Of a stretch of DNA of 64,000 nt, positions 1-64,000 are shown one piece after another. Origin of the DNA: Shimia sp. (GTDB taxonomy: Bacteria; Pseudomonadota; Alphaproteobacteria; Rhodobacterales; Rhodobacteraceae). The notes below the pieces were generated by a model, which worked only from the letters and a program-made list of their open reading frames with translations, was not told where the DNA came from and did not search any database. Position numbers and translations under genes: made by a program. Each line of letters opens with the position of its first letter. Position 1 is the stretch's first letter. The stretch lies in contig JAAENN010000332.1 in assembly GCA_024224295.1 (NCBI GenBank), positions 1 to 64,000 on the forward strand. The letters are read 5' to 3'.

Positions 1-1
1 A

Positions 2-1123
2 CGCAGCGCCATTGGTCGCGCAGGCGGCATGTTCGCCAGTCTCGATGTGGAAGACCTCGTCGCCCCCGTCATGCAGGCGACACTTGCGGATGCCAACGTC
101 ACAGCGGATCAACTCGACGATGTGATCCTTGGCAACGCCGCAGGCCCCGGCGGCAACATTGCCCGCCTCTCGGCCCTGCACGCGGGCTTTCCGACATCCA
201 TTCCCGGCGTCACCGTAGATCGACAATGCGGTTCAGGCCTTGAGGCGATGATGATGGCCTGCCACCTGATTATGGCAGGCACAGGCACCACCTACCTCGC
301 AGGCGGCGTTGAAAGCCAATCCCGCGCGCCCTTGCGTACGTTACCCCCCAGCGGTGAGCTCCCAGAACACACCTACAAACGCGCCCGCTTCTCCCCCGAA
401 GCAATCGGCGATCCGGAGATGGGCGCCGCTGCCGACACCGTTGCCAAACAATTCAACGTCTCTCGGAAACGCCAAGACGCTTTCGCTCTACGCTCACAAC
501 AACGCGCTGCCGCTGCTCGTGACGCCGGGGCTTTGGAGGCCGAAATCGTTCCCATCGCAGGCCACGCCACCGACGAATGCATCCGCGTCTCAATGACCGC
601 CGCGCGGCTTGCCCGCCTGCGCCCCGCCTTTGCCAAAGACGGCACCGTCACCGTTGGCAACGCCTGCCCCCTGAACGACGGCGCAGCCACTGTCCTTGTC
701 ACCACTGCCGCCAAGGCCCGCCACTTGGGCCACACCAAGGCTCTCGCCTACCTCGGTGGCGCCTCCGCTGGTGTGGACCCAAACATCCTCGGCATTGGCC
801 CCGTCGCCAGCACGCAAAAGCTTTTGCAACGGCAGCCACACCTCTCGTTGAGCGACCTCACCCACCTCGAATTCAACGAGGCCTTTGCCTCCCAAGTCCT
901 CGCCAGCCTGGATGCTCTGATCATCAACGAACACCTCCCCAACCAGCAGGGCGGCGCCATTGCCCTCGGCCACCCTTTCGGCGCTTCCGGCACGATACTC
1001 GTCACCCGTCTCTTCAGCCAATTGATCCGTCAGGAAGCCCCTGCGAACGCCCTAGCCATGGCCATGATTGGCATCGGCGGTGGTCAAGGCCTCACTGCGG
1101 CATTCTCCCCCATACCCCTCTGA
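2..1123 (+). CDS. Thiolase family acetyl-CoA acyltransferase (5' end cut)
   Basis: The reading frame is open to the left edge of the window, so the true start is outside; the visible residues before the first ATG (IGRAGG) fit the thiolase N-terminus. Thiolases condense or cleave acyl-CoAs through a Cys nucleophile. The nucleophile motif QCGSGLEA, the NEAFA loop and the catalytic GHPFGASG histidine motif are all present. The C-terminal CxG motif is not: the chain reads MIGIGGGQG, with Gly (bases 1070-1072) where the second catalytic Cys normally sits. The family assignment is firm; whether it is a normal degradative thiolase is uncertain. It is followed 57 bp later by a deacylase gene on the same strand. 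Confidence 0.85.
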   Translation, partial: RSAIGRAGGMFASLDVEDLVAPVMQATLADANVTADQLDDVILGNAAGPGGNIARLSALHAGFPTSIPGVTVDRQCGSGLEAMMMACHLIMAGTGTTYLAGGVESQSRAPLRTLPPSGELPEHTYKRARFSPEAIGDPEMGAAADTVAKQFNVSRKRQDAFALRSQQRAAAARDAGALEAEIVPIAGHATDECIRVSMTAARLARLRPAFAKDGTVTVGNACPLNDGAATVLVTTAAKARHLGHTKALAYLGGASAGVDPNILGIGPVASTQKLLQRQPHLSLSDLTHLEFNEAFASQVLASLDALIINEHLPNQQGGAIALGHPFGASGTILVTRLFSQLIRQEAPANALAMAMIGIGGGQGLTAAFSPIPL

Positions 1124-1180
1124 TATGCTTGAGCCGAAATCCATCCAAGGCCATAGTCGTCCCAACCCAAAGGACAGCGC

Positions 1181-2182
1181 ATGGCCAATTCGCTCATCAC
1201 TTCCGAAGTCCCCTTTAATCAAGACGGCAAGCACACCGGCTTCCTGCGCGTCCCTCATTCGGTGACCACGTCAGCCTATGGCTGGCTCCCAATCCCGATC
1301 TGCATGATCCAAAACGGCTCCGGCCCCACGCTGCTTATTTCCGCAGGCAACCATGGGGACGAATACGAAGGCCAGATCGCCGTCACAAAACTGATCCAGA
1401 CCCTTGAAACAAAAGACATCCAAGGCCGTCTGATCCTACTGCCCATGGCAAACGCGCCAGCCGCCGAGGCAGGCGCACGCACCTCCCCCATCGACGATGG
1501 CAACCTCAACAGATCCTTCCCGGGCGCTCCGACTGGCACGCCCACACAAATGATCGCGCATTACATAGAAGAAGTGCTGCTGCCGCCTTGTGACTATGCC
1601 GTTGATCTGCATTCGGGCGGCACCTCCCTGCAATATCCCGCCACCCTCCTGCGTGGCCCGGCACATTCTCCCGAAGAAGAGGTTGGCCTCACCTTGCTCT
1701 CGAACGCCTTTGACCTGCCCTACGCTTGGGCCTTTACCGGTGGTGGCGGCAAAACCTCAACCGCCCGCACCGCCATGGGCGCGGCCAACCGCAAAGGCGT
1801 CATCAACGTCATGGCGGAACTTGGCGGCGGTGGCACCATCGCACCCGACATCCTTGCGGACACAGAACGCGGCCTGCGCCGCATCTTGCACGCACTTGGC
1901 ATGTTGTCGGCCTACGCGCCCGACGCGCCGCGCGGCACCCGCACACTCAACGCCCAAGGCTCCGTCTTTGCTTATGACAGCGGCCTATTGGAGCTGCACA
2001 AAGACATCGGGGATCCGGTCAACGCAGGCGACACCGTCGCCCTCATCCACGATCCCGCCGCCCCTTGGCGCGCGCCGATCCCCGTGACATCCCCCTACGA
2101 AGGCATCGTGCTTGCCAAGCGCCACCTGACACAGGTCCAACGCGGCGACGCTATTGTGCAAATCGCAAAAGACGCGCGCTAA
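1181..2182 (+). CDS. Succinylglutamate desuccinylase/aspartoacylase family deacylase
   Basis: A 333-residue zinc carboxypeptidase-like (M14-type) deacylase. Motifs seen: SAGNHGDEYEG, where His and Glu are the usual zinc ligands, DGNLNRSFPG with the substrate-binding Asn-Arg, and DLHSGG supplying the third ligand. Members remove N-acyl groups from amino acids; DoeB, which deacetylates N-acetyl-diaminobutyrate in ectoine breakdown, is a close type, but no other ectoine genes are visible, so no symbol is given. The ATG at 1181 has AGGA about 6 bases upstream. It probably shares a transcript with the thiolase in front of it. A GC-rich hairpin element follows the stop codon. Confidence 0.8.
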   Translation: MANSLITSEVPFNQDGKHTGFLRVPHSVTTSAYGWLPIPICMIQNGSGPTLLISAGNHGDEYEGQIAVTKLIQTLETKDIQGRLILLPMANAPAAEAGARTSPIDDGNLNRSFPGAPTGTPTQMIAHYIEEVLLPPCDYAVDLHSGGTSLQYPATLLRGPAHSPEEEVGLTLLSNAFDLPYAWAFTGGGGKTSTARTAMGAANRKGVINVMAELGGGGTIAPDILADTERGLRRILHALGMLSAYAPDAPRGTRTLNAQGSVFAYDSGLLELHKDIGDPVNAGDTVALIHDPAAPWRAPIPVTSPYEGIVLAKRHLTQVQRGDAIVQIAKDAR

Positions 2183-2195
2183 ACCGCTTTCACAG

Positions 2196-2248
2196 TCTCC
2201 AAATATCTCGGGGAGGAGGCACCGTGTGCCGGAGGGGCTGGCCCCTCC
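2196..2248 (+). terminator. Downstream hairpin element of the deacylase gene
   Basis: Starts 14 bases after the deacylase stop. The tract TCTCCAAATATCTCGGGG is followed by two small hairpins: GGCAC-CGT-GTGCC (2218-2230) and GGAGGGGC-TG-GCCCCTCC (2231-2248). There is no T-run, so it is a weak intrinsic terminator at best. A similar tract lies after the aldehyde dehydrogenase gene at 14767, so this is likely a dispersed 3'-end element. Confidence 0.5.
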
Positions 2249-2272
2249 CACCACCCAAGCCTCAAACGCAAA

Positions 2273-2296
2273 ACGGGGCCGCCTCTGCGACCCCGT
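2273..2296 (-). terminator. Rho-independent terminator of ilvD
   Basis: Read on the minus strand, ACGGGG pairs with CCCCGT across a 12-base loop that can pair further, and is followed by TTTTGCGTTT. It lies 26 bases beyond the ilvD stop and faces the plus-strand hairpins of the convergent deacylase gene. Confidence 0.6.
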
Positions 2297-2321
2297 CTCA
2301 ATCTCATGTCTCGTGACAGGC

Positions 2322-4175
2322 TTAATAGTCTTCGTCGTCCAGCACCCGCACAGCCCCGGTGGATGCGTTGGACACATGTTGCGCATAGACTTTCAGCGCT
2401 TTGGACACTGCCCGAGGACGCCCCTCGGCTTTCCAGAACTTTTTGTCCGCCTGCGGATGGTTGGCCCGCCGCTCCGCCAGTACCTCTTCCCTCACGTCCA
2501 GATGGATGGTGCGGTTTGGCACCGAGATTTTGATCTTATCGCCATCTTCCACCAGACCAATCACACCCTTCTCCGCCGCTTCCGGTGAGGCGTGGCCAAT
2601 CGACAGGCCTGCGGTGCCGCCAGAGAAGCGGCCATCGGTCAACAACGCACAGGTGGTGTCGAGCTTTTTGGATTTCAAATAGGCAGTTGGGTACAGCATC
2701 TCCTGCATACCTGGCCCGCCTTTGGGGCCTTCATAGCGGATCACGACGACAGAATAAGGCTTCACCTCATTCTGCAGAATGCCGTGCATCGCATCTTCCA
2801 TGCTCTCAAACACTTTTGCGGTGCCCTCGAACTCGTACATCTCTTTGATCACACCCGCGGTCTTCAGGATACAACCCTGCTCCGCGATGTTGCCAAAGAG
2901 CACACACAAGCCACCTTCTTGAGAATAGGCATTCGCAAAGTCGCGCACGCAGCCATCTTCAATATCCAGATCCAGCTCGGTGTACATCCGCGACTGACTG
3001 AAGGCCTCAACGGTGCGCACACCACCGGGCGCAGCAATATACAAATCGCGTGCTTCATTGCCGGCGCTTTCGCGGCGCACATCCCATTTGTCGATGAACT
3101 CACCCATCGTGCGTTCATGAACTGTCGCACAATCACGGTGGATTTTGCCTTCGCGTTCCAATTCACCCAGGATACGCGCAATGCCACCCGCGCGGTGCAC
3201 ATCTTCCATGTGGTACTTCGGCGTCGAGGGCGCCACTTTGCTCAGATGCGGGATCTCGCGGCTTAGGCGGTCCATATCCGCCATGGTGAAATCCACGTCA
3301 CCCTCATGGGCAATCGCCAAAAGGTGCAGAACCGTGTTGGTAGACCCACCCATAGCAATGTCCAGCGCCATCGCGTTTTCAAAGGCTTTGAAATTTGCGA
3401 TGCCACGGGGCAGCGCGGTCTCATCACCCTCTTTGTACCACCGTTCACACAGCTCAATGATCTTGTGACCCGCTTCTTCAAACAGCCCACGGCGTTTGGA
3501 GTGGGTCGCCAGCAGCGAACCGTTGCCCGGCAAAGCCAGCCCCAGCGCTTCCGCCAGACAGTTCATCGAGTTCGCGGTGAACATACCAGAGCAAGACCCA
3601 CAGGTTGGGCAGGCAGAACGCTCCAGCTTGTCCACTTCTTCCTGGCTGCGGTCTTCATCCGTCGCGCCTACGATGGCGGTAACGAGGTCTGCTTTGTGCT
3701 CACCGTCTTGCAGGATCACCTTACCGGCTTCCATCGGGCCACCGGAAACAAAGATCGCCGGAATGTTCAGGCGCATCGCCGCCATCAACATGCCCGGCGT
3801 GATCTTGTCACAGTTGGAAATACACACCAGCGCGTCGGCGCAATGCGCGTTCGCCATATACTCCACGGAGTCGGCGATCACTTCGCGGCTCGGCAGAGAA
3901 TAGAGCATCCCGTCGTGGCCCATGGCGATGCCATCGTCCACCGCAATGGTGTTCATCTCTTTGGCCACACCACCGGCTTTCTCAATCTCACGCGCCACCA
4001 GCTGGCCCATGTCTTTGAGGTGAACGTGCCCCGGCACAAATTCCGTAAACGAGTTGACCACTGCCACAATCGGCTTGCCAAAGTCCTCGGTTTTCATCCC
4101 CGTCGCACGCCATAGCGCGCGTGCAGCGGCCATACGGCGGCCAAAGGTCGAGGTTTTGGAACGAAGATCAGGCAT
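2322..4175 (-). CDS. ilvD: Dihydroxy-acid dehydratase
   Basis: Converts 2,3-dihydroxy-isovalerate or -methylvalerate to the 2-keto acids of valine and isoleucine synthesis. The 617-residue length is normal for the IlvD/Edd family. Iron-sulfur ligands are visible at Cys122 ([10 protein letters not shown]) and Cys189/192/195 ([11 protein letters not shown]), and PGNGS follows in the usual place. The frame stays open 30 codons upstream, but the ATG at 4175 has GGAG 9-10 bases before it and gives the family N-terminus [20 protein letters not shown], so it is chosen. It stands alone, with no other ilv or leu gene nearby, and has its own 180-bp upstream spacer and terminator. Confidence 0.97.
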
Positions 4176-4355
4176 CTTTTGCACTCCTGCGGATGGCTTA
4201 GGCGCCCCATCGCGCCCCTTGCGTGTCTGGACAGAACGGGTGCCATCCCAAAGAGGGGAATGCAAGAGAGTCCGGAAAGAATGTTACTCAAAATCGCGCA
4301 CAAAGCTTTCACAAAGTACGATGCGCACGACTTTGACGAAATCCACTCGAGGCAA

Positions 4356-4679
4356 TTAGCCCAAAGCCACCGCCTGCGCGAGAAAGTCGGCACAGCCCTT
4401 CGCCTTGATGTCGGCGACACTGCGCAACTTAACATGACGCCGCGCTTTGCCCTTGCCCTCCAGATATCCAACCGGATCGCTCAACTGCGCCCCATTGGAA
4501 AACTCAAGCGAGACGTGGTTCTTGTAGCCAAAGTATCCCCCGACAGCTGTGGCCGCGTCCCCCCCCTCGCGCTCCAACATCTGCCCGCCATACATGCTGC
4601 GCCCGTGTAACTCCGGCGCCACCTCGGCCACCATCTCTTCTAGAGCGTCGATGATGGCAGCTTGTGTTGTCTCGTCCAT
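4356..4679 (-). CDS. DUF1801 domain protein
   Basis: A 107-residue soluble protein. The run GRSMYGGQM...GGYFGYKNHVSLEF...GYLEGKGKARRHVKL is the pattern of DUF1801 (YdhG-like, related in fold to frataxin-like iron chaperones); the biochemical role is not established. The ATG lies one base past the stop of the VOC gene upstream, so the two are co-transcribed and probably translationally coupled. Confidence 0.7.
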   Translation of the reverse strand: MDETTQAAIIDALEEMVAEVAPELHGRSMYGGQMLEREGGDAATAVGGYFGYKNHVSLEFSNGAQLSDPVGYLEGKGKARRHVKLRSVADIKAKGCADFLAQAVALG

Positions 4680-4680
4680 C

Positions 4681-5076
4681 TCAGCCCTCCAGATTCATTG
4701 GCGTGGCAATCTCCACCAAACACCCATTGAGATCACGCACATAAGAAATCGTCTGCCCCCAAGGCACCTCATGCGGCTTGCTGACCGGCGAACACCCCAC
4801 CGCCAGTGCCTTTTCGAATGCCGCTGGTACGTCCTCAGTGATAAAGCAAATCTCCCACCCCGCCGGAATGGCACTCTTCTCGTTCGGCGCAAAGGCCAAC
4901 CCATCCAGCTCAATCACCTCTTCGGCAGAAAACGACAGCACCGTATCCCCGGTCTCCATCTCCGCATAAAGCGTGCTTTCATGCATAAACCGCTGAGTCA
5001 GGCCAAACGCCGCCTCATAAAACACCACCGTCTCCGGCACGTTTTTCACGTAAATAATTGTGTATCCAAGTTTCAT
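4681..5076 (-). CDS. VOC (glyoxalase/bleomycin-resistance fold) family protein
   Basis: 131 residues with one vicinal-oxygen-chelate unit: strand start MKLGYTIIYVKNVPETVVFYEAAFG, then WEICFITEDVPAAFEKALA and the C-terminal YVRDLNGCLVEIATP, where Glu is the usual metal ligand. Such proteins are metal-dependent lyases, dioxygenases or binding proteins; the substrate cannot be read from sequence. A GTG nine bases upstream is also in frame, but the ATG at 5076 sits 6 bases after GAGGTG and matches the family N-terminus. The following DUF1801 gene starts one base downstream; the AraC gene precedes it by 77 bp. Confidence 0.8.
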   Translation of the reverse strand: MKLGYTIIYVKNVPETVVFYEAAFGLTQRFMHESTLYAEMETGDTVLSFSAEEVIELDGLAFAPNEKSAIPAGWEICFITEDVPAAFEKALAVGCSPVSKPHEVPWGQTISYVRDLNGCLVEIATPMNLEG

Positions 5077-5153
5077 AACAAACACCTCACATTGCTTGGC
5101 CTAGACCTAAGGCCCGCAACACCAGAGCGCTTGAAGAAATCGGACATTACCTA

Positions 5154-5945
5154 TTAAGCCGCACGGTTTCCCCAAAGCCCGCCAGACACATCCGGTCGGA
5201 TCAAGCCCTCTGGTATGTCTGACGGCACAAAGCCACCAAACCGCCGCATGGCCCGTGTCATATGTGCCTGATCGGCATAGCCTGCCTCAAATGCCGCATC
5301 TGACAGCGATCCTCCCGCGTCACACACCAGCCGCAAAGCCCGATGAAACTGCACCAAAGCCGCATAAGTCTTCACCGAAAGCCCCACTGTGCCGCCGAAC
5401 AGCCGGTTCAAATGCCGCGTCGAGCACGCCGCCCGCGCCGCCAGTTCCGTCACTGAAAACCGCCCGCCCGTGAGGTGCATCCGCCGCACAGTCTCCCCCA
5501 CACGATGCCCCTCCGGCGACAGCGCCCGTCCCTCTACAAAGCGTACCAAGGCTTGCCGCAACTCCGCCTCCGAAACGCCTACAACACCAAGCCCTGCCAA
5601 TTCCGGCACCAAATCCTCTGCCTCATCGCCAAGCGCAACCTGATCTTTCGCGCCGCCCAAGGCATCCCCCCACAACACGCCACCGCGCTCTGGCCGCAGA
5701 CGCACTCCAATCCAACGGTCCCCGGTCTCAAATTCCACCCAATAGGGCTGCGTCGCTGGCCCCGTCACCACCAATCGTGGCACCACATCTGGATCGGCGT
5801 TATAGCGCACAATCACGTCACAACGCCCGTCTGGCAGGATCAAACTGCGCCCCGCACACTGCTCCTCATGCCGCCACACCGCCTCCACACTGCGCGCCTG
5901 TTGCGGCGTGTAAATCCGCTCCTGATATCCATCCGGCAGTCGCAC
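5154..5945 (-). CDS. AraC family transcriptional regulator
   Basis: 263 residues. The C-terminal 100 or so carry a double helix-turn-helix: FSVTELAARAACSTRHLNRLFGGTVGLSVKTY and AAFEAGYADQAHMTRAMRRFGGFVPSD. The N-terminal part resembles the DUF6597-type sensor found in AraC proteins (LPDGRCDVIVRY). The GTG start at 5945 follows GAGGG by about 6 bases. It begins 9 bp after the stop of the PAS-LuxR gene and precedes the VOC and DUF1801 genes, so all four could be one transcript. Its targets are unknown; the VOC-DUF1801 pair is the nearest candidate. Confidence 0.88.
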   Translation of the reverse strand: MRLPDGYQERIYTPQQARSVEAVWRHEEQCAGRSLILPDGRCDVIVRYNADPDVVPRLVVTGPATQPYWVEFETGDRWIGVRLRPERGGVLWGDALGGAKDQVALGDEAEDLVPELAGLGVVGVSEAELRQALVRFVEGRALSPEGHRVGETVRRMHLTGGRFSVTELAARAACSTRHLNRLFGGTVGLSVKTYAALVQFHRALRLVCDAGGSLSDAAFEAGYADQAHMTRAMRRFGGFVPSDIPEGLIRPDVSGGLWGNRAA

Positions 5946-5954
5946 GCTACACCC

Positions 5955-6488
5955 TCACCCAATCGTCAACCGCGCCAGCAGCTCGGTGGCATTTTTCACC
6001 TGAAACCGTTTATGCAACCGTGCCCGAACATCCTCAATTGTGCGCGGCGACAAACCCAGCTCCCGCGCGATCTCCTTGCTGGTCAGCCCGCGTCCCAAGC
6101 CCCCCACAACCTGCCGCTCTCGCACGGTTAAGGACACCGGAGGCCCGTCATGTATCGCGGCAAAGCTCATCACCAGTTGCGCCAAGGGATCGTCCGGCGT
6201 CAACGTCTGCGCCCGAAACCGACACCACACCTGGCCGCCATCCCGACGCCGGACCATGCGCTCGTCACTGTAAGGATGGTCGTTCATCAGCGGTGCCAAG
6301 CCAATGTCGCGTACCTGTTCGAACTCCTCGTTGGAGGCATAAAGCAGGCGAAAGGATTGCCCGACTAGCTCCTCTTTCCCGTAGCCCAGCATCTCGGCAA
6401 AGCCGGTGTTGCAGCCACGGATTATCCGGTGTTGCGTAATCACGATGCCAACCGGTGCCGCATCAAAAGCAAGCTGTTCCCAGTTCAT
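5955..6488 (-). CDS. PAS domain LuxR-type transcriptional regulator
   Basis: 177 residues. Residues 1 to about 105 form a PAS domain (AAPVGIVITQHRIIRGCN, GYGKEELVGQSFRLLY, the R-RRDGG-VWCRF pattern). About residues 115-177 are a LuxR/GerE helix-turn-helix (LTVRERQVVGGLGRGLTSKEIARELGLS). There is no receiver domain, so the signal is probably a ligand or redox cue sensed by PAS. The frame is open for 332 more codons upstream, but that part is antisense to the M20 gene; the ATG at 6488, after GGGAAGAG, is the natural start. It is divergent from the 6.6-15.6 kb catabolic operon, with an ACCGTA/TACGGT palindrome between them, and probably controls it. Confidence 0.88.
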   Translation of the reverse strand: MNWEQLAFDAAPVGIVITQHRIIRGCNTGFAEMLGYGKEELVGQSFRLLYASNEEFEQVRDIGLAPLMNDHPYSDERMVRRRDGGQVWCRFRAQTLTPDDPLAQLVMSFAAIHDGPPVSLTVRERQVVGGLGRGLTSKEIARELGLSPRTIEDVRARLHKRFQVKNATELLARLTIG

Positions 6489-6505
6489 ATCTCTTCCCTC
6501 AACAA

Positions 6506-6545
6506 ACCGTAATCCTACGGTGTTGATACCGTAATGCCCAACGGT
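6506..6545. promoter_or_regulatory. Candidate operator for the PAS-LuxR regulator
   Basis: A perfect inverted repeat, ACCGTA-ATCC-TACGGT (6506-6521), is followed by a looser copy, ACCGT-N8-ACGGT (6528-6545). Both lie in the 138-bp divergent spacer between the regulator and the M20 amidohydrolase gene. Sixteen bases with 6-bp arms is a usual size for a LuxR-family dimer site. Confidence 0.6.
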
Positions 6546-6626
6546 CCATGCTGACGCAAGTTTAGATTGCACACGCGGCGCCAACTCAAAGGCGTCAGCT
6601 GCGAAAACCAAAATTGAGGTTCTGCC

Positions 6627-7922
6627 ATGCCCTTTGACACCGATCGCCTGATGGCCCGTATCGACTCTATGTCCGAGGATTTGATCCAACTGACCCAGGA
6701 CTTGGTCAGAATCCCCTCCCTCAACCCTCCCGGCGAACTCTACCGCGATGTTTGTGACTACCTGGACAAACGCCTGACCCGTCATGGCTTTGACACGCAA
6801 ATGCTGCGCGCCCATGGCACGCCCGGCGATTGCGACAAATATCCGGCGTGGAACATCGTCGCCCGCAAAGAAGGCAGCCACCCCGGTGAGTGCATCCACT
6901 TCAACAGCCACGTCGATGTGGTCGAAGTGGGACAAGGCTGGACCTTCGATCCCTTTGGCGGCGAAGTCTCCGACGGCAAAATCTATGGGCGCGGCACTTG
7001 CGACATGAAAGGCGGCTTGGCCACCTCCATCATCGCGGCAGAGGCCTTTATCGCCGAATTCCCGGATTTCCACGGCGCCATCGAAATCTCCGGCTCCGCG
7101 GGCGAAGAATCCGGTGGCTATGGCGGTGTTGGCTTCTTGGCCCACCAAGGCTTTTTCTCGCCCCAACGCGTCCAACACGTCATCATCCCCGAACCGCTGC
7201 ACAAAGACCGCATCTGCTTGGGCCATCGCGGCGGCTGGTGGGCAGAGATTGAAACTATGGGTGAAATCGCCCACGGCTGCATGCCTTTTCTGGGCGACTG
7301 CGCAGTTCGCCATATGGGCGCAGTTATGGATCGGTTTGAAAAAGACCTCTTCCCAGCCATGGCCGCCCGTCACACCGAAATGCCCGTCGTGCCTGCAAGC
7401 GCACGGTCCTCGACCATGAACATCAACTCCATTCACGGCGGTCAGCCTGAGTGCCCCGAAGGCTCCGACGCGTTGCCTACCCATTGCGTGCCGGACAGCT
7501 GTCGTATCGTCATTGACCGCCGCTATTTGGCGGAAGAGAGCTATGAAGACGTCAAAGGCGAGGTCACGGCGATCCTTGATGACCTCGTAAGAACCCGCGA
7601 CAGCTTCAGCTACAATCTGCGTGAGTTAAACCACGTGCCACCATCCATGACTGACCGGCAAGCCCCCATCGTGACCACGGTGCACCGAGCGATCACCGAA
7701 GTTCTTGGGACAACACCAGAATATGTGGCAAGCCCTGGCACTTACGACCAAAAACATGTTGATCGCATCGGAAAGCTCAGGAACTGTATCGCCTATGGAC
7801 CCGGGCTTCTGGAGATGGCGCACAAACCGGACGAATACGTCGGAATTCAAGATATGATCGATGGCGCCAAAGTCATGGCACACAGCCTGACACAGCTCCT
7901 ATTGCTCAACGAAGCAGACTAA
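6627..7922 (+). CDS. M20 family amidohydrolase (ArgE/DapE type)
   Basis: 431 residues. Cytoplasmic di-metal amidohydrolase of the acetylornithine deacetylase/succinyl-diaminopimelate desuccinylase type. Metal-site motifs are visible: HFNSHVDVV (His, Asp), GRGTCDMKGG (bridging Asp), and SAGEESGG (catalytic and ligand Glu). It opens the operon with the ABC importer 54 bp downstream, which suggests that it hydrolyses an N-acyl or amide-linked compound brought in by that importer. The ATG has GAGG about 8 bases upstream. The exact substrate cannot be told; it is unlikely to be the biosynthetic argE or dapE because of its catabolic context. Confidence 0.85.
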   Translation: MPFDTDRLMARIDSMSEDLIQLTQDLVRIPSLNPPGELYRDVCDYLDKRLTRHGFDTQMLRAHGTPGDCDKYPAWNIVARKEGSHPGECIHFNSHVDVVEVGQGWTFDPFGGEVSDGKIYGRGTCDMKGGLATSIIAAEAFIAEFPDFHGAIEISGSAGEESGGYGGVGFLAHQGFFSPQRVQHVIIPEPLHKDRICLGHRGGWWAEIETMGEIAHGCMPFLGDCAVRHMGAVMDRFEKDLFPAMAARHTEMPVVPASARSSTMNINSIHGGQPECPEGSDALPTHCVPDSCRIVIDRRYLAEESYEDVKGEVTAILDDLVRTRDSFSYNLRELNHVPPSMTDRQAPIVTTVHRAITEVLGTTPEYVASPGTYDQKHVDRIGKLRNCIAYGPGLLEMAHKPDEYVGIQDMIDGAKVMAHSLTQLLLLNEAD

Positions 7923-7976
7923 ATCTGGCACAACGCCCAAGAACAACAAAAAGCAAACAGTTAAGGGAGACAGACA

Positions 7977-9464
7977 ATGACATTTTTCACGTCAAGACTG
8001 GCCAGCGCCAGCGCCGCTGCACTGATTGCAGGGACACTGGCCGCACATGCTGCACAAACCGACATCACCGTCGCCATGCAACTGGAGCCGCCACATCTAG
8101 ACCCAACCTCGGCTGCCGCTGGGGCCATCGACAGCGTGCTCTACGCCAACGTTTTTGAAGGTCTCACCCGCTTTGCCTCTGACGGGTCCGTCACGCCGGG
8201 CCTGGCCAAAAGCTGGGAGATTTCCGAGGACGGGCTGACCTATACCTTCATGCTGAACGATGGCGTGACTTTTCATGACGGCTCCGCCATGGACGGCGAG
8301 GACGTGAAGTTTTCGCTGGATCGCGCCCGAGCCGAAGAAAGCGCCAACGCGCAGAAAGCCCTGTTTGAGGGCATCACCGATGTGACTGTGGTTGACCCAT
8401 TGACTGTTAAGGTCACACTCGATGGCCCGAACGGCGACTTTCTGTTCAACATGGCCTGGGGCGATGCCGTGATTGTCGCGCCGGAAAGCATTGATGACAT
8501 AAAGACGACGCCCATCGGTACCGGCGCGTTCAAATTTGCCGACTGGGTGCAGGGCGACAAAATTACGCTCACGCGCAACGACGCCTATTGGGGGACGCCC
8601 GCGACACTCACCGATGTGACCTTCAAGTTCATCTCTGACCCCACGGCGGCCATGGCCGCAATGATGGCCGAAGACATTGATGTGTTTGCCGGTTTCCCGA
8701 CCCCGGAGGCACTGCCACAGTTTGAGGCCGATCCTCGTTTCCAAGTGCTCGTTGGCAACTCTGAAGGCGAGACCATCCTGTCGACCAACAACAAAATGCC
8801 GCCACTGGACGACGTGAAGGTGCGCAAGGCCATCGCCCACGCAATCGATCGTCAGGCGATCATTGATGGCGCGATGTTTGGTCTTGGCACCCCAATTGGC
8901 ACCCATTTTGCCCCACATCACCCGGACTATGTCGATCTGACCGGCAACTCGGCGTATGACCCCGAACTGTCCAAGAAACTGCTGGCGGAAGCGGGCTATC
9001 CGGATGGCTTCACCACCACGTTGAAACTGCCCCCGCCTTCCTACGCCCGTCGTGGTGGCGAGATCATCGCAGCGCAACTGCGCGCTGTCGGCATCAACAC
9101 CGAAATCTCCAACTTGGAATGGGCGCAGTGGCTGGAACAGGTGTTCCGCGGCAAGGACTTTGGCGTGACCATCGTCAGCCACACCGAACCCAATGACATC
9201 GGCATCTACGCCCGCCCGGATTATTACTTCCAGTACGACAATCCGCAGTTCCAGCAGATCATGGACACATTGAACAAAGCCACCATCCCGGCAGAGCGTT
9301 CCGCTCTGCGCAAGGTGGCTCAGACCATGATCGCCGAGGACTATGTCAACGGCTACCTGTTCCAGCTGGCCTACCCCACCGTGGCCAAGGCCAGTGTACA
9401 AGGCCTCTGGCTCAACGCCCCAACCCAAGCCACCGACCTGACCGCAGTGAGCTGGTCAGAATAA
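7977..9464 (+). CDS. ABC transporter substrate-binding protein, family 5 (oligopeptide/opine type)
   Basis: 495 residues with a Sec signal peptide (residues 1 to about 25, ending AAHAA). The mature part is a DppA/OppA-like class C binding protein: ...NVFEGLTRFASDG, PGLAKSWEISEDGLTYTF, GVTFHDGSAMDGEDVKFSLDRA, GTGAFKF-W. It is periplasmic and delivers a peptide- or amide-like ligand to the permeases at 9940 and 10884. GGGAGA sits before the ATG. A cupin gene separates it from the permeases, which is unusual for this otherwise standard order. Confidence 0.93.
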   Translation: MTFFTSRLASASAAALIAGTLAAHAAQTDITVAMQLEPPHLDPTSAAAGAIDSVLYANVFEGLTRFASDGSVTPGLAKSWEISEDGLTYTFMLNDGVTFHDGSAMDGEDVKFSLDRARAEESANAQKALFEGITDVTVVDPLTVKVTLDGPNGDFLFNMAWGDAVIVAPESIDDIKTTPIGTGAFKFADWVQGDKITLTRNDAYWGTPATLTDVTFKFISDPTAAMAAMMAEDIDVFAGFPTPEALPQFEADPRFQVLVGNSEGETILSTNNKMPPLDDVKVRKAIAHAIDRQAIIDGAMFGLGTPIGTHFAPHHPDYVDLTGNSAYDPELSKKLLAEAGYPDGFTTTLKLPPPSYARRGGEIIAAQLRAVGINTEISNLEWAQWLEQVFRGKDFGVTIVSHTEPNDIGIYARPDYYFQYDNPQFQQIMDTLNKATIPAERSALRKVAQTMIAEDYVNGYLFQLAYPTVAKASVQGLWLNAPTQATDLTAVSWSE

Positions 9465-9525
9465 CACCCCCCGCGCTGGGGCCACATGCTGTGGCTCCGG
9501 CGCAATCATACCGAAAGCCGCAGCC

Positions 9526-9933
9526 ATGATTGACCATATCCCCGCAGGCACCCTGCCCAGCCGCAAGGCCCCGCCAGAATACTTCACCGGCAACGTGCGC
9601 ATGGATCTGATCACCGAAAGCCGCCCGCCCTCTCAAGTCTTCGCCGCGCGCGTCACTTTTGAGCCCGGCGCACGCACCGCGTGGCACACCCATCCCGTGG
9701 GCCAAATCCTGCATGTGCTGTCCGGCGTCGGCCTGATAGCCCTGCGCGGCGAAGCCCCCCGCACCATCCGTCCCGGCGACAGCATCTGGATTGAACCCGG
9801 CGTCGAGCATTGGCACGGCGCAACACCAAACACCGCCATGTCGCACATGGCCATCCAACAGGTCGAAGACGGCTCCGGCGCCACTTGGCTCGAACACGTC
9901 TCCGACGATGACTACCTCAAAACCCCAACCTGA
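9526..9933 (+). CDS. Cupin domain protein
   Basis: 135 residues forming one small beta-barrel cupin. Metal-ligand motifs: AWHTHPVGQILHVLSG (two His and Gln instead of the more usual Glu), then PGVEHWHGATP (third His). Such proteins are small dioxygenases, isomerases or decarboxylases (quercetinase-like/YhhW-like); the function here is unknown. It sits between binding protein and permease of the ABC importer, with only 6 bp to the permease start, so it is an integral part of this operon and probably acts on the imported compound. Confidence 0.8.
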   Translation: MIDHIPAGTLPSRKAPPEYFTGNVRMDLITESRPPSQVFAARVTFEPGARTAWHTHPVGQILHVLSGVGLIALRGEAPRTIRPGDSIWIEPGVEHWHGATPNTAMSHMAIQQVEDGSGATWLEHVSDDDYLKTPT

Positions 9934-9939
9934 CGGCCC

Positions 9940-10887
9940 ATGCTCCGCTACACTCTCAAACGCGCCCTGTCTCTGGGCCTTAGCCTGGCGGTTGCCTCGC
10001 TGGTGATCTTCTTCGTGATCGAAGTGGTGCCCGGCGATCCCGCCAGTTTCATGTTGGGTCTCAACGCCCAACCGGACACCATCGCCGCCCTGCGCAGTGA
10101 ACTGGGGCTGGATGTCTCCAAACTTGAACGCTACCTCGCGTGGGTTGGCGGCATGTTGCAAGGCGACTTTGGCACCTCCTACACCTACCGCACACCCGTG
10201 ACCGAGATGATCGGAGACCGCATCTGGGTGTCCCTGCCGCTGGCGCTCTACGCACTCACGCTCTCCACCTTGATCGCCTTTCCCGCAGGCATCTACGCCG
10301 CCTCCCGCCGGGGAAAACCCGGCGACATGGCGGTCATGGGCGCAACGCAATTGGGCGTCGCCGTACCCAACTTCTGGTTCGCGATGATGCTGGTGCTGAT
10401 CTTTGCCATCAACCTGCGCTGGTTCTCCGCCGGTGGCTTTGCAGGTTGGGACAAGGGCGTCGCCGCAGCCATGAAATCCCTCACCCTGCCTGCCATCTCG
10501 CTGGCCCTGCCGCAATCCGCCATCCTTGCCCGCGTCATGCGCTCCGCCCTTCTAGATGTGCTGGGCGAAGACTTTATGCGCACCGCCCGGGCCAAAGGCC
10601 TCACCCGCCGCCAGGCCTTGATGCGTCACGGCCTACGCAACGCCATGATCCCGGTGCTGACCATCATCGGCATGCAGTTCTCCTTCCTGCTCGCCGGCGC
10701 CATCATCATCGAACAGGTCTTCTTCCTGCCCGGCCTCGGCCGCCTGATTTTCCAGTCCATCTCCGCCCGTGATCTGATCGTGGTCGAAAGCGTGGTCATG
10801 CTCTTGGTCTTTCTGGTGATCCTCGTGACCTTCCTTGTGGATCTCGCTTATGCCGCCATCGACCCCCGTCTGAGGTCGCGCACATGA
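9940..10887 (+). CDS. ABC transporter permease (DppB type)
   Basis: 315 residues, six predicted membrane helices. The N-terminus is typical of DppB/GsiC permeases (LVIFFVIEVVPGDPASFMLG), as is the EAA loop region GEDFMRTARAKGLTRRQALMRHGLRNAMIPV, which contacts the ATPase. It forms the inner-membrane channel with the permease encoded at 10884, whose ATG overlaps this stop (ATGA). The weak ribosome site suggests coupling to the cupin gene just upstream. Confidence 0.93.
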   Translation: MLRYTLKRALSLGLSLAVASLVIFFVIEVVPGDPASFMLGLNAQPDTIAALRSELGLDVSKLERYLAWVGGMLQGDFGTSYTYRTPVTEMIGDRIWVSLPLALYALTLSTLIAFPAGIYAASRRGKPGDMAVMGATQLGVAVPNFWFAMMLVLIFAINLRWFSAGGFAGWDKGVAAAMKSLTLPAISLALPQSAILARVMRSALLDVLGEDFMRTARAKGLTRRQALMRHGLRNAMIPVLTIIGMQFSFLLAGAIIIEQVFFLPGLGRLIFQSISARDLIVVESVVMLLVFLVILVTFLVDLAYAAIDPRLRSRT

Positions 10888-11701
10888 GCCTCTCCCGCAA
10901 CATACTACTAGGTGGTCTGCTCTGCCTCTGCGTGGTCGCGGCCGCCCTGATCAGCTTTCTGTGGACGCCTTATGACATTACCGTCATGGACATCCCCAAC
11001 AAGCTGCAAGACCCCAACGCCGCCCACTGGTTTGGCACCGATCACTTTGGCCGCGACATCTTTTCGATGATTATGGTCGGCGCACGCACCTCGCTCGCTG
11101 TTGCGCTGGTGGCCGTCGGCATCGGCATGGGCCTTGGCGTGCCTTTGGGCCTCTGGGCCGCCGCCAATTCCGGCAGCTGGCTCGACGAGTTGATCATGCG
11201 CGGCAACGATCTGATCTTTGCCTTCCCATCGCTGGTCATTGCCATCCTGATCACCGCCATCCTCGGCCCCGGTGCGGTAAACGCGATCCTCGCCATTGGC
11301 ATTTTCAACATCCCGGTCTTCGCCCGCCTCACCCGCGCCGGCGCGCTCCCTCTGTGGCAACGCGACTTCATCCTCGCCGCGCGGGTTGCTGGCAAATCTC
11401 ACGCCCGCATCTCGGCGGAACACATCCTGCCCAACGTCGCCAACCTCTTGATCGTGCAAGGCACCATCCAGTTCTCCCTCGGCATCCTCGCCGAGGCAGG
11501 CCTCAGCTACGTTGGTCTCGGCGCGCAGCCGCCCACGCCATCCTGGGGCCGCATGCTGGCCGATGCGCAAACTATGGTCTCCTTCGCGCCCCATCTCGCG
11601 CTGATCCCCGGCCTTGCCATCATCGCCTCCGTCTTGGGCCTCAACCTATTGGGCGACGGCTTGCGCGATCACTTGGACCCCAAAATCCGGGTGATGCGCA
11701 C

Positions 11702-11705
<4 letters not shown>
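10884..11705 (+). CDS. ABC transporter permease (DppC type)
   Basis: 273 residues. DppC/GsiD family: WFGTDHFGRDIFSMIMVGARTSL near residues 45-70 and an EAA loop, FILAARVAGKSHARISAEHILPNV. Six membrane helices are expected. It overlaps its partner permease upstream by 4 bases and the ATPase downstream by 4 bases, which implies tight translational coupling and stoichiometric assembly. Confidence 0.93.
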
Positions 11706-13310
<1,605 letters not shown>

Positions 13311-13324
<14 letters not shown>

Positions 13325-14759
13325 TCTATTTTTTGACCCGTCCAAATGCCTGATTGGCGGCCACTGGCAACCCGCCGCCTCCGGTGACACGCTCGCACTG
13401 ACCAACCCGTCGGACGGCTCACATCTTGCCACCATCGCACGGGGCAAATCGGCAGACATCGACGCCGCTGTCGCTGCCGCCCATGCTGCTCGCGCGGGAG
13501 ACTGGAGTCGCGCCACCGCCGTGGAGCGCGGCCGCATTCTCACCCGCATCGGGCAACTGGTGCTGGAGCACACCGACACACTGGCAGAACTCGAAGCTTT
13601 GGATGTCGGCAAACCCCTGACCCAGGCCCGCAATGACGTGATCGCGCTGGCCCGCTACATGGAATTCTACGGCGGCGCGGCCGACAAGGTGCATGGCGAA
13701 ACCATCCCCTATATGGATGGCTACACCGTCTACACCTTGCGCGAGCCTTTTGGCGTGACCGGCCACATTGTGCCGTGGAACTATCCCATGCAGATCATCG
13801 GACGTTCCGTTGGCGCGGCACTCGCCATGGGAAACGCCTGTGTTCTGAAACCCGCGGAAGAAGCCTGTTTGACCGCGCTGGCCTTTGCAGACCTCGCGCA
13901 ACAGGCGGGCCTTCCCGCCGGTGCCCTCAACGTGGTGCCCGGCTTAGGCGCCGAAGCCGGAGCCGCGCTCGCGGGTCATTCCGACATTCAACACATCTCT
14001 TTCACCGGCTCCGTGAACACCGGCCGTCTCGTGCAAACTGCCGCTGCGCAAAACGTTGTGCCGGTCACGCTGGAACTTGGCGGCAAAAGTCCGCAACTGG
14101 TGTTTGCAGACGCCGACCTCGACGCCGCGCTTCCGTTTCTCGTGAACGCAGGTATCCAGAATGCGGGTCAAACCTGCTCCGCCTCCTCACGCATCCTTGT
14201 GGAGCGCTCAGTTTATGACGAAGTCACCAGCCGCATGGCCGCCGCCTATGCCGAGATGCGCGTCGCGCCTGCTCTCGAGGACGCTACCCTCGGGCCGCTG
14301 ATCTCTGTTCGTCAAAAAGAACTGGTTTCCGGCTTCCTTGCCAAAGGCACAGACCTACACACTGCTGCCCAAGGCCAAATCGTCACCGACGCACCGGGCC
14401 ACTACGTTGCACCCACGCTATTCGCAGACGTGCCTCCGGACCACACGCTGGCCCAGGATGAAGTCTTCGGCCCGGTCCAAGCGCTCATCCCATTTGACAG
14501 CGAAGACGAAGCGCTCGCCATCGCCAACGGCACCAAATACGGGCTCGTCGCTTCCGTCTGGTCACAAAATGGCGCGCGCCAAATGCGCCTCGCAAAATCA
14601 CTCAAGGCTGGTCAGGTCTTCCTCAACAATTACGGCGCCGGCGGTGGTGTCGAATTGCCCTTCGGTGGCACCGGCTACTCCGGCCACGGCCGTGAAAAAG
14701 GCTTTGAGGCCCTGTTCCACTTCAGCCAACTCAAAACCGTCGCCGCCCTGCACGGCTAA
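13311..14759 (+). CDS. NAD(P)-dependent aldehyde dehydrogenase
   Basis: 482 residues of the ALDH superfamily, closest in pattern to betaine- or aminobutyraldehyde dehydrogenases. Landmarks: PWNYPMQII and VLKPAEEA (cofactor Lys), SFTGSVNTGR, ELGGKSP (general-base Glu), NAGQTCSASSR (nucleophile Cys) and EVFGPV. It oxidises an aldehyde to an acid. Overlap with the ATPase gene places it in the importer operon, so the imported compound, or the product of the M20 enzyme, is probably converted through an amino-aldehyde. The substrate is an inference. Confidence 0.92.
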
Positions 14760-14766
14760 CATTCAC

Positions 14767-14801
14767 TGTCTACAAATATCCCCGCCGGAGGCTTCCGCGG
14801 G
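14767..14801 (+). repeat. 3' element similar to that at 2196
   Basis: Seven bases after the aldehyde dehydrogenase stop: TGTCTACAAATATCCCCGCC, with CCCGC (14781-14785) able to pair with GCGGG (14797-14801). It resembles the tract after the deacylase gene (TCTCCAAATATCTCGGGG). It lies between two genes of one operon, so it is probably a processing or attenuation element rather than a full terminator. Confidence 0.4.
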
Positions 14802-14821
14802 CGCAAATAAGGACCACTGCA

Positions 14822-15565
14822 ATGCGTCTTCACAACAAAACAGCCATCGTCACCGGCGGCGCTCAGGGCTTCGGCGCGGGCATCGTTGACAAATTCCTCG
14901 CCGAAGGCGCCAAAGTGCTCGTCGCGGACATCAACGGCGACATGGCCACTACCAAAGCCACCGAACACGAAAATGCCACCCCCTGCACCGTTGATGTTGC
15001 CAATGCCGCCAGCGTGCAAGCCATGATCGAAACCGCACTCTCCGCATGGGGCCACATCGACATCATCGTCAACAACGCCGGTGTCACCCATCTGCCCGCG
15101 CCAATGGAGACCGTCACCGAGAGTGATTTTGACCGCGTCTTTGCGGTCAATTGCAAATCGATCTACCTGATTGCCCAATCACTTGTGCCACACATGAAAT
15201 CCCGCAACACCGGCGCGATCCTCAACGTCTCCTCCACAGCAGGCCTCTCCCCCCGTCCCAACCTCAACTGGTACAACGCCTCCAAAGGCTGGGTGAACAC
15301 CGCAACCAAGGCCATGGCGGTGGAACTCGCCCCCCACGGCATCCGCGTCAACGCCATCAACCCAGTCGCTGGTGAAACCCCGCTCTTGGCCTCCTTCATG
15401 GGCGAAGACACCCCGGAGATCCGCGCCAAATTCCTCTCGTCCATCCCCCTGGGACGCTTCTCCCAACCCGAAGACATGGGCAACGCCGCCGCATTCCTCT
15501 GTTCAGATGAAGCCAGCATGATCACTGGCACCCTGATGGAAGTCGACGGTGGGCGCTGCATTTAA
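14822..15565 (+). CDS. Short-chain dehydrogenase/reductase (SDR)
   Basis: 247 residues, classical SDR. Cofactor motif TGGAQGFGAG (residues about 11-20), NNAGVTH, catalytic Ser in NVSSTAG, and YNASK with the catalytic Tyr and Lys. LVADING at the end of strand 2 favours NAD(H). The ending TGTLMEVDGGRCI is standard. AAGGA precedes the ATG. It is the last gene of the importer operon and probably oxidises an alcohol to feed, or follow, the aldehyde dehydrogenase. The substrate is not deducible. Confidence 0.9.
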   Translation: MRLHNKTAIVTGGAQGFGAGIVDKFLAEGAKVLVADINGDMATTKATEHENATPCTVDVANAASVQAMIETALSAWGHIDIIVNNAGVTHLPAPMETVTESDFDRVFAVNCKSIYLIAQSLVPHMKSRNTGAILNVSSTAGLSPRPNLNWYNASKGWVNTATKAMAVELAPHGIRVNAINPVAGETPLLASFMGEDTPEIRAKFLSSIPLGRFSQPEDMGNAAAFLCSDEASMITGTLMEVDGGRCI

Positions 15566-15570
15566 ATCAG

Positions 15571-15657
15571 TTTGCGTTTTGCAGGAGCAAGCGGATCGCT
15601 TTTCGCGTTCGACCGCATGGGAGAGGCAGCGAACAAGCGATCCAAATCAAACGCAAA
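15571..15657 (+). promoter_or_regulatory. Long imperfect inverted repeat in the spacer before nasT
   Basis: Nested arms: TTTGCGTTT (15571-15579) with AAACGCAAA (15649-15657), GGATCGCTT (15593-15601) with AAGCGATCC (15635-15643), and GTTCG (15607-15611) with CGAAC (15630-15634). It starts 5 bases after the SDR stop. There is no T-run, so it may be a 3'-end stabiliser or an operator rather than a terminator. Confidence 0.5.
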
Positions 15658-15692
15658 TTGCTAAAAGCGCCCCCCTCTTAAGCAAATCGTGC

Positions 15693-15728
15693 GCAACCGC
15701 CCAAAGTTTCAGCACCTTGTGCGGTTGC
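15693..15728 (+). promoter_or_regulatory. Second hairpin in the nasT leader
   Basis: GCAACCGC (15693-15700) pairs perfectly with GCGGTTGC (15721-15728); the 20-base loop can extend the stem partly. It lies about 90 bases before the nasT start codon. Its role is unknown; it could end the upstream transcript or shape the nasTS leader. Confidence 0.45.
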
Positions 15729-15816
15729 CCCACGGCATCTATCCCCCCCTCTCTGGCCCTTCGCCGCAGCGCAGCGTTAGCTTTGCGCGTTACCAGCCAG
15801 CGGAGCCCAAAGAGCC

Positions 15817-16401
15817 GTGACCGCCAAGCTCACCATCCTGATTGTCGAACCCGACAAGACCCGCGCCGATGCCATCATCGACAGTCTGATTGCCACCGGC
15901 GACCACCACATCCGCGTGCTGTCGGAATCCACAGGCCTCGCCCGCTCCGTTGCCGAACTCAACCCGGACCTCGTGCTGGTTGATGTCGCCAATCCCAGCC
16001 GCGACGCCATCGACGCGCTTACTCTGGCCTCTTCGCCGCTTGAACGCCCTGTTGCCATGTTTGTCGACCGCTCCGACGACGGTCTCACCAAAGCCGCGAT
16101 CGAAGCAGGCGTGTCGGCCTATGTGGTCGACGGCATGCACCCGGACCGCATCAAACCTATACTCGACGCCGCCATCGCCCGCTTTCACATGTTTTCCCGC
16201 ATGCGCTCAGAGCTTGAGGCCACCAAACGCGCACTTGAAGAACGCAAAATCATCGACCGCGCCAAAGGCATCCTCATGCGCGCCCGCGACATGAGCGAAG
16301 ACGAGGCCTATGCCTTGATCCGCAAAACCGCGATGAGCCAGAACAAAAAAATCGCCGACGTCGCTCAGGCGCTTGTCACTGCCTCGGAGTTACTGTCATG
16401 A
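15817..16401 (+). CDS. nasT: NasT, ANTAR-domain antiterminator of nitrate assimilation
   Basis: 194 residues. Residues 1-120 form a receiver-like domain: acidic VEPD (Glu11, Asp13) and LVDVANP with Asp56 are kept, but the conserved Lys after strand 5 is replaced (YVVDG instead of YVVKP), in line with control by partner binding rather than phosphorylation. About residues 130-192 form the ANTAR RNA-binding domain (LEERKIIDRAKGILMRARDMSEDEAYALIRKTAM). In known systems NasT binds a two-hairpin leader RNA and prevents termination unless NasS holds it; such a leader lies at 17673-17781. It starts with GTG and overlaps nasS by 4 bases. Confidence 0.93.
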   Translation: MTAKLTILIVEPDKTRADAIIDSLIATGDHHIRVLSESTGLARSVAELNPDLVLVDVANPSRDAIDALTLASSPLERPVAMFVDRSDDGLTKAAIEAGVSAYVVDGMHPDRIKPILDAAIARFHMFSRMRSELEATKRALEERKIIDRAKGILMRARDMSEDEAYALIRKTAMSQNKKIADVAQALVTASELLS

Positions 16402-17576
16402 GAACCCTACCACTCTCCGTGGGCTTCATGCCGCTGGTCGACGCCGCTCCCCTGATCATCGCCCGCGAACTGGGCTTTGCCGAAGAGGAAGGCCTTGCGC
16501 TGAACCTGCAAAGCGCACCCAGCTGGTCGACCCTGCGCGACCGGCTCATCTTGGGCCAAATCGAAGCGGCGCATATGCTCTCCCCGGTGCCTGTCGCCAT
16601 GGCGCTAGGGCTTGGCGGCCTGCCCACCCAACTCGATGCCCTCAGCGTTTTATCCATAAACGGCAACGTGATAGGCATCTCCAACGCATTGGCGGATGAG
16701 ATCGCCGCACAAGGCGACATGCCCGACTTCCTCGACGCCCAAGCGGCAGGCAAAGCCCTCGCAACCCTCAACAGGCCGTTGCGCATCGGCGTGCCCTTCC
16801 CGTTTTCGATGCATGCGGAACTGCTGCATTACTGGCTCTCCGCCTCTGGCCTGAACGTCGCGCAATCGCTCGATCTGCGTACCATTCCGCCACTCCTGAT
16901 GGCCGACGCCATCGCCGCGGGTGAAGTGGACGCCTTCTGCGTCGGCGAACCGTGGGGGTCCATCACGGTCGAACAAGGCGGCGGGTCGCTCCTGCTGCCC
17001 GGTGCCGCCATCTGGCAATTCGCCCCGGAGAAAGTTCTTGCCGTCCGTCGGGATTGGGCCTCCGCCGAAGACGACCTCACAGGTCGCCTGATGCGGGCCG
17101 TTTGGAAAGCAGGCCGTTGGTTGGGGCGCGAAGACAAACGCGCCACCGCCTCCGAAATCCTAAGCTGGCCGGAATACCTCGGCGTCTCAACGGAAATCAC
17201 TGAACGCGCGCTGACCGGCAACCTCCTCATCAACGCGCGTGGGAAATCACGCACCGTGCCGCGCATGATGGAGTTCTTTGATGGTGCCGCCAGCTTCCCT
17301 TGGAAAAGCCAGGGCGCTTGGATCGGCGCGCGTATGGCGGCCCGTTTTGGCTTGGACCGGGCCCGATCTGCCTCCAAGGCCGCCGCCGTTTTCCGCTCCG
17401 ATCTCTACCGCCGTCACCTCGGACCTTTGGGCGCGGACCTTCCTGCAGCCTCCGAGAAGCTCGAAGGCGCGCTGGCCTCCCCGACAACTGCGGCAACAGA
17501 CTCCGGTACCCTGATTCTGGGGCCGGATCGCTTCTTTGATGATCAAGTTTTCGACCCGCGCCGCCCAGAATGCTGA
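16398..17576 (+). CDS. nasS: NasS, nitrate-sensing partner of NasT
   Basis: 392 residues of the NrtA/CmpA binding-protein family (VGFMPLVDAAPLIIARELGF, PFPFSMHAELLHYWL, DAFCVGEPWG) but without a signal peptide, so cytoplasmic. That feature and the overlap with nasT identify it as NasS, the sensor that sequesters NasT when nitrate or nitrite is absent and releases it on ligand binding. The paralogous periplasmic NrtA is encoded next at 17833, and the two share the VGEPW motif. Its 3' end runs into the leader that carries the NasT target. Confidence 0.93.
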   Translation: MRTLPLSVGFMPLVDAAPLIIARELGFAEEEGLALNLQSAPSWSTLRDRLILGQIEAAHMLSPVPVAMALGLGGLPTQLDALSVLSINGNVIGISNALADEIAAQGDMPDFLDAQAAGKALATLNRPLRIGVPFPFSMHAELLHYWLSASGLNVAQSLDLRTIPPLLMADAIAAGEVDAFCVGEPWGSITVEQGGGSLLLPGAAIWQFAPEKVLAVRRDWASAEDDLTGRLMRAVWKAGRWLGREDKRATASEILSWPEYLGVSTEITERALTGNLLINARGKSRTVPRMMEFFDGAASFPWKSQGAWIGARMAARFGLDRARSASKAAAVFRSDLYRRHLGPLGADLPAASEKLEGALASPTTAATDSGTLILGPDRFFDDQVFDPRRPEC

Positions 17577-17672
17577 CTTTTTGTGCAAATGCGGAGATCA
17601 ACCGCTGCATTGCAGCAAAACCATCACTTCGACCTTGAGACTGCGCCGTCTGGCGCGCCTAATGACATCAAC

Positions 17673-17714
17673 GCGCAGCAAGGACGCTACGCAGACCGCC
17701 CCGAATGATTGGGG
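17673..17714 (+). promoter_or_regulatory. ANTAR-type two-hairpin RNA target (NasT binding site)
   Basis: Hairpin 1: stem GCGCAGC/GCTACGC (one C-A mismatch) closing the hexaloop AAGGAC (17680-17685). Six bases later hairpin 2: CCCCG/UGGGG closing the hexaloop AAUGAU (17704-17709). Both loops have A at position 1 and G at position 4, the rule for ANTAR targets. It sits in the leader of the nitrate transport and reduction operon just before a terminator, the arrangement known for NasR/NasT antitermination. Confidence 0.82.
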
Positions 17715-17728
17715 ACCTATATGAGCAA

Positions 17729-17781
17729 AGCCGCTCGACCCGCCGAAATTCCTCCTTCGGTGCTGGTCGCGCGGCTTTTTT
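17729..17781 (+). terminator. Attenuator terminator of the nitrate assimilation operon
   Basis: AGCCGCTCGACC (17729-17740) pairs with GGTCGCGCGGCT (17765-17776) with one mismatch; an inner CCGAA/TTCGG stem lies at 17743-17760; six T (17776-17781) follow. It lies 14 bases after the ANTAR hairpins and about 50 bases before nrtA, so it must be overridden by NasT for the operon to be expressed. Confidence 0.85.
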
Positions 17782-17832
17782 CGTTCTCGGCCCTCTCCTC
17801 CATCCAAAGGGCACAACATGAAGGACAGTAAT

Positions 17833-19197
17833 ATGAAACGCATTGCTTCGATCCTGGCAGCCACGACCATGCTCGTGTCTCCGGCCCTGGCGGAACTGGA
17901 ACTCGAAAAAGATGAGCTGACGTTTGGCTTCATTAAACTGACCGACATGGCGCCGCTCGCCGTGGCCTATGAGCAGGGCTATTTTGATGACGAAGGCCTA
18001 TTTGTCACGTTGGAAGCACAAGCCAACTGGAAAGTGCTTCTGGACGGCGTGATCGACGGCCAACTGGATGGCGCGCACATGCTGGCAGGTCAGCCGCTCG
18101 CCGCTACAATTGGGTACGGCACTGAGGCGCACATCATCACACCATTCTCAATGGACCTGAACGGCAACGGCATCACCGTGTCCAACCAGATTTGGGAAGA
18201 AATGAAGCCGCACGTGCCGCTGATGGACGATGGCCGCCCGCAACACCCAATCTCCGCATCCGCGCTGAAGCCGGTGGTCGAAAAATACACCTCCGAAGGC
18301 AAGCCATTTAACATGGGCATGGTGTTCCCTGTTTCCACGCACAACTACGAACTGCGCTACTGGCTCGCCGCCGGTGGTCTGGAACCAGGTTATTATTCCC
18401 CCGAAAACATCACCGGCCAGATCGGCGCAGACGTTCTGCTGTCCGTGACCCCACCACCACAGATGCCGGCCACCATGGAAGCGGGCACCATCTACGGCTA
18501 CTGCGTAGGTGAGCCTTGGAACCAGCAGGCCGTTTTCAAAGGCATCGGTGTCCCGGTGATCACAGACTACGAACTCTGGAAGAACAACCCGGAGAAAGTC
18601 TTCGGCCTGAACGCCGAGTTTGCCGAGAAGTATCCAAACACCACGCTGGCCGTTACCAAGGCGCTGATCCGCGCCGCCATGTGGTTGGATGAAAACGACA
18701 ACGCCAACCGCGAAGAAGCCGTGCGTATCCTCAGCCAACCGGAATATGTGGGCGCGGACTACGACGTAATCGCGAACTCCATGACCGGCACCTTTGAGTA
18801 TGAAAAAGGCGACAAGCGTGAAGTCCCGGACTTCAACGTGTTCTTCCGCTACAACGCGACCTACCCCTTCTACTCTGACGCAATCTGGTACCTGACCCAG
18901 ATGCGCCGCTGGGGCCAGATCGCCGAGGCCAAGCCGGACAGCTGGTATGACGACGTGGCCAAATCCGTCTACAAACCCGCGATCTACCTCGAAGCCGCAC
19001 GTCTGCTGGTGGACGAAGGCCTCGCCAACGAGGTCGACTTCCCATGGGACAGCGACGGCTACAAAGCGCCAACCCCATCTGCGGACATCATCGACGGCAT
19101 CGCCTACGACGGCAAAGCGCCAAATGCCTATCTAGACAGCCTGCCGATTGGACTGAAAGGCGATCAGCGAGTTGTCGGAACAGAGGTGCAAGGCTGA
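17833..19197 (+). CDS. nrtA: Nitrate/nitrite ABC transporter substrate-binding protein
   Basis: 454 residues. NrtA/NasF family: [74 protein letters not shown]. The signal peptide (about residues 1-20, ending SPALA) is Sec-type with no lipobox cysteine visible. The ATG at 17833 has AAGGA seven bases upstream and gives a clean signal peptide; an ATG at 17818 with AAGGG upstream is a fair alternative adding five residues. It binds nitrate in the periplasm for NrtB and the double ATPase. A 190-bp spacer with a hairpin separates it from nrtB. Confidence 0.94.
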
Positions 19198-19208
19198 CAA
19201 TCTAAGTC

Positions 19209-19238
19209 GCGGGAAGGACGGCTCCCCCCTTCTCCCGC
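19209..19238 (+). promoter_or_regulatory. Intercistronic hairpin after nrtA
   Basis: GCGGGAAGG (19209-19217) pairs with CCTTCTCCCGC (19228-19238) with a two-base bulge. It lies 11 bases after the nrtA stop and has no T-run. Position and lack of T-run suggest a 3'-end stabiliser that keeps binding-protein mRNA more abundant than permease mRNA. Confidence 0.5.
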
Positions 19239-19292
19239 AACGCAACGGACCGGCGATTAATTTTCGCCCGTCCCGCCAAACCGCACCTCCGC

Positions 19293-19325
19293 GATACAGT
19301 CGCGATACCGACGTAATACCGACGT
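19293..19325 (+). repeat. Three tandem 11-base repeats
   Basis: GATACAGTCGC, GATACCGACGT and AATACCGACGT follow each other head to tail in the nrtA-nrtB spacer. The middle unit is the exact reverse complement of ACGTCGGTATC, which is repeated in the spacer at 54256. One unit per helical turn would suit protein binding; function unknown. Confidence 0.6.
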
Positions 19326-19388
19326 CAAAATCAGCCGCTCCCCGGCATTAACCACTACCGCAACAGCGCCCAGAGCCACGGACACCCC

Positions 19389-20471
19389 ATGACCACAATC
19401 GACCCGCAAAACATCGCAGATGAAGAGCGCGAAGCCCGCCGCGCCCGCCTCTTCACCCGCATAAACAAGGCCGACACTTGGTTCCAAGTCCTCGGTCTCA
19501 GCTTCATCACTCCGATTCTGAAAGCCGCCGCTGGCGACAACCCAAAAGCGCAAGCCTCCGAAATTTGGCGACTTTTGGGCGTTCCGCTTCTGGCCATCGC
19601 AGTCTTCCTAATGCTCTGGGGCACTCTCGCACCAAAGGTCCAAACCTCCCTTGGCGCTGTTCCTGGTCCAAAACAAGTCTGGACCGAAGCCGTGCTTCTC
19701 CACGAAGACGCGCAAGCAAAGGCCGCCAAAGAAGCGAAATTCAACGAGCGCGTTGAAGCCCGCAACGCCAAATTCATCGCCAACGGACAGCCCGAAAAAG
19801 TCAAAGATATCAAGTACACAGGCAGTCCCAGCTACTACAATCAGATTTGGACTTCGATCAAAACGGTGTTCTTTGGCTTCCTGATCGGCACCGTGATTGC
19901 CGTGCCAATCGGCATCATGGCCGGCCTCTCGCCTTACGCCAACGCAGCCGTGAACCCGCTGATCCAGATCTTCAAACCGGTCTCTCCGCTTGCATGGCTA
20001 CCCATCGTGACCATGGTGGTTTCCGCCACTTATACCGTGGATGACGGGCTGTTCTCTAAGTCCTTCCTAACCTCTGCAATAACCGTAACCCTATGTTCTT
20101 TATGGCCAACTCTGATCAACACCGCGCTTGGTGTGGCTTCCATCGACAAGGAGTTGGTGAACGTCTCCAAGGTTCTAAAGATGAACACTTGGACCAAGAT
20201 CACCAAGTTGGTGTTGCCGTCTGCCCTGCCGCTGATCTTCACTGGCCTGCGCCTGAGCCTTGGCGTTGGCTGGATGGTTCTGATCGCCGCTGAAATGCTG
20301 GCACAAAACCCAGGCCTCGGCAAATTTGTCTGGGACGAGTTCCAAAACGGCTCCTCCAGCTCGCTCTCCAAGATCATGGTCGCGGTCTTCACCATCGGAA
20401 TCATCGGCTTCATGTTGGACCGTCTGATGTACGCGATCCAATCGCTCTTCACCTTCACATCCAACCGGTGA
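19389..20471 (+). CDS. nrtB: Nitrate ABC transporter permease
   Basis: 360 residues. A long polar N-terminal part (about 60 residues) precedes the first membrane segment near residues 62-80; the core is NrtB/SsuC-like, with PVSPLAWLPIVTMVV and the ATPase-contact loop VLKMNTWTKITKLVLPSALPLIFTGLRL. It forms the membrane channel for nitrate. The stop overlaps a GTG eight bases before the ATPase ATG, so the two are coupled. The extended N-terminus is longer than in cyanobacterial NrtB. Confidence 0.92.
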   Translation: MTTIDPQNIADEEREARRARLFTRINKADTWFQVLGLSFITPILKAAAGDNPKAQASEIWRLLGVPLLAIAVFLMLWGTLAPKVQTSLGAVPGPKQVWTEAVLLHEDAQAKAAKEAKFNERVEARNAKFIANGQPEKVKDIKYTGSPSYYNQIWTSIKTVFFGFLIGTVIAVPIGIMAGLSPYANAAVNPLIQIFKPVSPLAWLPIVTMVVSATYTVDDGLFSKSFLTSAITVTLCSLWPTLINTALGVASIDKELVNVSKVLKMNTWTKITKLVLPSALPLIFTGLRLSLGVGWMVLIAAEMLAQNPGLGKFVWDEFQNGSSSSLSKIMVAVFTIGIIGFMLDRLMYAIQSLFTFTSNR

Positions 20472-20476
20472 TCGCC

Positions 20477-22156
20477 ATGAGTGTTCTGAAATTTGACAAT
20501 ATCTCCAAGAGCTTCGGCGAAGGCACCGCCAAAACCGACGTTCTAAAAAACATCAATCTCGAAGTGCAGGAAGGCGAGTTCCTCGTTCTCCTGGGCTTCT
20601 CCGGCTCCGGCAAAACCACGCTGATCAACCTCATGGCAGGCCTCGAAATGCCCACCTCTGGCAGCGTGACGTTCAAAGGCGAAAAGATCACCCAACCGGG
20701 CCCAGAGCGCGGCGTGATCTTCCAGTCCTACTCGCTGATGCCTTGGTTAACCGTGAACGGCAACGTGCGCCTGGCGCTGGACAGCGTGTTCCCCAACATG
20801 CCAAAGGCCGAAAAAGAAGAGCGCGTTGGACACTACATCAAGATGGTTGGCCTCTCCCACGCCGCTACTCGTCGACCAGCCGAGCTGTCCGGCGGTATGC
20901 GTCAACGTGTAAACGTAGCCCGCGCCTTGGCGATGAACCCCGAAGTTTTGCTTCTGGATGAACCTCTTAGCGCGCTGGACGCTTTGACCCGCGCCAACCT
21001 CGCGGATGAGATCGAAGCGATCTGGGATGCTGAGAAAAAGACCTGCGTGCTGATCACAAATGACGTGGACGAAGCGATCATCCTCGCCGACCGCATCATT
21101 GCGCTAAACCCCGAAGGAACCTTGGGTCAAGAGTTCAAAGTGGACATCCCGCGCCGTCGCGATCGCATGGAAATGAACCACCATGAAGGCTTCAAAAAGC
21201 TACGCGCCGAAGTCACCAAATACCTGATGGACGTGGGCATCGCCGCCAAGGCCGAAGGCACTAAAACGCTGCCAGACGTGACCCCAATCCACGGTGTGCC
21301 TTCTGCGGTCAAAGATGCTCAAAAGGGCATGATTGGTCATAATTTCTTGGACTTCTCGCAGCTACACAAGATCTACCCAACGCCCAAAGGACCGCTGACT
21401 GTGGTCAAAGACTTTGATCTCAAAGTCCAGCGCGGCGAGTTCATATCTCTGATTGGTCACTCAGGCTGTGGTAAATCCACGGTTCTGACCATGGCGGCAG
21501 GTCTTAACCCAATTTCCAAAGGTGGCATCCGTCTTGATGGTCGCCACGTGGAAGGCGCGGATCCAGAGCGCGCCGTTGTGTTTCAATCGCCCAACCTCTT
21601 CCCATGGCTGTCTGCCAAAGAAAACGTGGCCATTGGCGTGGACAAGGTCTACCCGAAAGCCAGCCAAGGCGAGCGCCAGGACGTGGTGGAGTACTACCTG
21701 GAGCGTGTTGGCCTTGCCGACGCCATGGACCGCCCTGCGCACTCTATGTCCAACGGCATGAAACAGCGTGTGGGCATCGCCCGCGCCTTTGCTTTGTCTC
21801 CGAAACTTCTGCTTTTGGATGAACCTTTTGGCATGCTCGACAGCCTTACTCGCTGGGAGCTGCAAGAGGTTCTCATGGAAGTCTGGGACCGCACCAAAGT
21901 GACCGCGATCTGTGTCACGCATGATGTAGATGAAGCCATTCTGTTGGCAGATCGCGTAGTCATGATGACCAACGGCCCACAGGCGACCATTGGCAAGATC
22001 GTCGACGTAGACTTGCCGCGCCCACGCACGCGCAAAGCCCTTCTCGAGCACACTGACTATTATCGCTATCGCCAGGATGTGCTCAATTTCCTTGAAGAAT
22101 ACGAGCACGGCGCCAAACCAAAGCCAAAACCCGCCAAAGCCATTGCCGCGGAGTAA
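20477..22156 (+). CDS. Nitrate ABC transporter ATPase, two fused nucleotide-binding domains
   Basis: 559 residues with two NrtD-type ATPase domains in one chain. Domain 1: GFSGSGKTT, LSGGMRQR, LLLDEPLSALD, but the H-loop reads LITNDVDEA with Asn near residue 193 in place of the switch His. Domain 2: GHSGCGKST, MSNGMKQR, LLLDEPFGMLD and a normal H-loop, VTHDVDEA. Cyanobacteria use separate NrtC and NrtD; here the NrtA-like tail of NrtC is absent and the second domain replaces it. The ATG at 20477 gives MSVLKFDNISKSF; a GTG at 20468 overlapping the permease stop is also in frame. Confidence 0.92.
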   Translation: MSVLKFDNISKSFGEGTAKTDVLKNINLEVQEGEFLVLLGFSGSGKTTLINLMAGLEMPTSGSVTFKGEKITQPGPERGVIFQSYSLMPWLTVNGNVRLALDSVFPNMPKAEKEERVGHYIKMVGLSHAATRRPAELSGGMRQRVNVARALAMNPEVLLLDEPLSALDALTRANLADEIEAIWDAEKKTCVLITNDVDEAIILADRIIALNPEGTLGQEFKVDIPRRRDRMEMNHHEGFKKLRAEVTKYLMDVGIAAKAEGTKTLPDVTPIHGVPSAVKDAQKGMIGHNFLDFSQLHKIYPTPKGPLTVVKDFDLKVQRGEFISLIGHSGCGKSTVLTMAAGLNPISKGGIRLDGRHVEGADPERAVVFQSPNLFPWLSAKENVAIGVDKVYPKASQGERQDVVEYYLERVGLADAMDRPAHSMSNGMKQRVGIARAFALSPKLLLLDEPFGMLDSLTRWELQEVLMEVWDRTKVTAICVTHDVDEAILLADRVVMMTNGPQATIGKIVDVDLPRPRTRKALLEHTDYYRYRQDVLNFLEEYEHGAKPKPKPAKAIAAE

Positions 22157-22159
22157 AAC

Positions 22160-24610
22160 ATGACACAGAAACTCATCATCATAGGGGCTGGGATGGCCGC
22201 GGGCCGCGCGCTCGAACATCTTTTTGAAGTAGCCCCAAACGCTTACGACGTAACCCTTTTTAACGCGGAACCGCGTGGCACCTACAACCGGATTATGCTC
22301 TCTCCCGTGCTGTCGGGCGACAAGGTTTTTGACGAAATCGTCACTCACACTGCTGAATGGTATGAAGAAAACGGTGTCACTCCACGATTTGGCGAAAAAA
22401 TTGTGAACATCGATCGATCTGCGCAGACGGTTACATCTGAGAATGGAGAAGTGCTGCACTATGACAAACTCATCATCGCTACCGGGTCTAATCCTTTCAT
22501 CATCCCACTACCGGGACATGATCTGAACGGTGTGATTGCTTACCGCGATCTAGAAGACACCAACACCATGATCGCTCTTGGGGACAAACCCGGCGCCAAA
22601 GCTGTGGTTATTGGTGGTGGTCTTCTCGGACTAGAGGCCGCTGCCGGCTTGGCGCTTCGCGGAGTGGACGTGACCGTGGTGCACATCATGGGCCACCTGA
22701 TGGAACGCCAACTGGACGAGGCCGCCGGTTACCTTTTGCGCAAGGCGCTCGTGGACAAAGGCATCACCGTCAAATGCTCTGCCAACTCCAAGGAAATCCT
22801 TGGCGAGAACGGCAAGGTCAAAGCACTCTTGCTGGATGACGGCACCGAATTGCCTTGCGATCTTCTGGTGATGGCCGTCGGCATCCGCCCCTCTGTGGCT
22901 CTGGCCGCTGAGGCCGGATTGGCCACAGGCCGCGGCATCCATGTGGACGACCAGATGGTCACCTCGGACGAAAACATCCTGTCGCTTGGCGAATGTGTAG
23001 AACACAACGGAGATATCTTCGGTCTTGTGGCGCCGATCTTTGACCAAGCTAAAGTGATTGCCAAAACCCTTGCGGGTGAAGAGGCGGCGTTTTCGAACAA
23101 GGAAGTCGCCACCAAACTCAAGGTCACAGGCTGCGATCTCTTCTCAGCCGGCGATTTCGCCGATGCAGACGGGCGCGAAGACATCGTCTTCCGCGATCCC
23201 GCACGCGGCGTCTACAAACGCCTTGTGATTGAAGACAACCGCATCGTCGGCGCCGTCATGTATGGCGACACAGCAGACGGCAACTGGTTCTTTGGCCTGA
23301 TCAAAGACCGAGAGGACATCTCCGAGATGCGCGATACGCTCATCTTTGGCCCCGCATACCAAGGAGGGTCCCCCCTGGACCCTATGGCAGCCGTTGCAGC
23401 CTTACCGGATGACACCGAAATCTGTGGCTGTAACGGCATTTCCAAAGCACAAATCATCGCCGCCATCAACGACGGCGCCCATACATTGGACGCGGTCAAA
23501 TCCATCTCCAAAGCTGGTTCTTCCTGCGGCAGTTGCGTGGGTCTGGTGGGTGATCTTCTTAGCTTTACGCTCGGCGACGAGTTCAAAATGCCCGAGAAGG
23601 AAGTGGTCTGTAAGTGTACCGACCTTTCCCACGACGATGTCCGCAAGCTGATCGTCGCCAAAGAGTTGAAATCCATCCCGCAAGCCATGCAGGAACTGGA
23701 TTGGAAAACCACCTGCGGCTGCCACGTGTGCCGCCCTGCGCTGAACTACTACATGGTCTGCGCTTGGCCCGGCACCTACGAGGATGACGGCAAAAGCCGC
23801 TTCGTCAACGAACGCGTGCACGCCAACATCCAGAAAGACGGCACTTATTCGGTTGTGCCCCGTATGCTCGGCGGGATCACCACCCCGAATGAGCTGCGCG
23901 CCATCGCCGATGCCGCCGACAAATTTGACGTGCCAACGGTCAAGGTCACAGGTGGGCAGCGCATCGACCTTTTGGGCGTCAAAAAAGAAGACTTGCCCGC
24001 CATCTGGTATGACCTTGGCAAGGCCGGCATGATGTCTGGCCAAGCCTATGCCAAAGGCCTGCGCACGGTGAAAACCTGTGTGGGATCGGATCACTGCCGC
24101 TTTGGCACGCAGGACTCCACCGGTCTTGGCATCCAGATCGAAGACGCCATGTGGGGCGCATGGTCGCCACATAAGTTCAAGCTCGCTGTCAGCGGCTGCC
24201 CCCGCAACTGCGCCGAGGCGACATGCAAGGATCTTGGCATCATTTGTGTGGACAGTGGCTATCAGATCCTTGTCGGCGGCGCGGCAGGGCTTGATCTGCG
24301 CGAAACAGACCTTTTGGTCCAAGTCGCCACCGAAGAAGAAGCCATCGAAGTTTCTTGCGCCTTCTACCAACTTTATCGCGAAGGGGCGCAATACCTGCAT
24401 AGGCCTTACAAATGGATCGCCAAAGTAGGGCTGGACTGGGTCAAGGAACGGGTTGTCGACGATCTGGAAAATCGCAAGGCGCTGGCCGAGCGCTTCCACT
24501 ACAGCCAGAAGTTCTACCAGATCGATCCATGGGCTGAACGCGCCAAGCAAGGCGTTGACGCCCATGAATTCGCCCCCATCGCGGACTTTACAAAGGTGGA
24601 AGCAGAATGA
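22160..24610 (+). CDS. nirB: Assimilatory nitrite reductase [NAD(P)H] large subunit
   Basis: 816 residues. The N-terminal FAD/NAD domain starts LIIIGAGMAAGRALEHL, with a second nucleotide motif VVIGGGLLGLEAAAGLA. Two BFD-type [2Fe-2S] modules follow: CGC near 421 with CGSC near 457, and CKC near 484 with CGCHVC near 519. The siroheme-[4Fe-4S] part has CVGSDHCRFG near 638 and SGCPRNCAEATC near 677. It reduces nitrite to ammonium in the cytoplasm with NirD. The stop overlaps the nirD start (ATGA). Confidence 0.97.
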   Translation: MTQKLIIIGAGMAAGRALEHLFEVAPNAYDVTLFNAEPRGTYNRIMLSPVLSGDKVFDEIVTHTAEWYEENGVTPRFGEKIVNIDRSAQTVTSENGEVLHYDKLIIATGSNPFIIPLPGHDLNGVIAYRDLEDTNTMIALGDKPGAKAVVIGGGLLGLEAAAGLALRGVDVTVVHIMGHLMERQLDEAAGYLLRKALVDKGITVKCSANSKEILGENGKVKALLLDDGTELPCDLLVMAVGIRPSVALAAEAGLATGRGIHVDDQMVTSDENILSLGECVEHNGDIFGLVAPIFDQAKVIAKTLAGEEAAFSNKEVATKLKVTGCDLFSAGDFADADGREDIVFRDPARGVYKRLVIEDNRIVGAVMYGDTADGNWFFGLIKDREDISEMRDTLIFGPAYQGGSPLDPMAAVAALPDDTEICGCNGISKAQIIAAINDGAHTLDAVKSISKAGSSCGSCVGLVGDLLSFTLGDEFKMPEKEVVCKCTDLSHDDVRKLIVAKELKSIPQAMQELDWKTTCGCHVCRPALNYYMVCAWPGTYEDDGKSRFVNERVHANIQKDGTYSVVPRMLGGITTPNELRAIADAADKFDVPTVKVTGGQRIDLLGVKKEDLPAIWYDLGKAGMMSGQAYAKGLRTVKTCVGSDHCRFGTQDSTGLGIQIEDAMWGAWSPHKFKLAVSGCPRNCAEATCKDLGIICVDSGYQILVGGAAGLDLRETDLLVQVATEEEAIEVSCAFYQLYREGAQYLHRPYKWIAKVGLDWVKERVVDDLENRKALAERFHYSQKFYQIDPWAERAKQGVDAHEFAPIADFTKVEAE

Positions 24611-24945
24611 GTGATTTCATCGAAATTGGCAGTATCAACGACATCCCTCTACGCGGTGCGCGCGTCGTGCGCACCCATCACGGCGACATCGCGGTTTTCC
24701 GCACGGCCACAGGTAACGTTTATGCATTGGATGAATATCTTCCAGGCAAGGCAGGCCCACTGTCCAACGGCATCCAGCACGACGAAAAAGTGACTGACCC
24801 GATGTACAATTGGGTGTTTGATCTGACCACGGGCGAAGCGCTGGGCGCTGACGAGGGGAAAGTCGAAACTTACGAAGTCAAGTGCGTGGCGGGCCGCATA
24901 CACATTGCGGCCAAAGCCGTGATCCCGTCGGTGGCTGCAGAATGA
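24607..24945 (+). CDS. nirD: Nitrite reductase small subunit
   Basis: 112 residues with a Rieske-like fold lacking the Fe-S ligands: where Rieske proteins have CPHKGGPLS this chain has LPGKAGPLSNG, which is normal for NirD. It associates with NirB. It overlaps both nirB and nasA by 4 bases (ATGA at each junction), so reductase subunits are made in a coupled way. Confidence 0.95.
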   Translation: MSDFIEIGSINDIPLRGARVVRTHHGDIAVFRTATGNVYALDEYLPGKAGPLSNGIQHDEKVTDPMYNWVFDLTTGEALGADEGKVETYEVKCVAGRIHIAAKAVIPSVAAE

Positions 24946-27569
24946 CGTGCTCTATCTCCACCACCTGTCCCTACTGCGGTACGGGTTGCGGCGTACTTGC
25001 TAGGCCGGATGGTAACGGTGGGATTGCTGTAAAAGGAGACCCGGAACACCCTGCAAACTTTGGTAGCCTGTGCTCCAAAGGATCAGCACTCGCGGAAACC
25101 GTAGGCCTTGAAGGTCGCTTACTTACGCCGCAGATCAACAAACAGGCGGCAGAATGGGGCGAGACGCTGGACTTAGTTGCTGGAAAATTCCGTGAAACTA
25201 TCGATGTTCACGGGCCCGATTCCGTTGCTTTCTATGTCTCCGGTCAGTTACTGACGGAGGACTACTACGTCGCGAACAAGCTGATGAAAGGCTACATCGG
25301 CTCCGCCAACATCGATACCAATTCTCGCCTTTGCATGGCCTCCACCGTCGCCGGTCAAAAACGCGCCTTTGGTACAGATACCGTGCCTGGTACTTACGAA
25401 GACTTAGAATTGGCAGACTTGCTGATCATCACAGGGTCCAACTTGGCCTGGTGCCACCCGGTGCTCTATCAGCGCATCGCCGCCGCGAAAGCAAAGCGGC
25501 CTGCGATGAAAGTAGTTGTGATCGATCCACGGCGGACCGCCACCTGCGACCTTGCAGACATCCACCTACCCATAGCACCCGGCACAGATGTTGCGCTTTT
25601 CAACTACCTTTTCGAGCAAACACACACTCAGGGCGCATTGGATGCGGATTTTGTTGCAAACCACACAGATGGCTTCGGAGACGCGCTGGACGCTGCAAAT
25701 GCGGCAGATGTCTCCATCACCGGATTAACCAGACAGAAACTGAGCGCGTTTACTCGACTTTGGCTGAACACCGATAAAACCGTCACGATTTTCTCACAAG
25801 GCGTCAATCAATCCGATCACGGTACCGACAAAGTGAACGCCATTATCAACTGTCATCTGGCCACTGGACGGATCGGCAAGCCGGGCAGTGGCCCTTTTTC
25901 GGTGACTGGGCAACCAAACGCAATGGGCGGCCGCGAGGTGGGCGGTCTCGCCAATATGCTCGCATGTCACTTGGACATCGAAAACTCGACACACCGAGAT
26001 ACCGTACAGAATTTTTGGCAGTCGCCAGCGATGCCGACACAACAGGGTCTTAAGGCTGTCAATATGTTTGAAGCTGTCGCCTCAGGCAAAATCAAAGCTT
26101 TGTGGGTGATGTGCACAAACCCGGCCGTGAGCATGCCCAACGCACGCGAAGTTCGTACAGCTATTGAAAATTGCAATTTTGTCGTAGTTTCAGACATGTT
26201 TGCAAACACCGACACCGCAAAACTCGCCGACGTGTTGTTGCCGGCCACAGGATGGGGCGAAAAAGACGGTACAGTCACCAACTCCGACCGTACGATCAGC
26301 CGCCAAAGAGCCGTTCTAGCTGCGGCAGGAAAGGCGCGTCACGATTGGGACATTATTTGTGATGTGGCCCGCCGCATGGGATTCTCGACTGGATTTGATT
26401 TCTCTAGCCCAGCCGAGATCTTCCGAGAGCACGCGGAGCTGTCTGGGCATGCCGCTGATCTCGGCAAGGATTTCGACATCTCGGGATTGGCAGACCTAAC
26501 TGATCCTGCGTACGATGCTATGAAGCCGACGAAGTGGCCGATGTCCCGAAAAAAGGCTTACATGGGAACCAGGTTCTTTGCCGATGGTCAGTTTTTCACC
26601 CCTGACGGCCGCGCCAAAATTGTCCCGATAGAACAACCATTACTTACCAGAAAGGGGAACGATCGACCCTACCGTCTCAATACCGGCAGGATACGCGACC
26701 ATTGGCACACGATGACTAGGACCGCGCGGGCGTCGCGATTGAACCAACACTATGGCGAACCTTTCATAGAGATTCACCCGCAAGATGCCACAGAACTCGA
26801 GATAACAGACGCAGATTTAGTAAATGTGCACAATGATCTTGGTGCAGTCACTTTACGCGCATTGATCACAGACCGAGTAGCCAAGAAAAACACTTTTGCC
26901 CCAATTCACTGGGCTGGTGTGACGTCGTCACAATCCATTGTTTCAGATTTGGTACCTCCAGTGGTTGATCCAATTTCGGGACAGCCGGACAGTAAATCTG
27001 CACAGGTGAGCCTCTCCAAGTACAACGCCAGATGGTATGGTTACGCGCTGAGTACCAAAGAACCGCACCCTTCGACCCGTTATTGGGCAAAGGTCAAGCT
27101 AAACACCGGTTGGCAGATTGAATTAGCTGATGACACGCAAGAAGACAACTGGATCGATTTTGCGCGAAACTTGTTTGATGTGGACGGACTTGATTGTATG
27201 AGCTTTTTCGACGCACCAAAAGCTCGCGCTCGAGTCGCCTTTCATCAAGACGGAAACTTAGTTGCGGCTCTATTCGTGGACCGCATTCCAGTTCAAGTCT
27301 CTCGATCTTTTGCAAGCGCGATGTTGGGTCATCCAGATCAGAATTTCTTGGCTGGACGTCCTAGCTTGACCCAAGTCGATCCGGGGCCGACCGTGTGTGC
27401 CTGTTTCAATGTTGGTGTTAACACAATTTTGTCTTCAATAGAGAAGCAGAACCTGACCACAGTAGAGCAAATTGGCGCAGCTCTCTCTGCCGGTACAAAC
27501 TGTGGATCCTGCCGCCCGGAGTTGGCGACTCTCTTGGTTGATTCCCCAAAAAGTTTGGCGGCAGAATAA
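24942..27569 (+). CDS. nasA: Assimilatory nitrate reductase catalytic subunit
   Basis: 875 residues, molybdopterin (bis-MGD) oxidoreductase. The N-terminal [4Fe-4S] ligands are Cys9, Cys12, Cys16 and Cys44 (CPYCGTGCGV...LCSKG). A C-terminal BFD-like [2Fe-2S] module (VCACFNV...NCGSCRPEL, about residues 820-870) is typical of the NasA subtype. There is no Tat signal, so the enzyme is cytoplasmic and reduces nitrate to nitrite. The ATG at 24942 overlaps the nirD stop. No NasB-type reductase follows, so the electron donor is either a ferredoxin/flavodoxin or encoded elsewhere. Third codon positions look more AT-rich than in nirB. Confidence 0.96.
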   Translation: MTCSISTTCPYCGTGCGVLARPDGNGGIAVKGDPEHPANFGSLCSKGSALAETVGLEGRLLTPQINKQAAEWGETLDLVAGKFRETIDVHGPDSVAFYVSGQLLTEDYYVANKLMKGYIGSANIDTNSRLCMASTVAGQKRAFGTDTVPGTYEDLELADLLIITGSNLAWCHPVLYQRIAAAKAKRPAMKVVVIDPRRTATCDLADIHLPIAPGTDVALFNYLFEQTHTQGALDADFVANHTDGFGDALDAANAADVSITGLTRQKLSAFTRLWLNTDKTVTIFSQGVNQSDHGTDKVNAIINCHLATGRIGKPGSGPFSVTGQPNAMGGREVGGLANMLACHLDIENSTHRDTVQNFWQSPAMPTQQGLKAVNMFEAVASGKIKALWVMCTNPAVSMPNAREVRTAIENCNFVVVSDMFANTDTAKLADVLLPATGWGEKDGTVTNSDRTISRQRAVLAAAGKARHDWDIICDVARRMGFSTGFDFSSPAEIFREHAELSGHAADLGKDFDISGLADLTDPAYDAMKPTKWPMSRKKAYMGTRFFADGQFFTPDGRAKIVPIEQPLLTRKGNDRPYRLNTGRIRDHWHTMTRTARASRLNQHYGEPFIEIHPQDATELEITDADLVNVHNDLGAVTLRALITDRVAKKNTFAPIHWAGVTSSQSIVSDLVPPVVDPISGQPDSKSAQVSLSKYNARWYGYALSTKEPHPSTRYWAKVKLNTGWQIELADDTQEDNWIDFARNLFDVDGLDCMSFFDAPKARARVAFHQDGNLVAALFVDRIPVQVSRSFASAMLGHPDQNFLAGRPSLTQVDPGPTVCACFNVGVNTILSSIEKQNLTTVEQIGAALSAGTNCGSCRPELATLLVDSPKSLAAE

Positions 27570-27740
27570 GGCTTAGCCCTCTGAACAGCCTCGGTGCCCG
27601 TTGTTCCCCATCGCCCCTCCTCTAAAGTTGACGTTAAGGCAGACCGTTTTACTCTCCCCTACTGCGAACTACCGACAAGACCAACTCAGCCATAAGGCGA
27701 TCCCTTTCTACCAGCCGACATTTTTTCAAAAGTCCAAAAA

Positions 27741-27775
27741 CGTCATATCTGTCGGTTTTGAACCGTGATATGACG
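27741..27775. promoter_or_regulatory. Strong bipartite inverted repeat upstream of the ABC operon
   Basis: Outer arms CGTCATATC/GATATGACG (27741-27749 and 27767-27775) are perfect; inner arms CGGTT/AACCG (27753-27757 and 27761-27765) close over TTG. It is about 145 bases before the binding-protein gene. The middle, GTCGGTTTTGAAC, recurs with one change at 33003 in front of the phosphatase gene. Operator or leader hairpin. Confidence 0.55.
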
Positions 27776-27841
27776 GTTTCCTGAAGGCATCACTGTGGAA
27801 ACCCCTCCTGCAAAAGGAGTTGGCGAAAACTTTGTAGGCTA

Positions 27842-27867
27842 CGACACATTTTCCTTGATTTGTGTCG
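27842..27867 (+). promoter_or_regulatory. Leader hairpin before the ABC binding-protein gene
   Basis: CGACACA (27842-27848) and TGTGTCG (27861-27867) are perfectly complementary across a 12-base AT-rich loop, 53 bases before the start codon. If transcribed it would form a stable leader hairpin; it could equally be a DNA operator. Confidence 0.4.
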
Positions 27868-27920
27868 CAGGCGGGCCGCAGCATGAAGAAAAACAAGAGA
27901 TTCAACATGGGAGTTTCCAA

Positions 27921-29504
27921 ATGAATGAAGAGCTTAAGTTCCTAAGCCGTCAGGTTGCTTTGGGCGCCATCACGCGCCGAAAGTTTCTTGGCCGTGCGGG
28001 TGCACTGGGTGTGACAGCAGCGGCTGCTAACACAATGCTTGCCGGCGCAGTACATGCCGAAGGTCCGCAAAAAGGCGGCACTCTCCGTATTGGTTTGCAA
28101 GGTGGCTCAACTACCGACAGCCTAGACCCGGCAACAGCTGCAAATACAACAGCGGTAAACCTAATCCGTATGTGGGGCGAGCCGCTTGTAGAACTAACCG
28201 ACGACGGCGGTCTGCAGGGCAAAGTTGCTGAGAGCTTTGAAGCTTCCGCAGACGCCACTACCTGGACCTTCACCATCCGTAAAGGCATCACTTTCTCCAA
28301 CGGGCAAGAAGTAACCGCTGCGGATGCAGCCGCAATGCTTGACCGTCACGCCGGTGAAGAATCAAAATCTGGTGCTCTTGGCCTGCTGCGCGACATCAAA
28401 AATGTCAGCACTAACGGCCGCGATGTGGTTATCGAGCTAAACAACGGCAATGCCGACTTGCCGTATCTGATGAGCGACTACCACTTAATCGTACAGCCAA
28501 ACGGCGGCAAAGATGCGCCAGACGCGGCGATCGGCACCGGCCCCTATATCATGAAAGAAGTGGATATGGGTGTGCGCTTTGTGGCGGAGAAAAACCCGAA
28601 TTACTGGGGTGACATCGGCCATGTAGAGACCATCGAAATGCTGGTGATCAATGACAACACCGCACGTGTTGCGGCCCTGCAGTCTGGTCAAGTAGACATC
28701 ATCGACCGTGTACCACCGCGCACAGCTGGCCTTGTGGCACGCGCCCCCGGTATCACTGTTGCGTCCACAGCTGGCCCTGGCCACTACGTCTTTATTGCGC
28801 ACGTCAACACAGCTCCATTTGACAACCCTGATCTGATGATGGCTTTGAAATATGGCATCAATCGGCAAGAAATGGTCGACAAAATCTTGTTTGGCTACGG
28901 CTCTGTGGGCAATGACTCGCCCATCAACGCGGCGTACCCGATGTATTCAGAAATGGAACAGCGCGAGTACGATCCTGAAAAAGCAGCCGAGTACTTTAAG
29001 AAGTCTGGCCACGAAGGTCCGGTGCTTCTGCGTACCTCTGACAACTCGTTCCCAGGTGCGCCAGATGCAGCCGCGCTATTCCAGCAGTCCCTTAAAGCTG
29101 CTGGCATCGAGCTGGAAATCAAGCGCGAGCCAAACGATGGGTATTGGTCCGAAGTTTGGAACAACAAACCGTTCTGCACCAGCTACTGGGGTGGACGTTC
29201 CACTCAGGATCAGATGTTCACCACTGCATATCTGTCGACGGCGGATTGGAACGACACACGCTACAAGAGCGAAAGCTTTGACAAGTTGCTGATTGCGGCA
29301 CGTGCGGAACTCGACCAAGACAAGCGAAAAGCGATGTATGCCGACATGGGCATGATGGTACGCAATGAAAGCGGCCTCATCTGCCCAATGTTCAACGACT
29401 TCGTTGACGCCTACACCGACAAGATTGGTGGTTGGGTTGAAGGCGTGGCAGGCTTCTCCCTGATGAACGGCTACGCGGCACAGCGTATGTGGGTGACAGG
29501 CTGA
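27921..29504 (+). CDS. ABC transporter substrate-binding protein with Tat signal (family 5)
   Basis: 527 residues. The N-terminus carries a twin-arginine signal, AITRRKFLGRAGALGV, with cleavage probably after AVHA near residue 46. The mature part is DppA/OppA-like: KGGTLRIGLQGG, SFEASADATTWTFTIRKGITFSNG, GTGPYIMKEV. The ATG at 27921 follows GGGAG; a longer frame opens at 27795 but would bury the signal. Export in folded form suggests a cofactor-bearing or tightly bound ligand, or simply fold kinetics. It heads an operon with two permeases and a double ATPase. Confidence 0.92.
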   Translation: MNEELKFLSRQVALGAITRRKFLGRAGALGVTAAAANTMLAGAVHAEGPQKGGTLRIGLQGGSTTDSLDPATAANTTAVNLIRMWGEPLVELTDDGGLQGKVAESFEASADATTWTFTIRKGITFSNGQEVTAADAAAMLDRHAGEESKSGALGLLRDIKNVSTNGRDVVIELNNGNADLPYLMSDYHLIVQPNGGKDAPDAAIGTGPYIMKEVDMGVRFVAEKNPNYWGDIGHVETIEMLVINDNTARVAALQSGQVDIIDRVPPRTAGLVARAPGITVASTAGPGHYVFIAHVNTAPFDNPDLMMALKYGINRQEMVDKILFGYGSVGNDSPINAAYPMYSEMEQREYDPEKAAEYFKKSGHEGPVLLRTSDNSFPGAPDAAALFQQSLKAAGIELEIKREPNDGYWSEVWNNKPFCTSYWGGRSTQDQMFTTAYLSTADWNDTRYKSESFDKLLIAARAELDQDKRKAMYADMGMMVRNESGLICPMFNDFVDAYTDKIGGWVEGVAGFSLMNGYAAQRMWVTG

Positions 29505-29505
29505 T

Positions 29506-30462
29506 ATGTCGCTCCTTTTGAAACTGTTGGCCCAGCGCATTGCGCTGGGCCTCCTCCTGCTCTTCCTCGTCTCGATCCTAATTTTTGCTGGCACCATCAT
29601 CCTGCCAGGAGACGTGGCCCAACAAATTCTTGGACAATCCGCCACACCGGAAGCGCTTGCCAACCTGCGCCGCGATCTCGGATTGAACGATCCGCCACTA
29701 CAGCGCTATTTCAGCTGGTTGGGCGGCCTCCTGCAAGGTGATTTGGGCACGTCGCTCACCAGCGGAAAAGATATTGCCGAATCCATCGGGAAACGTCTAG
29801 GAAACACCCTTTTCCTGGCCTTTTGGGCCGCGATCATCTCTGTGCCTCTTGCGATTTTGCTTGGTTTGATTGCCGTACGCTATCGCGAACGCTGGCCAGA
29901 CAAGCTGATCTCAGCGGTCACTCTGGCATCTATTTCTGTACCCGAGTTTCTCATCGCATATGTTGCAATCTTCTTCGTATCAGTGCGTTTGCGTTGGGCT
30001 CCTTCCGTGACCACGATCAATGATGGCATGAGCCTGGGCGAAAAGCTGCACACAATTTCCCTGCCAATTTCTGTGCTTACGCTGGTCGTTCTAGCACACA
30101 TGATGCGCATGACCCGCGCGGCAATTTTGAATGTGATGCAATCTGCCTATATCGAGACTGCAGAACTAAAAGGGCTGCGTATGTTCACGATCATCTGGAA
30201 GCATGCGTTTCCGAACTCCATCGCACCAGTGGTGAACGTGGTCATGCTCAACCTTGCCTATCTTGTGGTCGGCGTTGTGGTGATTGAAGTGGTCTTCACC
30301 TACCCTGGCATGGGGCAGTTCCTAGTTGACCACGTGTCCAAAAGGGACATTCCAGTGGTGCAGGCCTGCGGCTTGATCTTCGCCGCAGTATACATCGGCC
30401 TCAACATGGTCGCCGATATCGTGTCCATTGTGGCCAACCCGCGTTTGCGGCATCCGAAATAG
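29506..30462 (+). CDS. ABC transporter permease (DppB type)
   Basis: 318 residues and about six membrane helices. SILIFAGTIILPGDVAQQILGQ at the N-terminus and the ATPase-contact loop YIETAELKGLRMFTIIWKHAFPNSIAPV are family features. Starts one base after the binding-protein stop, so it is coupled to it. Partner of the permease at 30473. Confidence 0.92.
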   Translation: MSLLLKLLAQRIALGLLLLFLVSILIFAGTIILPGDVAQQILGQSATPEALANLRRDLGLNDPPLQRYFSWLGGLLQGDLGTSLTSGKDIAESIGKRLGNTLFLAFWAAIISVPLAILLGLIAVRYRERWPDKLISAVTLASISVPEFLIAYVAIFFVSVRLRWAPSVTTINDGMSLGEKLHTISLPISVLTLVVLAHMMRMTRAAILNVMQSAYIETAELKGLRMFTIIWKHAFPNSIAPVVNVVMLNLAYLVVGVVVIEVVFTYPGMGQFLVDHVSKRDIPVVQACGLIFAAVYIGLNMVADIVSIVANPRLRHPK

Positions 30463-30472
30463 GGGAAACGTT

Positions 30473-31288
30473 ATGAGAATACCCATAGCTGCCCTAATCG
30501 GGCTTATCTTCACCTTCGCGTACTTTTTCGTCGCCATCTTTGCACCCTGGATTGCGCCCTACAGCATGGCGGAAGTGGTTAGCCGAGACGTGTGGTTGCC
30601 GCCGTCCTCCGAGTTTTTGCTCGGGACTGACAACCTTGGGCGCGATTTGCTGAGCCGTATGATTTACGGTGGGCGTACAACCATCTTTATCGCCACAGCG
30701 GCAACCATCTTGAGCTTCACAACTGGCTCTATCCTTGGCTTTCTGGCCGCTGTACTAGGCGGATGGGCGGATCAGGCCATGAGCCGATTTGTAGATCTTA
30801 TCATGTCGATCCCTTCCCTGATCTTTGCCTTGGTTGTGTTGTCGGTCATGCCGGTGACGGTACCGGTTCTTATCGTTGTGATGGGCTTGCTGGACAGTAC
30901 ACGTGTGTACCGTTTGGCACGCGCCGTGGCCGTCGACATCAATGTAATGGACTATGTTGAAGCTGCGAAACTGCGCGGCGAAGGCCGAGGTTGGATCATC
31001 TTCCGGGAAATCTTGCCGAACGCTTTGTCCCCGTTGATTGCGGAAATGGGGCTACGGTTCATCTTTATGGTGCTTTTTGTTTCCACGCTGTCCTTCCTGG
31101 GTCTTGGCGTTCAGCCGCCGCAAGCGGACTGGGGCGGCATCGTAAAAGAAAACGCCGACGGTATCGTCTACGGCATAGGGGCAGCGCTTTACCCTGCTGT
31201 AGCCATCGCAACTTTGGCGATCTCAGTGAACCTCGTTGCTGACTGGATTCTAAACCGTACAACTTCGCTGAAAGGAGGCCGCGGATGA
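30473..31288 (+). CDS. ABC transporter permease (DppC type)
   Basis: 271 residues. LLGTDNLGRDLLSRMIYGGRTTI and the contact loop YVEAAKLRGEGRGWIIFREILPNALSPL are typical of DppC permeases. The ATG at 30473 has AGGGGAAA upstream; a longer in-frame opening at 30428 lies inside the previous gene and is not needed. The stop overlaps the ATPase start by 4 bases. Confidence 0.92.
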   Translation: MRIPIAALIGLIFTFAYFFVAIFAPWIAPYSMAEVVSRDVWLPPSSEFLLGTDNLGRDLLSRMIYGGRTTIFIATAATILSFTTGSILGFLAAVLGGWADQAMSRFVDLIMSIPSLIFALVVLSVMPVTVPVLIVVMGLLDSTRVYRLARAVAVDINVMDYVEAAKLRGEGRGWIIFREILPNALSPLIAEMGLRFIFMVLFVSTLSFLGLGVQPPQADWGGIVKENADGIVYGIGAALYPAVAIATLAISVNLVADWILNRTTSLKGGRG

Positions 31289-32922
31289 GCGATACGCTTC
31301 TCAAAGTCCAAGACCTCAAGATTGGCGCAACGGTTTATCCTCCTGGAGAAAAACCGCATGATATCGAAATCGTACATGGCGTGAGCTTCGAAGTTGAGAA
31401 GGGCAAAGTTCTTGGTCTCATTGGAGAGTCGGGCGCTGGCAAGTCGACCATTGGCTTGGCGTCGATGGCATACGGGCGCGGTGGTGTCAAAATCACCGGT
31501 GGCGAAGTTTGGGTCAACGGGCGCGACATCTTGAAGACTTCGAACTCCGACGTGCGCGCCTTGCGCGGCGGAGAAGTGACCTATGTGAGCCAGTCCGCAG
31601 CGGCCTCTTTCAACCCAGCCAAAAAGATCATGGATCAGGTAACCGAGGCTGCGATCCTCCAAGGCAAATTCTCCAAGAAGGAGGCCGAGCGCCGGGCTGT
31701 TGAACTGTTTCGAAAATTGGGCCTGCCAGACCCGGAGAACATCGGCAACCGCTATCCGCACCAAGTGTCTGGTGGGCAGTTGCAACGCTGCATGACCGCG
31801 CTTGCGCTGTGTCCTGAACCGGATTTGGTGGTGTTTGACGAGCCAACAACCGCGCTGGATGTGACAACACAAATTGACGTGTTGATGGCCATCAAGGAGG
31901 CTATTCGCGACACTGGTGTGGCTGCACTCTATATCACCCATGACCTTGCCGTCGTAGCCCAAGTGAGTGACGATATTCTTGTCCTGAAGATGGGCGATAT
32001 GGTCGAGTATGGTTCAGTGGATCAGATCATCAACAATCCGCAGGAAGAATACACTAAGGCTCTAGTTTCGGTACGCTCCATTGAGCATGCGGAGAAAACG
32101 CCGACGCCCTCGCCTATTCTGAAGGTTCAGAACATTACTGCGCGCTATAAAGGCACCAACTTTGACGTACTAAAAAACATCAGTGTTGAGTTGCATCCAG
32201 GGCAAACCCTGGCAGTGGTTGGTGAGAGTGGATCTGGAAAATCGACATTGGCGCGGGTCATCACAGGGCTTCTACCGCAAGGCAATGGCAGCGTGCACTT
32301 CTCTGGGCGCGACCTAAGCAAGGACCTGGCTGGTCGGTCCAAGGAGGACCTTCGCGAGTTGCAAATGATCTACCAGATGGCAGACGTTGCGATGAACCCG
32401 CGGCAAACCGTTGGCACCATTATTGGCCGCCCGCTTGAGTTTTACTTTGGTCTGCGAGGCGCTGAAAAACGCAAGCGCATTGTGGAGCTTCTAGACGAGA
32501 TCGAGATGGGTGAAGGCTTCATCGATCGCTATCCCGCGGAATTGTCAGGTGGTCAGAAGCAACGTGTCTGTATTGCACGGGCCTTAGCCGCGAAGCCAAA
32601 AATGATCATTTGCGACGAGGTGACCAGCGCTCTGGATCCGCTTGTTGCAGATGGGATTCTCAAACTTCTTCTGGATCTCCAGAAGATTGAGGACGTCGCC
32701 TATCTGTTCATCACACACGACCTTGCGACGGTGAAGGCCATCGCCGATTCTATTGCTGTGATGTATCAGGGGGAAGTTGTGCGCTATGGTGGCAAGACAG
32801 ACGTGCTGTCTCCGCCGTTTGACGACTACACCGACCTGCTGCTGAGCTCTGTGCCAGAAATGAAACTGGGCTGGCTGGAAGAGGTCATCGCAAACCGAAA
32901 AATGGAAAGCGCAGGCAACTAG
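31285..32922 (+). CDS. ABC transporter ATP-binding protein, two fused ATPase domains
   Basis: 545 residues. Domain 1: GESGAGKST, VSGGQLQR, LVVFDEPTTALD, ITHD. Domain 2: GESGSGKST, LSGGQKQR, MIICDEVTSALD, ITHD. Both look active. Energises the importer of the 27.9-32.9 kb operon, of which it is the last gene; a strong terminator follows at 32947. The transported compound is unknown; peptides, opines or amino-compounds are the usual range of this family. Confidence 0.93.
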   Translation: MSDTLLKVQDLKIGATVYPPGEKPHDIEIVHGVSFEVEKGKVLGLIGESGAGKSTIGLASMAYGRGGVKITGGEVWVNGRDILKTSNSDVRALRGGEVTYVSQSAAASFNPAKKIMDQVTEAAILQGKFSKKEAERRAVELFRKLGLPDPENIGNRYPHQVSGGQLQRCMTALALCPEPDLVVFDEPTTALDVTTQIDVLMAIKEAIRDTGVAALYITHDLAVVAQVSDDILVLKMGDMVEYGSVDQIINNPQEEYTKALVSVRSIEHAEKTPTPSPILKVQNITARYKGTNFDVLKNISVELHPGQTLAVVGESGSGKSTLARVITGLLPQGNGSVHFSGRDLSKDLAGRSKEDLRELQMIYQMADVAMNPRQTVGTIIGRPLEFYFGLRGAEKRKRIVELLDEIEMGEGFIDRYPAELSGGQKQRVCIARALAAKPKMIICDEVTSALDPLVADGILKLLLDLQKIEDVAYLFITHDLATVKAIADSIAVMYQGEVVRYGGKTDVLSPPFDDYTDLLLSSVPEMKLGWLEEVIANRKMESAGN

Positions 32923-32946
32923 GCCTATCCACTTTCACGCAAAGTG

Positions 32947-32972
32947 CGGCGCCAGATTCGGCGCCGTTTTTT
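32947..32972 (+). terminator. Rho-independent terminator of the ABC operon
   Basis: CGGCGCC-AGATT-CGGCGCCG style hairpin: GGCGCC (32948-32953) pairs with GGCGCC (32960-32965) with a flanking C-G pair, followed by six T. It lies 24 bases after the ATPase stop. Confidence 0.88.
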
Positions 32973-33068
32973 GTCTTTGACCTTCAAAACGTCCATCAAA
33001 ATGTCGGTCTTGAACGTTTTGTCACAATCCGCTGGTTTATTACTATTGTTATTAAGGAGGAGCTCGGC

Positions 33069-33905
33069 ATGGACAACAAACTGCTTCTGATCATCCTGGA
33101 CGGTGTGCCCTGGCGCAATTGGAGCCGCCTGTTTGGAAATCTGGAAGGTTGGGTGGCGGACGGCACCGCCCAGAAATGGAAAATGACCTCTGTGCTCCCG
33201 TCCATTTCCGCAAGCTGTTATGCCTCCATCCACACCGGAGTCACGCCGCAGGAACACGGCTGTACCGGCAACGGCAACGTGTTTCGCATCAAGCAACCAG
33301 ACATCTTTTCAGAAGTCCGCAAGGCAGGCGGCAAGACCGGAGCTGTTGCACACTCCTTCTGGTCCGAATTCTTCAACCGCCATCCCTTCGATTACGTGCG
33401 TGATATTGAGTATGATGAGCCCGAAAGCGACACCATCAACCACGGACGGTTCCACACAATGACCGGCTATGGCACTGCAAACCAGATGACTCCATCCGAC
33501 GTGGACTTGTTTGCGACGCTTACCAACCTTTGCTTCAAACACGACCTTGACTACGGCATGTTGCACACCTGTACTTTGGACAGCATGGGACATCGCTTTC
33601 GGCACGAAAGCCACGAAATGGACCATGCTTGTTTTGTAATGGACGAAATGCTGGCGCCTTTTATCCCGCGGTGGCGACAGATGGGATATGAGGTGATTGT
33701 CACCGCCGACCACGGACAAGACGCCAGAGGACACCACGGCGGCAATGATCCGCTGCAACAAGAGTTTGCGCTCTACTATTTTGGGGAGGCCAAAGGCCCC
33801 GCACACGATGAAGTGCTGTCTCAGTTACAACTGGCTCCTTCCATCCTGCACCAGCTTGGGGTTTCGGCGCCGGTCACGATGAAGGCTGACCCGTTTTTGA
33901 CTTGA
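33069..33905 (+). CDS. Alkaline phosphatase superfamily phosphodiesterase/phosphatase
   Basis: 278 residues, compact member of the nucleotide pyrophosphatase/phosphodiesterase branch. Metal and nucleophile motifs: LIILDGVPW (Asp11), SVLPSISASCYASIHTG, where Ser47 aligns with the NPP nucleophile, TLDSMGHRF (Asp and His) and VTADHGQDARGHHG (Asp-His, then His). No signal peptide, so cytoplasmic. AAGGAGG sits 8 bases before the ATG. It is downstream of a terminator, so it has its own promoter; the aminotransferase gene converges on it 6 bp away. It is clearly shorter than phosphonoacetate hydrolases of about 400 residues. Substrate unknown. Confidence 0.8.
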   Translation: MDNKLLLIILDGVPWRNWSRLFGNLEGWVADGTAQKWKMTSVLPSISASCYASIHTGVTPQEHGCTGNGNVFRIKQPDIFSEVRKAGGKTGAVAHSFWSEFFNRHPFDYVRDIEYDEPESDTINHGRFHTMTGYGTANQMTPSDVDLFATLTNLCFKHDLDYGMLHTCTLDSMGHRFRHESHEMDHACFVMDEMLAPFIPRWRQMGYEVIVTADHGQDARGHHGGNDPLQQEFALYYFGEAKGPAHDEVLSQLQLAPSILHQLGVSAPVTMKADPFLT

Positions 33906-33911
33906 GGTCTT

Positions 33912-35234
33912 CTAAGATAGGACTGTTTCAATCGCGGCCTCAAGCGTGCCAACTATGAGATCGATGTGAGATGACTGCATGATGAAGGGAGGCGCCAAAA
34001 GAATGTGCGCGCCTCGTTTGCCGTCGATTGTGCCGCCCATGGGATAGCAGATCAGCCCCGCCTCAAACGCCGCCGCCTTGAGACGCGGAGCTACGGCCAA
34101 ATCGGGATCAAACGGCTCTTTCGTCTCACGGTCTTTGACAACTTCCAACCCGAGGAACAGCCCGCGCCCACGGATATCACCGACGTGAGGATGCTGCCCA
34201 AAGGTGTTATTCAACTCCTGCTGCAACTTTGTCCCCAGCGGTGCGACATTGGACACAATATCATCATCGATCAAACGCTTCGCAACCGCCAGCGCCGCTG
34301 CTGCTGCGGTTGGGTGACCGTTATAAGTGTGGCCATGCTGGAAAAAACCGGAACCATTCCTAATCACATCGTAGATCTCGGATGTACAAAGCATTGCACC
34401 AATCGGCTGGTACCCGGCTCCCAAACCTTTGGCGACGGCGCAGATATCTGGGCTGATTTGCTCTTGCTCATATGCGAACAGAGAGCCTGTCCGTCCCATG
34501 CCGCACATGACCTCGTCAAGAATAAGCAAGACGCCATAGCTATCGCAAATCTCCCGCACTCTTTTGAAATAACCACCCACTGGTGGGACTGCACCCGATG
34601 TAGCGCCTACGACTGGCTCAGCAACAAAGGCGAGAACCTCCTCCGGACCCAACTCAAGAATTTTATCTTCCAGTTCCTGCGCGATTCTCTGCCCGTAGTC
34701 GTGACTCGTTTCTGCCAGTTCTTGCCCCCGATAAGCGTAACAAGGTGAGATGTGATGGGTCTCCATGAGCAAAGGAGAGAACGGTTCGCGTCGCCAAAGG
34801 TTACCGCCTGTCGCCAAGGCACCAAGCGTATTGCCGTGATAGCTCTGACGGCGCGCAATCACGTGCCGGCGCTTCGGCTGCCCATTTTCCAGCATATATT
34901 GGCGCGCAAGTTTTATGGCACTTTCCATAGCCTCGGACCCGCCGGACACCAAGTACACTCGATCCAGGTTTCCAGGCGCATTGGCGATGAGTTTGTCCGC
35001 CAGTTCTTCTGCAGGCCCTGACGTGAAGAACCCAGTATGCGCAAAGGCAGCGGCATCAAGTTGCGTCTTGATCGCTGCGATTACGGCTGGATCAGAGTGA
35101 CCAAGACAGCTGACAGCTGCGCCACCTGAGCCATCAAAATACGCCTTGCCGTCCGTGTCATACAGGAAAACACCTTCCCCGCGAGCTACGGTAGGGAGCG
35201 ACTTGCGGTTGTGTCGTGGAAAAACATGGCTCAT
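33912..35234 (-). CDS. Class III PLP-dependent aminotransferase
   Basis: 440 residues, fold-type I class III (omega) aminotransferase. Seen: LVSGGSEAMESAIKLARQY, SYHGNTLGAL, LLILDEVMCGMGRTG (the PLP-ring Asp), AVAKGLGAGYQPIGA (Schiff-base Lys) and HGHTYNGHPTAAAAAL. These enzymes move amino groups that are often not alpha to the carboxylate. Its ATG overlaps the stop of the BKACE gene (ATGA), so the two act in one pathway: transamination of an amino acid to a keto acid that the BKACE enzyme could cleave. Confidence 0.9.
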   Translation of the reverse strand: MSHVFPRHNRKSLPTVARGEGVFLYDTDGKAYFDGSGGAAVSCLGHSDPAVIAAIKTQLDAAAFAHTGFFTSGPAEELADKLIANAPGNLDRVYLVSGGSEAMESAIKLARQYMLENGQPKRRHVIARRQSYHGNTLGALATGGNLWRREPFSPLLMETHHISPCYAYRGQELAETSHDYGQRIAQELEDKILELGPEEVLAFVAEPVVGATSGAVPPVGGYFKRVREICDSYGVLLILDEVMCGMGRTGSLFAYEQEQISPDICAVAKGLGAGYQPIGAMLCTSEIYDVIRNGSGFFQHGHTYNGHPTAAAAALAVAKRLIDDDIVSNVAPLGTKLQQELNNTFGQHPHVGDIRGRGLFLGLEVVKDRETKEPFDPDLAVAPRLKAAAFEAGLICYPMGGTIDGKRGAHILLAPPFIMQSSHIDLIVGTLEAAIETVLS

Positions 35235-36061
35235 AAAGCTTGCGCCTTTTCTAACAATGGACGTCCCAAACGATTGGCGTGTTGCACCACAAGAGACACA
35301 CTCTCCACGTTATCGCGGAGCAACTCGCCGGTCTCTCTGTAGAGGTTGTTTTCAAATCCGACCCGTACATTACCGTTCATGCATAATGCGGCACACATAA
35401 CCTGTTGTTCGGTTGGTCCAAACGCGCAGACGGCCCAAGATGAGCTCTCTCCGTTGAGGGCTGCCAGCATTTGGGGAAGTGTTTGGAGTTGAGCCGATAT
35501 CGGTGGGGCGTACTGGCCCAAAACAAGCAATACATCTCGTTGCATGGTTCCAATGACCCCTTCTGCGAGCCAAGCTCTGTATTTACGGATGTCTTCATAA
35601 GAGTAGAGTATATGTTGAATGTGAGTGCCTGCGGTTTTGGCGAAACCGTACACTTGACGTGCAATCTGCTCATCGCGGGCCATTTCCCGCACAGAGACGC
35701 TTGCTGCGGTTGGAGCAAGCTGTTTGAGCGTTTCGAACTGTGTGTCGACGCCGTAAATGCCAGCCGCTTCCGTGGTGATTTGTATCTCAATATCTGGTGC
35801 CTTCTCCGACACTGCGCATATCGCCTCTCGATACAGTCCAGGGTCCAGCGAGTGTTTGGAGTCTTTGTCGCGAACGTGCAGGTGAAGCTCATGTACCCCT
35901 GCGTCGGAGCATTTTTGAGCGGTGGCCGCTATGTCTTCGATAGTTGTTGGCAATTCCGGATGGTCGCGTTTGGTCATCCGTGCCCCATTGGGGGCGACTG
36001 TCACCTTTAGAGGAGGCAAAACTTCCAGAACTTGATGCGCAGGGATGCTGTTTATTGGCAT
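35231..36061 (-). CDS. BKACE (beta-keto acid cleavage enzyme, DUF849) family protein
   Basis: 276 residues. Family motifs: VTVAPNGARMTKRDHPELP, ELHLHVRDKD (zinc His-x-His), and VRVGFENNLYRETGELLRDN near the end. The type enzyme Kce cleaves 3-keto-5-aminohexanoate with acetyl-CoA to acetoacetate and an acyl-CoA; relatives act on many beta-keto acids. The open frame begins with a TTG at 36109, but the ATG at 36061 includes the whole first strand and is preferred, although its ribosome site is weak. It is first in an operon with the aminotransferase and divergent from the RpiR gene. Confidence 0.85.
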   Translation of the reverse strand: MPINSIPAHQVLEVLPPLKVTVAPNGARMTKRDHPELPTTIEDIAATAQKCSDAGVHELHLHVRDKDSKHSLDPGLYREAICAVSEKAPDIEIQITTEAAGIYGVDTQFETLKQLAPTAASVSVREMARDEQIARQVYGFAKTAGTHIQHILYSYEDIRKYRAWLAEGVIGTMQRDVLLVLGQYAPPISAQLQTLPQMLAALNGESSSWAVCAFGPTEQQVMCAALCMNGNVRVGFENNLYRETGELLRDNVESVSLVVQHANRLGRPLLEKAQAL

Positions 36062-36065
36062 CTGT

Positions 36066-36116
36066 GAAACTTTCTCGATGGAAAGACCAAAAGGCCCAAC
36101 TTGAAACAATCGTTTC
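36066..36116. promoter_or_regulatory. Candidate RpiR operators in the divergent promoter
   Basis: GAAACAATCGTTTC (36103-36116) is an inverted repeat of GAAAC around a 4-base centre; GAAACTTTC (36066-36074) lies just upstream of the BKACE start. A further TGAAATTTCA palindrome lies before the TRAP binding-protein gene (37050-37059). The shared GAAA/TTTC arms next to the regulator gene suggest its binding sites; spacing varies, so this is tentative. Confidence 0.45.
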
Positions 36117-36170
36117 GAATCTTGACCTGAGCTAAAACATCTGGGTAAATCCTGTCAAGTGGAGGGATTC

Positions 36171-37037
36171 GTGAACAGATCAAACCAGCTTCAAGAGCGG
36201 GTTTCCGAGCAATATGCCGACCTGAGCGTTAAGCTGCGGGCTGCTGCAGATTATGTTTTGGAAAATGAAATGGATGTGGCTGCGAGATCCTTGCGCACTA
36301 TTTCCTCAGCAAGCGGCGTGTCGCCTGCCACGTTGTCAAGATTGGCGCGCGCACTTGGCTTTGAAAGCTATGAAGAGCTTCGTGAACTTTGCCGAACATC
36401 AATTGATGGCCGTGCGCAATCCTTTTCGGAACGTGCGCAGAAATTGCGGGACGGCTTGGACGCGGAGTCTTCAGTTTTTGAGCAGCAAGCATCGGCGTGC
36501 ATTTCCAACATCACCAACCTTGTCGATACGTTGGACAATGAGCGAATTCAAAATGCTGTGAATGCCATGGCGGAGGCCAAATCTGTGGTGCTTTTTGGCG
36601 CTTTTGGCTCAACTGGAATCGTTGAGTACATGGCATATTTGGCCAACTATTTTTCCACCACGTGGACTTTGGCGGGGCGAATGGGGGCCTCTTTAGGGGC
36701 CTCCCTCGCGGCGATGGGGCCAGACGATGTTCTGCTGGTGGTTACCAAGTCGCCTTATGCTGCGCGGGCTGTGCGGGCTGTGGAAGCGGCGCGACAGATT
36801 GGGGCAAAAACTATCGTAATTAGTGACAGTCACGCCTGTCCGGCGATCAAATTCGCAACTTTTCCCTTTATTGTTCCGTCAGATAGTCCACAATTCTTCT
36901 CGTCGTATGCCGCGACTCTGACATTGATGGAGTCGATGGTCGCCATGTTAGTAGCCCAATCTGGTGAAGGCCCAAGTGAGCGTATCCGCGAGGTTGAACG
37001 GCACAATCAACGCCTAGGAGATTTCTGGGTGGACTAA
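36171..37037 (+). CDS. MurR/RpiR family transcriptional regulator
   Basis: 288 residues. N-terminal HTH_6 domain ([40 protein letters not shown]-like, residues about 20-70) and C-terminal SIS domain ([36 protein letters not shown]). SIS domains usually bind phosphosugars; members near amino-acid catabolic genes sense other small ligands. The GTG at 36171 lies 5 bases after GGAGGG and is preferred to a GTG at 36159. It is divergent from the BKACE-aminotransferase pair and just upstream of the TRAP transporter genes, so it probably controls both. Confidence 0.88.
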
Positions 37038-37086
37038 AGACAAAAAGACTGAAATTTCAATACTATCATCAACTAGGGAGCCTAAG

Positions 37087-38049
37087 ATGATTTCGAAACT
37101 GAAACTGGCCGGTGCGGCCGTTATCGCCTCCATGGGCATTTCTGCGGGCGCTTCCGCTCAGGAGTTTATCTCCATCGGTACCGGTGGCGTTACCGGTGTT
37201 TACTACCCAACTGGTGGTGCGATCTGCCGTTTGGTCAACAAAGGCCGCAAAGAGCACGGCATCCGCTGCGCCGTGGAATCCACTGGCGGGTCCGTCTACA
37301 ACATCAACACCATCAAAGCGGGCGAGCTGGAATTTGGCGTTGCGCAATCGGACTGGCAGTACCACGCCTATAACGGCACCTCCAAATTCGCAGACAACCC
37401 GTTCCCAGATGTGCGTGCGGTATTCTCTGTGCACCCAGAGCCATTCACTGTGATCGCGCGCTCTGACGCAGGCGTAAGCAGCTTTGCGGACCTTAAAGGC
37501 AAGCGTGTAAACGTTGGCAACCCGGGTTCTGGCCAGCGCGCTACCATGGAAGTGGTCATGGACGCTTATGGCATTGGCATGAACGACTTTGCGCTGGCAA
37601 CAGAGTACAAAGGCTCCGAAATGGCCAAGCAGCTGTGCGACGGCAACATTGACGCAATGATCTACACCATCGGCCACCCTGCTGCCGCGATCAAAGAAGC
37701 CACAACTACATGTGACGCAACTTTGGTGAGCGTCACCGGTCCTGAAATTGAAAAACTGGTTGCTGACAACTCGTTCTACCGCGTCGCGACCATTCCAGGT
37801 GGCATGTACAAAGGCACCGATGGCGACACGACCACCTTTGGTGTTGGTGCAACCTTCGTGACCAGCGCAACCATTCCTGACGAAGTTGTCTACGTTGTAG
37901 CCAAATCCGTAATGGAAAACGTGGAAGACTTCCGCAAACTGCACCCTGCATTTGCAAACCTGGATCCAGCTGAAATGGTCAAAGACGGTCTCAGCGCGCC
38001 TCTGCATCCAGGTGCGGAAAAGGCCTACATGGAGCTAGGCCTGAAGTAA
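37087..38049 (+). CDS. TAXI family TRAP transporter solute-binding subunit
   Basis: 320 residues with a Sec signal peptide (1 to about 24, ending ASAQ). TAXI motif region: [25 protein letters not shown], then [22 protein letters not shown] and [20 protein letters not shown]. Periplasmic receptor of a TRAP transporter; TAXI proteins bind dicarboxylates or amino acids such as glutamate, but the ligand here is unknown. GGGAG precedes the ATG. Downstream, a perfect 13-bp hairpin separates it from the fused permease gene. Confidence 0.93.
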
Positions 38050-38072
38050 TTTCAGCCTGAGATAAAGTTTTG

Positions 38073-38103
38073 GAAGCGCCCCGAAGAGCATTCGGGGCGC
38101 TTC
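38073..38103 (+). promoter_or_regulatory. Perfect 13-bp hairpin between TRAP binding-protein and permease genes
   Basis: GAAGCGCCCCGAA (38073-38085), loop GAGCA, TTCGGGGCGCTTC (38091-38103). There is no T-run and it is followed by the permease ribosome site, so it is most likely a partial terminator or mRNA stabiliser that sets a high ratio of binding protein to permease. Confidence 0.7.
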
Positions 38104-38129
38104 GCACAAGGGGTTCAACGGGGAACATT

Positions 38130-40763
38130 ATGGCTCAAGATCATCAGAATGATGGCACCGCCAAAGCCGACGCACTTGTTGCGGAAGTCGATACTGGCGC
38201 ACGCAACGCCGAAGGTTTTCAAGGTCAATTAATCATCGCGATCTGCATTATTTGGTCGCTCTTTCAACTTTACATTGCATCAAAACTTCCAGGAGTTTTG
38301 GCACAATCAACGGGTTTTTCCGGGTTTGCCAACATTGTTGGACAAGCGCGATACATTCACCTCGCATTTGCGATTGCTTTGGCAATTCTCGCATTCCCGA
38401 TGTTCAAGTCGTCGCCCCGCGACCGCATTCCGCTCTATGACTGGGCACTGATTGCTCTGGGCGTTGGCGCCTGTTTGTATCTTGTTGTATTCCGGTACCA
38501 AATCGCGGATCGTCCCGGCCTCTGGACCACCACAGACATAACAATGTCCGCCATTGGCATGGTGGTATTGCTTATCTGCGTCTACCGCGCACTGGGCCTT
38601 CCGCTTGTGATAATCGCAGGTTCCTTTGTGCTGTTCGCGTTCTTTGGTGGCAATTCTGAGTGGGTGCGCGACATCACCAACTACGGTGGTGCGTCGCTGT
38701 CTAAAGCGCTGGGGCATTACTGGATGCAGACCGAAGGTGTGTTTGGCGTTGCGCTCGGCGTATCGACCTCGATGATCTTCCTGTTTGTGCTGTTTGGCGC
38801 GCTGCTTGATCGCGCGGGTGGTGGTAATTGGTTCATCAAAGTGGCGATTGCGTTGCTTGGCGCGCTGCGTGGCGGCCCGGCAAAGGCCTCGGTTCTGAGT
38901 TCGATGATGACCGGGATGATTTCTGGTAGCTCGATTGCCAACACCGTCACAACAGGTACCTTCACGATTCCGCTGATGAAGCGTATCGGCTTCCCGGCTG
39001 AAAAGGCTGGCGCGGTTGAAGTTGCCTCCTCCACCAACGGTCAGCTGACCCCACCTGTGATGGGAGCGGCGGCCTTCCTGATGGTGGAATACGTGAATAT
39101 TCCCTACATCGACGTGGTCAAACACGCGTTCCTGCCTGCAGTCATTTCCTACATCGCATTGCTGTACATCGTGCACCTCGAAGCGTTGAAGATGGAAATG
39201 AAGGGCCTCACGAAAGCTGGCCGCCATATTGGTCCGGTCATGATCATGGTGCTTTTCCTCACCGGTTTTTTGGGACTGGCGGCGATCACTTTCCTGATGA
39301 TTGGCATTCGCAATCTGCTTGATCCCGTGATGGGGGACAGCATTTACGCTGCCATAGTGCTGCTTGCGCTTATGTATGTCGCGCTGCTTTATTTGGCGTC
39401 GAAGTACCCAGATGTTGCAATGGATGATCCCAACGCGCCTCTGGAGGCCCCGCGCCTGACACCTACGCTTTTGGGCGGCGCCTACTATTCCTTGCCAATC
39501 TTCATTCTGGTTTGGAACTTGATGGTGAAAACCGAAAATCTGGATCGCTTGTCACCTGCGCTTTCAGCCTTCTGGGCGACGATCTTTATGATCATTGTTG
39601 CGCTGACGCACCGTCCCATTAAGGCGTTCTTCCGTGGGGAGACCGCTTTGAACGCAGCCTTCTCCACTGGATGGTCAGACTTTGTACAAGGCCTGATTAT
39701 GGGCGCGCGCAACATGATTGGTATTGGTGTCGCCACAGGGGCCGCCGGTATCATTGTAGGCACCATCAGCCTTACAGGCGCACATCAGGTGATTGGTCAG
39801 GTCATCGAAGTGATCTCCGGTGGCAACTTAATTATCTTGCTGGTTCTGGTGGCCATTCTATCGCTTATCCTCGGCATGGGCCTTCCAACAACTGCAAACT
39901 ACATTGTGGTAAGTTCCCTGATGGCACCGGTGATTGTCAGCGTGGGTGCACAAGCGGGCCTCGTGGTACCGTTGATTGCGGTGCACATGTTTGTGTTCTA
40001 CTTCGGCATTCTCGCGGATGACACACCTCCAGTGGGCCTGGCGGCCTATGCGGCGGCGGCGATCTCTCGCGGGGATCCGATCAAGACCGGTATACAAGGT
40101 TTTGCCTACGACATCCGCACCGCCTTGTTGCCTTTCATGTTCATCTTCAACACCGATCTGCTTCTGATTGACGTTGGGTTTGGAAAGGCGATTTTGGTCT
40201 TCTTGATCAGCCTGATTGCAATGTTGATTTTTGCAGCGGCAACACAGGGCTACTTCATAGCGAAATCCAAGCGTTGGGAAAGCGCCGCACTCCTGTTCAT
40301 CGCCTTCATGCTGTTCCGTCCCGATTTCTTCCTGGATATGGTGACTGAGAAGTACCAAAGCGTGACAGGACCTGCGGCAGTTCAGCTTGTGGGCGAACAG
40401 CCGGAAGGTAGCCTGATCCGCTTCAAAGTCGAAGGTCCTGACTTTGACACTGGAGACAATCGTGCCACAACAATCACTATGGTTTACCCGGGTGGCGAAC
40501 CTGGTGCCGCAATGTCAGACAATGGCCTATCAGTCCTTGAGGAAGACGGGAGACTGCTTCTGGAAGAACCTTTCCCCGGTTCCCCATATTTCGGTTCACT
40601 TGGCACAGAGTATGATTATTACGGAGATAACCCCGTAGTGATTTCCCAGGTCGAAGTGGAAAATGAACGGATGCCAAAGGAATTGTTCTTCATTCCGGCG
40701 CTGCTGCTTCTTGCTGGCTTAATGCTCATCCAACGGCCCCGCGCCACGCAGCCAGCGTTTTAG
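38130..40763 (+). CDS. TRAP transporter fused permease (4TM/12TM) with C-terminal DUF3394
   Basis: 877 residues. An N-terminal four-helix DctQ-like part (about residues 30-190) is fused to a 12-helix DctM-like part (ISGSSIANTVTTGTFTIPLMKRIGF, SSTNGQLTPPVMGAAAFLM, LGMGLPTTANYIVVSS). The last 140 or so residues are a periplasmic-type beta region followed by a final helix, the DUF3394 module found in TAXI-linked permeases. The ATG at 38130 follows GGGGAA. It imports the ligand bound by the TAXI protein, driven by an ion gradient. A UspA gene follows 11 bp later. Confidence 0.93.
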   Translation: MAQDHQNDGTAKADALVAEVDTGARNAEGFQGQLIIAICIIWSLFQLYIASKLPGVLAQSTGFSGFANIVGQARYIHLAFAIALAILAFPMFKSSPRDRIPLYDWALIALGVGACLYLVVFRYQIADRPGLWTTTDITMSAIGMVVLLICVYRALGLPLVIIAGSFVLFAFFGGNSEWVRDITNYGGASLSKALGHYWMQTEGVFGVALGVSTSMIFLFVLFGALLDRAGGGNWFIKVAIALLGALRGGPAKASVLSSMMTGMISGSSIANTVTTGTFTIPLMKRIGFPAEKAGAVEVASSTNGQLTPPVMGAAAFLMVEYVNIPYIDVVKHAFLPAVISYIALLYIVHLEALKMEMKGLTKAGRHIGPVMIMVLFLTGFLGLAAITFLMIGIRNLLDPVMGDSIYAAIVLLALMYVALLYLASKYPDVAMDDPNAPLEAPRLTPTLLGGAYYSLPIFILVWNLMVKTENLDRLSPALSAFWATIFMIIVALTHRPIKAFFRGETALNAAFSTGWSDFVQGLIMGARNMIGIGVATGAAGIIVGTISLTGAHQVIGQVIEVISGGNLIILLVLVAILSLILGMGLPTTANYIVVSSLMAPVIVSVGAQAGLVVPLIAVHMFVFYFGILADDTPPVGLAAYAAAAISRGDPIKTGIQGFAYDIRTALLPFMFIFNTDLLLIDVGFGKAILVFLISLIAMLIFAAATQGYFIAKSKRWESAALLFIAFMLFRPDFFLDMVTEKYQSVTGPAAVQLVGEQPEGSLIRFKVEGPDFDTGDNRATTITMVYPGGEPGAAMSDNGLSVLEEDGRLLLEEPFPGSPYFGSLGTEYDYYGDNPVVISQVEVENERMPKELFFIPALLLLAGLMLIQRPRATQPAF

Positions 40764-40774
40764 GGAGAAATGAT

Positions 40775-41200
40775 ATGTTTAAGACCCTACTCCTAACAGT
40801 GGACGTGAATGACCTGAAAGGATCTGAACGCCCTGCTGAAGTTGCCAAAACCATGGCAGAGCGGGACGACGCAGAACTTCATATTATGAATGTCGTCCCA
40901 GACTATGGAATGTCTATAGTTGGCTCGTTTTTCAGCGCAGACCACAACAAAGCAATTCTCCAGGAAGCCAAGGTTGCCCTGGAAACTTGGGCTTCAGAGC
41001 GATTTTCTGAATTGGCTAACGTGCGTTTGCACGTGGACCAAGGAACCATTTATGATCTGGTTCTCAAAGAGGCCGAGGCTGTGTCTGCAAATGCGATTAT
41101 TGTGGGGGCCCACAAATCGCAGCTTAAGGACTACTTGATTGGCCCCAATGCCGCGCGGATATCACGGCATGCCAAACAATCGGTTTTTGTCGTGCGCTAA
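40775..41200 (+). CDS. Universal stress protein (UspA family)
   Basis: 141 residues. FKTLLLTVDVND at the start and the nucleotide-loop pattern IIVGAHKSQLKDYLIGPNAARISRHAKQSVFVV at the end; the GxxG-9x-G(S/T) ATP motif is partly changed (GAH...GPNAARI), so nucleotide binding is uncertain. UspA proteins such as TeaD regulate TRAP transporters, and here the gene is the last of the TRAP operon, before a terminator, so a regulatory role on the transporter is likely. Confidence 0.88.
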   Translation: MFKTLLLTVDVNDLKGSERPAEVAKTMAERDDAELHIMNVVPDYGMSIVGSFFSADHNKAILQEAKVALETWASERFSELANVRLHVDQGTIYDLVLKEAEAVSANAIIVGAHKSQLKDYLIGPNAARISRHAKQSVFVVR

Positions 41201-41207
41201 ACCAAAA

Positions 41208-41239
41208 GAAGCCCGCAATTGAGCGGGCTTCCCTTTTTT
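41208..41239 (+). terminator. Rho-independent terminator of the TRAP-UspA operon
   Basis: GAAGCCCGC (41208-41216), loop AATTGA, GCGGGCTTC (41223-41231), then CCTTTTTTC. It starts 8 bases after the UspA stop; it ends 6 bases before the convergent hydrolase stop and may serve both strands. Confidence 0.9.
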
Positions 41240-41244
41240 CAGCT

Positions 41245-43230
41245 TCATTCGCGCGGTACGGACACGTTCCAGGTCTTCTGAAAAACCTCTTCGCCATTTT
41301 CCTCTGCGCTCAGACTTCCATTAATGAAGAAATGATCCGCGTCCGCTGTCATTTCCAGATCCGATTTCACCACCACTGACCACGAATCTCGCGACATGTA
41401 GCGCTCCCAAGCGAAGCTAGCGCGTGCAGACGTTGGGTCACAGTCGGTGATGGTAAACTCTTCCCAGTGCTTGGTGCTACTCACCAAACCTGTATTCTCA
41501 TCGCGCAGCAGTCCACTGTCACTATGAATTTTTTGCGCTTTCTTTCGCTGACTGGCCTCCCGGACAACACGTTTGCTTTCTTGGCCTTTACTGAGTTGAT
41601 CCGTTGATCTTGGAGATGCTGACTTGGGGGGATCAAAGGTCCACTCGTCCAGGGTAGAAGGTTTGCGAACCGGGAGATCAACTGTGCCTTCTTGAAGGTG
41701 CAAGGTCGTCAGTTCTGCCTCGGGCCAGATAAAAGGCCAGTAGCTTGTCGATAAGGCAACTCGAAGACTATGCCCCTCAGGAATACGATAGGCACATTGA
41801 TCCAGAACCACTTTCACGTCAATTTCAGCCCCAATCGGCATGTCGACGCTGGCGTGATGCCCATTCCGGTGCCGTAGATTGAGGAAGCCATGTGAAATCA
41901 GAGTGCTTTCGCCATTTGGATGCACGTCGCACAAGCGTACTGCAAGCTGCGCTTTAGCTGTGTTGGACGTGAGTTTTAACCGAAGCTTTGGCGCTCCCAC
42001 GAGATCGAGAGGCGCTCGCAATTCTTCGCTATCAAAACAGGTGCTCAAAAGATCGTCTTTTTGCTGATCATCTGGCAATTCGCCTGGGACGAAACCAAAC
42101 GGAAAATACTCTCCCGCCATTTGCCCGCATTCCAAATCAGGAGAAACACAACGCGCAGCGGGAGCCGCGTCGAGTGAAAGTGCTTTCCCAACCAGATGCC
42201 ATGTTTTTGTACCGGCGAGCACGTCGGCTTGATCAGCAATCCACCGTCCGGGCCGTTGATCATACTGCACGGCTGGAGCCACACTATCCATGAGCCACCG
42301 GCGCATATCAGGAAGAGTGTCAGCCCCGTTTGCTTCACCTTTCAACCAGTGGTCCCACCAAATTAACAACTCCCCCAAAAAATCGACTTGCGGCCCCGGT
42401 TCAGCGAAATGCGGATACTTGTGGTTCCATGGGCCAATCAACCCTTTCACTGGCGCAGCCAAATTCTCAACAAGGTGTGATACCGTGTTGCGATAACCAT
42501 CATGCCAACCGCCGACACCCAACACCGCGGCCTGTATCGCGCCATAATTTTCGCAAATTGAACCGTGCGCCCAGTAAGCATTGCGGCTTTGATGTTTCGT
42601 CCAAATCTCTGCCAAAAAGGGTGTGTTCTCCAAACGTTGGAGCCACATATCGCGCCAGCGATCTCCCACAACTTCGGGATCAGGTGGTAGGGCAAACCAT
42701 CCCAACACCGTTGCCGCCCACGCGGGGTTCTCACCCAGCATGATACCACCTTTGTAGTGAATATCATCTGCGTAGCGATCCACTGTCGAGCAAAGGCTTG
42801 CGACAGCCTTAAGCTCGCTGGGGGCCATCGCCGCAATTTGCAGCCCATTGAAGCCTCCCCAACTGATCCCCATCATCCCGACATTGCCGTTGCACCAGTC
42901 CTGTTTAGCAAGCCATTTTACAACCGCGACCCCATCACTCAATTCTTGGGAAGAGTATTCATCCTCAAACAAGCCCTCACTGTCGCCACATCCCCGCATG
43001 TCTACTCGTACGCAGGTGTAGCCGTGCCCTGCTAGGTAAGGGTGGGTTAGTGCATCGCGGCCTGCAGTTCCGTCGCGTTTTCGGTACGGTAAGTACTCGA
43101 GAATAGCTGGAACCTTCTCTAAAGTTCGCGGATGCCAAATTCGGGCAGCCAGCTTAATGCCATCTGGCAACTCAATCCATACATTCTCCTCTTCGCGCAC
43201 CTCGTATGGAAAATCTTGGATAATCTGCAT
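41245..43230 (-). CDS. CocE/NonD family alpha/beta hydrolase (X-Pro dipeptidyl-peptidase S15 type)
   Basis: 661 residues. N-terminal alpha/beta hydrolase: DMRGCGDSEG and the nucleophile elbow GMMGISWGGFNG (Ser123), then GGWHDGYRNT (acid) and GPWNHKYPH (His). A C-terminal jelly-roll domain follows (PLDLVGAPKLRLKL...GESTLISHGFLNLRHRNG). Known members are cocaine esterase, X-Pro peptidases and acylases. No signal peptide. The ATG at 43230 has GGGAGG 6 bases before it; a GTG two codons upstream is weaker. About 50 residues between the jelly-roll and the last strand are rich in Lys and Ser. Substrate unknown. Confidence 0.88.
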   Translation of the reverse strand: MQIIQDFPYEVREEENVWIELPDGIKLAARIWHPRTLEKVPAILEYLPYRKRDGTAGRDALTHPYLAGHGYTCVRVDMRGCGDSEGLFEDEYSSQELSDGVAVVKWLAKQDWCNGNVGMMGISWGGFNGLQIAAMAPSELKAVASLCSTVDRYADDIHYKGGIMLGENPAWAATVLGWFALPPDPEVVGDRWRDMWLQRLENTPFLAEIWTKHQSRNAYWAHGSICENYGAIQAAVLGVGGWHDGYRNTVSHLVENLAAPVKGLIGPWNHKYPHFAEPGPQVDFLGELLIWWDHWLKGEANGADTLPDMRRWLMDSVAPAVQYDQRPGRWIADQADVLAGTKTWHLVGKALSLDAAPAARCVSPDLECGQMAGEYFPFGFVPGELPDDQQKDDLLSTCFDSEELRAPLDLVGAPKLRLKLTSNTAKAQLAVRLCDVHPNGESTLISHGFLNLRHRNGHHASVDMPIGAEIDVKVVLDQCAYRIPEGHSLRVALSTSYWPFIWPEAELTTLHLQEGTVDLPVRKPSTLDEWTFDPPKSASPRSTDQLSKGQESKRVVREASQRKKAQKIHSDSGLLRDENTGLVSSTKHWEEFTITDCDPTSARASFAWERYMSRDSWSVVVKSDLEMTADADHFFINGSLSAEENGEEVFQKTWNVSVPRE

Positions 43231-43290
43231 GTTCACCTCCCGTGGCCTCTTTTGAAGTTTTACGAAGTGCCGCTTTTGTTCAAATAATCT

Positions 43291-45213
43291 TCAACCGAGA
43301 AAAGAGTGTATGGCTTTCCGAGCGTTGTTTCGCAGTTCCAGCTTTCTGTAGTCAGACACAAACCTCCGAAACAGCTGCTCCCCCACAAAAAAGGGCAAAG
43401 CCGTGCGACGTTCGCTCTCAGGGACGACATCTGTGGACAAGTACGCCCGCCAATCATCTTTCGCGATCCCAAAACGATGTCGGTCACTCTCCATAGGAGA
43501 GCGTATTTGTAAGTCTACAAGAAATTGGGCTGTGGATCGTGCCACTGAAGTCCATTGCGCCTTCCGTAAATTGACCCCACACAAAACGTCATCTTTAAAT
43601 ACAAAGTTCTCAGCCGAAAACCAATATTGTCCCTCGATTTGCTGAATTTCCATCCCTTTGACCTGACGCGCACGCCTTGTCATGTCCGACAATAGCCTTT
43701 CTAACAGAGCACAGTCATCTTCTGCCTCCACATTATCTAAAGACCATTCTTTGAGTACCTTTAGCCGAAACATAGAGGCAAACTCGGTGTGTTTTATCCG
43801 CACCTGCGTCGCCTCTTGCAACCATTCTGCGGCCATTCGAACCAATTTGGATCTTCGTGCGCCAGATGCGCTAGAAATTCTATCAGCCAAAATCACACCT
43901 GGCTCATGAGTTAGCGCCATTAGGCCGAACTCAGGGTTCGCCAAGTAACACTGCTCCGATGAAAACCGCTCTGACACCAAAGCTATTTCTAGTTTTTCAA
44001 TCTCCTCAACACGCTCACTCACTTCCTGGGCGCCCTCTGCAGAGAGATGTCGACAGATCCGTAGCTTTTGTTTGCCGCGCACACCAATAAACTCGTGATA
44101 GGTGTCATCGATAATTGTAGCGCGACGGAGCTTGACCGCCTCCAAACCTAAAAGCCCCCGCAGCAACCTTTGCGTGCTCGCCATGGCTTCTTTTCTCGCC
44201 GAAACTGCTGACTGAGCGCTGCAAGCTTCTTCCAACGTCCGGAGCCCCAACTTGTCTGCTGAGAAGCCGGTAGTTTTAAACACCTGCAATATCTTTTTAT
44301 CGACTTGCCAATCATCCACCGAAAGTGTGTGCTTCGAGAAATACCAGTGTAAGTATTTTGCATAGTTAACTGATTTAGACAAAGCGGCTTCCAAAGCTGG
44401 CGCAAAATCCTCCGGCCGTCGCACGACTTCCACGATATGGTGAAAGTCAGACTTTCCGAAAAGGATTGCCGGCTTTTTATGTAAAAAACCCTCAAGAGAG
44501 ACCGCCGAATTATAGCTCACCGTCACTGCACTTTGACGAATTATGTCGTGAACGTTGGCATCTGTTGCTTCTAATGGAAGTCCCTCTTGCAGCAGCTTCA
44601 AGATCAACTGTGCATCATCCAACTGCTTGCTAATTGGATGAGCCTTCACAACAATTGTCCGCCCGCCCGAGTTTTCTGCCACGGTACGAAGCAATGTTTC
44701 ATTATTGCAATAGGCGGTGCCTTGAAGGTGAGGGTTGTCTCCCTGAAGAAAGACTGCGATGCATCCTTCGGGGATTTTCGTAAACTCCTCTTTTGGACCA
44801 TAGCGAGACCGCCGCTTTTTTACCAATCGGTCCTGTAGCCCTCTAAACTTGGACGTTGCCAACACCGGGTTGACTACATTTTCATCATAGACCGCATTTC
44901 CCGCGCTGCTCAGGGCCAAAACCCCTTGTGCGTCCAGATGAAAATAGGGCTGCAAATATGCCAGCGCGGTGTTCAGGGCGTTTGGTTGACGAACCATTCC
45001 ATTTTCTATGATGTGGAGATTCTCGGCCTCTAAGTGTTCCGCCAAATCAGTTTGAAATGGAGAACGCAACGCCTCATGGCGTCGCCGGACCTCAATCTCG
45101 CCACCGCGCGACGTTATGAGTTCATGTATCTTGTGGAACAACGCCAGGTGCGTAAGTTCAAGATAGTTATCATGAAACTGCTTTGGCAGGTGAAAAACAA
45201 TTTTGGCGGCCAA
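43291..45213 (-). CDS. Capsule-type glycosyltransferase fused to a degenerate APH-like kinase domain
   Basis: 640 residues. About residues 60-330 match the capsule synthesis (KpsS/KpsC-like, PF05159-type) pattern: IVVKAHPISKQLDDA, TDANVHDIIRQSAVTVSYNSAVSLEGFLHKKPAILFG. Residues about 360-640 resemble aminoglycoside/choline-kinase-like phosphotransferases in layout, but the catalytic loop reads EGQYWFSAEN where HGD---xxN is expected, and the metal motif reads VNL instead of VDF, so catalysis is doubtful. The start is TTG at 45213, 5 bases after CGGAGG. Codon third positions are AT-rich compared with neighbours, and no other capsule gene is near, which suggests transfer. The C-terminal assignment is by eye. 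Confidence 0.6.
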   Translation of the reverse strand: MAAKIVFHLPKQFHDNYLELTHLALFHKIHELITSRGGEIEVRRRHEALRSPFQTDLAEHLEAENLHIIENGMVRQPNALNTALAYLQPYFHLDAQGVLALSSAGNAVYDENVVNPVLATSKFRGLQDRLVKKRRSRYGPKEEFTKIPEGCIAVFLQGDNPHLQGTAYCNNETLLRTVAENSGGRTIVVKAHPISKQLDDAQLILKLLQEGLPLEATDANVHDIIRQSAVTVSYNSAVSLEGFLHKKPAILFGKSDFHHIVEVVRRPEDFAPALEAALSKSVNYAKYLHWYFSKHTLSVDDWQVDKKILQVFKTTGFSADKLGLRTLEEACSAQSAVSARKEAMASTQRLLRGLLGLEAVKLRRATIIDDTYHEFIGVRGKQKLRICRHLSAEGAQEVSERVEEIEKLEIALVSERFSSEQCYLANPEFGLMALTHEPGVILADRISSASGARRSKLVRMAAEWLQEATQVRIKHTEFASMFRLKVLKEWSLDNVEAEDDCALLERLLSDMTRRARQVKGMEIQQIEGQYWFSAENFVFKDDVLCGVNLRKAQWTSVARSTAQFLVDLQIRSPMESDRHRFGIAKDDWRAYLSTDVVPESERRTALPFFVGEQLFRRFVSDYRKLELRNNARKAIHSFLG

Positions 45214-45508
45214 ATTTGCCTCCGTATTCAGAACTCATGCCGATCTCTAAAATCCAGATCAGATATCGACACTTTTCTTAGAAATCACGAGATTGCGAAC
45301 TCACTCAATAGCTTTGATTTGGACATTATTTGGGGGGCTGAACGCCCCCCATTTCTGCCTGCCTGTCCCAGTGTTTCTCCGCTAGCTTGAATTGTGTTTG
45401 GCGAAGGAAACGTTGAGATGACTATAAAAGCATCATTTCGAGCCCGTCAACAGAAGGCTCCACGCCACGACAAGGCAAACCGGTTACAGAGACAACTCTG
45501 AACACTCT
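45214..45508. other. Spacer between the glycosyltransferase and folC genes
   Basis: 295 bp. It contains a GGGGGGC/GCCCCCC hairpin (45332-45350, loop TGAAC) without a T-run, and a possible 27-codon frame at 45418. It presumably carries the promoter of the minus-strand glycosyltransferase gene. Confidence 0.5.
45418..45501 (+). CDS. Possible very small basic protein
   Basis: ATG to TGA, 27 codons, with AAGGAAA about 9 bases before the start. The peptide (MTIKASFRARQQKAPRHDKA...) is strongly basic: nine Lys/Arg plus one His. It lies between the upstream region of the glycosyltransferase and the convergent folC. No family recognised. It could be chance; kept because of the ribosome site and position. 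Confidence 0.25.
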   Translation: MTIKASFRARQQKAPRHDKANRLQRQL

Positions 45509-46789
45509 TTATGCGTTTTCTCGCAGAACGGCTCCGGCCAGGTAAAGTGACCCACAAATCAAGATCCTACTACCCGGCGAACGCGCTACAATAGCGTTGA
45601 TGGCGTCCAGCACATCTGTACCTTCATATGTTTCAAAGCCTGCTTTCTGCGCTGCCCGCGAAGTTTCTTCAGCAGGAAGGGTATTCGGTTCATCCGGTAT
45701 GGATACAGCAGTCAACGTATCTGCGACCCTTTCGAGCGGGGTCAAATATCCAGAGATATCTTTAGTGTTTAGCATTCCACAAACCAGGTGCGTAGGACGG
45801 CTCGGCAGCTTAGCGATCACATTTGACAAAGCCTCGCCTGCAGCTGCATTGTGTCCTCCATCCAACCACAGCTCGGCATCGCCAGCAGCGTCGACCATTG
45901 GTCCCTCTTTCAAACGCTGCATGCGGGCGGGCCAACTAACATTTCGCATGGCAGCTTCACAAGCCACCTCATCCGCTCCTAAATGACGCAAAGCCGCTAG
46001 TGCAACTCCGGCATTCTGGATCTGATGATCTCCGGCTAAGGCTGGTAACGGAAGATCCAATAACCCGCATTCGTCCTGAAAAACCAAACGACCTCGCTCC
46101 TCACACACGTGCCAGTGTTGCCCACAAGCAATGAGAGGCGCCCCTACCCGTGCGGCAGTCTGCTCGATAACTTCCATCGCTTCATCAGATTGCGGCCCCA
46201 CAATGCATGGCACACCACGCTTGAGGATCCCGGCTTTTTCAGCTGCAATCTCCGCGACAGTTTCACCAAGAAACTGTTCGTGATCCTTGGAAACAGGTGT
46301 GATCACCGTGAGCTCAGGCGCACCTATCACATTGGTTGCGTCCAAGCGCCCGCCCAAGCCCACTTCTAATAAGGTAAACTCTGCCGCCGTACGAGAAAAC
46401 GCCAGAATGGCTGCGCAGGTCGTGATCTCGAAGTAGGTTATGTTCTGCTTGTCGTTGGACTCCCAACACTCATCTAGTACCGTGGCAAGATGCGCCTCAT
46501 CAATCAGCTCTCCGGCCAGGCGGATGCGCTCATGAAAACGTGCAAGGTGTGGGCTTGTGTAGGCATGCACCTTGTCACCACGCCCTTCCAGGCCAGCCCG
46601 GACCATCGCCTGCGTGCTGCCTTTGCCGTTAGTTCCTGCAAAATGCACAACCGGAGGCAAGTTTTCTTGCGGGTTGCCCAAGGCCTCCAACAAGCGCCAC
46701 ATTCGATCCAACGTCAGATCGATGATTTTGGGATGAAGCGCCATCATGCGCGCGAGTATCGCGTCGGATGTGTTTGTAGGGATGCCCAT
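45509..46789 (-). CDS. folC: Folylpolyglutamate synthase/dihydrofolate synthase
   Basis: 426 residues of the Mur ligase superfamily. P-loop HFAGTNGKGST (residues 49-59), YTSPHLARFHERIRL, TYFEITTCAA and GLGGRLDATNVI are FolC landmarks. It adds glutamate to folates and joins dihydropteroate with glutamate. The open frame extends 57 codons upstream into accD, but the ATG at 46789 has GGAG at good distance and matches the family start. accD lies 91 bp upstream; accD-folC is a common bacterial pair. Confidence 0.96.
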   Translation of the reverse strand: MGIPTNTSDAILARMMALHPKIIDLTLDRMWRLLEALGNPQENLPPVVHFAGTNGKGSTQAMVRAGLEGRGDKVHAYTSPHLARFHERIRLAGELIDEAHLATVLDECWESNDKQNITYFEITTCAAILAFSRTAAEFTLLEVGLGGRLDATNVIGAPELTVITPVSKDHEQFLGETVAEIAAEKAGILKRGVPCIVGPQSDEAMEVIEQTAARVGAPLIACGQHWHVCEERGRLVFQDECGLLDLPLPALAGDHQIQNAGVALAALRHLGADEVACEAAMRNVSWPARMQRLKEGPMVDAAGDAELWLDGGHNAAAGEALSNVIAKLPSRPTHLVCGMLNTKDISGYLTPLERVADTLTAVSIPDEPNTLPAEETSRAAQKAGFETYEGTDVLDAINAIVARSPGSRILICGSLYLAGAVLRENA

Positions 46790-46880
46790 AGTCTGCTCCG
46801 AAAGTCTGGGGGTTCTAAACAAAACGGGCCTCCGGTTTACCTGCCGAAAGCCCAATTCCAACGACGCATTCGCGACCGAA

Positions 46881-47822
46881 TTATTCCGTTTCCGCCTCTT
46901 CGGTTTTTTCCTCGGACGGCTCAGCCTCCTCTTCAACTTTCGGAGGAGCAGGTAAATCACCAGCCACTGCGGGCGGCATATCCATCAGCATCCGAATGAT
47001 CGTCACCAACTCAACCTTCAACTCGGTCCGTTTGGTTACGCGATCCAGCATTCCGTGGTCCAGCAAGTATTCTGCACGTTGGAAGCCCTCAGGCAGCTTT
47101 TCACCAATGGTTTGCTGGATAACACGAGGTCCTGCAAAGCAGATCAAGGCGTTTGGTTCAGAAATTTGAACGTCACCTAGCATAGCGTAGGACGCGGTCA
47201 CACCGCCTGTGGTGGGGTGTGTGAGCACAACAATGTAAGGTAATCCAGCCTCTTTAAGCATCTGAACTGCAACAGTCGTACGCGGCATCTGCATTAAGGA
47301 CAGGATGCCTTCCTGCATCCGTGCGCCACCTGCCGCAGAAAACAGTACTAACGGGCGTTTCAGCGCAATGGCACGTTCAGCAGCGGCAATGATTGCATTG
47401 CCAACGTACATGCCCATAGAACCGCCCATGAAGGAGAAGTCCTGGCATGCCGCCACGATCGGGGTCCGACCAATCTCACCTTCGGCTACCAACATGGCTT
47501 CTTTCTCGCCAGTTTTCTTCTGCGCGGCTTTCATGCGATCCGGATATTTTTTTTGGTCGCGAAACTGCAGTGGATCGGAAACCGGCTCAGGAACGTCAAC
47601 CCCAACAAACACGCCACCATCAAACAGCGCTTCAAAACGGTCACGCGGTGAAATGGCCATATGATGGTCACACTGCGTGCAAACGTTTTGGTTGGCTTTC
47701 AATTCGCGGTGAAACAACATGGTTCCGCATTCATCACATTTGGTCCAGAGATTGTCTGGAACTTCTCTGCGAGAAAAGATCGAGTTGATCCGCGGGCGGA
47801 CGTAGTTTGTGATCCAGTTCAT
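46881..47822 (-). CDS. accD: Acetyl-CoA carboxylase carboxyltransferase subunit beta
   Basis: 313 residues. N-terminal zinc ribbon with Cys29, Cys32, Cys48 and Cys51, then the carboxyltransferase core ([52 protein letters not shown]). It forms malonyl-CoA with AccA, encoded elsewhere. The ATG at 47822 gives the usual [10 protein letters not shown]; a start eight codons earlier is possible but not typical. The C-terminal 25 residues are a Glu-rich tail seen in many alphaproteobacterial AccD proteins. trpB, a frequent upstream neighbour, is absent. Confidence 0.97.
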
Positions 47823-48016
47823 GTGATCGGAGTCCTCTGGTTCCAATTCGGGATGAAATAAGACGCTACGTCAGAAATTGCAATCGAAGTCGTACCTCGA
47901 AACCAGGGCCAAATCCTATTTCTTGATGGTGCTTCTGGGCTTAAGTTGGTCAAAATCGCTACCGACTTTCGGTTAACTGGCCTTATGACACATGCAACAC
48001 CCTGAAATTTCATGAG

Positions 48017-48045
48017 GATAGGAGCGAAAGGACATTTGTCCTATC
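48017..48045. promoter_or_regulatory. Nested palindrome between accD and the DUF6478-like gene
   Basis: AGGACA-TT-TGTCCT (48029-48042) is a perfect 14-base palindrome. It overlaps a second inverted pair, GATAGGA/TCCTATC (48017-48023 and 48039-48045). It lies 67 bases before the plus-strand gene and about 200 bases before accD. Candidate operator; no regulator can be assigned. Confidence 0.5.
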
Positions 48046-48111
48046 GTAAGCATTTCGCTAAATAATCAGAAAGAAGGCCGCAGATCGTTTCGCCGCCAGC
48101 AACAATGGATC

Positions 48112-48897
48112 ATGGTTTCAAGGCAAATGGCAAACAGCAGACTTTTCTTCCAACATGCACTTCAACTCGGTCTTTCGCGCTATTGGGCACGCAACGCCCG
48201 CAAGGCTTCTGAGACCGATTTGGCCAAGCTCCGCACTCAACGTCGCCGGGCGCGCACTTTGCGTCAGCACTTGGACACCGTCATCGCAATCTCCGAAAGC
48301 CGGCTAGCCCTTCCGATTATCGGTTCAAATGCCTTCCCAAAGCCCCACGGCACTGATTGGTCGTGGCGACCAGCGCTGTGGCGAGAGCCCATTCCGGCCA
48401 AAGGACGTGCGGCAGTGCAAAATAAAGAAATGCTGGGTGAAGAAGTCACGCTTTTTCATGATTGCCGGATTTCAGAACTCACGTTGCGCCAACTCCGAAA
48501 CCACCGCGAAAAAGACCTTGCGCCCTTTGGCTTGCGTATGGATGTTTTCCGGTTTGATGGTTCGTTCTTGTCGCTTGTAGTCGACTTACCCAAGGAGGCA
48601 GTATCGGGTTTGAAACGTGAACATGTGGTACGTATGGACACGATTGTCGAAATGGAAAAACCGCTGGAGATTTTTGCGCGGTTAAACATTCGCCATGGGC
48701 CAAACACTGAACAAATCGTGCGGGAACTGCCTCTGCAGGCCGAGGACATCCGGGTTGAGTTTGATCTCGCTTATTCAAACCTCAACGAAAAACGCGTCGA
48801 AAAAATGTGGATCGACCTAATTTTTGAAGGTCCCGAAATGAACCAAGTTGTCCTCAGGGACGTTACATTTTCCCGCCGCCCTAGGGCCGAATTTTAA
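48112..48897 (+). CDS. Conserved hypothetical protein (DUF6478-like)
   Basis: 261 residues. The N-terminus is basic and helical (LSRYWARNARKASETDLAKLRTQRRRARTLRQHLDTV); the rest is beta-rich (GTDWSWRPALWR, EVTLFHDCRISELTLRQLRN, VVDLPKEAVSGLKREHVVRMD, VEFDLAYSNLNEKRVEKMWIDLIFEGPEMNQ). This resembles a family restricted to Rhodobacterales, named from memory as DUF6478; no function is known. Start uncertain: ATG at 48112 or ATG at 48127, which has AAGG close by. A gene starting with TTG follows 21 bp later, so they form a pair. Confidence 0.7.
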   Translation: MVSRQMANSRLFFQHALQLGLSRYWARNARKASETDLAKLRTQRRRARTLRQHLDTVIAISESRLALPIIGSNAFPKPHGTDWSWRPALWREPIPAKGRAAVQNKEMLGEEVTLFHDCRISELTLRQLRNHREKDLAPFGLRMDVFRFDGSFLSLVVDLPKEAVSGLKREHVVRMDTIVEMEKPLEIFARLNIRHGPNTEQIVRELPLQAEDIRVEFDLAYSNLNEKRVEKMWIDLIFEGPEMNQVVLRDVTFSRRPRAEF

Positions 48898-48918
48898 ATT
48901 GATAATGAGGATGGTCAA

Positions 48919-49296
48919 TTGAGTGAACTTACGTTGACAAAGACCCGCCTGTTCGAAGGTGTTTGGGAGGGTGCCTTGAAATCGCAAGAAGCGACTGGAG
49001 CCAAACCAAAGGTGAACGTGACCTATCTTGGCGAAACGATTGCAGATGCGTTGATTGACCCAACTGATGAGGCTGGACTGTGGCGCCTTAGCTTCCCAAT
49101 CCCAAAAGAGAGCATTTCAGACGGGGTGCAAACTGTCGTCATCACCGACCAGTCCACGGACGAGCGGCTCGATACCGTGAGTTTTATCGCTGGAGAGGCC
49201 CTTGCCGGGGATCTTCGAGCAGAGATCGACCTACTGCGGGCGGAACTGGATATGCTCAAGCGTGCGTTTCGGCGTCATTGCGTGGAAACGCTGTGA
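48919..49296 (+). CDS. Conserved hypothetical protein with C-terminal coiled coil
   Basis: 125 residues, no family recognised. Residues 1-90 look like a small beta domain (FEGVWEGALKS, VNVTYLGETIADALI, QTVVITDQSTDERLDTVSFIAGE); residues about 95-118 form a heptad-like helix (LRAEIDLLRAELDMLKRAF), which suggests oligomers. The start is TTG at 48919 with GAGG 8 bases upstream; no ATG fits. It follows the DUF6478-like gene by 21 bp and probably works with it. Confidence 0.7.
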   Translation: MSELTLTKTRLFEGVWEGALKSQEATGAKPKVNVTYLGETIADALIDPTDEAGLWRLSFPIPKESISDGVQTVVITDQSTDERLDTVSFIAGEALAGDLRAEIDLLRAELDMLKRAFRRHCVETL

Positions 49297-49362
49297 CTAT
49301 GTGACCGGCTTGTACCATGAGGTCAGCTATGCCAGTTTGCCTCGACAACCGAAAGCGATGCC

Positions 49363-49815
49363 ATGTCCCCTGACTACCTTGCTATGAGCCAACATGATCA
49401 ATTGTTATGGGGGTCGGTGGTGCTGAGTGCCTGCGCGCTTATCCATGTCGGTCTACTTGCATGTATGATAGAAGCGTTGTCCTACATGGGCCGCTGGGTA
49501 CGTAACCGGTCCCGCATGCTGCGAACCACTGCTGTGGTTGGTGCGGCCTTTGTAATGATCGTGAGTTCGCACACAATCCAAGTGTGGCTATGGGCAGCCG
49601 TGCTTCTTTATATGGATGCCTTTGAATACCTCTACGACGCGCTCTACTTCTCACTAGTGACCTACACCACAGTTGGATATGGCGACGTAGTCTTGCCCGT
49701 TGAGTTCCGCGTGTTTGGCGCCTTTGGGGGCGTCACCGGTATTCTGTGCTTTGGGATTTCGACCGCGTTTTTAGTGTCCCTGATCAACAAGCTGTTGCCC
49801 AAATCCCTTGAGTGA
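49363..49815 (+). CDS. Two-pore-helix type potassium channel family protein
   Basis: 150 residues. Three hydrophobic segments (about 16-40, 53-82, 114-142) and a pore loop with the selectivity filter TTVGYGD near residues 101-108. The filter is intact, so K+ conduction is likely. No regulatory RCK or cyclic-nucleotide domain is attached and the protein ends soon after the last helix. Ion_trans_2 family. Start may be 49363 or the in-frame ATG at 49384; neither has a good ribosome site. Confidence 0.82.
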   Translation: MSPDYLAMSQHDQLLWGSVVLSACALIHVGLLACMIEALSYMGRWVRNRSRMLRTTAVVGAAFVMIVSSHTIQVWLWAAVLLYMDAFEYLYDALYFSLVTYTTVGYGDVVLPVEFRVFGAFGGVTGILCFGISTAFLVSLINKLLPKSLE

Positions 49816-49870
49816 CACGCACTCTAGGATCGCAATTGCCTTCACAAACAACAGGCCTATCTTCTGATTC

Positions 49871-50383
49871 ATGATGAAAATTGCTTATACAATGGCCCAC
49901 GAACGAGGCGAACTGGATTTGTTGCTGTCAGATCTCGCTGCGCGACTGGAAGCGCGTGGCCTCATGGCGCGCGGAATTGTACAAACCAACACTGAATGCG
50001 GGTCGTATCACGGTTGTGATATGGATGTGCGTGTGTTGCCCGATGGACCGATCATTCGGATTTCTCAAAACCTTGGGAAAGAAGCCAAGGGCTGTCGGCT
50101 AGACCCAGACGCGATGGCGTCAGCTGTGGCCGCCGTGGGGCGGTCCATGCGGGCCGACTTTGATGTCTTTCTGCTGAACAAGTTTGGCAAACAAGAAGCT
50201 GAAGGACGCGGATTTCGCGACCTGCTAGCGGAAGCGCTTGAAAAAGGCGCCACTGTAATTGCAGGTACCAATCCTTTGAACGCCGAAGTGTTTGAAGAAT
50301 TCGCAGGCGGTATGGCAACCAATGTGCCAGCAGACATCGACGCGATCTTGGCGTGGTACGATCAGGTGAACAACGGGGTCTGA
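49871..50383 (+). CDS. DUF2478 family protein
   Basis: 170 residues. IAYTMAHERGELDLLLSDLAARLEARG at the start and FLLNKFGKQEAEGRGFRDLLAEALEKGATVIAG in the second half are the DUF2478 pattern (NTPase-like, often found near molybdate uptake genes). The usual N-terminal P-loop is not obvious here. The function is not established. It stands next to no molybdenum gene, though NasA elsewhere in the window is a molybdoenzyme. It converges with the AI-2E permease gene (1 bp between stops). Confidence 0.75.
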   Translation: MMKIAYTMAHERGELDLLLSDLAARLEARGLMARGIVQTNTECGSYHGCDMDVRVLPDGPIIRISQNLGKEAKGCRLDPDAMASAVAAVGRSMRADFDVFLLNKFGKQEAEGRGFRDLLAEALEKGATVIAGTNPLNAEVFEEFAGGMATNVPADIDAILAWYDQVNNGV

Positions 50384-50384
50384 G

Positions 50385-51482
50385 TTAGCCTTCGCCTTCG
50401 CTTTTTACGTCGTCCAGCCAGGGGATCTCTCCGTCATTGGTAAGCAAGATCGCCAAGGGACGGGTTACCTGAAAAAAAGACATGATGGTCATGATCCCAG
50501 ATGTCAGGATCACCGACAGGATTGCTCCTATGAGCCCCCAGACAGCGGCCCAGGAGGCAAGAGACACCATCACGATCACCGGACTGAGATTCATAGAACG
50601 GCCCATCAGACGTGGTTCCCAGAAGTAGCCGACACCAAATTGCGCGCCGCAAAGGGCGGTAAACAACAGGGCAACATCCGCGTTCAAGCCCCAGTCGCCC
50701 ACCGCAAACAACATCGGCAACGCCATGGCGATCCATGACCCAACATAAGGGATGTAGTTAAAAATCGCCGTGGTGACGGCAAAGAAGGCGGCAAATTCCA
50801 AACCGAAGAACAGGAATATCACCCAGCATACCGCCCCTAAAGCCACGTTAATCAGGGTCTTTGTGGTGAAGTAGGTGCCAATCTGGGCGGTGATCAAATC
50901 GATGGTCTGCCAAACATTGGACTGGGAGCGATTATCTGGAACAATCGCCGCCACTTTCTTTGGGATGCTATCGCGCTCTATCAGAAACAGAATGGCATAG
51001 AGGAACACCAACGCGAGATACCCTGCGGAGTAGCTTACCGAATTCACGGTCATGCGAATGAGGCTTTGGATGTCGATGTTGTCAAACAACAGTCGGTCGA
51101 CAGATTGCCACGTAAGCTCAAACTCCACGTCAAAGCGGGCAGCCACATCGGATGTGGTTTGAGAGAGTCGTTGCAAATAATCTGGCATGGACCGAACAAC
51201 CGGGTCGAGGTTGCGGGCAAAGAAGCTAATCAAACCGGCCAGCACCACAAATAGAACAACCGTGGTCAGCATCATGCGAAGCCAGTCTGGAACATATTTG
51301 GCATATAGCGGAATGCGACCCATCGAGCGGGAAATACCGTCCATCAGGAAGGCCAGCAGCGCTCCAAGCACTATGGGAACCAAAATCGCCTGTGCCGCAT
51401 TTAAAAACCAGCCCGAGGCAATGGCAGCCAAAATCGCAAGGCTAACGGAGGCTACGCGTAGGGATGCATTGATCTGAGACAC
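50385..51482 (-). CDS. AI-2E family transporter (PerM/TqsA type permease)
   Basis: 365 residues with about eight membrane helices. N-terminal pair (SVSLAILAAIASGWFLNAAQAILVPIVLGALLAFLMDGI), a soluble middle part, and the C-terminal set with FNYIPYVGSWIAMALPMLFAV and the glycine-rich AAVWGLIGAILSVILTS. Family members export AI-2 or act as Na+/H+ antiporters; substrate not predictable. The GTG at 51482 sits 7 bases after AAGGAGG and is clearly the start; the frame opens further at a TTG but that would place the ribosome site inside the gene. Confidence 0.88.
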   Translation of the reverse strand: MSQINASLRVASVSLAILAAIASGWFLNAAQAILVPIVLGALLAFLMDGISRSMGRIPLYAKYVPDWLRMMLTTVVLFVVLAGLISFFARNLDPVVRSMPDYLQRLSQTTSDVAARFDVEFELTWQSVDRLLFDNIDIQSLIRMTVNSVSYSAGYLALVFLYAILFLIERDSIPKKVAAIVPDNRSQSNVWQTIDLITAQIGTYFTTKTLINVALGAVCWVIFLFFGLEFAAFFAVTTAIFNYIPYVGSWIAMALPMLFAVGDWGLNADVALLFTALCGAQFGVGYFWEPRLMGRSMNLSPVIVMVSLASWAAVWGLIGAILSVILTSGIMTIMSFFQVTRPLAILLTNDGEIPWLDDVKSEGEG

Positions 51483-51551
51483 CTGTATTTCCTCCTTACG
51501 AGTCAAAGGTACCCTAGCGGCCCGGCGCGCAGGGACAAGCCGAGAAAGCGG

Positions 51552-52316
51552 TTAAAACAAAGCTCGGCGGATAAGGTTGAGAGAGGCCAACAGTAGAACG
51601 ACCAGCGTTAGCCGCTGGAACATTTTTTGATCAATGCGGTCTGAAATGGCCGTGCCGATCCACATGCCCAAAAGCGCTGGAACAACTACAAACGCCGAAA
51701 GCGCAGCTGTTTCGCGGTTCAGCACGCCTGATCCAATATGTGCGAACGCCAGAAGTACAGCACCAAGGCCGTAAATCACGCCCTGAATGCGGATTTGAGC
51801 CGCCTTTTCAGTTCCAATTGCCGTGAGGTACGTCACCGTGGGCGGCCCCCAAACCCCGGACACGCCGCCAATGGCACCGGCAACTGTGCCCACGGCCATT
51901 TCTCCCTTTGCGCTTGGCCTTGCGAGACGAATAGGGCGGCCGAGCAACTGGGTCAGTGCAAAAAAGGCCACCGGTACGCCAATCATTAGTAACAAGGCGC
52001 CCGACGGGACCCAGCGCAAAAACTGCGCGCTGATCACCATGGCGAAACCACCTGCGATCAAGAAGCGGCGAAAGCGTTTTAGAGACAACCATGCCGCGCC
52101 AGCGCCATGACGGAAAGCCTGAAAGCCGTTGCTGAACACTGTAGGAAAGATGAGCCCCGCCAAGGCCACCTCCGGCGCCAAAAAGGTACTTAGCCCCGAA
52201 ATCAACACCATTGGCATGCCAAATCCCACCATGCCTTTGATGATTCCCGCAAGGAGCGCAACGCCCGCACAGAAAACCAATGCTTGAGGTGTGTAGTTCA
52301 AAAGTAGAGAATCCAT
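51552..52316 (-). CDS. TauE/SafE family sulfite exporter-like permease
   Basis: 254 residues, about eight membrane helices in two repeats: ALLAGIIKGMVGFGMPMVLISGLSTF and AGAIGGVSGVWGPPTVTYL, each with the Gly-rich family motif. TauE-type proteins are thought to export sulfite, sulfoacetate or related anions. No sulfur metabolism genes are nearby, so the cargo is unknown. It is 69 bp upstream of the AI-2E gene on the same strand but that gene has its own strong ribosome site. Confidence 0.85.
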   Translation of the reverse strand: MDSLLLNYTPQALVFCAGVALLAGIIKGMVGFGMPMVLISGLSTFLAPEVALAGLIFPTVFSNGFQAFRHGAGAAWLSLKRFRRFLIAGGFAMVISAQFLRWVPSGALLLMIGVPVAFFALTQLLGRPIRLARPSAKGEMAVGTVAGAIGGVSGVWGPPTVTYLTAIGTEKAAQIRIQGVIYGLGAVLLAFAHIGSGVLNRETAALSAFVVVPALLGMWIGTAISDRIDQKMFQRLTLVVLLLASLNLIRRALF

Positions 52317-52459
52317 ACCTTGCTATAGGCTCCAAACCACAGAGCAGCAAAGACTTCACGCGAAATAAACAACCAAATCAATCTCCCGTTTGGTATTTTT
52401 GTTGCGCTGCGACTGCAAAAGGATTATGTCACAGTGCAGCATAAGAGGGTTTTAGACGT

Positions 52460-54148
52460 ATGGCGCATGATGGACAGGACTTGGCGATGACAAAATCAGT
52501 GATTCTTCCTGATCTTCTGAAACTGACCGCAGCAGCCGTTGCGCCGGTTGAGAGCATTCTTGAAACCGCAATTGCGCGCGTGAAGGAAACAGTATCCGAG
52601 AATGGCCGTGTCTCCGGCAAGCTGATGGAACAACATCAAACAGCGGCGCATGGCCTAAGTTGGCTGGCGACCTATGCGCAATCTCTGAAGCAAATGCAGG
52701 CCTGGGCGGAGAAACTCGACGGCGAAGGCAAATTTGGCGAGATCGAACAGATCATTCATCAGATCGCTTTTGGTGAGTATCTCTGGCAGGTCTATGGCGG
52801 CATTCCAATGAGCCAGGGTGAGATTGTGCGTTTGCAGGATCTTGGTCTGTCACAAGACGAAACCCGCGGTTTGATGGCGCCCGAAGTCATGACGCTTTGC
52901 GACAAAGGCAACTCTCAAGCCGCGCGCATGCGTCTTGTGGAGCTGATGCAGGAGCAGTCCGCTAACATCACAGTGGGGCAATCCGGCCTGGATGAAGAAC
53001 TGGAAATGATCCGCGAGCAGTTCCGCCGTTTTGCAGTGGATCGCGTGGAACCAAACGCACATGAGTGGCACCTCAAAGATGAGCTCATTCCAATGGAAAT
53101 CATTGAAGAGCTTGCGGAAATGGGCGTGTTTGGGCTGACCATTCCTGAAGAGTATGGCGGTTTTGGTCTTTCCAAAGCGTCCATGGTTGTGGTGTCAGAA
53201 GAGCTGTCACGCGGCTACATTGGCGTTGGCTCGCTGGGCACTCGCTCTGAGATCGCGGCGGAGTTGATCCTCTGCGGCGGCACAGAAGAGCAAAAACAGC
53301 AGTGGCTACCGAAACTCTCCAGTGCGGAGATTTTGCCAACTGCAGTCTTTACAGAACCAAACACCGGATCCGACCTTGGTTCCCTGCGCACACGCGCTGT
53401 AAAGACCGAGGATGGCGATTGGGAAGTGACCGGCAACAAGACTTGGATCACCCATGCGGCGCGGACGCAGGTTATGACGCTGCTGGCCCGCACCAACCCG
53501 GACACAACTGACCACCGGGGCCTTTCCATGTTCCTAGCGGAAAAGAAACCCGGTACAGACGAGAACCCTTTCCCGACCGAAGGCATGACGGGCGGCGAGA
53601 TCGAGGTGCTCGGCTATCGCGGCATGAAGGAATACGAACTGGGCTTTGACGGCTTCAAGATCAAAGGTGGAAACCTGCTTGGCGGCGAAGAAGGCAAGGG
53701 TTTCAAACAGTTGATGGAGACCTTCGAGTCGGCTCGCATCCAGACCGCGGCCCGTGCGATTGGTGTGGCGCAGTCGGCACTGGACGTGGGGATGCAATAT
53801 GGCATCGACCGCAAGCAGTTTGGCAAATCCTTAATCGACTTCCCGCGTGTGGCAGGCAAATTGGCAATGATGGCAGTGGAAATCATGATTGCCCGCCAAT
53901 TGACCTACTTCTCCGCTTGGGAGAAGGACCACGGGCATCGCTGCGATCTTGAGGCTGGCATGGCCAAATTGTTGGGCGCGCGTGTTGCTTGGGCGGCGGC
54001 GGATAATGCCCTGCAAATTCATGGCGGAAACGGCTTTGCATTGGAATACAGCGTGAGCCGTATCCTATGCGACGCCCGCATTCTCAACATCTTTGAGGGC
54101 GCAGCGGAAATTCAGGCACAGGTAATTGCGAAACGTTTGCTGAGCTGA
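52460..54148 (+). CDS. mcd: (2S)-methylsuccinyl-CoA dehydrogenase
   Basis: 562 residues. An acyl-CoA dehydrogenase (VFTEPNTGSDLGSLRTRA, GNKTWITHAARTQVMTLLAR, ALQIHGGNGFALEYSVSRI, NIFEGAAEIQ with the catalytic Glu) carrying an N-terminal extension of about 170 residues. That extension, and the length, mark the Mcd subtype, which converts methylsuccinyl-CoA to mesaconyl-CoA in the ethylmalonyl-CoA pathway for acetyl-CoA assimilation. GAGGG lies about 10 bases before the ATG. The other pathway genes (ccr, ecm, mch) are not in the window. Confidence 0.88.
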   Translation: MAHDGQDLAMTKSVILPDLLKLTAAAVAPVESILETAIARVKETVSENGRVSGKLMEQHQTAAHGLSWLATYAQSLKQMQAWAEKLDGEGKFGEIEQIIHQIAFGEYLWQVYGGIPMSQGEIVRLQDLGLSQDETRGLMAPEVMTLCDKGNSQAARMRLVELMQEQSANITVGQSGLDEELEMIREQFRRFAVDRVEPNAHEWHLKDELIPMEIIEELAEMGVFGLTIPEEYGGFGLSKASMVVVSEELSRGYIGVGSLGTRSEIAAELILCGGTEEQKQQWLPKLSSAEILPTAVFTEPNTGSDLGSLRTRAVKTEDGDWEVTGNKTWITHAARTQVMTLLARTNPDTTDHRGLSMFLAEKKPGTDENPFPTEGMTGGEIEVLGYRGMKEYELGFDGFKIKGGNLLGGEEGKGFKQLMETFESARIQTAARAIGVAQSALDVGMQYGIDRKQFGKSLIDFPRVAGKLAMMAVEIMIARQLTYFSAWEKDHGHRCDLEAGMAKLLGARVAWAAADNALQIHGGNGFALEYSVSRILCDARILNIFEGAAEIQAQVIAKRLLS

Positions 54149-54255
54149 CACCCGCTCTCAGTTAGACAGCAGACATTGCGCGGCTCCTTTGGGGACCGCG
54201 TTTTTCTTTGCCCCGTGTTTAACAAAGAATCGGCGGCCAAAATCCGCTCAAAACC

Positions 54256-54282
54256 ACGTCGGTATCACGTCGGTATCACGTC
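54256..54282 (+). repeat. Two and a half tandem copies of ACGTCGGTATC
   Basis: Units at 54256-54266 and 54267-54277 are identical, followed by ACGTC. They lie in the 240-bp spacer after mcd. The same 11-mer occurs in reverse orientation at 19304-19314 in the nitrate locus. Probably a dispersed intergenic repeat or a protein-binding array. Confidence 0.65.
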
Positions 54283-54390
54283 TGCTTTGCGGAGGTGCGT
54301 TTTTCGGAGCAGTGTGAACTGGAAGACATTTATGCACCGGGCGCTGATGCGGTCATTTGTGCAACAAAAATGATCGAAAGGGAGACCGAA

Positions 54391-54693
54391 ATGCGCTGTA
54401 TCACAATCACCTATGACTACGATGGCGACGACATGGTCTGGGTCGCCACCTGCGAAGCCTTCATCAATGCGGTCGGAAATGATCCAAAGGCGCAGGGGTT
54501 TTCTTATCAAGTGGCCGTGGCCGACAATAGTGTGACCCGCATTCACTGGGGACGCTGGGACAGTGAGGCCACATTGAAGCATGTGCAAAGCCAAGAGTAT
54601 TTCGCAACCTTTGCAGCCAAGGTGAAAGAGTTTGCCGATGGCGCGCCGGATGCGGTGGTCGCGACACCGCGCGACCACACGAGCAATTGGTAA
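54391..54693 (+). CDS. Small dimeric alpha/beta-barrel (ABM-like) protein
   Basis: 100 residues: MRCITITYDYDGDDMVWVATCEAFI, SYQVAVADNSVTRIHWGRWDSEATLKHVQSQEYFATFAAKVKEFA. The pattern of strand, helix with a weight-of-evidence DSEATLKxHxxSxEY and a terminal helix resembles antibiotic-biosynthesis-monooxygenase/ferredoxin-like dimeric barrels. Function unknown. The ATG at 54391 follows GGGAG by 8 bases; the frame is open 32 codons earlier but without a ribosome site. It converges with the membrane-protein gene at 54697. Confidence 0.6.
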   Translation: MRCITITYDYDGDDMVWVATCEAFINAVGNDPKAQGFSYQVAVADNSVTRIHWGRWDSEATLKHVQSQEYFATFAAKVKEFADGAPDAVVATPRDHTSNW

Positions 54694-54696
54694 GCG

Positions 54697-55095
54697 TCAG
54701 GCGGTCACCACCCCCAACGCGGTCGCTCTGTCTGCTCGGTTTCCCATCGCAATCACGGCAGAGATCAACGTGAAGATGATCCATTGTGGCATGACGGTAA
54801 GATTACCAAGGAGTGTCATCCCGTAGCCGATAAACAAGGCGACGAAGCCAAGTTGCACAGCAACCATTGTCCACGCCAAAGGTGGATTTGGATTGCGAGC
54901 CAACCAAGCGCACGCACCGCCGAAGACCAGCAAGATCACCGTCACGGCGTGCCAGATCACCGCGCCAACCGCCCGCACTGGTGGCGCCAACTCGCTTTCC
55001 TGAATGGGTAGGTGAATCTCCGGCCCTCCCAGAAACACATGTACGCTGGTTGTCAAGAACAGCAGCCCAGCTGCCGTAATCATCCACTTGTTCAT
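54697..55095 (-). CDS. Four-helix membrane protein of unknown function
   Basis: 132 residues, four hydrophobic segments at about 5-24, 40-68, 75-98 and 102-120. No catalytic motif recognised; the first helix carries a His (TTSVHVFLGG) and the second another (AVIWHAVTVILL). Divergent from a TetR gene, with the regulator's palindromes between them (55113-55173), so it is very likely the regulator's main target, perhaps an efflux or stress protein. Confidence 0.7.
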   Translation of the reverse strand: MNKWMITAAGLLFLTTSVHVFLGGPEIHLPIQESELAPPVRAVGAVIWHAVTVILLVFGGACAWLARNPNPPLAWTMVAVQLGFVALFIGYGMTLLGNLTVMPQWIIFTLISAVIAMGNRADRATALGVVTA

Positions 55096-55112
55096 CGCAT
55101 TCTCCCGAATCC

Positions 55113-55173
55113 ATACGCCATCGTATGGAAGGGGATGCCCTCAACACTTGCGAGTGTCAATACGGTAGCGTAT
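55113..55173. promoter_or_regulatory. Twin palindromic operators for the TetR regulator
   Basis: ATACG-CCAT-CGTAT (55113-55126, extended to CCATACG/CGTATGG) and ATACG-GTAG-CGTAT (55160-55173) share identical 5-bp arms and 4-base spacers, centre to centre 47 bp. A third inverted pair, ACACT-TGCG-AGTGT (55144-55157), lies between. They fill the 86-bp divergent region; the second ends 8 bases before the TetR start. Confidence 0.75.
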
Positions 55174-55181
55174 GTTTCAGC

Positions 55182-55742
55182 ATGGCAAAACGACTTTCAA
55201 AAGACGACTGGATCAAGGCTGGGTTTCTCGCATTGACAGAAGCTGGTCCCAAGGCCCTTAAAGCAGAACCATTGGCACGCCGCCTTGGCACGACAAAGGG
55301 CTCTTTCTACTGGCATTTTCACGACGTCCAAGCTTTTCAGGCCGCCATGATGGAGACCTGGGAAACCCGAGCCTACGCTGAGATTGTGACCCTCGTGGAG
55401 CAGCAGGGCACTGCGGTACGAAAACTGCGTGAGTTGGCACAAATTGCTGCAGCAGGGGCACCAGAGGATTTTGGTGGCATAGCATTTGAGCCGTCCATTC
55501 GTGCCTGGGCAAGGGAAAGCACCGAAGTTGCCTTAGCGGTTGCGCAAATCGACACCAAACGCATGGCCTATGTACAAGAATTGTTTAAAGACATCGGTTT
55601 GACCAATCCGGAGTTGACGCGGGTGCTCTATGCCGCCTTTGTGGGAATGGAAGAGCTTTCCTCACATGATGGGGCCGCAAATGGTCCAGCACTGGGAACG
55701 CTTGTGGATTTGATTTTGGCATTACACGAGGCGAACGGATGA
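55182..55742 (+). CDS. TetR/AcrR family transcriptional regulator
   Basis: 186 residues. The N-terminal helix-turn-helix is clear: DDWIKAGFLALTEAGPKALKAEPLARRLGTTKGSFYWHFHDVQAFQAAMM. The C-terminal ligand domain is short and has no recognised subtype. The ATG at 55182 gives the usual MAKRLSKDDW; the frame stays open 19 codons upstream, which would run across the operators. It probably represses itself and the divergent membrane protein. Its stop overlaps the start of the META-domain lipoprotein gene. Confidence 0.9.
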   Translation: MAKRLSKDDWIKAGFLALTEAGPKALKAEPLARRLGTTKGSFYWHFHDVQAFQAAMMETWETRAYAEIVTLVEQQGTAVRKLRELAQIAAAGAPEDFGGIAFEPSIRAWARESTEVALAVAQIDTKRMAYVQELFKDIGLTNPELTRVLYAAFVGMEELSSHDGAANGPALGTLVDLILALHEANG

Positions 55743-56131
55743 AACTTGGACTTTTGAGTGTGATCGTGGCCTTGGGGCTGAGTGCCTGCGCACCGACCGA
55801 AACGGTTACACAATACGGCGGCTCCGCTTATGACTGGAAACTCGCCGAAATCGATGGCTCTGCGGTTAATTACGACGCGCAGCTTGCCTTTGAAACTGAC
55901 GGCACAGTGCATGGCGAAGGCCCGTGCAACGGTTTTTCTGGCCAACAAAGCAAACCATACCCATGGGTCGAGATTCAGATTGATTTTGTCGAAGAGCTGT
56001 ATTGCTCGGGCATCGACAACGAAGAGGTCTTTCTCACGGCCCTGACCGAAATGACACTGATTGAAGTGTCTGCTCCCAATATGGTCATGAGCAATGATGC
56101 CGGACGCCAAATGGTGTTTAGTGGGATCTGA
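55739..56131 (+). CDS. META domain lipoprotein
   Basis: 130 residues. Signal peptide with a lipobox LSAC (Cys at about 17), so a membrane-anchored periplasmic lipoprotein. The rest resembles the META/HslJ domain ([38 protein letters not shown], then EELYCS). Members are linked to heat or drug tolerance; the mechanism is not known. It overlaps the TetR stop (ATGA), so it is under the same control, and its 3' end overlaps the convergent recO by 14 bases. Confidence 0.8.
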
Positions 56132-56849
56132 CCCGACGGGCAAAGAGGTCTATAAACCGCGCACGCGCCTCCGGCAGGGGTTTGGACCCGAGATCCGGGG
56201 CCAGTTTGCCTGACAAAAAATAGCCAGTGGTCTGCAGGGCCTTGAGAACCTCTTCGTCCGGGGCATCACCTTCTCCGCGCAGGATCGGCGGCAGCGGCAA
56301 CAGGCGGTCCGCCCAGTCTCCTGCCCCTTTTGCTGAAACCGCGCGGCCAGATTTCGGGGACACATAGATGAGGTTTTCCATACTGCCTGTGACTGCACAT
56401 TCCGTGAGGTCGAGGCCGTAGCCAAGCTCGGTCAACAACGCCATCTCCCAACGCAAATAAGCCAAAGGCCAGAGGTCGTTTTGCCCCAAGAGATCAAGCA
56501 GTTGCGTGCTTTGTTGGTACAGCGCCGGGTGTGGCTCTCGATCCGGCAAGCAGAACAAAAGTAAAGCGGTAACAGCGTTTAGTCCCGCAAGCGCGAAGCG
56601 ATCTGACAACACTGCCGCACGAGATCGGAGCGGTTCAACATTGAAACTGCCGATGTGATCGGCCAACCGTGCGCGCCAAGCTAGATCCAGTTGCCCGCCC
56701 GGCTGCAAAATCGGTGTCATCTTACGACTGACACCACCGCGCACGACACCGGCGTGCCGGCCATGAACTGCCGTGAACGCCTCAAGGATAACAGAGGTTT
56801 CGCCGTGTTTTCGAGTGTTGAGCACAAAGCCCTGATCGCGCCAATCCAT
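56118..56849 (-). CDS. recO: DNA repair protein RecO
   Basis: 243 residues. N-terminal OB-fold ([37 protein letters not shown]) and the helical C-terminal part ([39 protein letters not shown]). It loads RecA on gapped DNA with RecR. The zinc cysteines of some RecO proteins are not all present: only the CAVTG Cys is seen. The ATG at 56849 has GGGAGAG upstream; a longer frame adds 21 unlikely residues. It is the last member of the lepB-rnc-era-recO group on this strand. Confidence 0.94.
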
Positions 56850-56908
56850 GATCTCTCCCTTGAGTCTAGAAGACCCCCTAAGCAGAAGAAAGAAAAGAGT
56901 GTTTGGGA

Positions 56909-57238
56909 TCAATCAGACAGGCCGGGTTCATCCAAAAGATGGCGGCCCTGTCGATCTTCGACTTCGATCACCCAGACATCTGTGTCAAAGCTGCGCTGAC
57001 GGGCCAGAGTTGCGTCTACATCAGTTTCCTCACCTTCAGCCAGTACAACCCATTTACGAACTCCCAACATGAGATCAAAACTGCGTTGATAAACAACTGC
57101 CAACCCATCTAAGGTGTTGAGCTTGACCAGCACAGCACCAGCGGTGTCATCACCATGGGCCACAACAAATGCGGGAATATCTGCCAGCCTCAATCTCGCC
57201 AAATAGGCTTGCACCCAAAACTCAGCCGTTAATCGCAT
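56909..57238 (-). CDS. DUF1491 family protein
   Basis: 109 residues: [43 protein letters not shown]...VYQRSFD...[23 protein letters not shown] matches the DUF1491 family, which is found in alphaproteobacteria and usually located next to era and recO, as here. Function unknown. It lies 59 bp upstream of recO. Confidence 0.85.
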
Positions 57239-57310
57239 GACAAGGTTTTATACCTATGGTAGATCAAACCACCCGCATTGCGGGTATTTGACGCGAAAGG
57301 AATTTGAGAT

Positions 57311-57499
57311 ATGCGACCGGAATTACGTATTCCGTGGGCAGTTCGGCTGTGTTTTGTTGCCGCATTGGTTCTGATCGGGCTTGAAGCCGCTGGCTTGGTT
57401 CCCTCAGACAAAATGCCCGCCGCCCACATTGCTATCGCACTATTTGCTGTAGCTGCTGTGATCTGGGGCATAATCACTGTCATGCGTTTCCGTCGCTGA
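57311..57499 (+). CDS. Small two-helix membrane protein
   Basis: 62 residues: two hydrophobic segments (about 8-30 and 37-58) and a basic C-terminus, RFRR. AAAGGAA lies about 10 bases before the ATG. No family recognised. It sits on the plus strand inside an otherwise minus-strand group and its end overlaps the end of era by 20 bases, so its existence should be treated as probable rather than certain. Confidence 0.6.
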   Translation: MRPELRIPWAVRLCFVAALVLIGLEAAGLVPSDKMPAAHIAIALFAVAAVIWGIITVMRFRR

Positions 57500-58388
57500 A
57501 ATCCAGCCCCATTTCGGAATAGCGCTCTTTCTCCTCGAGCCAATTTGGCCGGACTTTCACCTGTAAAAACAAATGGATACGACGACCCATAAACTCTTCG
57601 AGCTCTTCGCGTGCAGCTTTTGATACAGCCTTGATCGTCTCACCTTTGTTGCCCAGAACAATGCCTTTGTGACCATCGCGCATCACGTAGATCATCTGAT
57701 CCACACGGGCGGAACCGTCTTTTCGTTCGTCCCAGCTCTCGGTCTCCACGGTCATCTGATAAGGCAGTTCCTGGTGTAGGCGCAGGGTCAGCTTTTCGCG
57801 CGTGATCTCGGCGGCAATCATACGCATCGGCAGATCTGCAATCTGATCTTCGGGATAGAGCCATGGGCCTTCGGGCAACTCTTGTGCCAACCACTTGCGC
57901 AAGTCAGCGCAACCAAAGCCTTTCTCCGCTGAAATCATGAAGGTTTCTACAAATGAGAAGCGTTCGTTCAAGTCTTTGGTCAAAGCCAGGAGAACATCAG
58001 ATTTCACGCGATCGATTTTGTTGATTGCCAGAGCAACTCTACGACCCTCACCAAACTCCTGGAGCCGCTCAAGAATGCTTTCCACCCCTTTGGTCACACC
58101 ACGGTGGGCCTCGACCATCATCACAATCACGTCGGCATCTGCTGCACCACCCCAAGCTGCTGCCACCATCGCGCGGTCCAGACGACGGCGCGGGGCAAAC
58201 AGGCCCGGAGTATCAACAAACACCAGCTGACTGTCACCTTCGATTGCCACGCCGCGAATACGGGCGCGGGTGGTTTGCACCTTGTGGGTCACAATCGAAA
58301 CCTTGGCCCCCACCATCTGGTTGGTGAGCGTGGATTTGCCCGCGTTGGGCTCTCCGATCAGGGCAACGAATCCGGCGCGTGTGGTCAT
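57480..58388 (-). CDS. era: GTPase Era
   Basis: 302 residues. G1 GEPNAGKST (12-20), G3 DTPG, G4 NKID, and a C-terminal KH domain (DGHKGIVLGNKGETIKAVSKAAREELEEFMGRRIHLFLQVKV). It binds 16S rRNA near its 3' end and is essential for 30S assembly. Start codon ATG at 58388. It follows rnc through one small gene, the normal lepB-rnc-era order. Confidence 0.97.
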   Translation of the reverse strand: MTTRAGFVALIGEPNAGKSTLTNQMVGAKVSIVTHKVQTTRARIRGVAIEGDSQLVFVDTPGLFAPRRRLDRAMVAAAWGGAADADVIVMMVEAHRGVTKGVESILERLQEFGEGRRVALAINKIDRVKSDVLLALTKDLNERFSFVETFMISAEKGFGCADLRKWLAQELPEGPWLYPEDQIADLPMRMIAAEITREKLTLRLHQELPYQMTVETESWDERKDGSARVDQMIYVMRDGHKGIVLGNKGETIKAVSKAAREELEEFMGRRIHLFLQVKVRPNWLEEKERYSEMGLDFSDGNA

Positions 58389-58515
58389 GTGAATGCCTTT
58401 GTGAGTCAGCTTGGGCTGGTTAAAGGGCGTCTGTAGCGGAAAATATGCGCAGGTGCTAGAGGGAGGTTTGCAACGGAGATATGCACAAGTGTGTCTTCAC
58501 AAGAGCGGAGCAGCA

Positions 58516-58824
58516 CTACTCACGCCAAAGGTCATCTGCGTCAGCTATGGCGCGCGCCACCCCCCAACAAGATGCAGAACCCAAGTCAGCTGGGCCTAAT
58601 CCCATCATGCTCCGCTCAGCGGAGTAGAGATACTTCGCAACGTCGCCCACCGTTTTGCCATTTCTCAGCATTCCTGCCGCACACTTTAGATACGTGTCAT
58701 ACTCATCGGCAATGCGCGCCATGGTCTCTGGATCATCTTTGTCAAAAAGACCAATTGGGTCCCACAACCGCCAACCAATTTCGCGAAGAACATCAATGCG
58801 AAACTTCGAATGGCCGCGCCCCAT
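58516..58824 (-). CDS. Small conserved-looking protein between rnc and era
   Basis: 102 residues, no family recognised: FRIDVLREIGWRLWDPIGL, DEYDTYLKCAAGMLRNGKTVGDVAKYLYSAERSMMGLG. Mostly helical and acidic, with no membrane segment. The ATG at 58824 shares a base with the rnc stop (TGATG), with AAGAGG just upstream in rnc; a GTG three bases earlier is also possible. Tight coupling to rnc and a coding-like sequence support a real gene. The pattern resembles small helical proteins of toxin-immunity or DUF type, but nothing firm can be said. Confidence 0.65.
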   Translation of the reverse strand: MGRGHSKFRIDVLREIGWRLWDPIGLFDKDDPETMARIADEYDTYLKCAAGMLRNGKTVGDVAKYLYSAERSMMGLGPADLGSASCWGVARAIADADDLWRE

Positions 58825-59507
58825 CACCTCTTGGAAATCTGCTCCAACAGAGCTTTTGCCGCCGCTTGCTCGGCTTTGCGTTTGGAATTGTCGGTGGCTT
58901 CTGCCGTCGCGCCGTTTTCCAACTTTGCGGCAATGATAAAGACTGGAGCGTGGTCAGGGCCGGAGCGCTTCACCAGCTCGTATTTGGGCGGCGGCAGTTT
59001 GCGCGCCTGAGCCCATTCCTGCAGCGAGGTCTTAGGGTCGCGGGCGTCCGCATCGACAGTTTTCACGCGGTTGCCCCAAAGTCGTAGAATCAAACCTTTG
59101 GCAACATCAAACCCCGCATCCCGGTAGACAGCGGCCAGGACGGCCTCCATCGCATCGCCCAACAGTGCCTGTTTGCGACGACCGCCGGACATCATCTCAG
59201 AGCGGCCAAGCTTCAACGCGGCGCCGAGGTCAATTTCGCGGGCCACGTCGGCACAGGTTTCTTTACGTACCAAGGCGTTGAAGCGAGGGGCCAGCGTGCC
59301 TTCGGCGGCGGATTTGTCGTGCTCCAGAAGGGCCTCGGACATCACCAGACCAAGCACGCGGTCCCCAAGAAACTCAAGGCGCTGATTGTCCTGCCGAGTG
59401 GGCGAGGACACGGACGAGTGCGTGACTGCGCGCACCAAAAGCTCTGGCCGGGCAAATTTGTGCCCCAACCGCAATTCCAGTGCTTTGAGTTCCGCAGATA
59501 GCTTCAC
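58824..59507 (-). CDS. rnc: Ribonuclease III
   Basis: 227 residues. Catalytic signature [21 protein letters not shown], second acidic site [16 protein letters not shown] and a C-terminal double-stranded-RNA-binding domain ([23 protein letters not shown]...[16 protein letters not shown]). It cleaves rRNA precursors and structured mRNAs. The start is GTG at 59507, inside the sequence that follows the lepB stop by 7 bases; a longer open frame would overlap lepB by about 100 bp and lacks a ribosome site. Confidence 0.95.
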
Positions 59508-59514
59508 CTCAACC

Positions 59515-60354
59515 TCACTCCACACCCTTGAAGAAACGATCACCACGCCAGGTCCAGAAGGCAAACATAGAACGGCCGGCAGAGGAGAACATGATGCGGT
59601 CGGCGCGCCCAATCAGGTTTTCGTAAGGCACGAAGCCTACCCCACGCGCGGCCTGTGGCACGCGGCTGTCAGTGGAGTTGTCGCGGTTGTCGCCCATAAA
59701 GAAGAAGTGGCCTTCTGGAACGGTGTAAACGCCAGTGTGGTCCGACTGCTGATCAGTGATGTTCAGGGTGCTGTAGCTCACGCCATTTGGCAGGGTTTCT
59801 ACGATGCGGGATTTGGCGCAGATCCCTCCGTTGCCAACAGGCCCGTTCTCACAGCGGGGGCGATGGCCTTGTGGACCTTGTGGGCCGTATTCCTCGCGGA
59901 ATACGCCGCCGTCTTCGCGTTTCACCGGCACGCCGTTGATCTGAATAACACTATTGATGACTTGAATTTTGTCACCTGGCAGACCGATCAGGCGTTTGAT
60001 GAAGTCATAGCCCGTCACCGGGTGGCGAAACACCACCACATCTCCGCGCTCTGGTTCGCCACCGATGAAGCGCTCGTTGCTGCCTTTGCCCATCCAACGA
60101 CAAAGGTCCTTGGCATCCACATTCACGCCAATGGCCGGAATACGCACCGACGGACAAGACGCATAAGAATAGCCATATGTCATCTTGTTCACGAAGAGGA
60201 AGTCACCAATGAGCAGCGTGTCTTTCATCGAACCGGACGGGATCCAGAATGGCTGAAAGAACAAGGTACGAAACACACCGGCAATGAGGAGCGCCCAGAA
60301 GATCGTTTTGATGGTTTCGACGATGCCGTTGTCGCTTTTGGCTTTTTCCGCCAT
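59515..60354 (-). CDS. lepB: Signal peptidase I
   Basis: 279 residues. N-terminal membrane segment ([17 protein letters not shown]), catalytic Ser in [17 protein letters not shown], catalytic Lys in [14 protein letters not shown] and the C-terminal [12 protein letters not shown] box. It removes Sec and Tat signal peptides at the periplasmic face of the inner membrane. It precedes rnc by 7 bp, so lepB-rnc are coupled; acpS is 69 bp upstream. Confidence 0.97.
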
Positions 60355-60423
60355 AGGGTCTGTCTCCGCTCGATTTACAGCCGTTTTTGGTCTGAGATTA
60401 CATGCGGGCGTGCGCGCGTACTG

Positions 60424-60846
60424 TCAACCCGACTGGCCGGACTCTTCTGTGATTGGACGGGCTTCGATCACCACAAAGGCCTGCGCCCATGGGTGATCAT
60501 CCGTCAGCGTCACATGGATGATCGCCTGGTGACCGGGTGGTGTCATTTTTTCCAGGCGCTCCTTGGCCCAGCCCGTAACCTCCATGACAGGTTGACCGGT
60601 ACGTAGATTGTTGACCGCCATGTCTTTCCAGCTGATGCCCATGGCGAGGCCCGTGCCAAGTGCCTTGGAGCAAGCTTCTTTGGCGGCCCAGCGTTTGGCG
60701 TAGGTGCCCACGGTATCGCGACGACGTTCGGCCTTGGCTTGTTCTACTTCCGTAAAAACACGGTTTTTGAACCGGTCCCCAAAGCGTTCAATGGTGCCTG
60801 CAATACGGTCAATGTTTGCAAGATCGGAGCCGATGCCGAGGATCAT
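60424..60846 (-). CDS. acpS: Holo-[acyl-carrier-protein] synthase
   Basis: 140 residues. [14 protein letters not shown] (metal Asp) and the [16 protein letters not shown] motif with the catalytic Glu-Lys pair identify AcpS, which transfers 4'-phosphopantetheine from CoA to ACP. Length is usual. Its ATG overlaps the stop of the Dabb gene (ATGA). Confidence 0.96.
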
Positions 60847-61154
60847 ATTGAGACCTCTATGTCGAAGACGATTATACCGCCCGCGCCGCCTTCGCAGAGG
60901 CTTACCAACTTGGCGCCCAGCTGCCTGTGGCGAGGATGTTCTGCGTAGGAATTCAGTGCGTCCTCGTTTTCGGCATCGAACATGAAACCAAAGGGATGGT
61001 GAGGGGATTTCCCTTCAAAGTCACGATTTGCGCCCGCAACAAATGCGCCGCACCCCACCAAGGTGTCCACAAGCTCCGCCAGCCCGTCAAGGAGTGGGTA
61101 CAGTTGCTCTTGAGCACCGTCTTTTAGGTTAAGCATCACACAGTGGCGGATCAT
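60843..61154 (-). CDS. Dabb (stress-responsive alpha/beta-barrel) family protein
   Basis: 103 residues. [30 protein letters not shown]...[45 protein letters not shown] follows the Dabb domain (a ferredoxin-like dimeric barrel) closely, including the final HPxH pattern. Members are small enzymes or stress proteins; role here unknown. It overlaps both acpS and the LysE-type gene by 4 bases. Confidence 0.82.
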
Positions 61155-61777
61155 TGCAGTCTCGCGGTCAACACTTTGTAAGCAGCAAAGCCGAAAAAGC
61201 CTGCAAAAGCGAGGTCAAATACACGCGCAGCGCGGCTGTACCCCCGCACAATGGCGGGCGACGAGAACAAGAAGGCATAGCCGATGAAAATCAGAATTGA
61301 GCCTGCAAACAGCGCTGTGAAGTAGCCAAACAACGTGGCGGGGGTGGCATCCGTTGGCGCAACGATGGCGTAAATCGACGCCCAGCTGAGGATCGCCTTG
61401 GGGTTTGTGATGTGTACCGCTGCACCTTTGACAAACAAACTGCGGAAGCTGCCTTTAAACGATGTTTGGGCAGCAATGTTTGTGTCTGAGGTCATAGCCC
61501 GTTTGACAGCTTTTAGAGCCAACCACCCGAGGTAGGCTGCACCTGCGTACCTTAAAACCTCAAAGACCCATATGTTGGCTAACATCACCGCAGAGAGGCC
61601 AAGCGCGGCAGCGATACCCCAGGAAGCGGACCCCGCAAGTATACCCAGAGCAAAGGCCAGCGCTGGGCGGCGACCTTCAGACATGGCCGTGCCCGCTATG
61701 CCCATGGTGGCAGGCCCAGGCGAGCCGCCTGCCATAAGCCAAGCAACCCAGATGGCAATGAACTCCGGTGTGATCAT
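61151..61777 (-). CDS. LysE family translocator
   Basis: 208 residues, about six membrane helices. The family N-terminal motif WLMAGGSPGPATMGIAGTAMSEGRRPALAFALGI has the Pro-Gly-Pro turn; a second half with KAILSWASIYAIVAPT is typical of RhtB/LysE exporters of amino acids. Cargo unknown. Both ends overlap neighbours (ATGA), which places it in a compact unit between pdxJ and acpS. Confidence 0.88.
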   Translation of the reverse strand: MITPEFIAIWVAWLMAGGSPGPATMGIAGTAMSEGRRPALAFALGILAGSASWGIAAALGLSAVMLANIWVFEVLRYAGAAYLGWLALKAVKRAMTSDTNIAAQTSFKGSFRSLFVKGAAVHITNPKAILSWASIYAIVAPTDATPATLFGYFTALFAGSILIFIGYAFLFSSPAIVRGYSRAARVFDLAFAGFFGFAAYKVLTARLQ

Positions 61778-62229
61778 TTGTTTGCGCGAAGTTTGGCAGA
61801 GACTTTGATGCCATTGCGCACGCCCAAGCCAAGAAAGATGCGGTTCGTGAGGTAGACCAGCACAACCATGCCGGCAAAGATCATCATCCAGATTGGAGGG
61901 GTGACCACCGATAGCACCGAAAACACATCAAACCCCAAGGCGGTCATGACGCCAATCGACAGCCCAGCAAAGACCAGTTGAATGACCGTCGCAACAGTGG
62001 TGAGCGGCCAAGCTAGACGCCAAGCGGCGCCTTTTGGCAACGCGGCCTCGGTATCACGGCCGTGACGCATACCCAGATCCTGCGCGGCGGTAATTGCGGG
62101 CAGCCAAACGCTCATACCAGCGGGCAGGTCGGTGCTTGTCCATTGTGCCAGCGCCATATCCACTGCAATCACGGCTAACATGATGGCACTGTAGAAAAGC
62201 GCGTAGCGACGTAAGTTCAGCTGCATCAT
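61774..62229 (-). CDS. Small integral membrane protein (ABZJ_00895-like)
   Basis: 151 residues with three to four hydrophobic segments (about 9-28, 68-97, 103-135) and a basic end. The pattern FYSAIMLAVIAVDMALA...WRLAWPLTTVATVIQLVFAG...NRIFLGLG resembles a small uncharacterised membrane family seen in Rhodobacterales; the family name is given from memory only. It is coupled to the LysE gene (4-base overlap) and lies 16 bp after pdxJ. Confidence 0.65.
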   Translation of the reverse strand: MMQLNLRRYALFYSAIMLAVIAVDMALAQWTSTDLPAGMSVWLPAITAAQDLGMRHGRDTEAALPKGAAWRLAWPLTTVATVIQLVFAGLSIGVMTALGFDVFSVLSVVTPPIWMMIFAGMVVLVYLTNRIFLGLGVRNGIKVSAKLRANK

Positions 62230-62245
62230 CTATCCCTCAACCTGC

Positions 62246-62980
62246 TTAAACGCGCGCTTCTTCCATCAGGCGACGCATCTCCTGGATCGCAGGATCAAGG
62301 CCGCGGAAGATGGATTCGCCAATCAGAAAGTGGCCGATGTTGAGTTCCATAACTTCTGGCAGTGCCGCAATGGGCTGTACCGTTTCGTACGTCAGGCCGT
62401 GGCCGGCGTGGACTTCGAGGCCGAGGGAATGGGCAAAGGTAGCCATTTCGGTCAGGCGGGCTAGTTCCGTGTCGCGCTCCTCAAATCGGCCTTCGTAGTG
62501 GAGGTCGCAATAGGCGCCGGTGTGCAACTCGATGACTTGCGCGCCAATGCGGTTCGCAGCCTCAATCTGTGGCTCGTCAGCGGCGATGAAGATCGACACG
62601 CGGCATCCCGCGTCGCGCAAAGGGGCGATAAAATGGGCCAGCTTGTTTTCCTCACGCGCCACTTCTAGACCGCCTTCGGTGGTACGCTCTTCGCGCTTCT
62701 CCGGCACGATACAGACCGCGTGTGGTTTATGACGCAGGGCGATGGCTTGCATCTCTTCGGTTGCGGCCATTTCGAAGTTGAGCGGCACAGTGAGGGCATC
62801 CATCAGTGCGTCAATGTCCGCATCGGCAATGTGGCGACGGTCTTCACGCAAATGGGCGGTGATGCCATCTGCCCCCGCTTCTTCGGCCTGTTTGGCCGCG
62901 CGCACAGGATCAGGGTAGGCCGACCCCCGCGCGTTGCGCACGGTGGCCACGTGGTCAATATTCACTCCCAAACGCAGCAT
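62246..62980 (-). CDS. pdxJ: Pyridoxine 5'-phosphate synthase
   Basis: 244 residues, TIM barrel. [18 protein letters not shown] is the start signature; [16 protein letters not shown] and [15 protein letters not shown] with the catalytic His also fit. It joins 1-deoxyxylulose 5-phosphate and 3-amino-2-oxopropyl phosphate in vitamin B6 synthesis. GGAGGAAAT precedes the ATG. It lies in the conserved order DUF2062-pdxJ-acpS. Confidence 0.97.
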
Positions 62981-63089
62981 CGCATTTCCTCCGGAACAAG
63001 TTTGATCAAATTTGCGGCGAGACTACGGGCAGCGCGGCGCAAGGAAAACCGGTTTTTTGTGTGGATACAATTTCAGCCACACCGTGGGG

Positions 63090-63746
63090 TCAGCTGTCTT
63101 GCTGCACATTTGCAGCTTGCTCTTCCGCCAGCGCGCGAGCTTTGGCAATACGTTTGGCAAATTTGGCGGATCGGCGCTTTTGGTAAGCTCGGATCACCGG
63201 AACAGAAAGGTAGTACATCACGGTCGCCGTAATGACCCCGGGTATGATGCCGCCAATCATGTAGGGGTAGAACACTTCGTCAAAGAATATGCGCAGGCCG
63301 TGCCAATCGGCCACGTCGTCATTGAACATGGCCCAAAAATTGTGCCAAAGGTCGGCTCCCGCATTAGCAAACTTACCCGCAAGTGTGCCTTTGTCCCCCT
63401 CTTCAAACTCTGTCCCCAAGATGAAATGGCCGGTTTTAAGCGACACAACACCAATTGGCAGATAGGTCAGCGGGTTGCCAAAGAACGTCGCCAGCAGTGC
63501 CGCCAAAAGATTGCCGCCCAAAATGCGCGCCAGAAGCGCAGCGACCACGAAGTGCATGGTATAAAACGGGGTGAATGTGGTGAACACACCGGCCCAGATA
63601 CCACGCCCGATGGTTTCTGCAGATCCCGGCAGCCGATGCAGACGGTGTTGCACGTATCGCGCTGCCCGTCCCCAGCCACCGCGGGGATAGAAAAACTCTC
63701 CAATTATGCGGAGAAAGGGTCTTCTATCGCGGCGCTTAAATACCAC
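63090..63746 (-). CDS. DUF2062 domain protein
   Basis: 218 residues. GIWAGVFTTFTPFYTMHFVVAALLARILGGNLLAALLATFFGNPLTYLPIGVVSLKTGHFILG is the DUF2062 membrane core; another hydrophobic segment is near 165-190. The C-terminus is charged. Family function is unknown, although it often neighbours rsh or glycosyltransferases. The GTG at 63746 follows GAGGAAC. It starts 18 bases after the rsh stop, so is co-transcribed with it. Confidence 0.85.
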   Translation of the reverse strand: MVFKRRDRRPFLRIIGEFFYPRGGWGRAARYVQHRLHRLPGSAETIGRGIWAGVFTTFTPFYTMHFVVAALLARILGGNLLAALLATFFGNPLTYLPIGVVSLKTGHFILGTEFEEGDKGTLAGKFANAGADLWHNFWAMFNDDVADWHGLRIFFDEVFYPYMIGGIIPGVITATVMYYLSVPVIRAYQKRRSAKFAKRIAKARALAEEQAANVQQDS

Positions 63747-63764
63747 GGAGGTTCCTCGAGTTCG

Positions 63765-64000
63765 TCAGGTCGCGAGCGGGCTGCGGACCAAATCTGGGTT
63801 TCGATAGCGTTCGATTTCGGCCACGTCGGTTTCCGCTTCTAATGCCAGCATCAGCTTGTGCAAATGTTCAGCGTCGCCAAGATCCACACTAATCAGAAGT
63901 CTGTAAAAATCCGGTTTCCGGTCCACAAACACCATGTCAGAGATATTGGCCTTGTTCTCGCCGATCAATGTGCAAAGTCGTCCCAGTACCCCAGCGTCAT
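63765..64000 (-). CDS. (p)ppGpp synthetase/hydrolase Rsh, C-terminal ACT domain (cut)
   Basis: About 78 residues are visible; the frame is open to the right edge. DAGVLGRLCTLIGENKANISDMVFVDRKPDFYRLLISVDLGDAEHLHKLMLALEA is the ACT domain that ends RelA/SpoT-type proteins. In alphaproteobacteria a single bifunctional Rsh makes and degrades the alarmone and lies upstream of pdxJ and acpS, as here. The catalytic domains are outside the window. Confidence 0.88.
   Translation of the reverse strand, partial: DAGVLGRLCTLIGENKANISDMVFVDRKPDFYRLLISVDLGDAEHLHKLMLALEAETDVAEIERYRNPDLVRSPLAT

Follow-up and report, generated by a model that had tools for sequence, protein, structure and literature searches.

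The nrtA operon of this Rhodobacteraceae genome is very probably controlled by a nitrate-responsive antiterminator that governs nrtA, nirBD and the nitrate reductase gene, and that NasT would read through three successive hairpins with six-base loops, here called P1, M and P3. By its anatomy and its relatives, the leader in front of nrtA is a NasT (ANTAR) antitermination leader, and the main idea of a preliminary description of this DNA, namely an ANTAR-type leader for NasT before the nitrate operon, holds. While the switch type itself is known, the Rhodobacteraceae leader is, to judge from its sequence, a variant of the 'dual hexaloop' ANTAR antiterminator that has three loops instead of two. 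The evidence is computational throughout: it shows three hairpins that are conserved and covary, and a P3 that cannot form together with the terminator.

The nasTS-nrtA locus and the NasT protein

Within the 64,000-nucleotide stretch analysed here (the window), nasT and nasS, a 241-base gap (17577-17817) and the nrtA operon follow one another on one strand. NasT and NasS are encoded directly upstream of the leader, as had been described. The nasT gene (15817-16401, + strand) encodes a 194-residue protein with a receiver-like and an ANTAR domain (Pfam ANTAR, 77.8 bits), the only ANTAR match in a profile search of the host genome; the closest named NasT among those found, from a Shimia MAG (L134), is 97% identical, the host's own genome having possibly been excluded from that search. 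Overlapping the nasT stop, as partner gene of the ANTAR protein, is a nasS-like gene (16398-17576, +) for an NMT1-like protein (Pfam NMT1_2, 211.8 bits) and presumed nitrate sensor, which we take to be NasS from its gene position and the established knowledge of nasTS. The first gene of the controlled operon, nrtA (17818-19197, +; Pfam NMT1_2, 321.8 bits), is of the nitrate-binding type and was named by homology and operon. It is followed on the + strand by the block 19389-27569, comprising nrtB (19389-20471), nrtCD (20468-22156), nirB (22160-24610), nirD (24607-24945) and, at its end, an assimilatory nitrate reductase gene listed at 24882-27569, with its true start probably at about 24942.

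The receiver domain of NasT scored 27.8 bits against Response_reg, below the cut-off of 30.2, and may be a pseudo-receiver; the usual receiver lysine seems to be replaced (SAYVVDG). Six residues by which EutV contacts its hexaloop, according to the accessible part of the literature, are kept in NasT and invariant in 16 NasTs: R142, K143, K149, E160, Y164 and M172 of EutV correspond to R143, K144, K150, E161, Y165 and M173. EutV K147 is an arginine in NasT, and N173 and R175, whose double change impaired RNA binding by EutV in the portion of the report available (PMC8934654), are not kept. Apart from these three positions, the ANTAR domain of NasT is thus predicted to have the RNA-contacting residues.

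The best promoter match in the leader, TTGAGA-17-CCTAAT (17635-17663, +), would place the transcription start at about 17670, with the -10 element just 5' of P1. The best match ends within one 8-base band before the first hairpin in 31 of 67 leaders, a position that seems favoured, and the mean score of 7.19 against 6.95 in shuffled sequence is near chance, so that this promoter is kept as tentative. Across the whole window, Rfam gave no match at the gathering score; between 17550 and 17850, at E values up to 10, it gave four, none from an ANTAR family, the best being ALIL at 15.2 bits against a gathering score of 50.

Anatomy and folding of the leader

The leader lies on the + strand and begins with P1 (17673-17692), the putative recruitment hairpin, with the loop AAGGAC at 17680-17685 and a C-A mismatch in its stem, followed by M (17699-17714), with the loop AAUGAU at 17704-17709 and a G-U closing pair. 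Both hairpins, each with A at loop position 1 (A1) and G at position 4 (G4), had been reported previously and are present, as are the mismatch and the G-U pair; tuning by either of the latter is not needed for the mechanism proposed below. A third hairpin with a six-base loop, GAGC-AAAGCC-GCUC (P3, the putative antiterminator hairpin; 17722-17737, loop AAAGCC at 17727-17732, again with A1 and G4), had been overlooked. The gaps between neighbouring hairpins are 6 nt (P1-M) and 7 nt (M-P3), and P1 and P3 are about 30 nt apart.

In the intrinsic terminator (17727-17778, +), AAAGCCGC (17727-17734) pairs with GCGGCUUU (17771-17778). The former is at once the P3 loop, the beginning of the P3 3' stem and the terminator 5' arm, and the latter, the 3' arm, extends into the tract of six T (17776-17781); terminator and tract had been reported previously and are present. 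Since P3 sits in the terminator 5' arm, the earlier statement that hairpins and terminator are separate is incorrect, and the mechanism requires no special polymerase contact. Nor does the terminator simply follow 14 bases after the second hairpin, as P3 intervenes; the presumed linker 17715-17728, for which refolding had been invoked, holds the start of the antiterminator hairpin.

Folding agrees with this anatomy. The leader RNA 17673-17785 folds as P1, M and terminator at -52.2 kcal/mol versus -36.4 in shuffled sequences (z -4.5; none of 200 shuffles as good). Ended at 17740, the RNA from 17673 folds as exactly three hairpins (-22.0 kcal/mol, equalled by 4 of 200 shuffles). Taken singly, P1 is unexceptional, with 23 of 200 shuffles matching its energy, whereas M and P3 are exceptional (equalled by 2 and 4 of 200, respectively); for M the folding program favours a 4-nt loop that closes an extra A-U pair. 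A simple consensus scan for terminators in the window listed two others, fewer than the 4.7 in shuffles, and not the one in the leader, probably because its stem has bulges.

Conservation and covariation in the family

We found nrtA in 74 of 198 family genomes, read 73 leaders and aligned 72 of them as a training set. One genome was left out with its nrtA match at a contig end (G116), and L063, in which the script detected no P3, was kept out of the alignment although GAGU-AACGCA-GCUC is present by eye. Manual placement was used for P3 of L021, L036 and L057 and for P1 of L039, and the script missed P1 in 6 of the 72 leaders in one search, or in 5 of 72 training and 1 of 56 further leaders in another. 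These 56 further leaders, found by a model of P1, M and P3, bring the family set to 128. In one family genome (G126; L123:2907-3447) the leader is present, but tblastn shows nrtA and nrtB as shortened, almost merged pieces, which could reflect a true deletion or faulty assembly.

The P1 loop has A1 in 71 and G4 in 72 of the 72 aligned leaders, which bears out the proposed conservation of the loop A and G, with the reservation that most rows centre on a hairpin for which both letters were a search requirement. When the best upstream hairpin was instead chosen blind to letters, with loops of 3-8 bases, its loop had six bases in 45 of 72 leaders, 42 of these with both A1 and G4; another loop size scored best in the remaining 27. 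Both letters are also present in all 56 further leaders. The stem of P1 varies freely in sequence and still pairs, four of its five inner pairs being doubly changed in 22 to 36 leaders. After realignment of the 72 leaders, 87.7% of cells are paired versus 71.9 +- 0.7 in shuffles, and 185 cells are doubly changed versus 53. The percentage paired, the doubly changed cells, the pair types and the covariation score beat all 500 shuffles as well as slid versions, and the count of doubly changed pairs was reached by 5 of 500 shuffles in the model-fitted and 102 of 500 in the MAFFT alignment; these controls leave the relatedness of the leaders in, and the realigned set is fitted to the model. A covariance search of homologous nrtA leaders had been suggested as a check, and P1 is found to be conserved and to covary. 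The loop is closed by C-G in 70 (P1), 72 (P3) and 57 (M) of 72 leaders in the model-fitted alignment, M of the window having G-U, and a preference for such closure in ANTAR hexaloops is reported in the accessible part of PMC7496416.

P3 is the most conserved hairpin, nearly invariant in sequence, with its inner four pairs intact in 72 of 72 training and 56 of 56 further leaders. Its loop, sought with AxxG in the training set, has A1 in 70 of 72 and G4 in 72 of 72 there, and A1 in 54 and G4 in 56 of the 56 further leaders, so that G4 is found in 128 of 128; the four loops with G1, in L021, L057, L169 and L170 (GAGGCC, GAAGCC and twice GCAGCC), are natural variants of A1. Overlap and exclusion, as expected of an ANTAR leader, were found both in the folds with and without the 3' arm and in the family, as the P3 loop and 3' stem can pair with the terminator 3' arm at seven or more of eight positions in 124 of 128 leaders, with G-U counted; this count is a maximum by construction, because the arm was taken to be whichever stretch close to a T tract complemented P3 best. 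Loop position 3 and its partner in the arm read A-T in 92 leaders, G-C in 20, C-G in 3, T-A in one and G-T in one, and are mismatched in 11 (C-T 6, T-T 5). Since P3 and the terminator arm share sequence, antiterminator and terminator are mutually exclusive; as the terminator stem, too, engages A1 and G4 of P3 in pairs, their conservation alone is no proof of binding.

In the host genome, the model gave one strong site, the leader itself (48 bits, E 1.5e-7; a member of the training set), with the next best at 18.4 bits (E 0.68). Four weak candidates for further NasT targets in this genome (L076-L079), with 18.4 bits as their best score, were set aside, L076, L077 and L078 having no terminator by eye in the parts read. 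Among 80 named NasT loci, the model matched 63, and 62 of the matches lie beside nasS, 56 of those not identical to training leaders; the match in L172, far from nasT, was not used. The 17 loci that gave no match comprise eight of a triple-hexaloop Rhodobacter/Paracoccus type, four of a Paracoccus nasA type and five others (L196 with two hairpins, L182 and L201 with no readable leader, the ambiguous L193, and L179, which was only scanned).

The middle hairpin

The P1-P3 linker has a median length of 31-32 nt, with a hairpin inside, and is thus not the short linker of a two-hairpin element. M fills about half of it, with median gaps of 10 nt before and 5-6 nt after M, and about 16 nt stay outside the folded hairpin. 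Helix M is 68% paired with three of four pairs doubly changed in the MAFFT alignment, and 83% paired with four of four in the model-fitted one. To normalise its loop, weak closing pairs were opened in data and shuffles alike; A1 and G4 then occur together in 25 of 66 leaders of the training set and in 24 of 55 of the further ones, as compared with 2.5 +- 1.6 and 2.7 +- 1.7 for shuffled linkers, with no more than 8 in any of 100 shuffles. The signature is therefore about ten times commoner than in shuffled linkers, a null that leaves shared ancestry uncorrected; the model behind the 56 further leaders rewards an M hairpin, which biases them towards M-bearing leaders. Among 95 M loops of 6-7 nt, 69 have A1, 68 have G4 and none has G at position 5. 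M is looser than P1 and P3, however, with A1, G4 or both missing from the normalised loop in 72 of 121 leaders and 44 seven-base against 51 six-base loops. As only 13 of 65 linkers rank among the best 5 of 100 shuffles in folding energy, single-sequence stability was not used as proof for M.

Support for M beyond the model-selected leaders comes from eight leaders of Rhodobacter/Tabrizicola/Paracoccus type that the model missed and that carry an M-type hexaloop, with three AxxG hexaloops each (L150-L153, L155, L158, L167 and L177). In L153 these are GGGC-AACGAC-GCCC, ACCGC-AAGGAU-GCGGU and GGC-AACGAC-GCC, the third continuing into GCCACC, an arm of a GGUGGC terminator. When stretches of 90 nt were folded at minimum energy, all three hairpins formed in seven of the eight, and only the first in L153. 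Visual inspection showed the overlap with the GGUGGC arm of the terminator; a script that wanted the loop itself inside the terminator arm found none in the eight, and L155 and L167 have only three T after the terminator. Taken together, the second hairpin of the preliminary description is most likely a real, though looser, member of a three-hexaloop array.

Comparison with known antitermination leaders

The eutP leader of Enterococcus faecalis, read by EutV, shares A1/G4 hexaloops, a second hairpin that overlaps the terminator and a REC-ANTAR protein with the Shimia leader. EutV is controlled by phosphorylation, NasT instead by release from NasS; moreover, as far as the published account could be accessed, eut genes have two hexaloops 5-12 nt apart, whereas the Shimia leader has three, the outer pair about 30 nt apart. 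In the same partly accessible source literature, a 14-nt linker drastically lowers induction by EutV, and 20 extra nucleotides abolish antitermination in vitro. According to the available portion of PMC8934654, only a single loop is bound by the EutV dimer at any time, from which the authors derived a model of successive binding, and why two hexaloops are needed when the crystallised ANTAR dimer holds one is given there as an open question. A natural three-loop array with a variable middle loop would be a clean test of hand-over versus spacing.

The nasF leader of Klebsiella oxytoca likewise shows nitrate-controlled antitermination with P1 and a terminator-overlapping P2; NasR, however, is a one-component NIT-ANTAR sensor acting on two hairpins, unlike NasS-NasT and the three-hairpin leader (PMC3369936, accessible part). 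In Bradyrhizobium diazoefficiens, NasT acts by antitermination at the nosR leader, a target in denitrification rather than nitrate assimilation as here (PMC6759348, accessible part). The rli55 RNA with EutX combines a dual hexaloop with one extra hexaloop that has G4 (PMC8934654, available portion), and is, in the same excerpted account, an RNA that sequesters EutV rather than a leader in which the final hexaloop counteracts a terminator.

Paracoccus denitrificans has the same regulators and gene order and belongs to the same family, but a different transporter gene follows in its nasA operon, and its leader has the third loop GACGAU and, by eye, no clear U tract. In this organism, the NasS-NasT complex comes apart with nitrate, and NasT causes a shift of the nasA leader (PMC3795266, in part). 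Mutation of hairpin HI caused a severe deficiency in expression, and mutation of HII changed little with nitrate and gave a two-fold rise with ammonium (PMC5424462, in part); the leader is described with two hairpins in the accessible text. By our own count in strain DSM 413 (L156), the third hairpin ends 91 bp upstream of the start codon, matching HII, and the extended P1 stem ends 137 bp upstream, matching HI. That HI is the first hairpin is not certain, given that the middle hairpin (134-120) is close to 137 and that the paper used another strain. A hairpin with the loop AAUGAU lies between the first and third hairpins in P. denitrificans, and the Paracoccus nasA leaders L156, L178 and L189 alike have G1 in the third loop, no clear U tract by eye and an AxxG hairpin in between. 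The weak effect of HII, together with the lack of a clear U tract, implies that family members need not all work alike.

Three hexaloops in one leader were not found in the open-access literature, whose coverage falls short of most subscription papers; in their accessible parts, the main ANTAR papers describe two hairpins and note an extra hexaloop for the EutX RNA only. A survey of actinobacteria, as far as its available text goes, was restricted to motifs of two hairpins whose linkers measure 2-25 nt (PMC8164766), a filter that would drop or mis-pair three-hexaloop leaders.

Proposed mechanism and alternative explanations

The leader is probably read by nitrate-released NasT. In the absence of nitrate, NasT would be held by NasS, P1, M and the terminator would fold, and most transcripts would end at 17776-17781. 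With nitrate present, NasT would be freed from NasS and bind P1 as it emerges from RNA polymerase, next M and next P3; P3 would thereby be kept closed and AAAGCCGC withdrawn from the terminator, allowing the polymerase to read through. The release of NasT from NasS by nitrate, its binding to the leader and the need for the first hairpin are carried over here, by analogy, from the literature on relatives.

We tentatively propose that P1 passes a NasT dimer on to M, and M to P3, so that it would cross about 30 nt, more than a two-hexaloop leader could span, in short steps that an ANTAR dimer can bridge, and we lean towards M itself binding NasT as an intermediate station. The outer spacing breaks the EutV rule and each adjacent spacing in the window obeys it, and hand-over is therefore the best explanation. 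It is also possible, though doubtful, that M is only a spacer that folds the linker away and brings P1 and P3 together, NasT never contacting M. That M stems are strong even where G4 is missing (score 12.2 versus 9.7 in shuffles, 53 leaders), that only about 16 nt remain outside the folded M and that EutV, in the accessible part of its literature, tolerates short linkers only would all suit a spacer; however, a spacer has no need for A1 and G4, which are yet enriched about tenfold and present in all eight triple leaders, and the lengths of linker and M are uncorrelated (r 0.09). If hand-over is true, ANTAR switches would be tunable in how many hexaloops they carry, with the arrays of L259 and L267 described below as further cases.

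Two other readings concern the role of P3 and the terminator. In one, P1 and M are the binding pair, as in the preliminary description, while P3 matters just as a part of the terminator and NasT acts on the polymerase or by refolding. Both hairpins indeed have A1 and G4 in the window, only 6 nt apart, and in P. denitrificans the first two AxxG hairpins lie about 10 nt apart while the third has G1. We nevertheless consider this pairing unlikely, since P3 is the hairpin with unbroken inner pairs and G4 throughout the family and overlaps the terminator, and since in other alphaproteobacterial families the terminator-overlapping hexaloop has another hexaloop 2-9 nt upstream in 10 of 15 loci found (35 scanned). 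It is less probable still that the stem 17727-17778 is a constitutive terminator of nasTS, with nrtA served by its own downstream promoter and the hairpins incidental. A terminator after nasS would be expected, as at any operon end, and the promoter scan covered the sigma-70-type consensus only; within that consensus, though, no promoter-like match was seen on the + strand between terminator and nrtA, and the hairpin set, besides being conserved across leaders of the family, turns up again ahead of siroheme synthase genes at a distance from nasTS.

Occurrence in other families and at second sites

Outside the family, we scanned 35 NasT regions from 34 of 40 other-family alphaproteobacterial genomes with a NasT match. 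In 15 of them a terminator-overlapping hexaloop has another hexaloop upstream, the gap being 2-9 nt in 10, and no such pair was seen in the other 20. Near nasT, L259 (about 5531) has the hexaloops AAAGUU, AAGGAC and AACGCU before a terminator, the middle one read by eye, and L267 (about 4389, minus strand as fetched) has AAUGAU, AAUGGC and AACGAC before its terminator. Among the scanned regions outside the family, two hexaloops are thus common and three are a recurring variant. A class-wide search with the model gave nine matches outside the family at E 0.01 or less, of which L125 adjoins nas genes and is the NasTS-nrt locus of another family, with the three-hairpin form. For the other eight and the additional family match L124, tblastn detected no nas gene within the 7-10 kb retrieved, and they were taken as chance.

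Three of the 198 family genomes carry an extra element of P1, M, P3 and terminator, at sites absent from model training: before the siroheme synthase gene cysG in L120 (2529-2590) and L122 (6878-6939, minus strand), and before a uroporphyrinogen-III methyltransferase (SUMT) gene in L121 (2296-2358). Without its 3' arm, L120 has a different lowest-energy fold around P1. Siroheme is the cofactor of NirB, and the placement before cysG and SUMT genes therefore fits control by nitrate; through these second elements, NasT may tie cofactor supply to nitrate in these three relatives.
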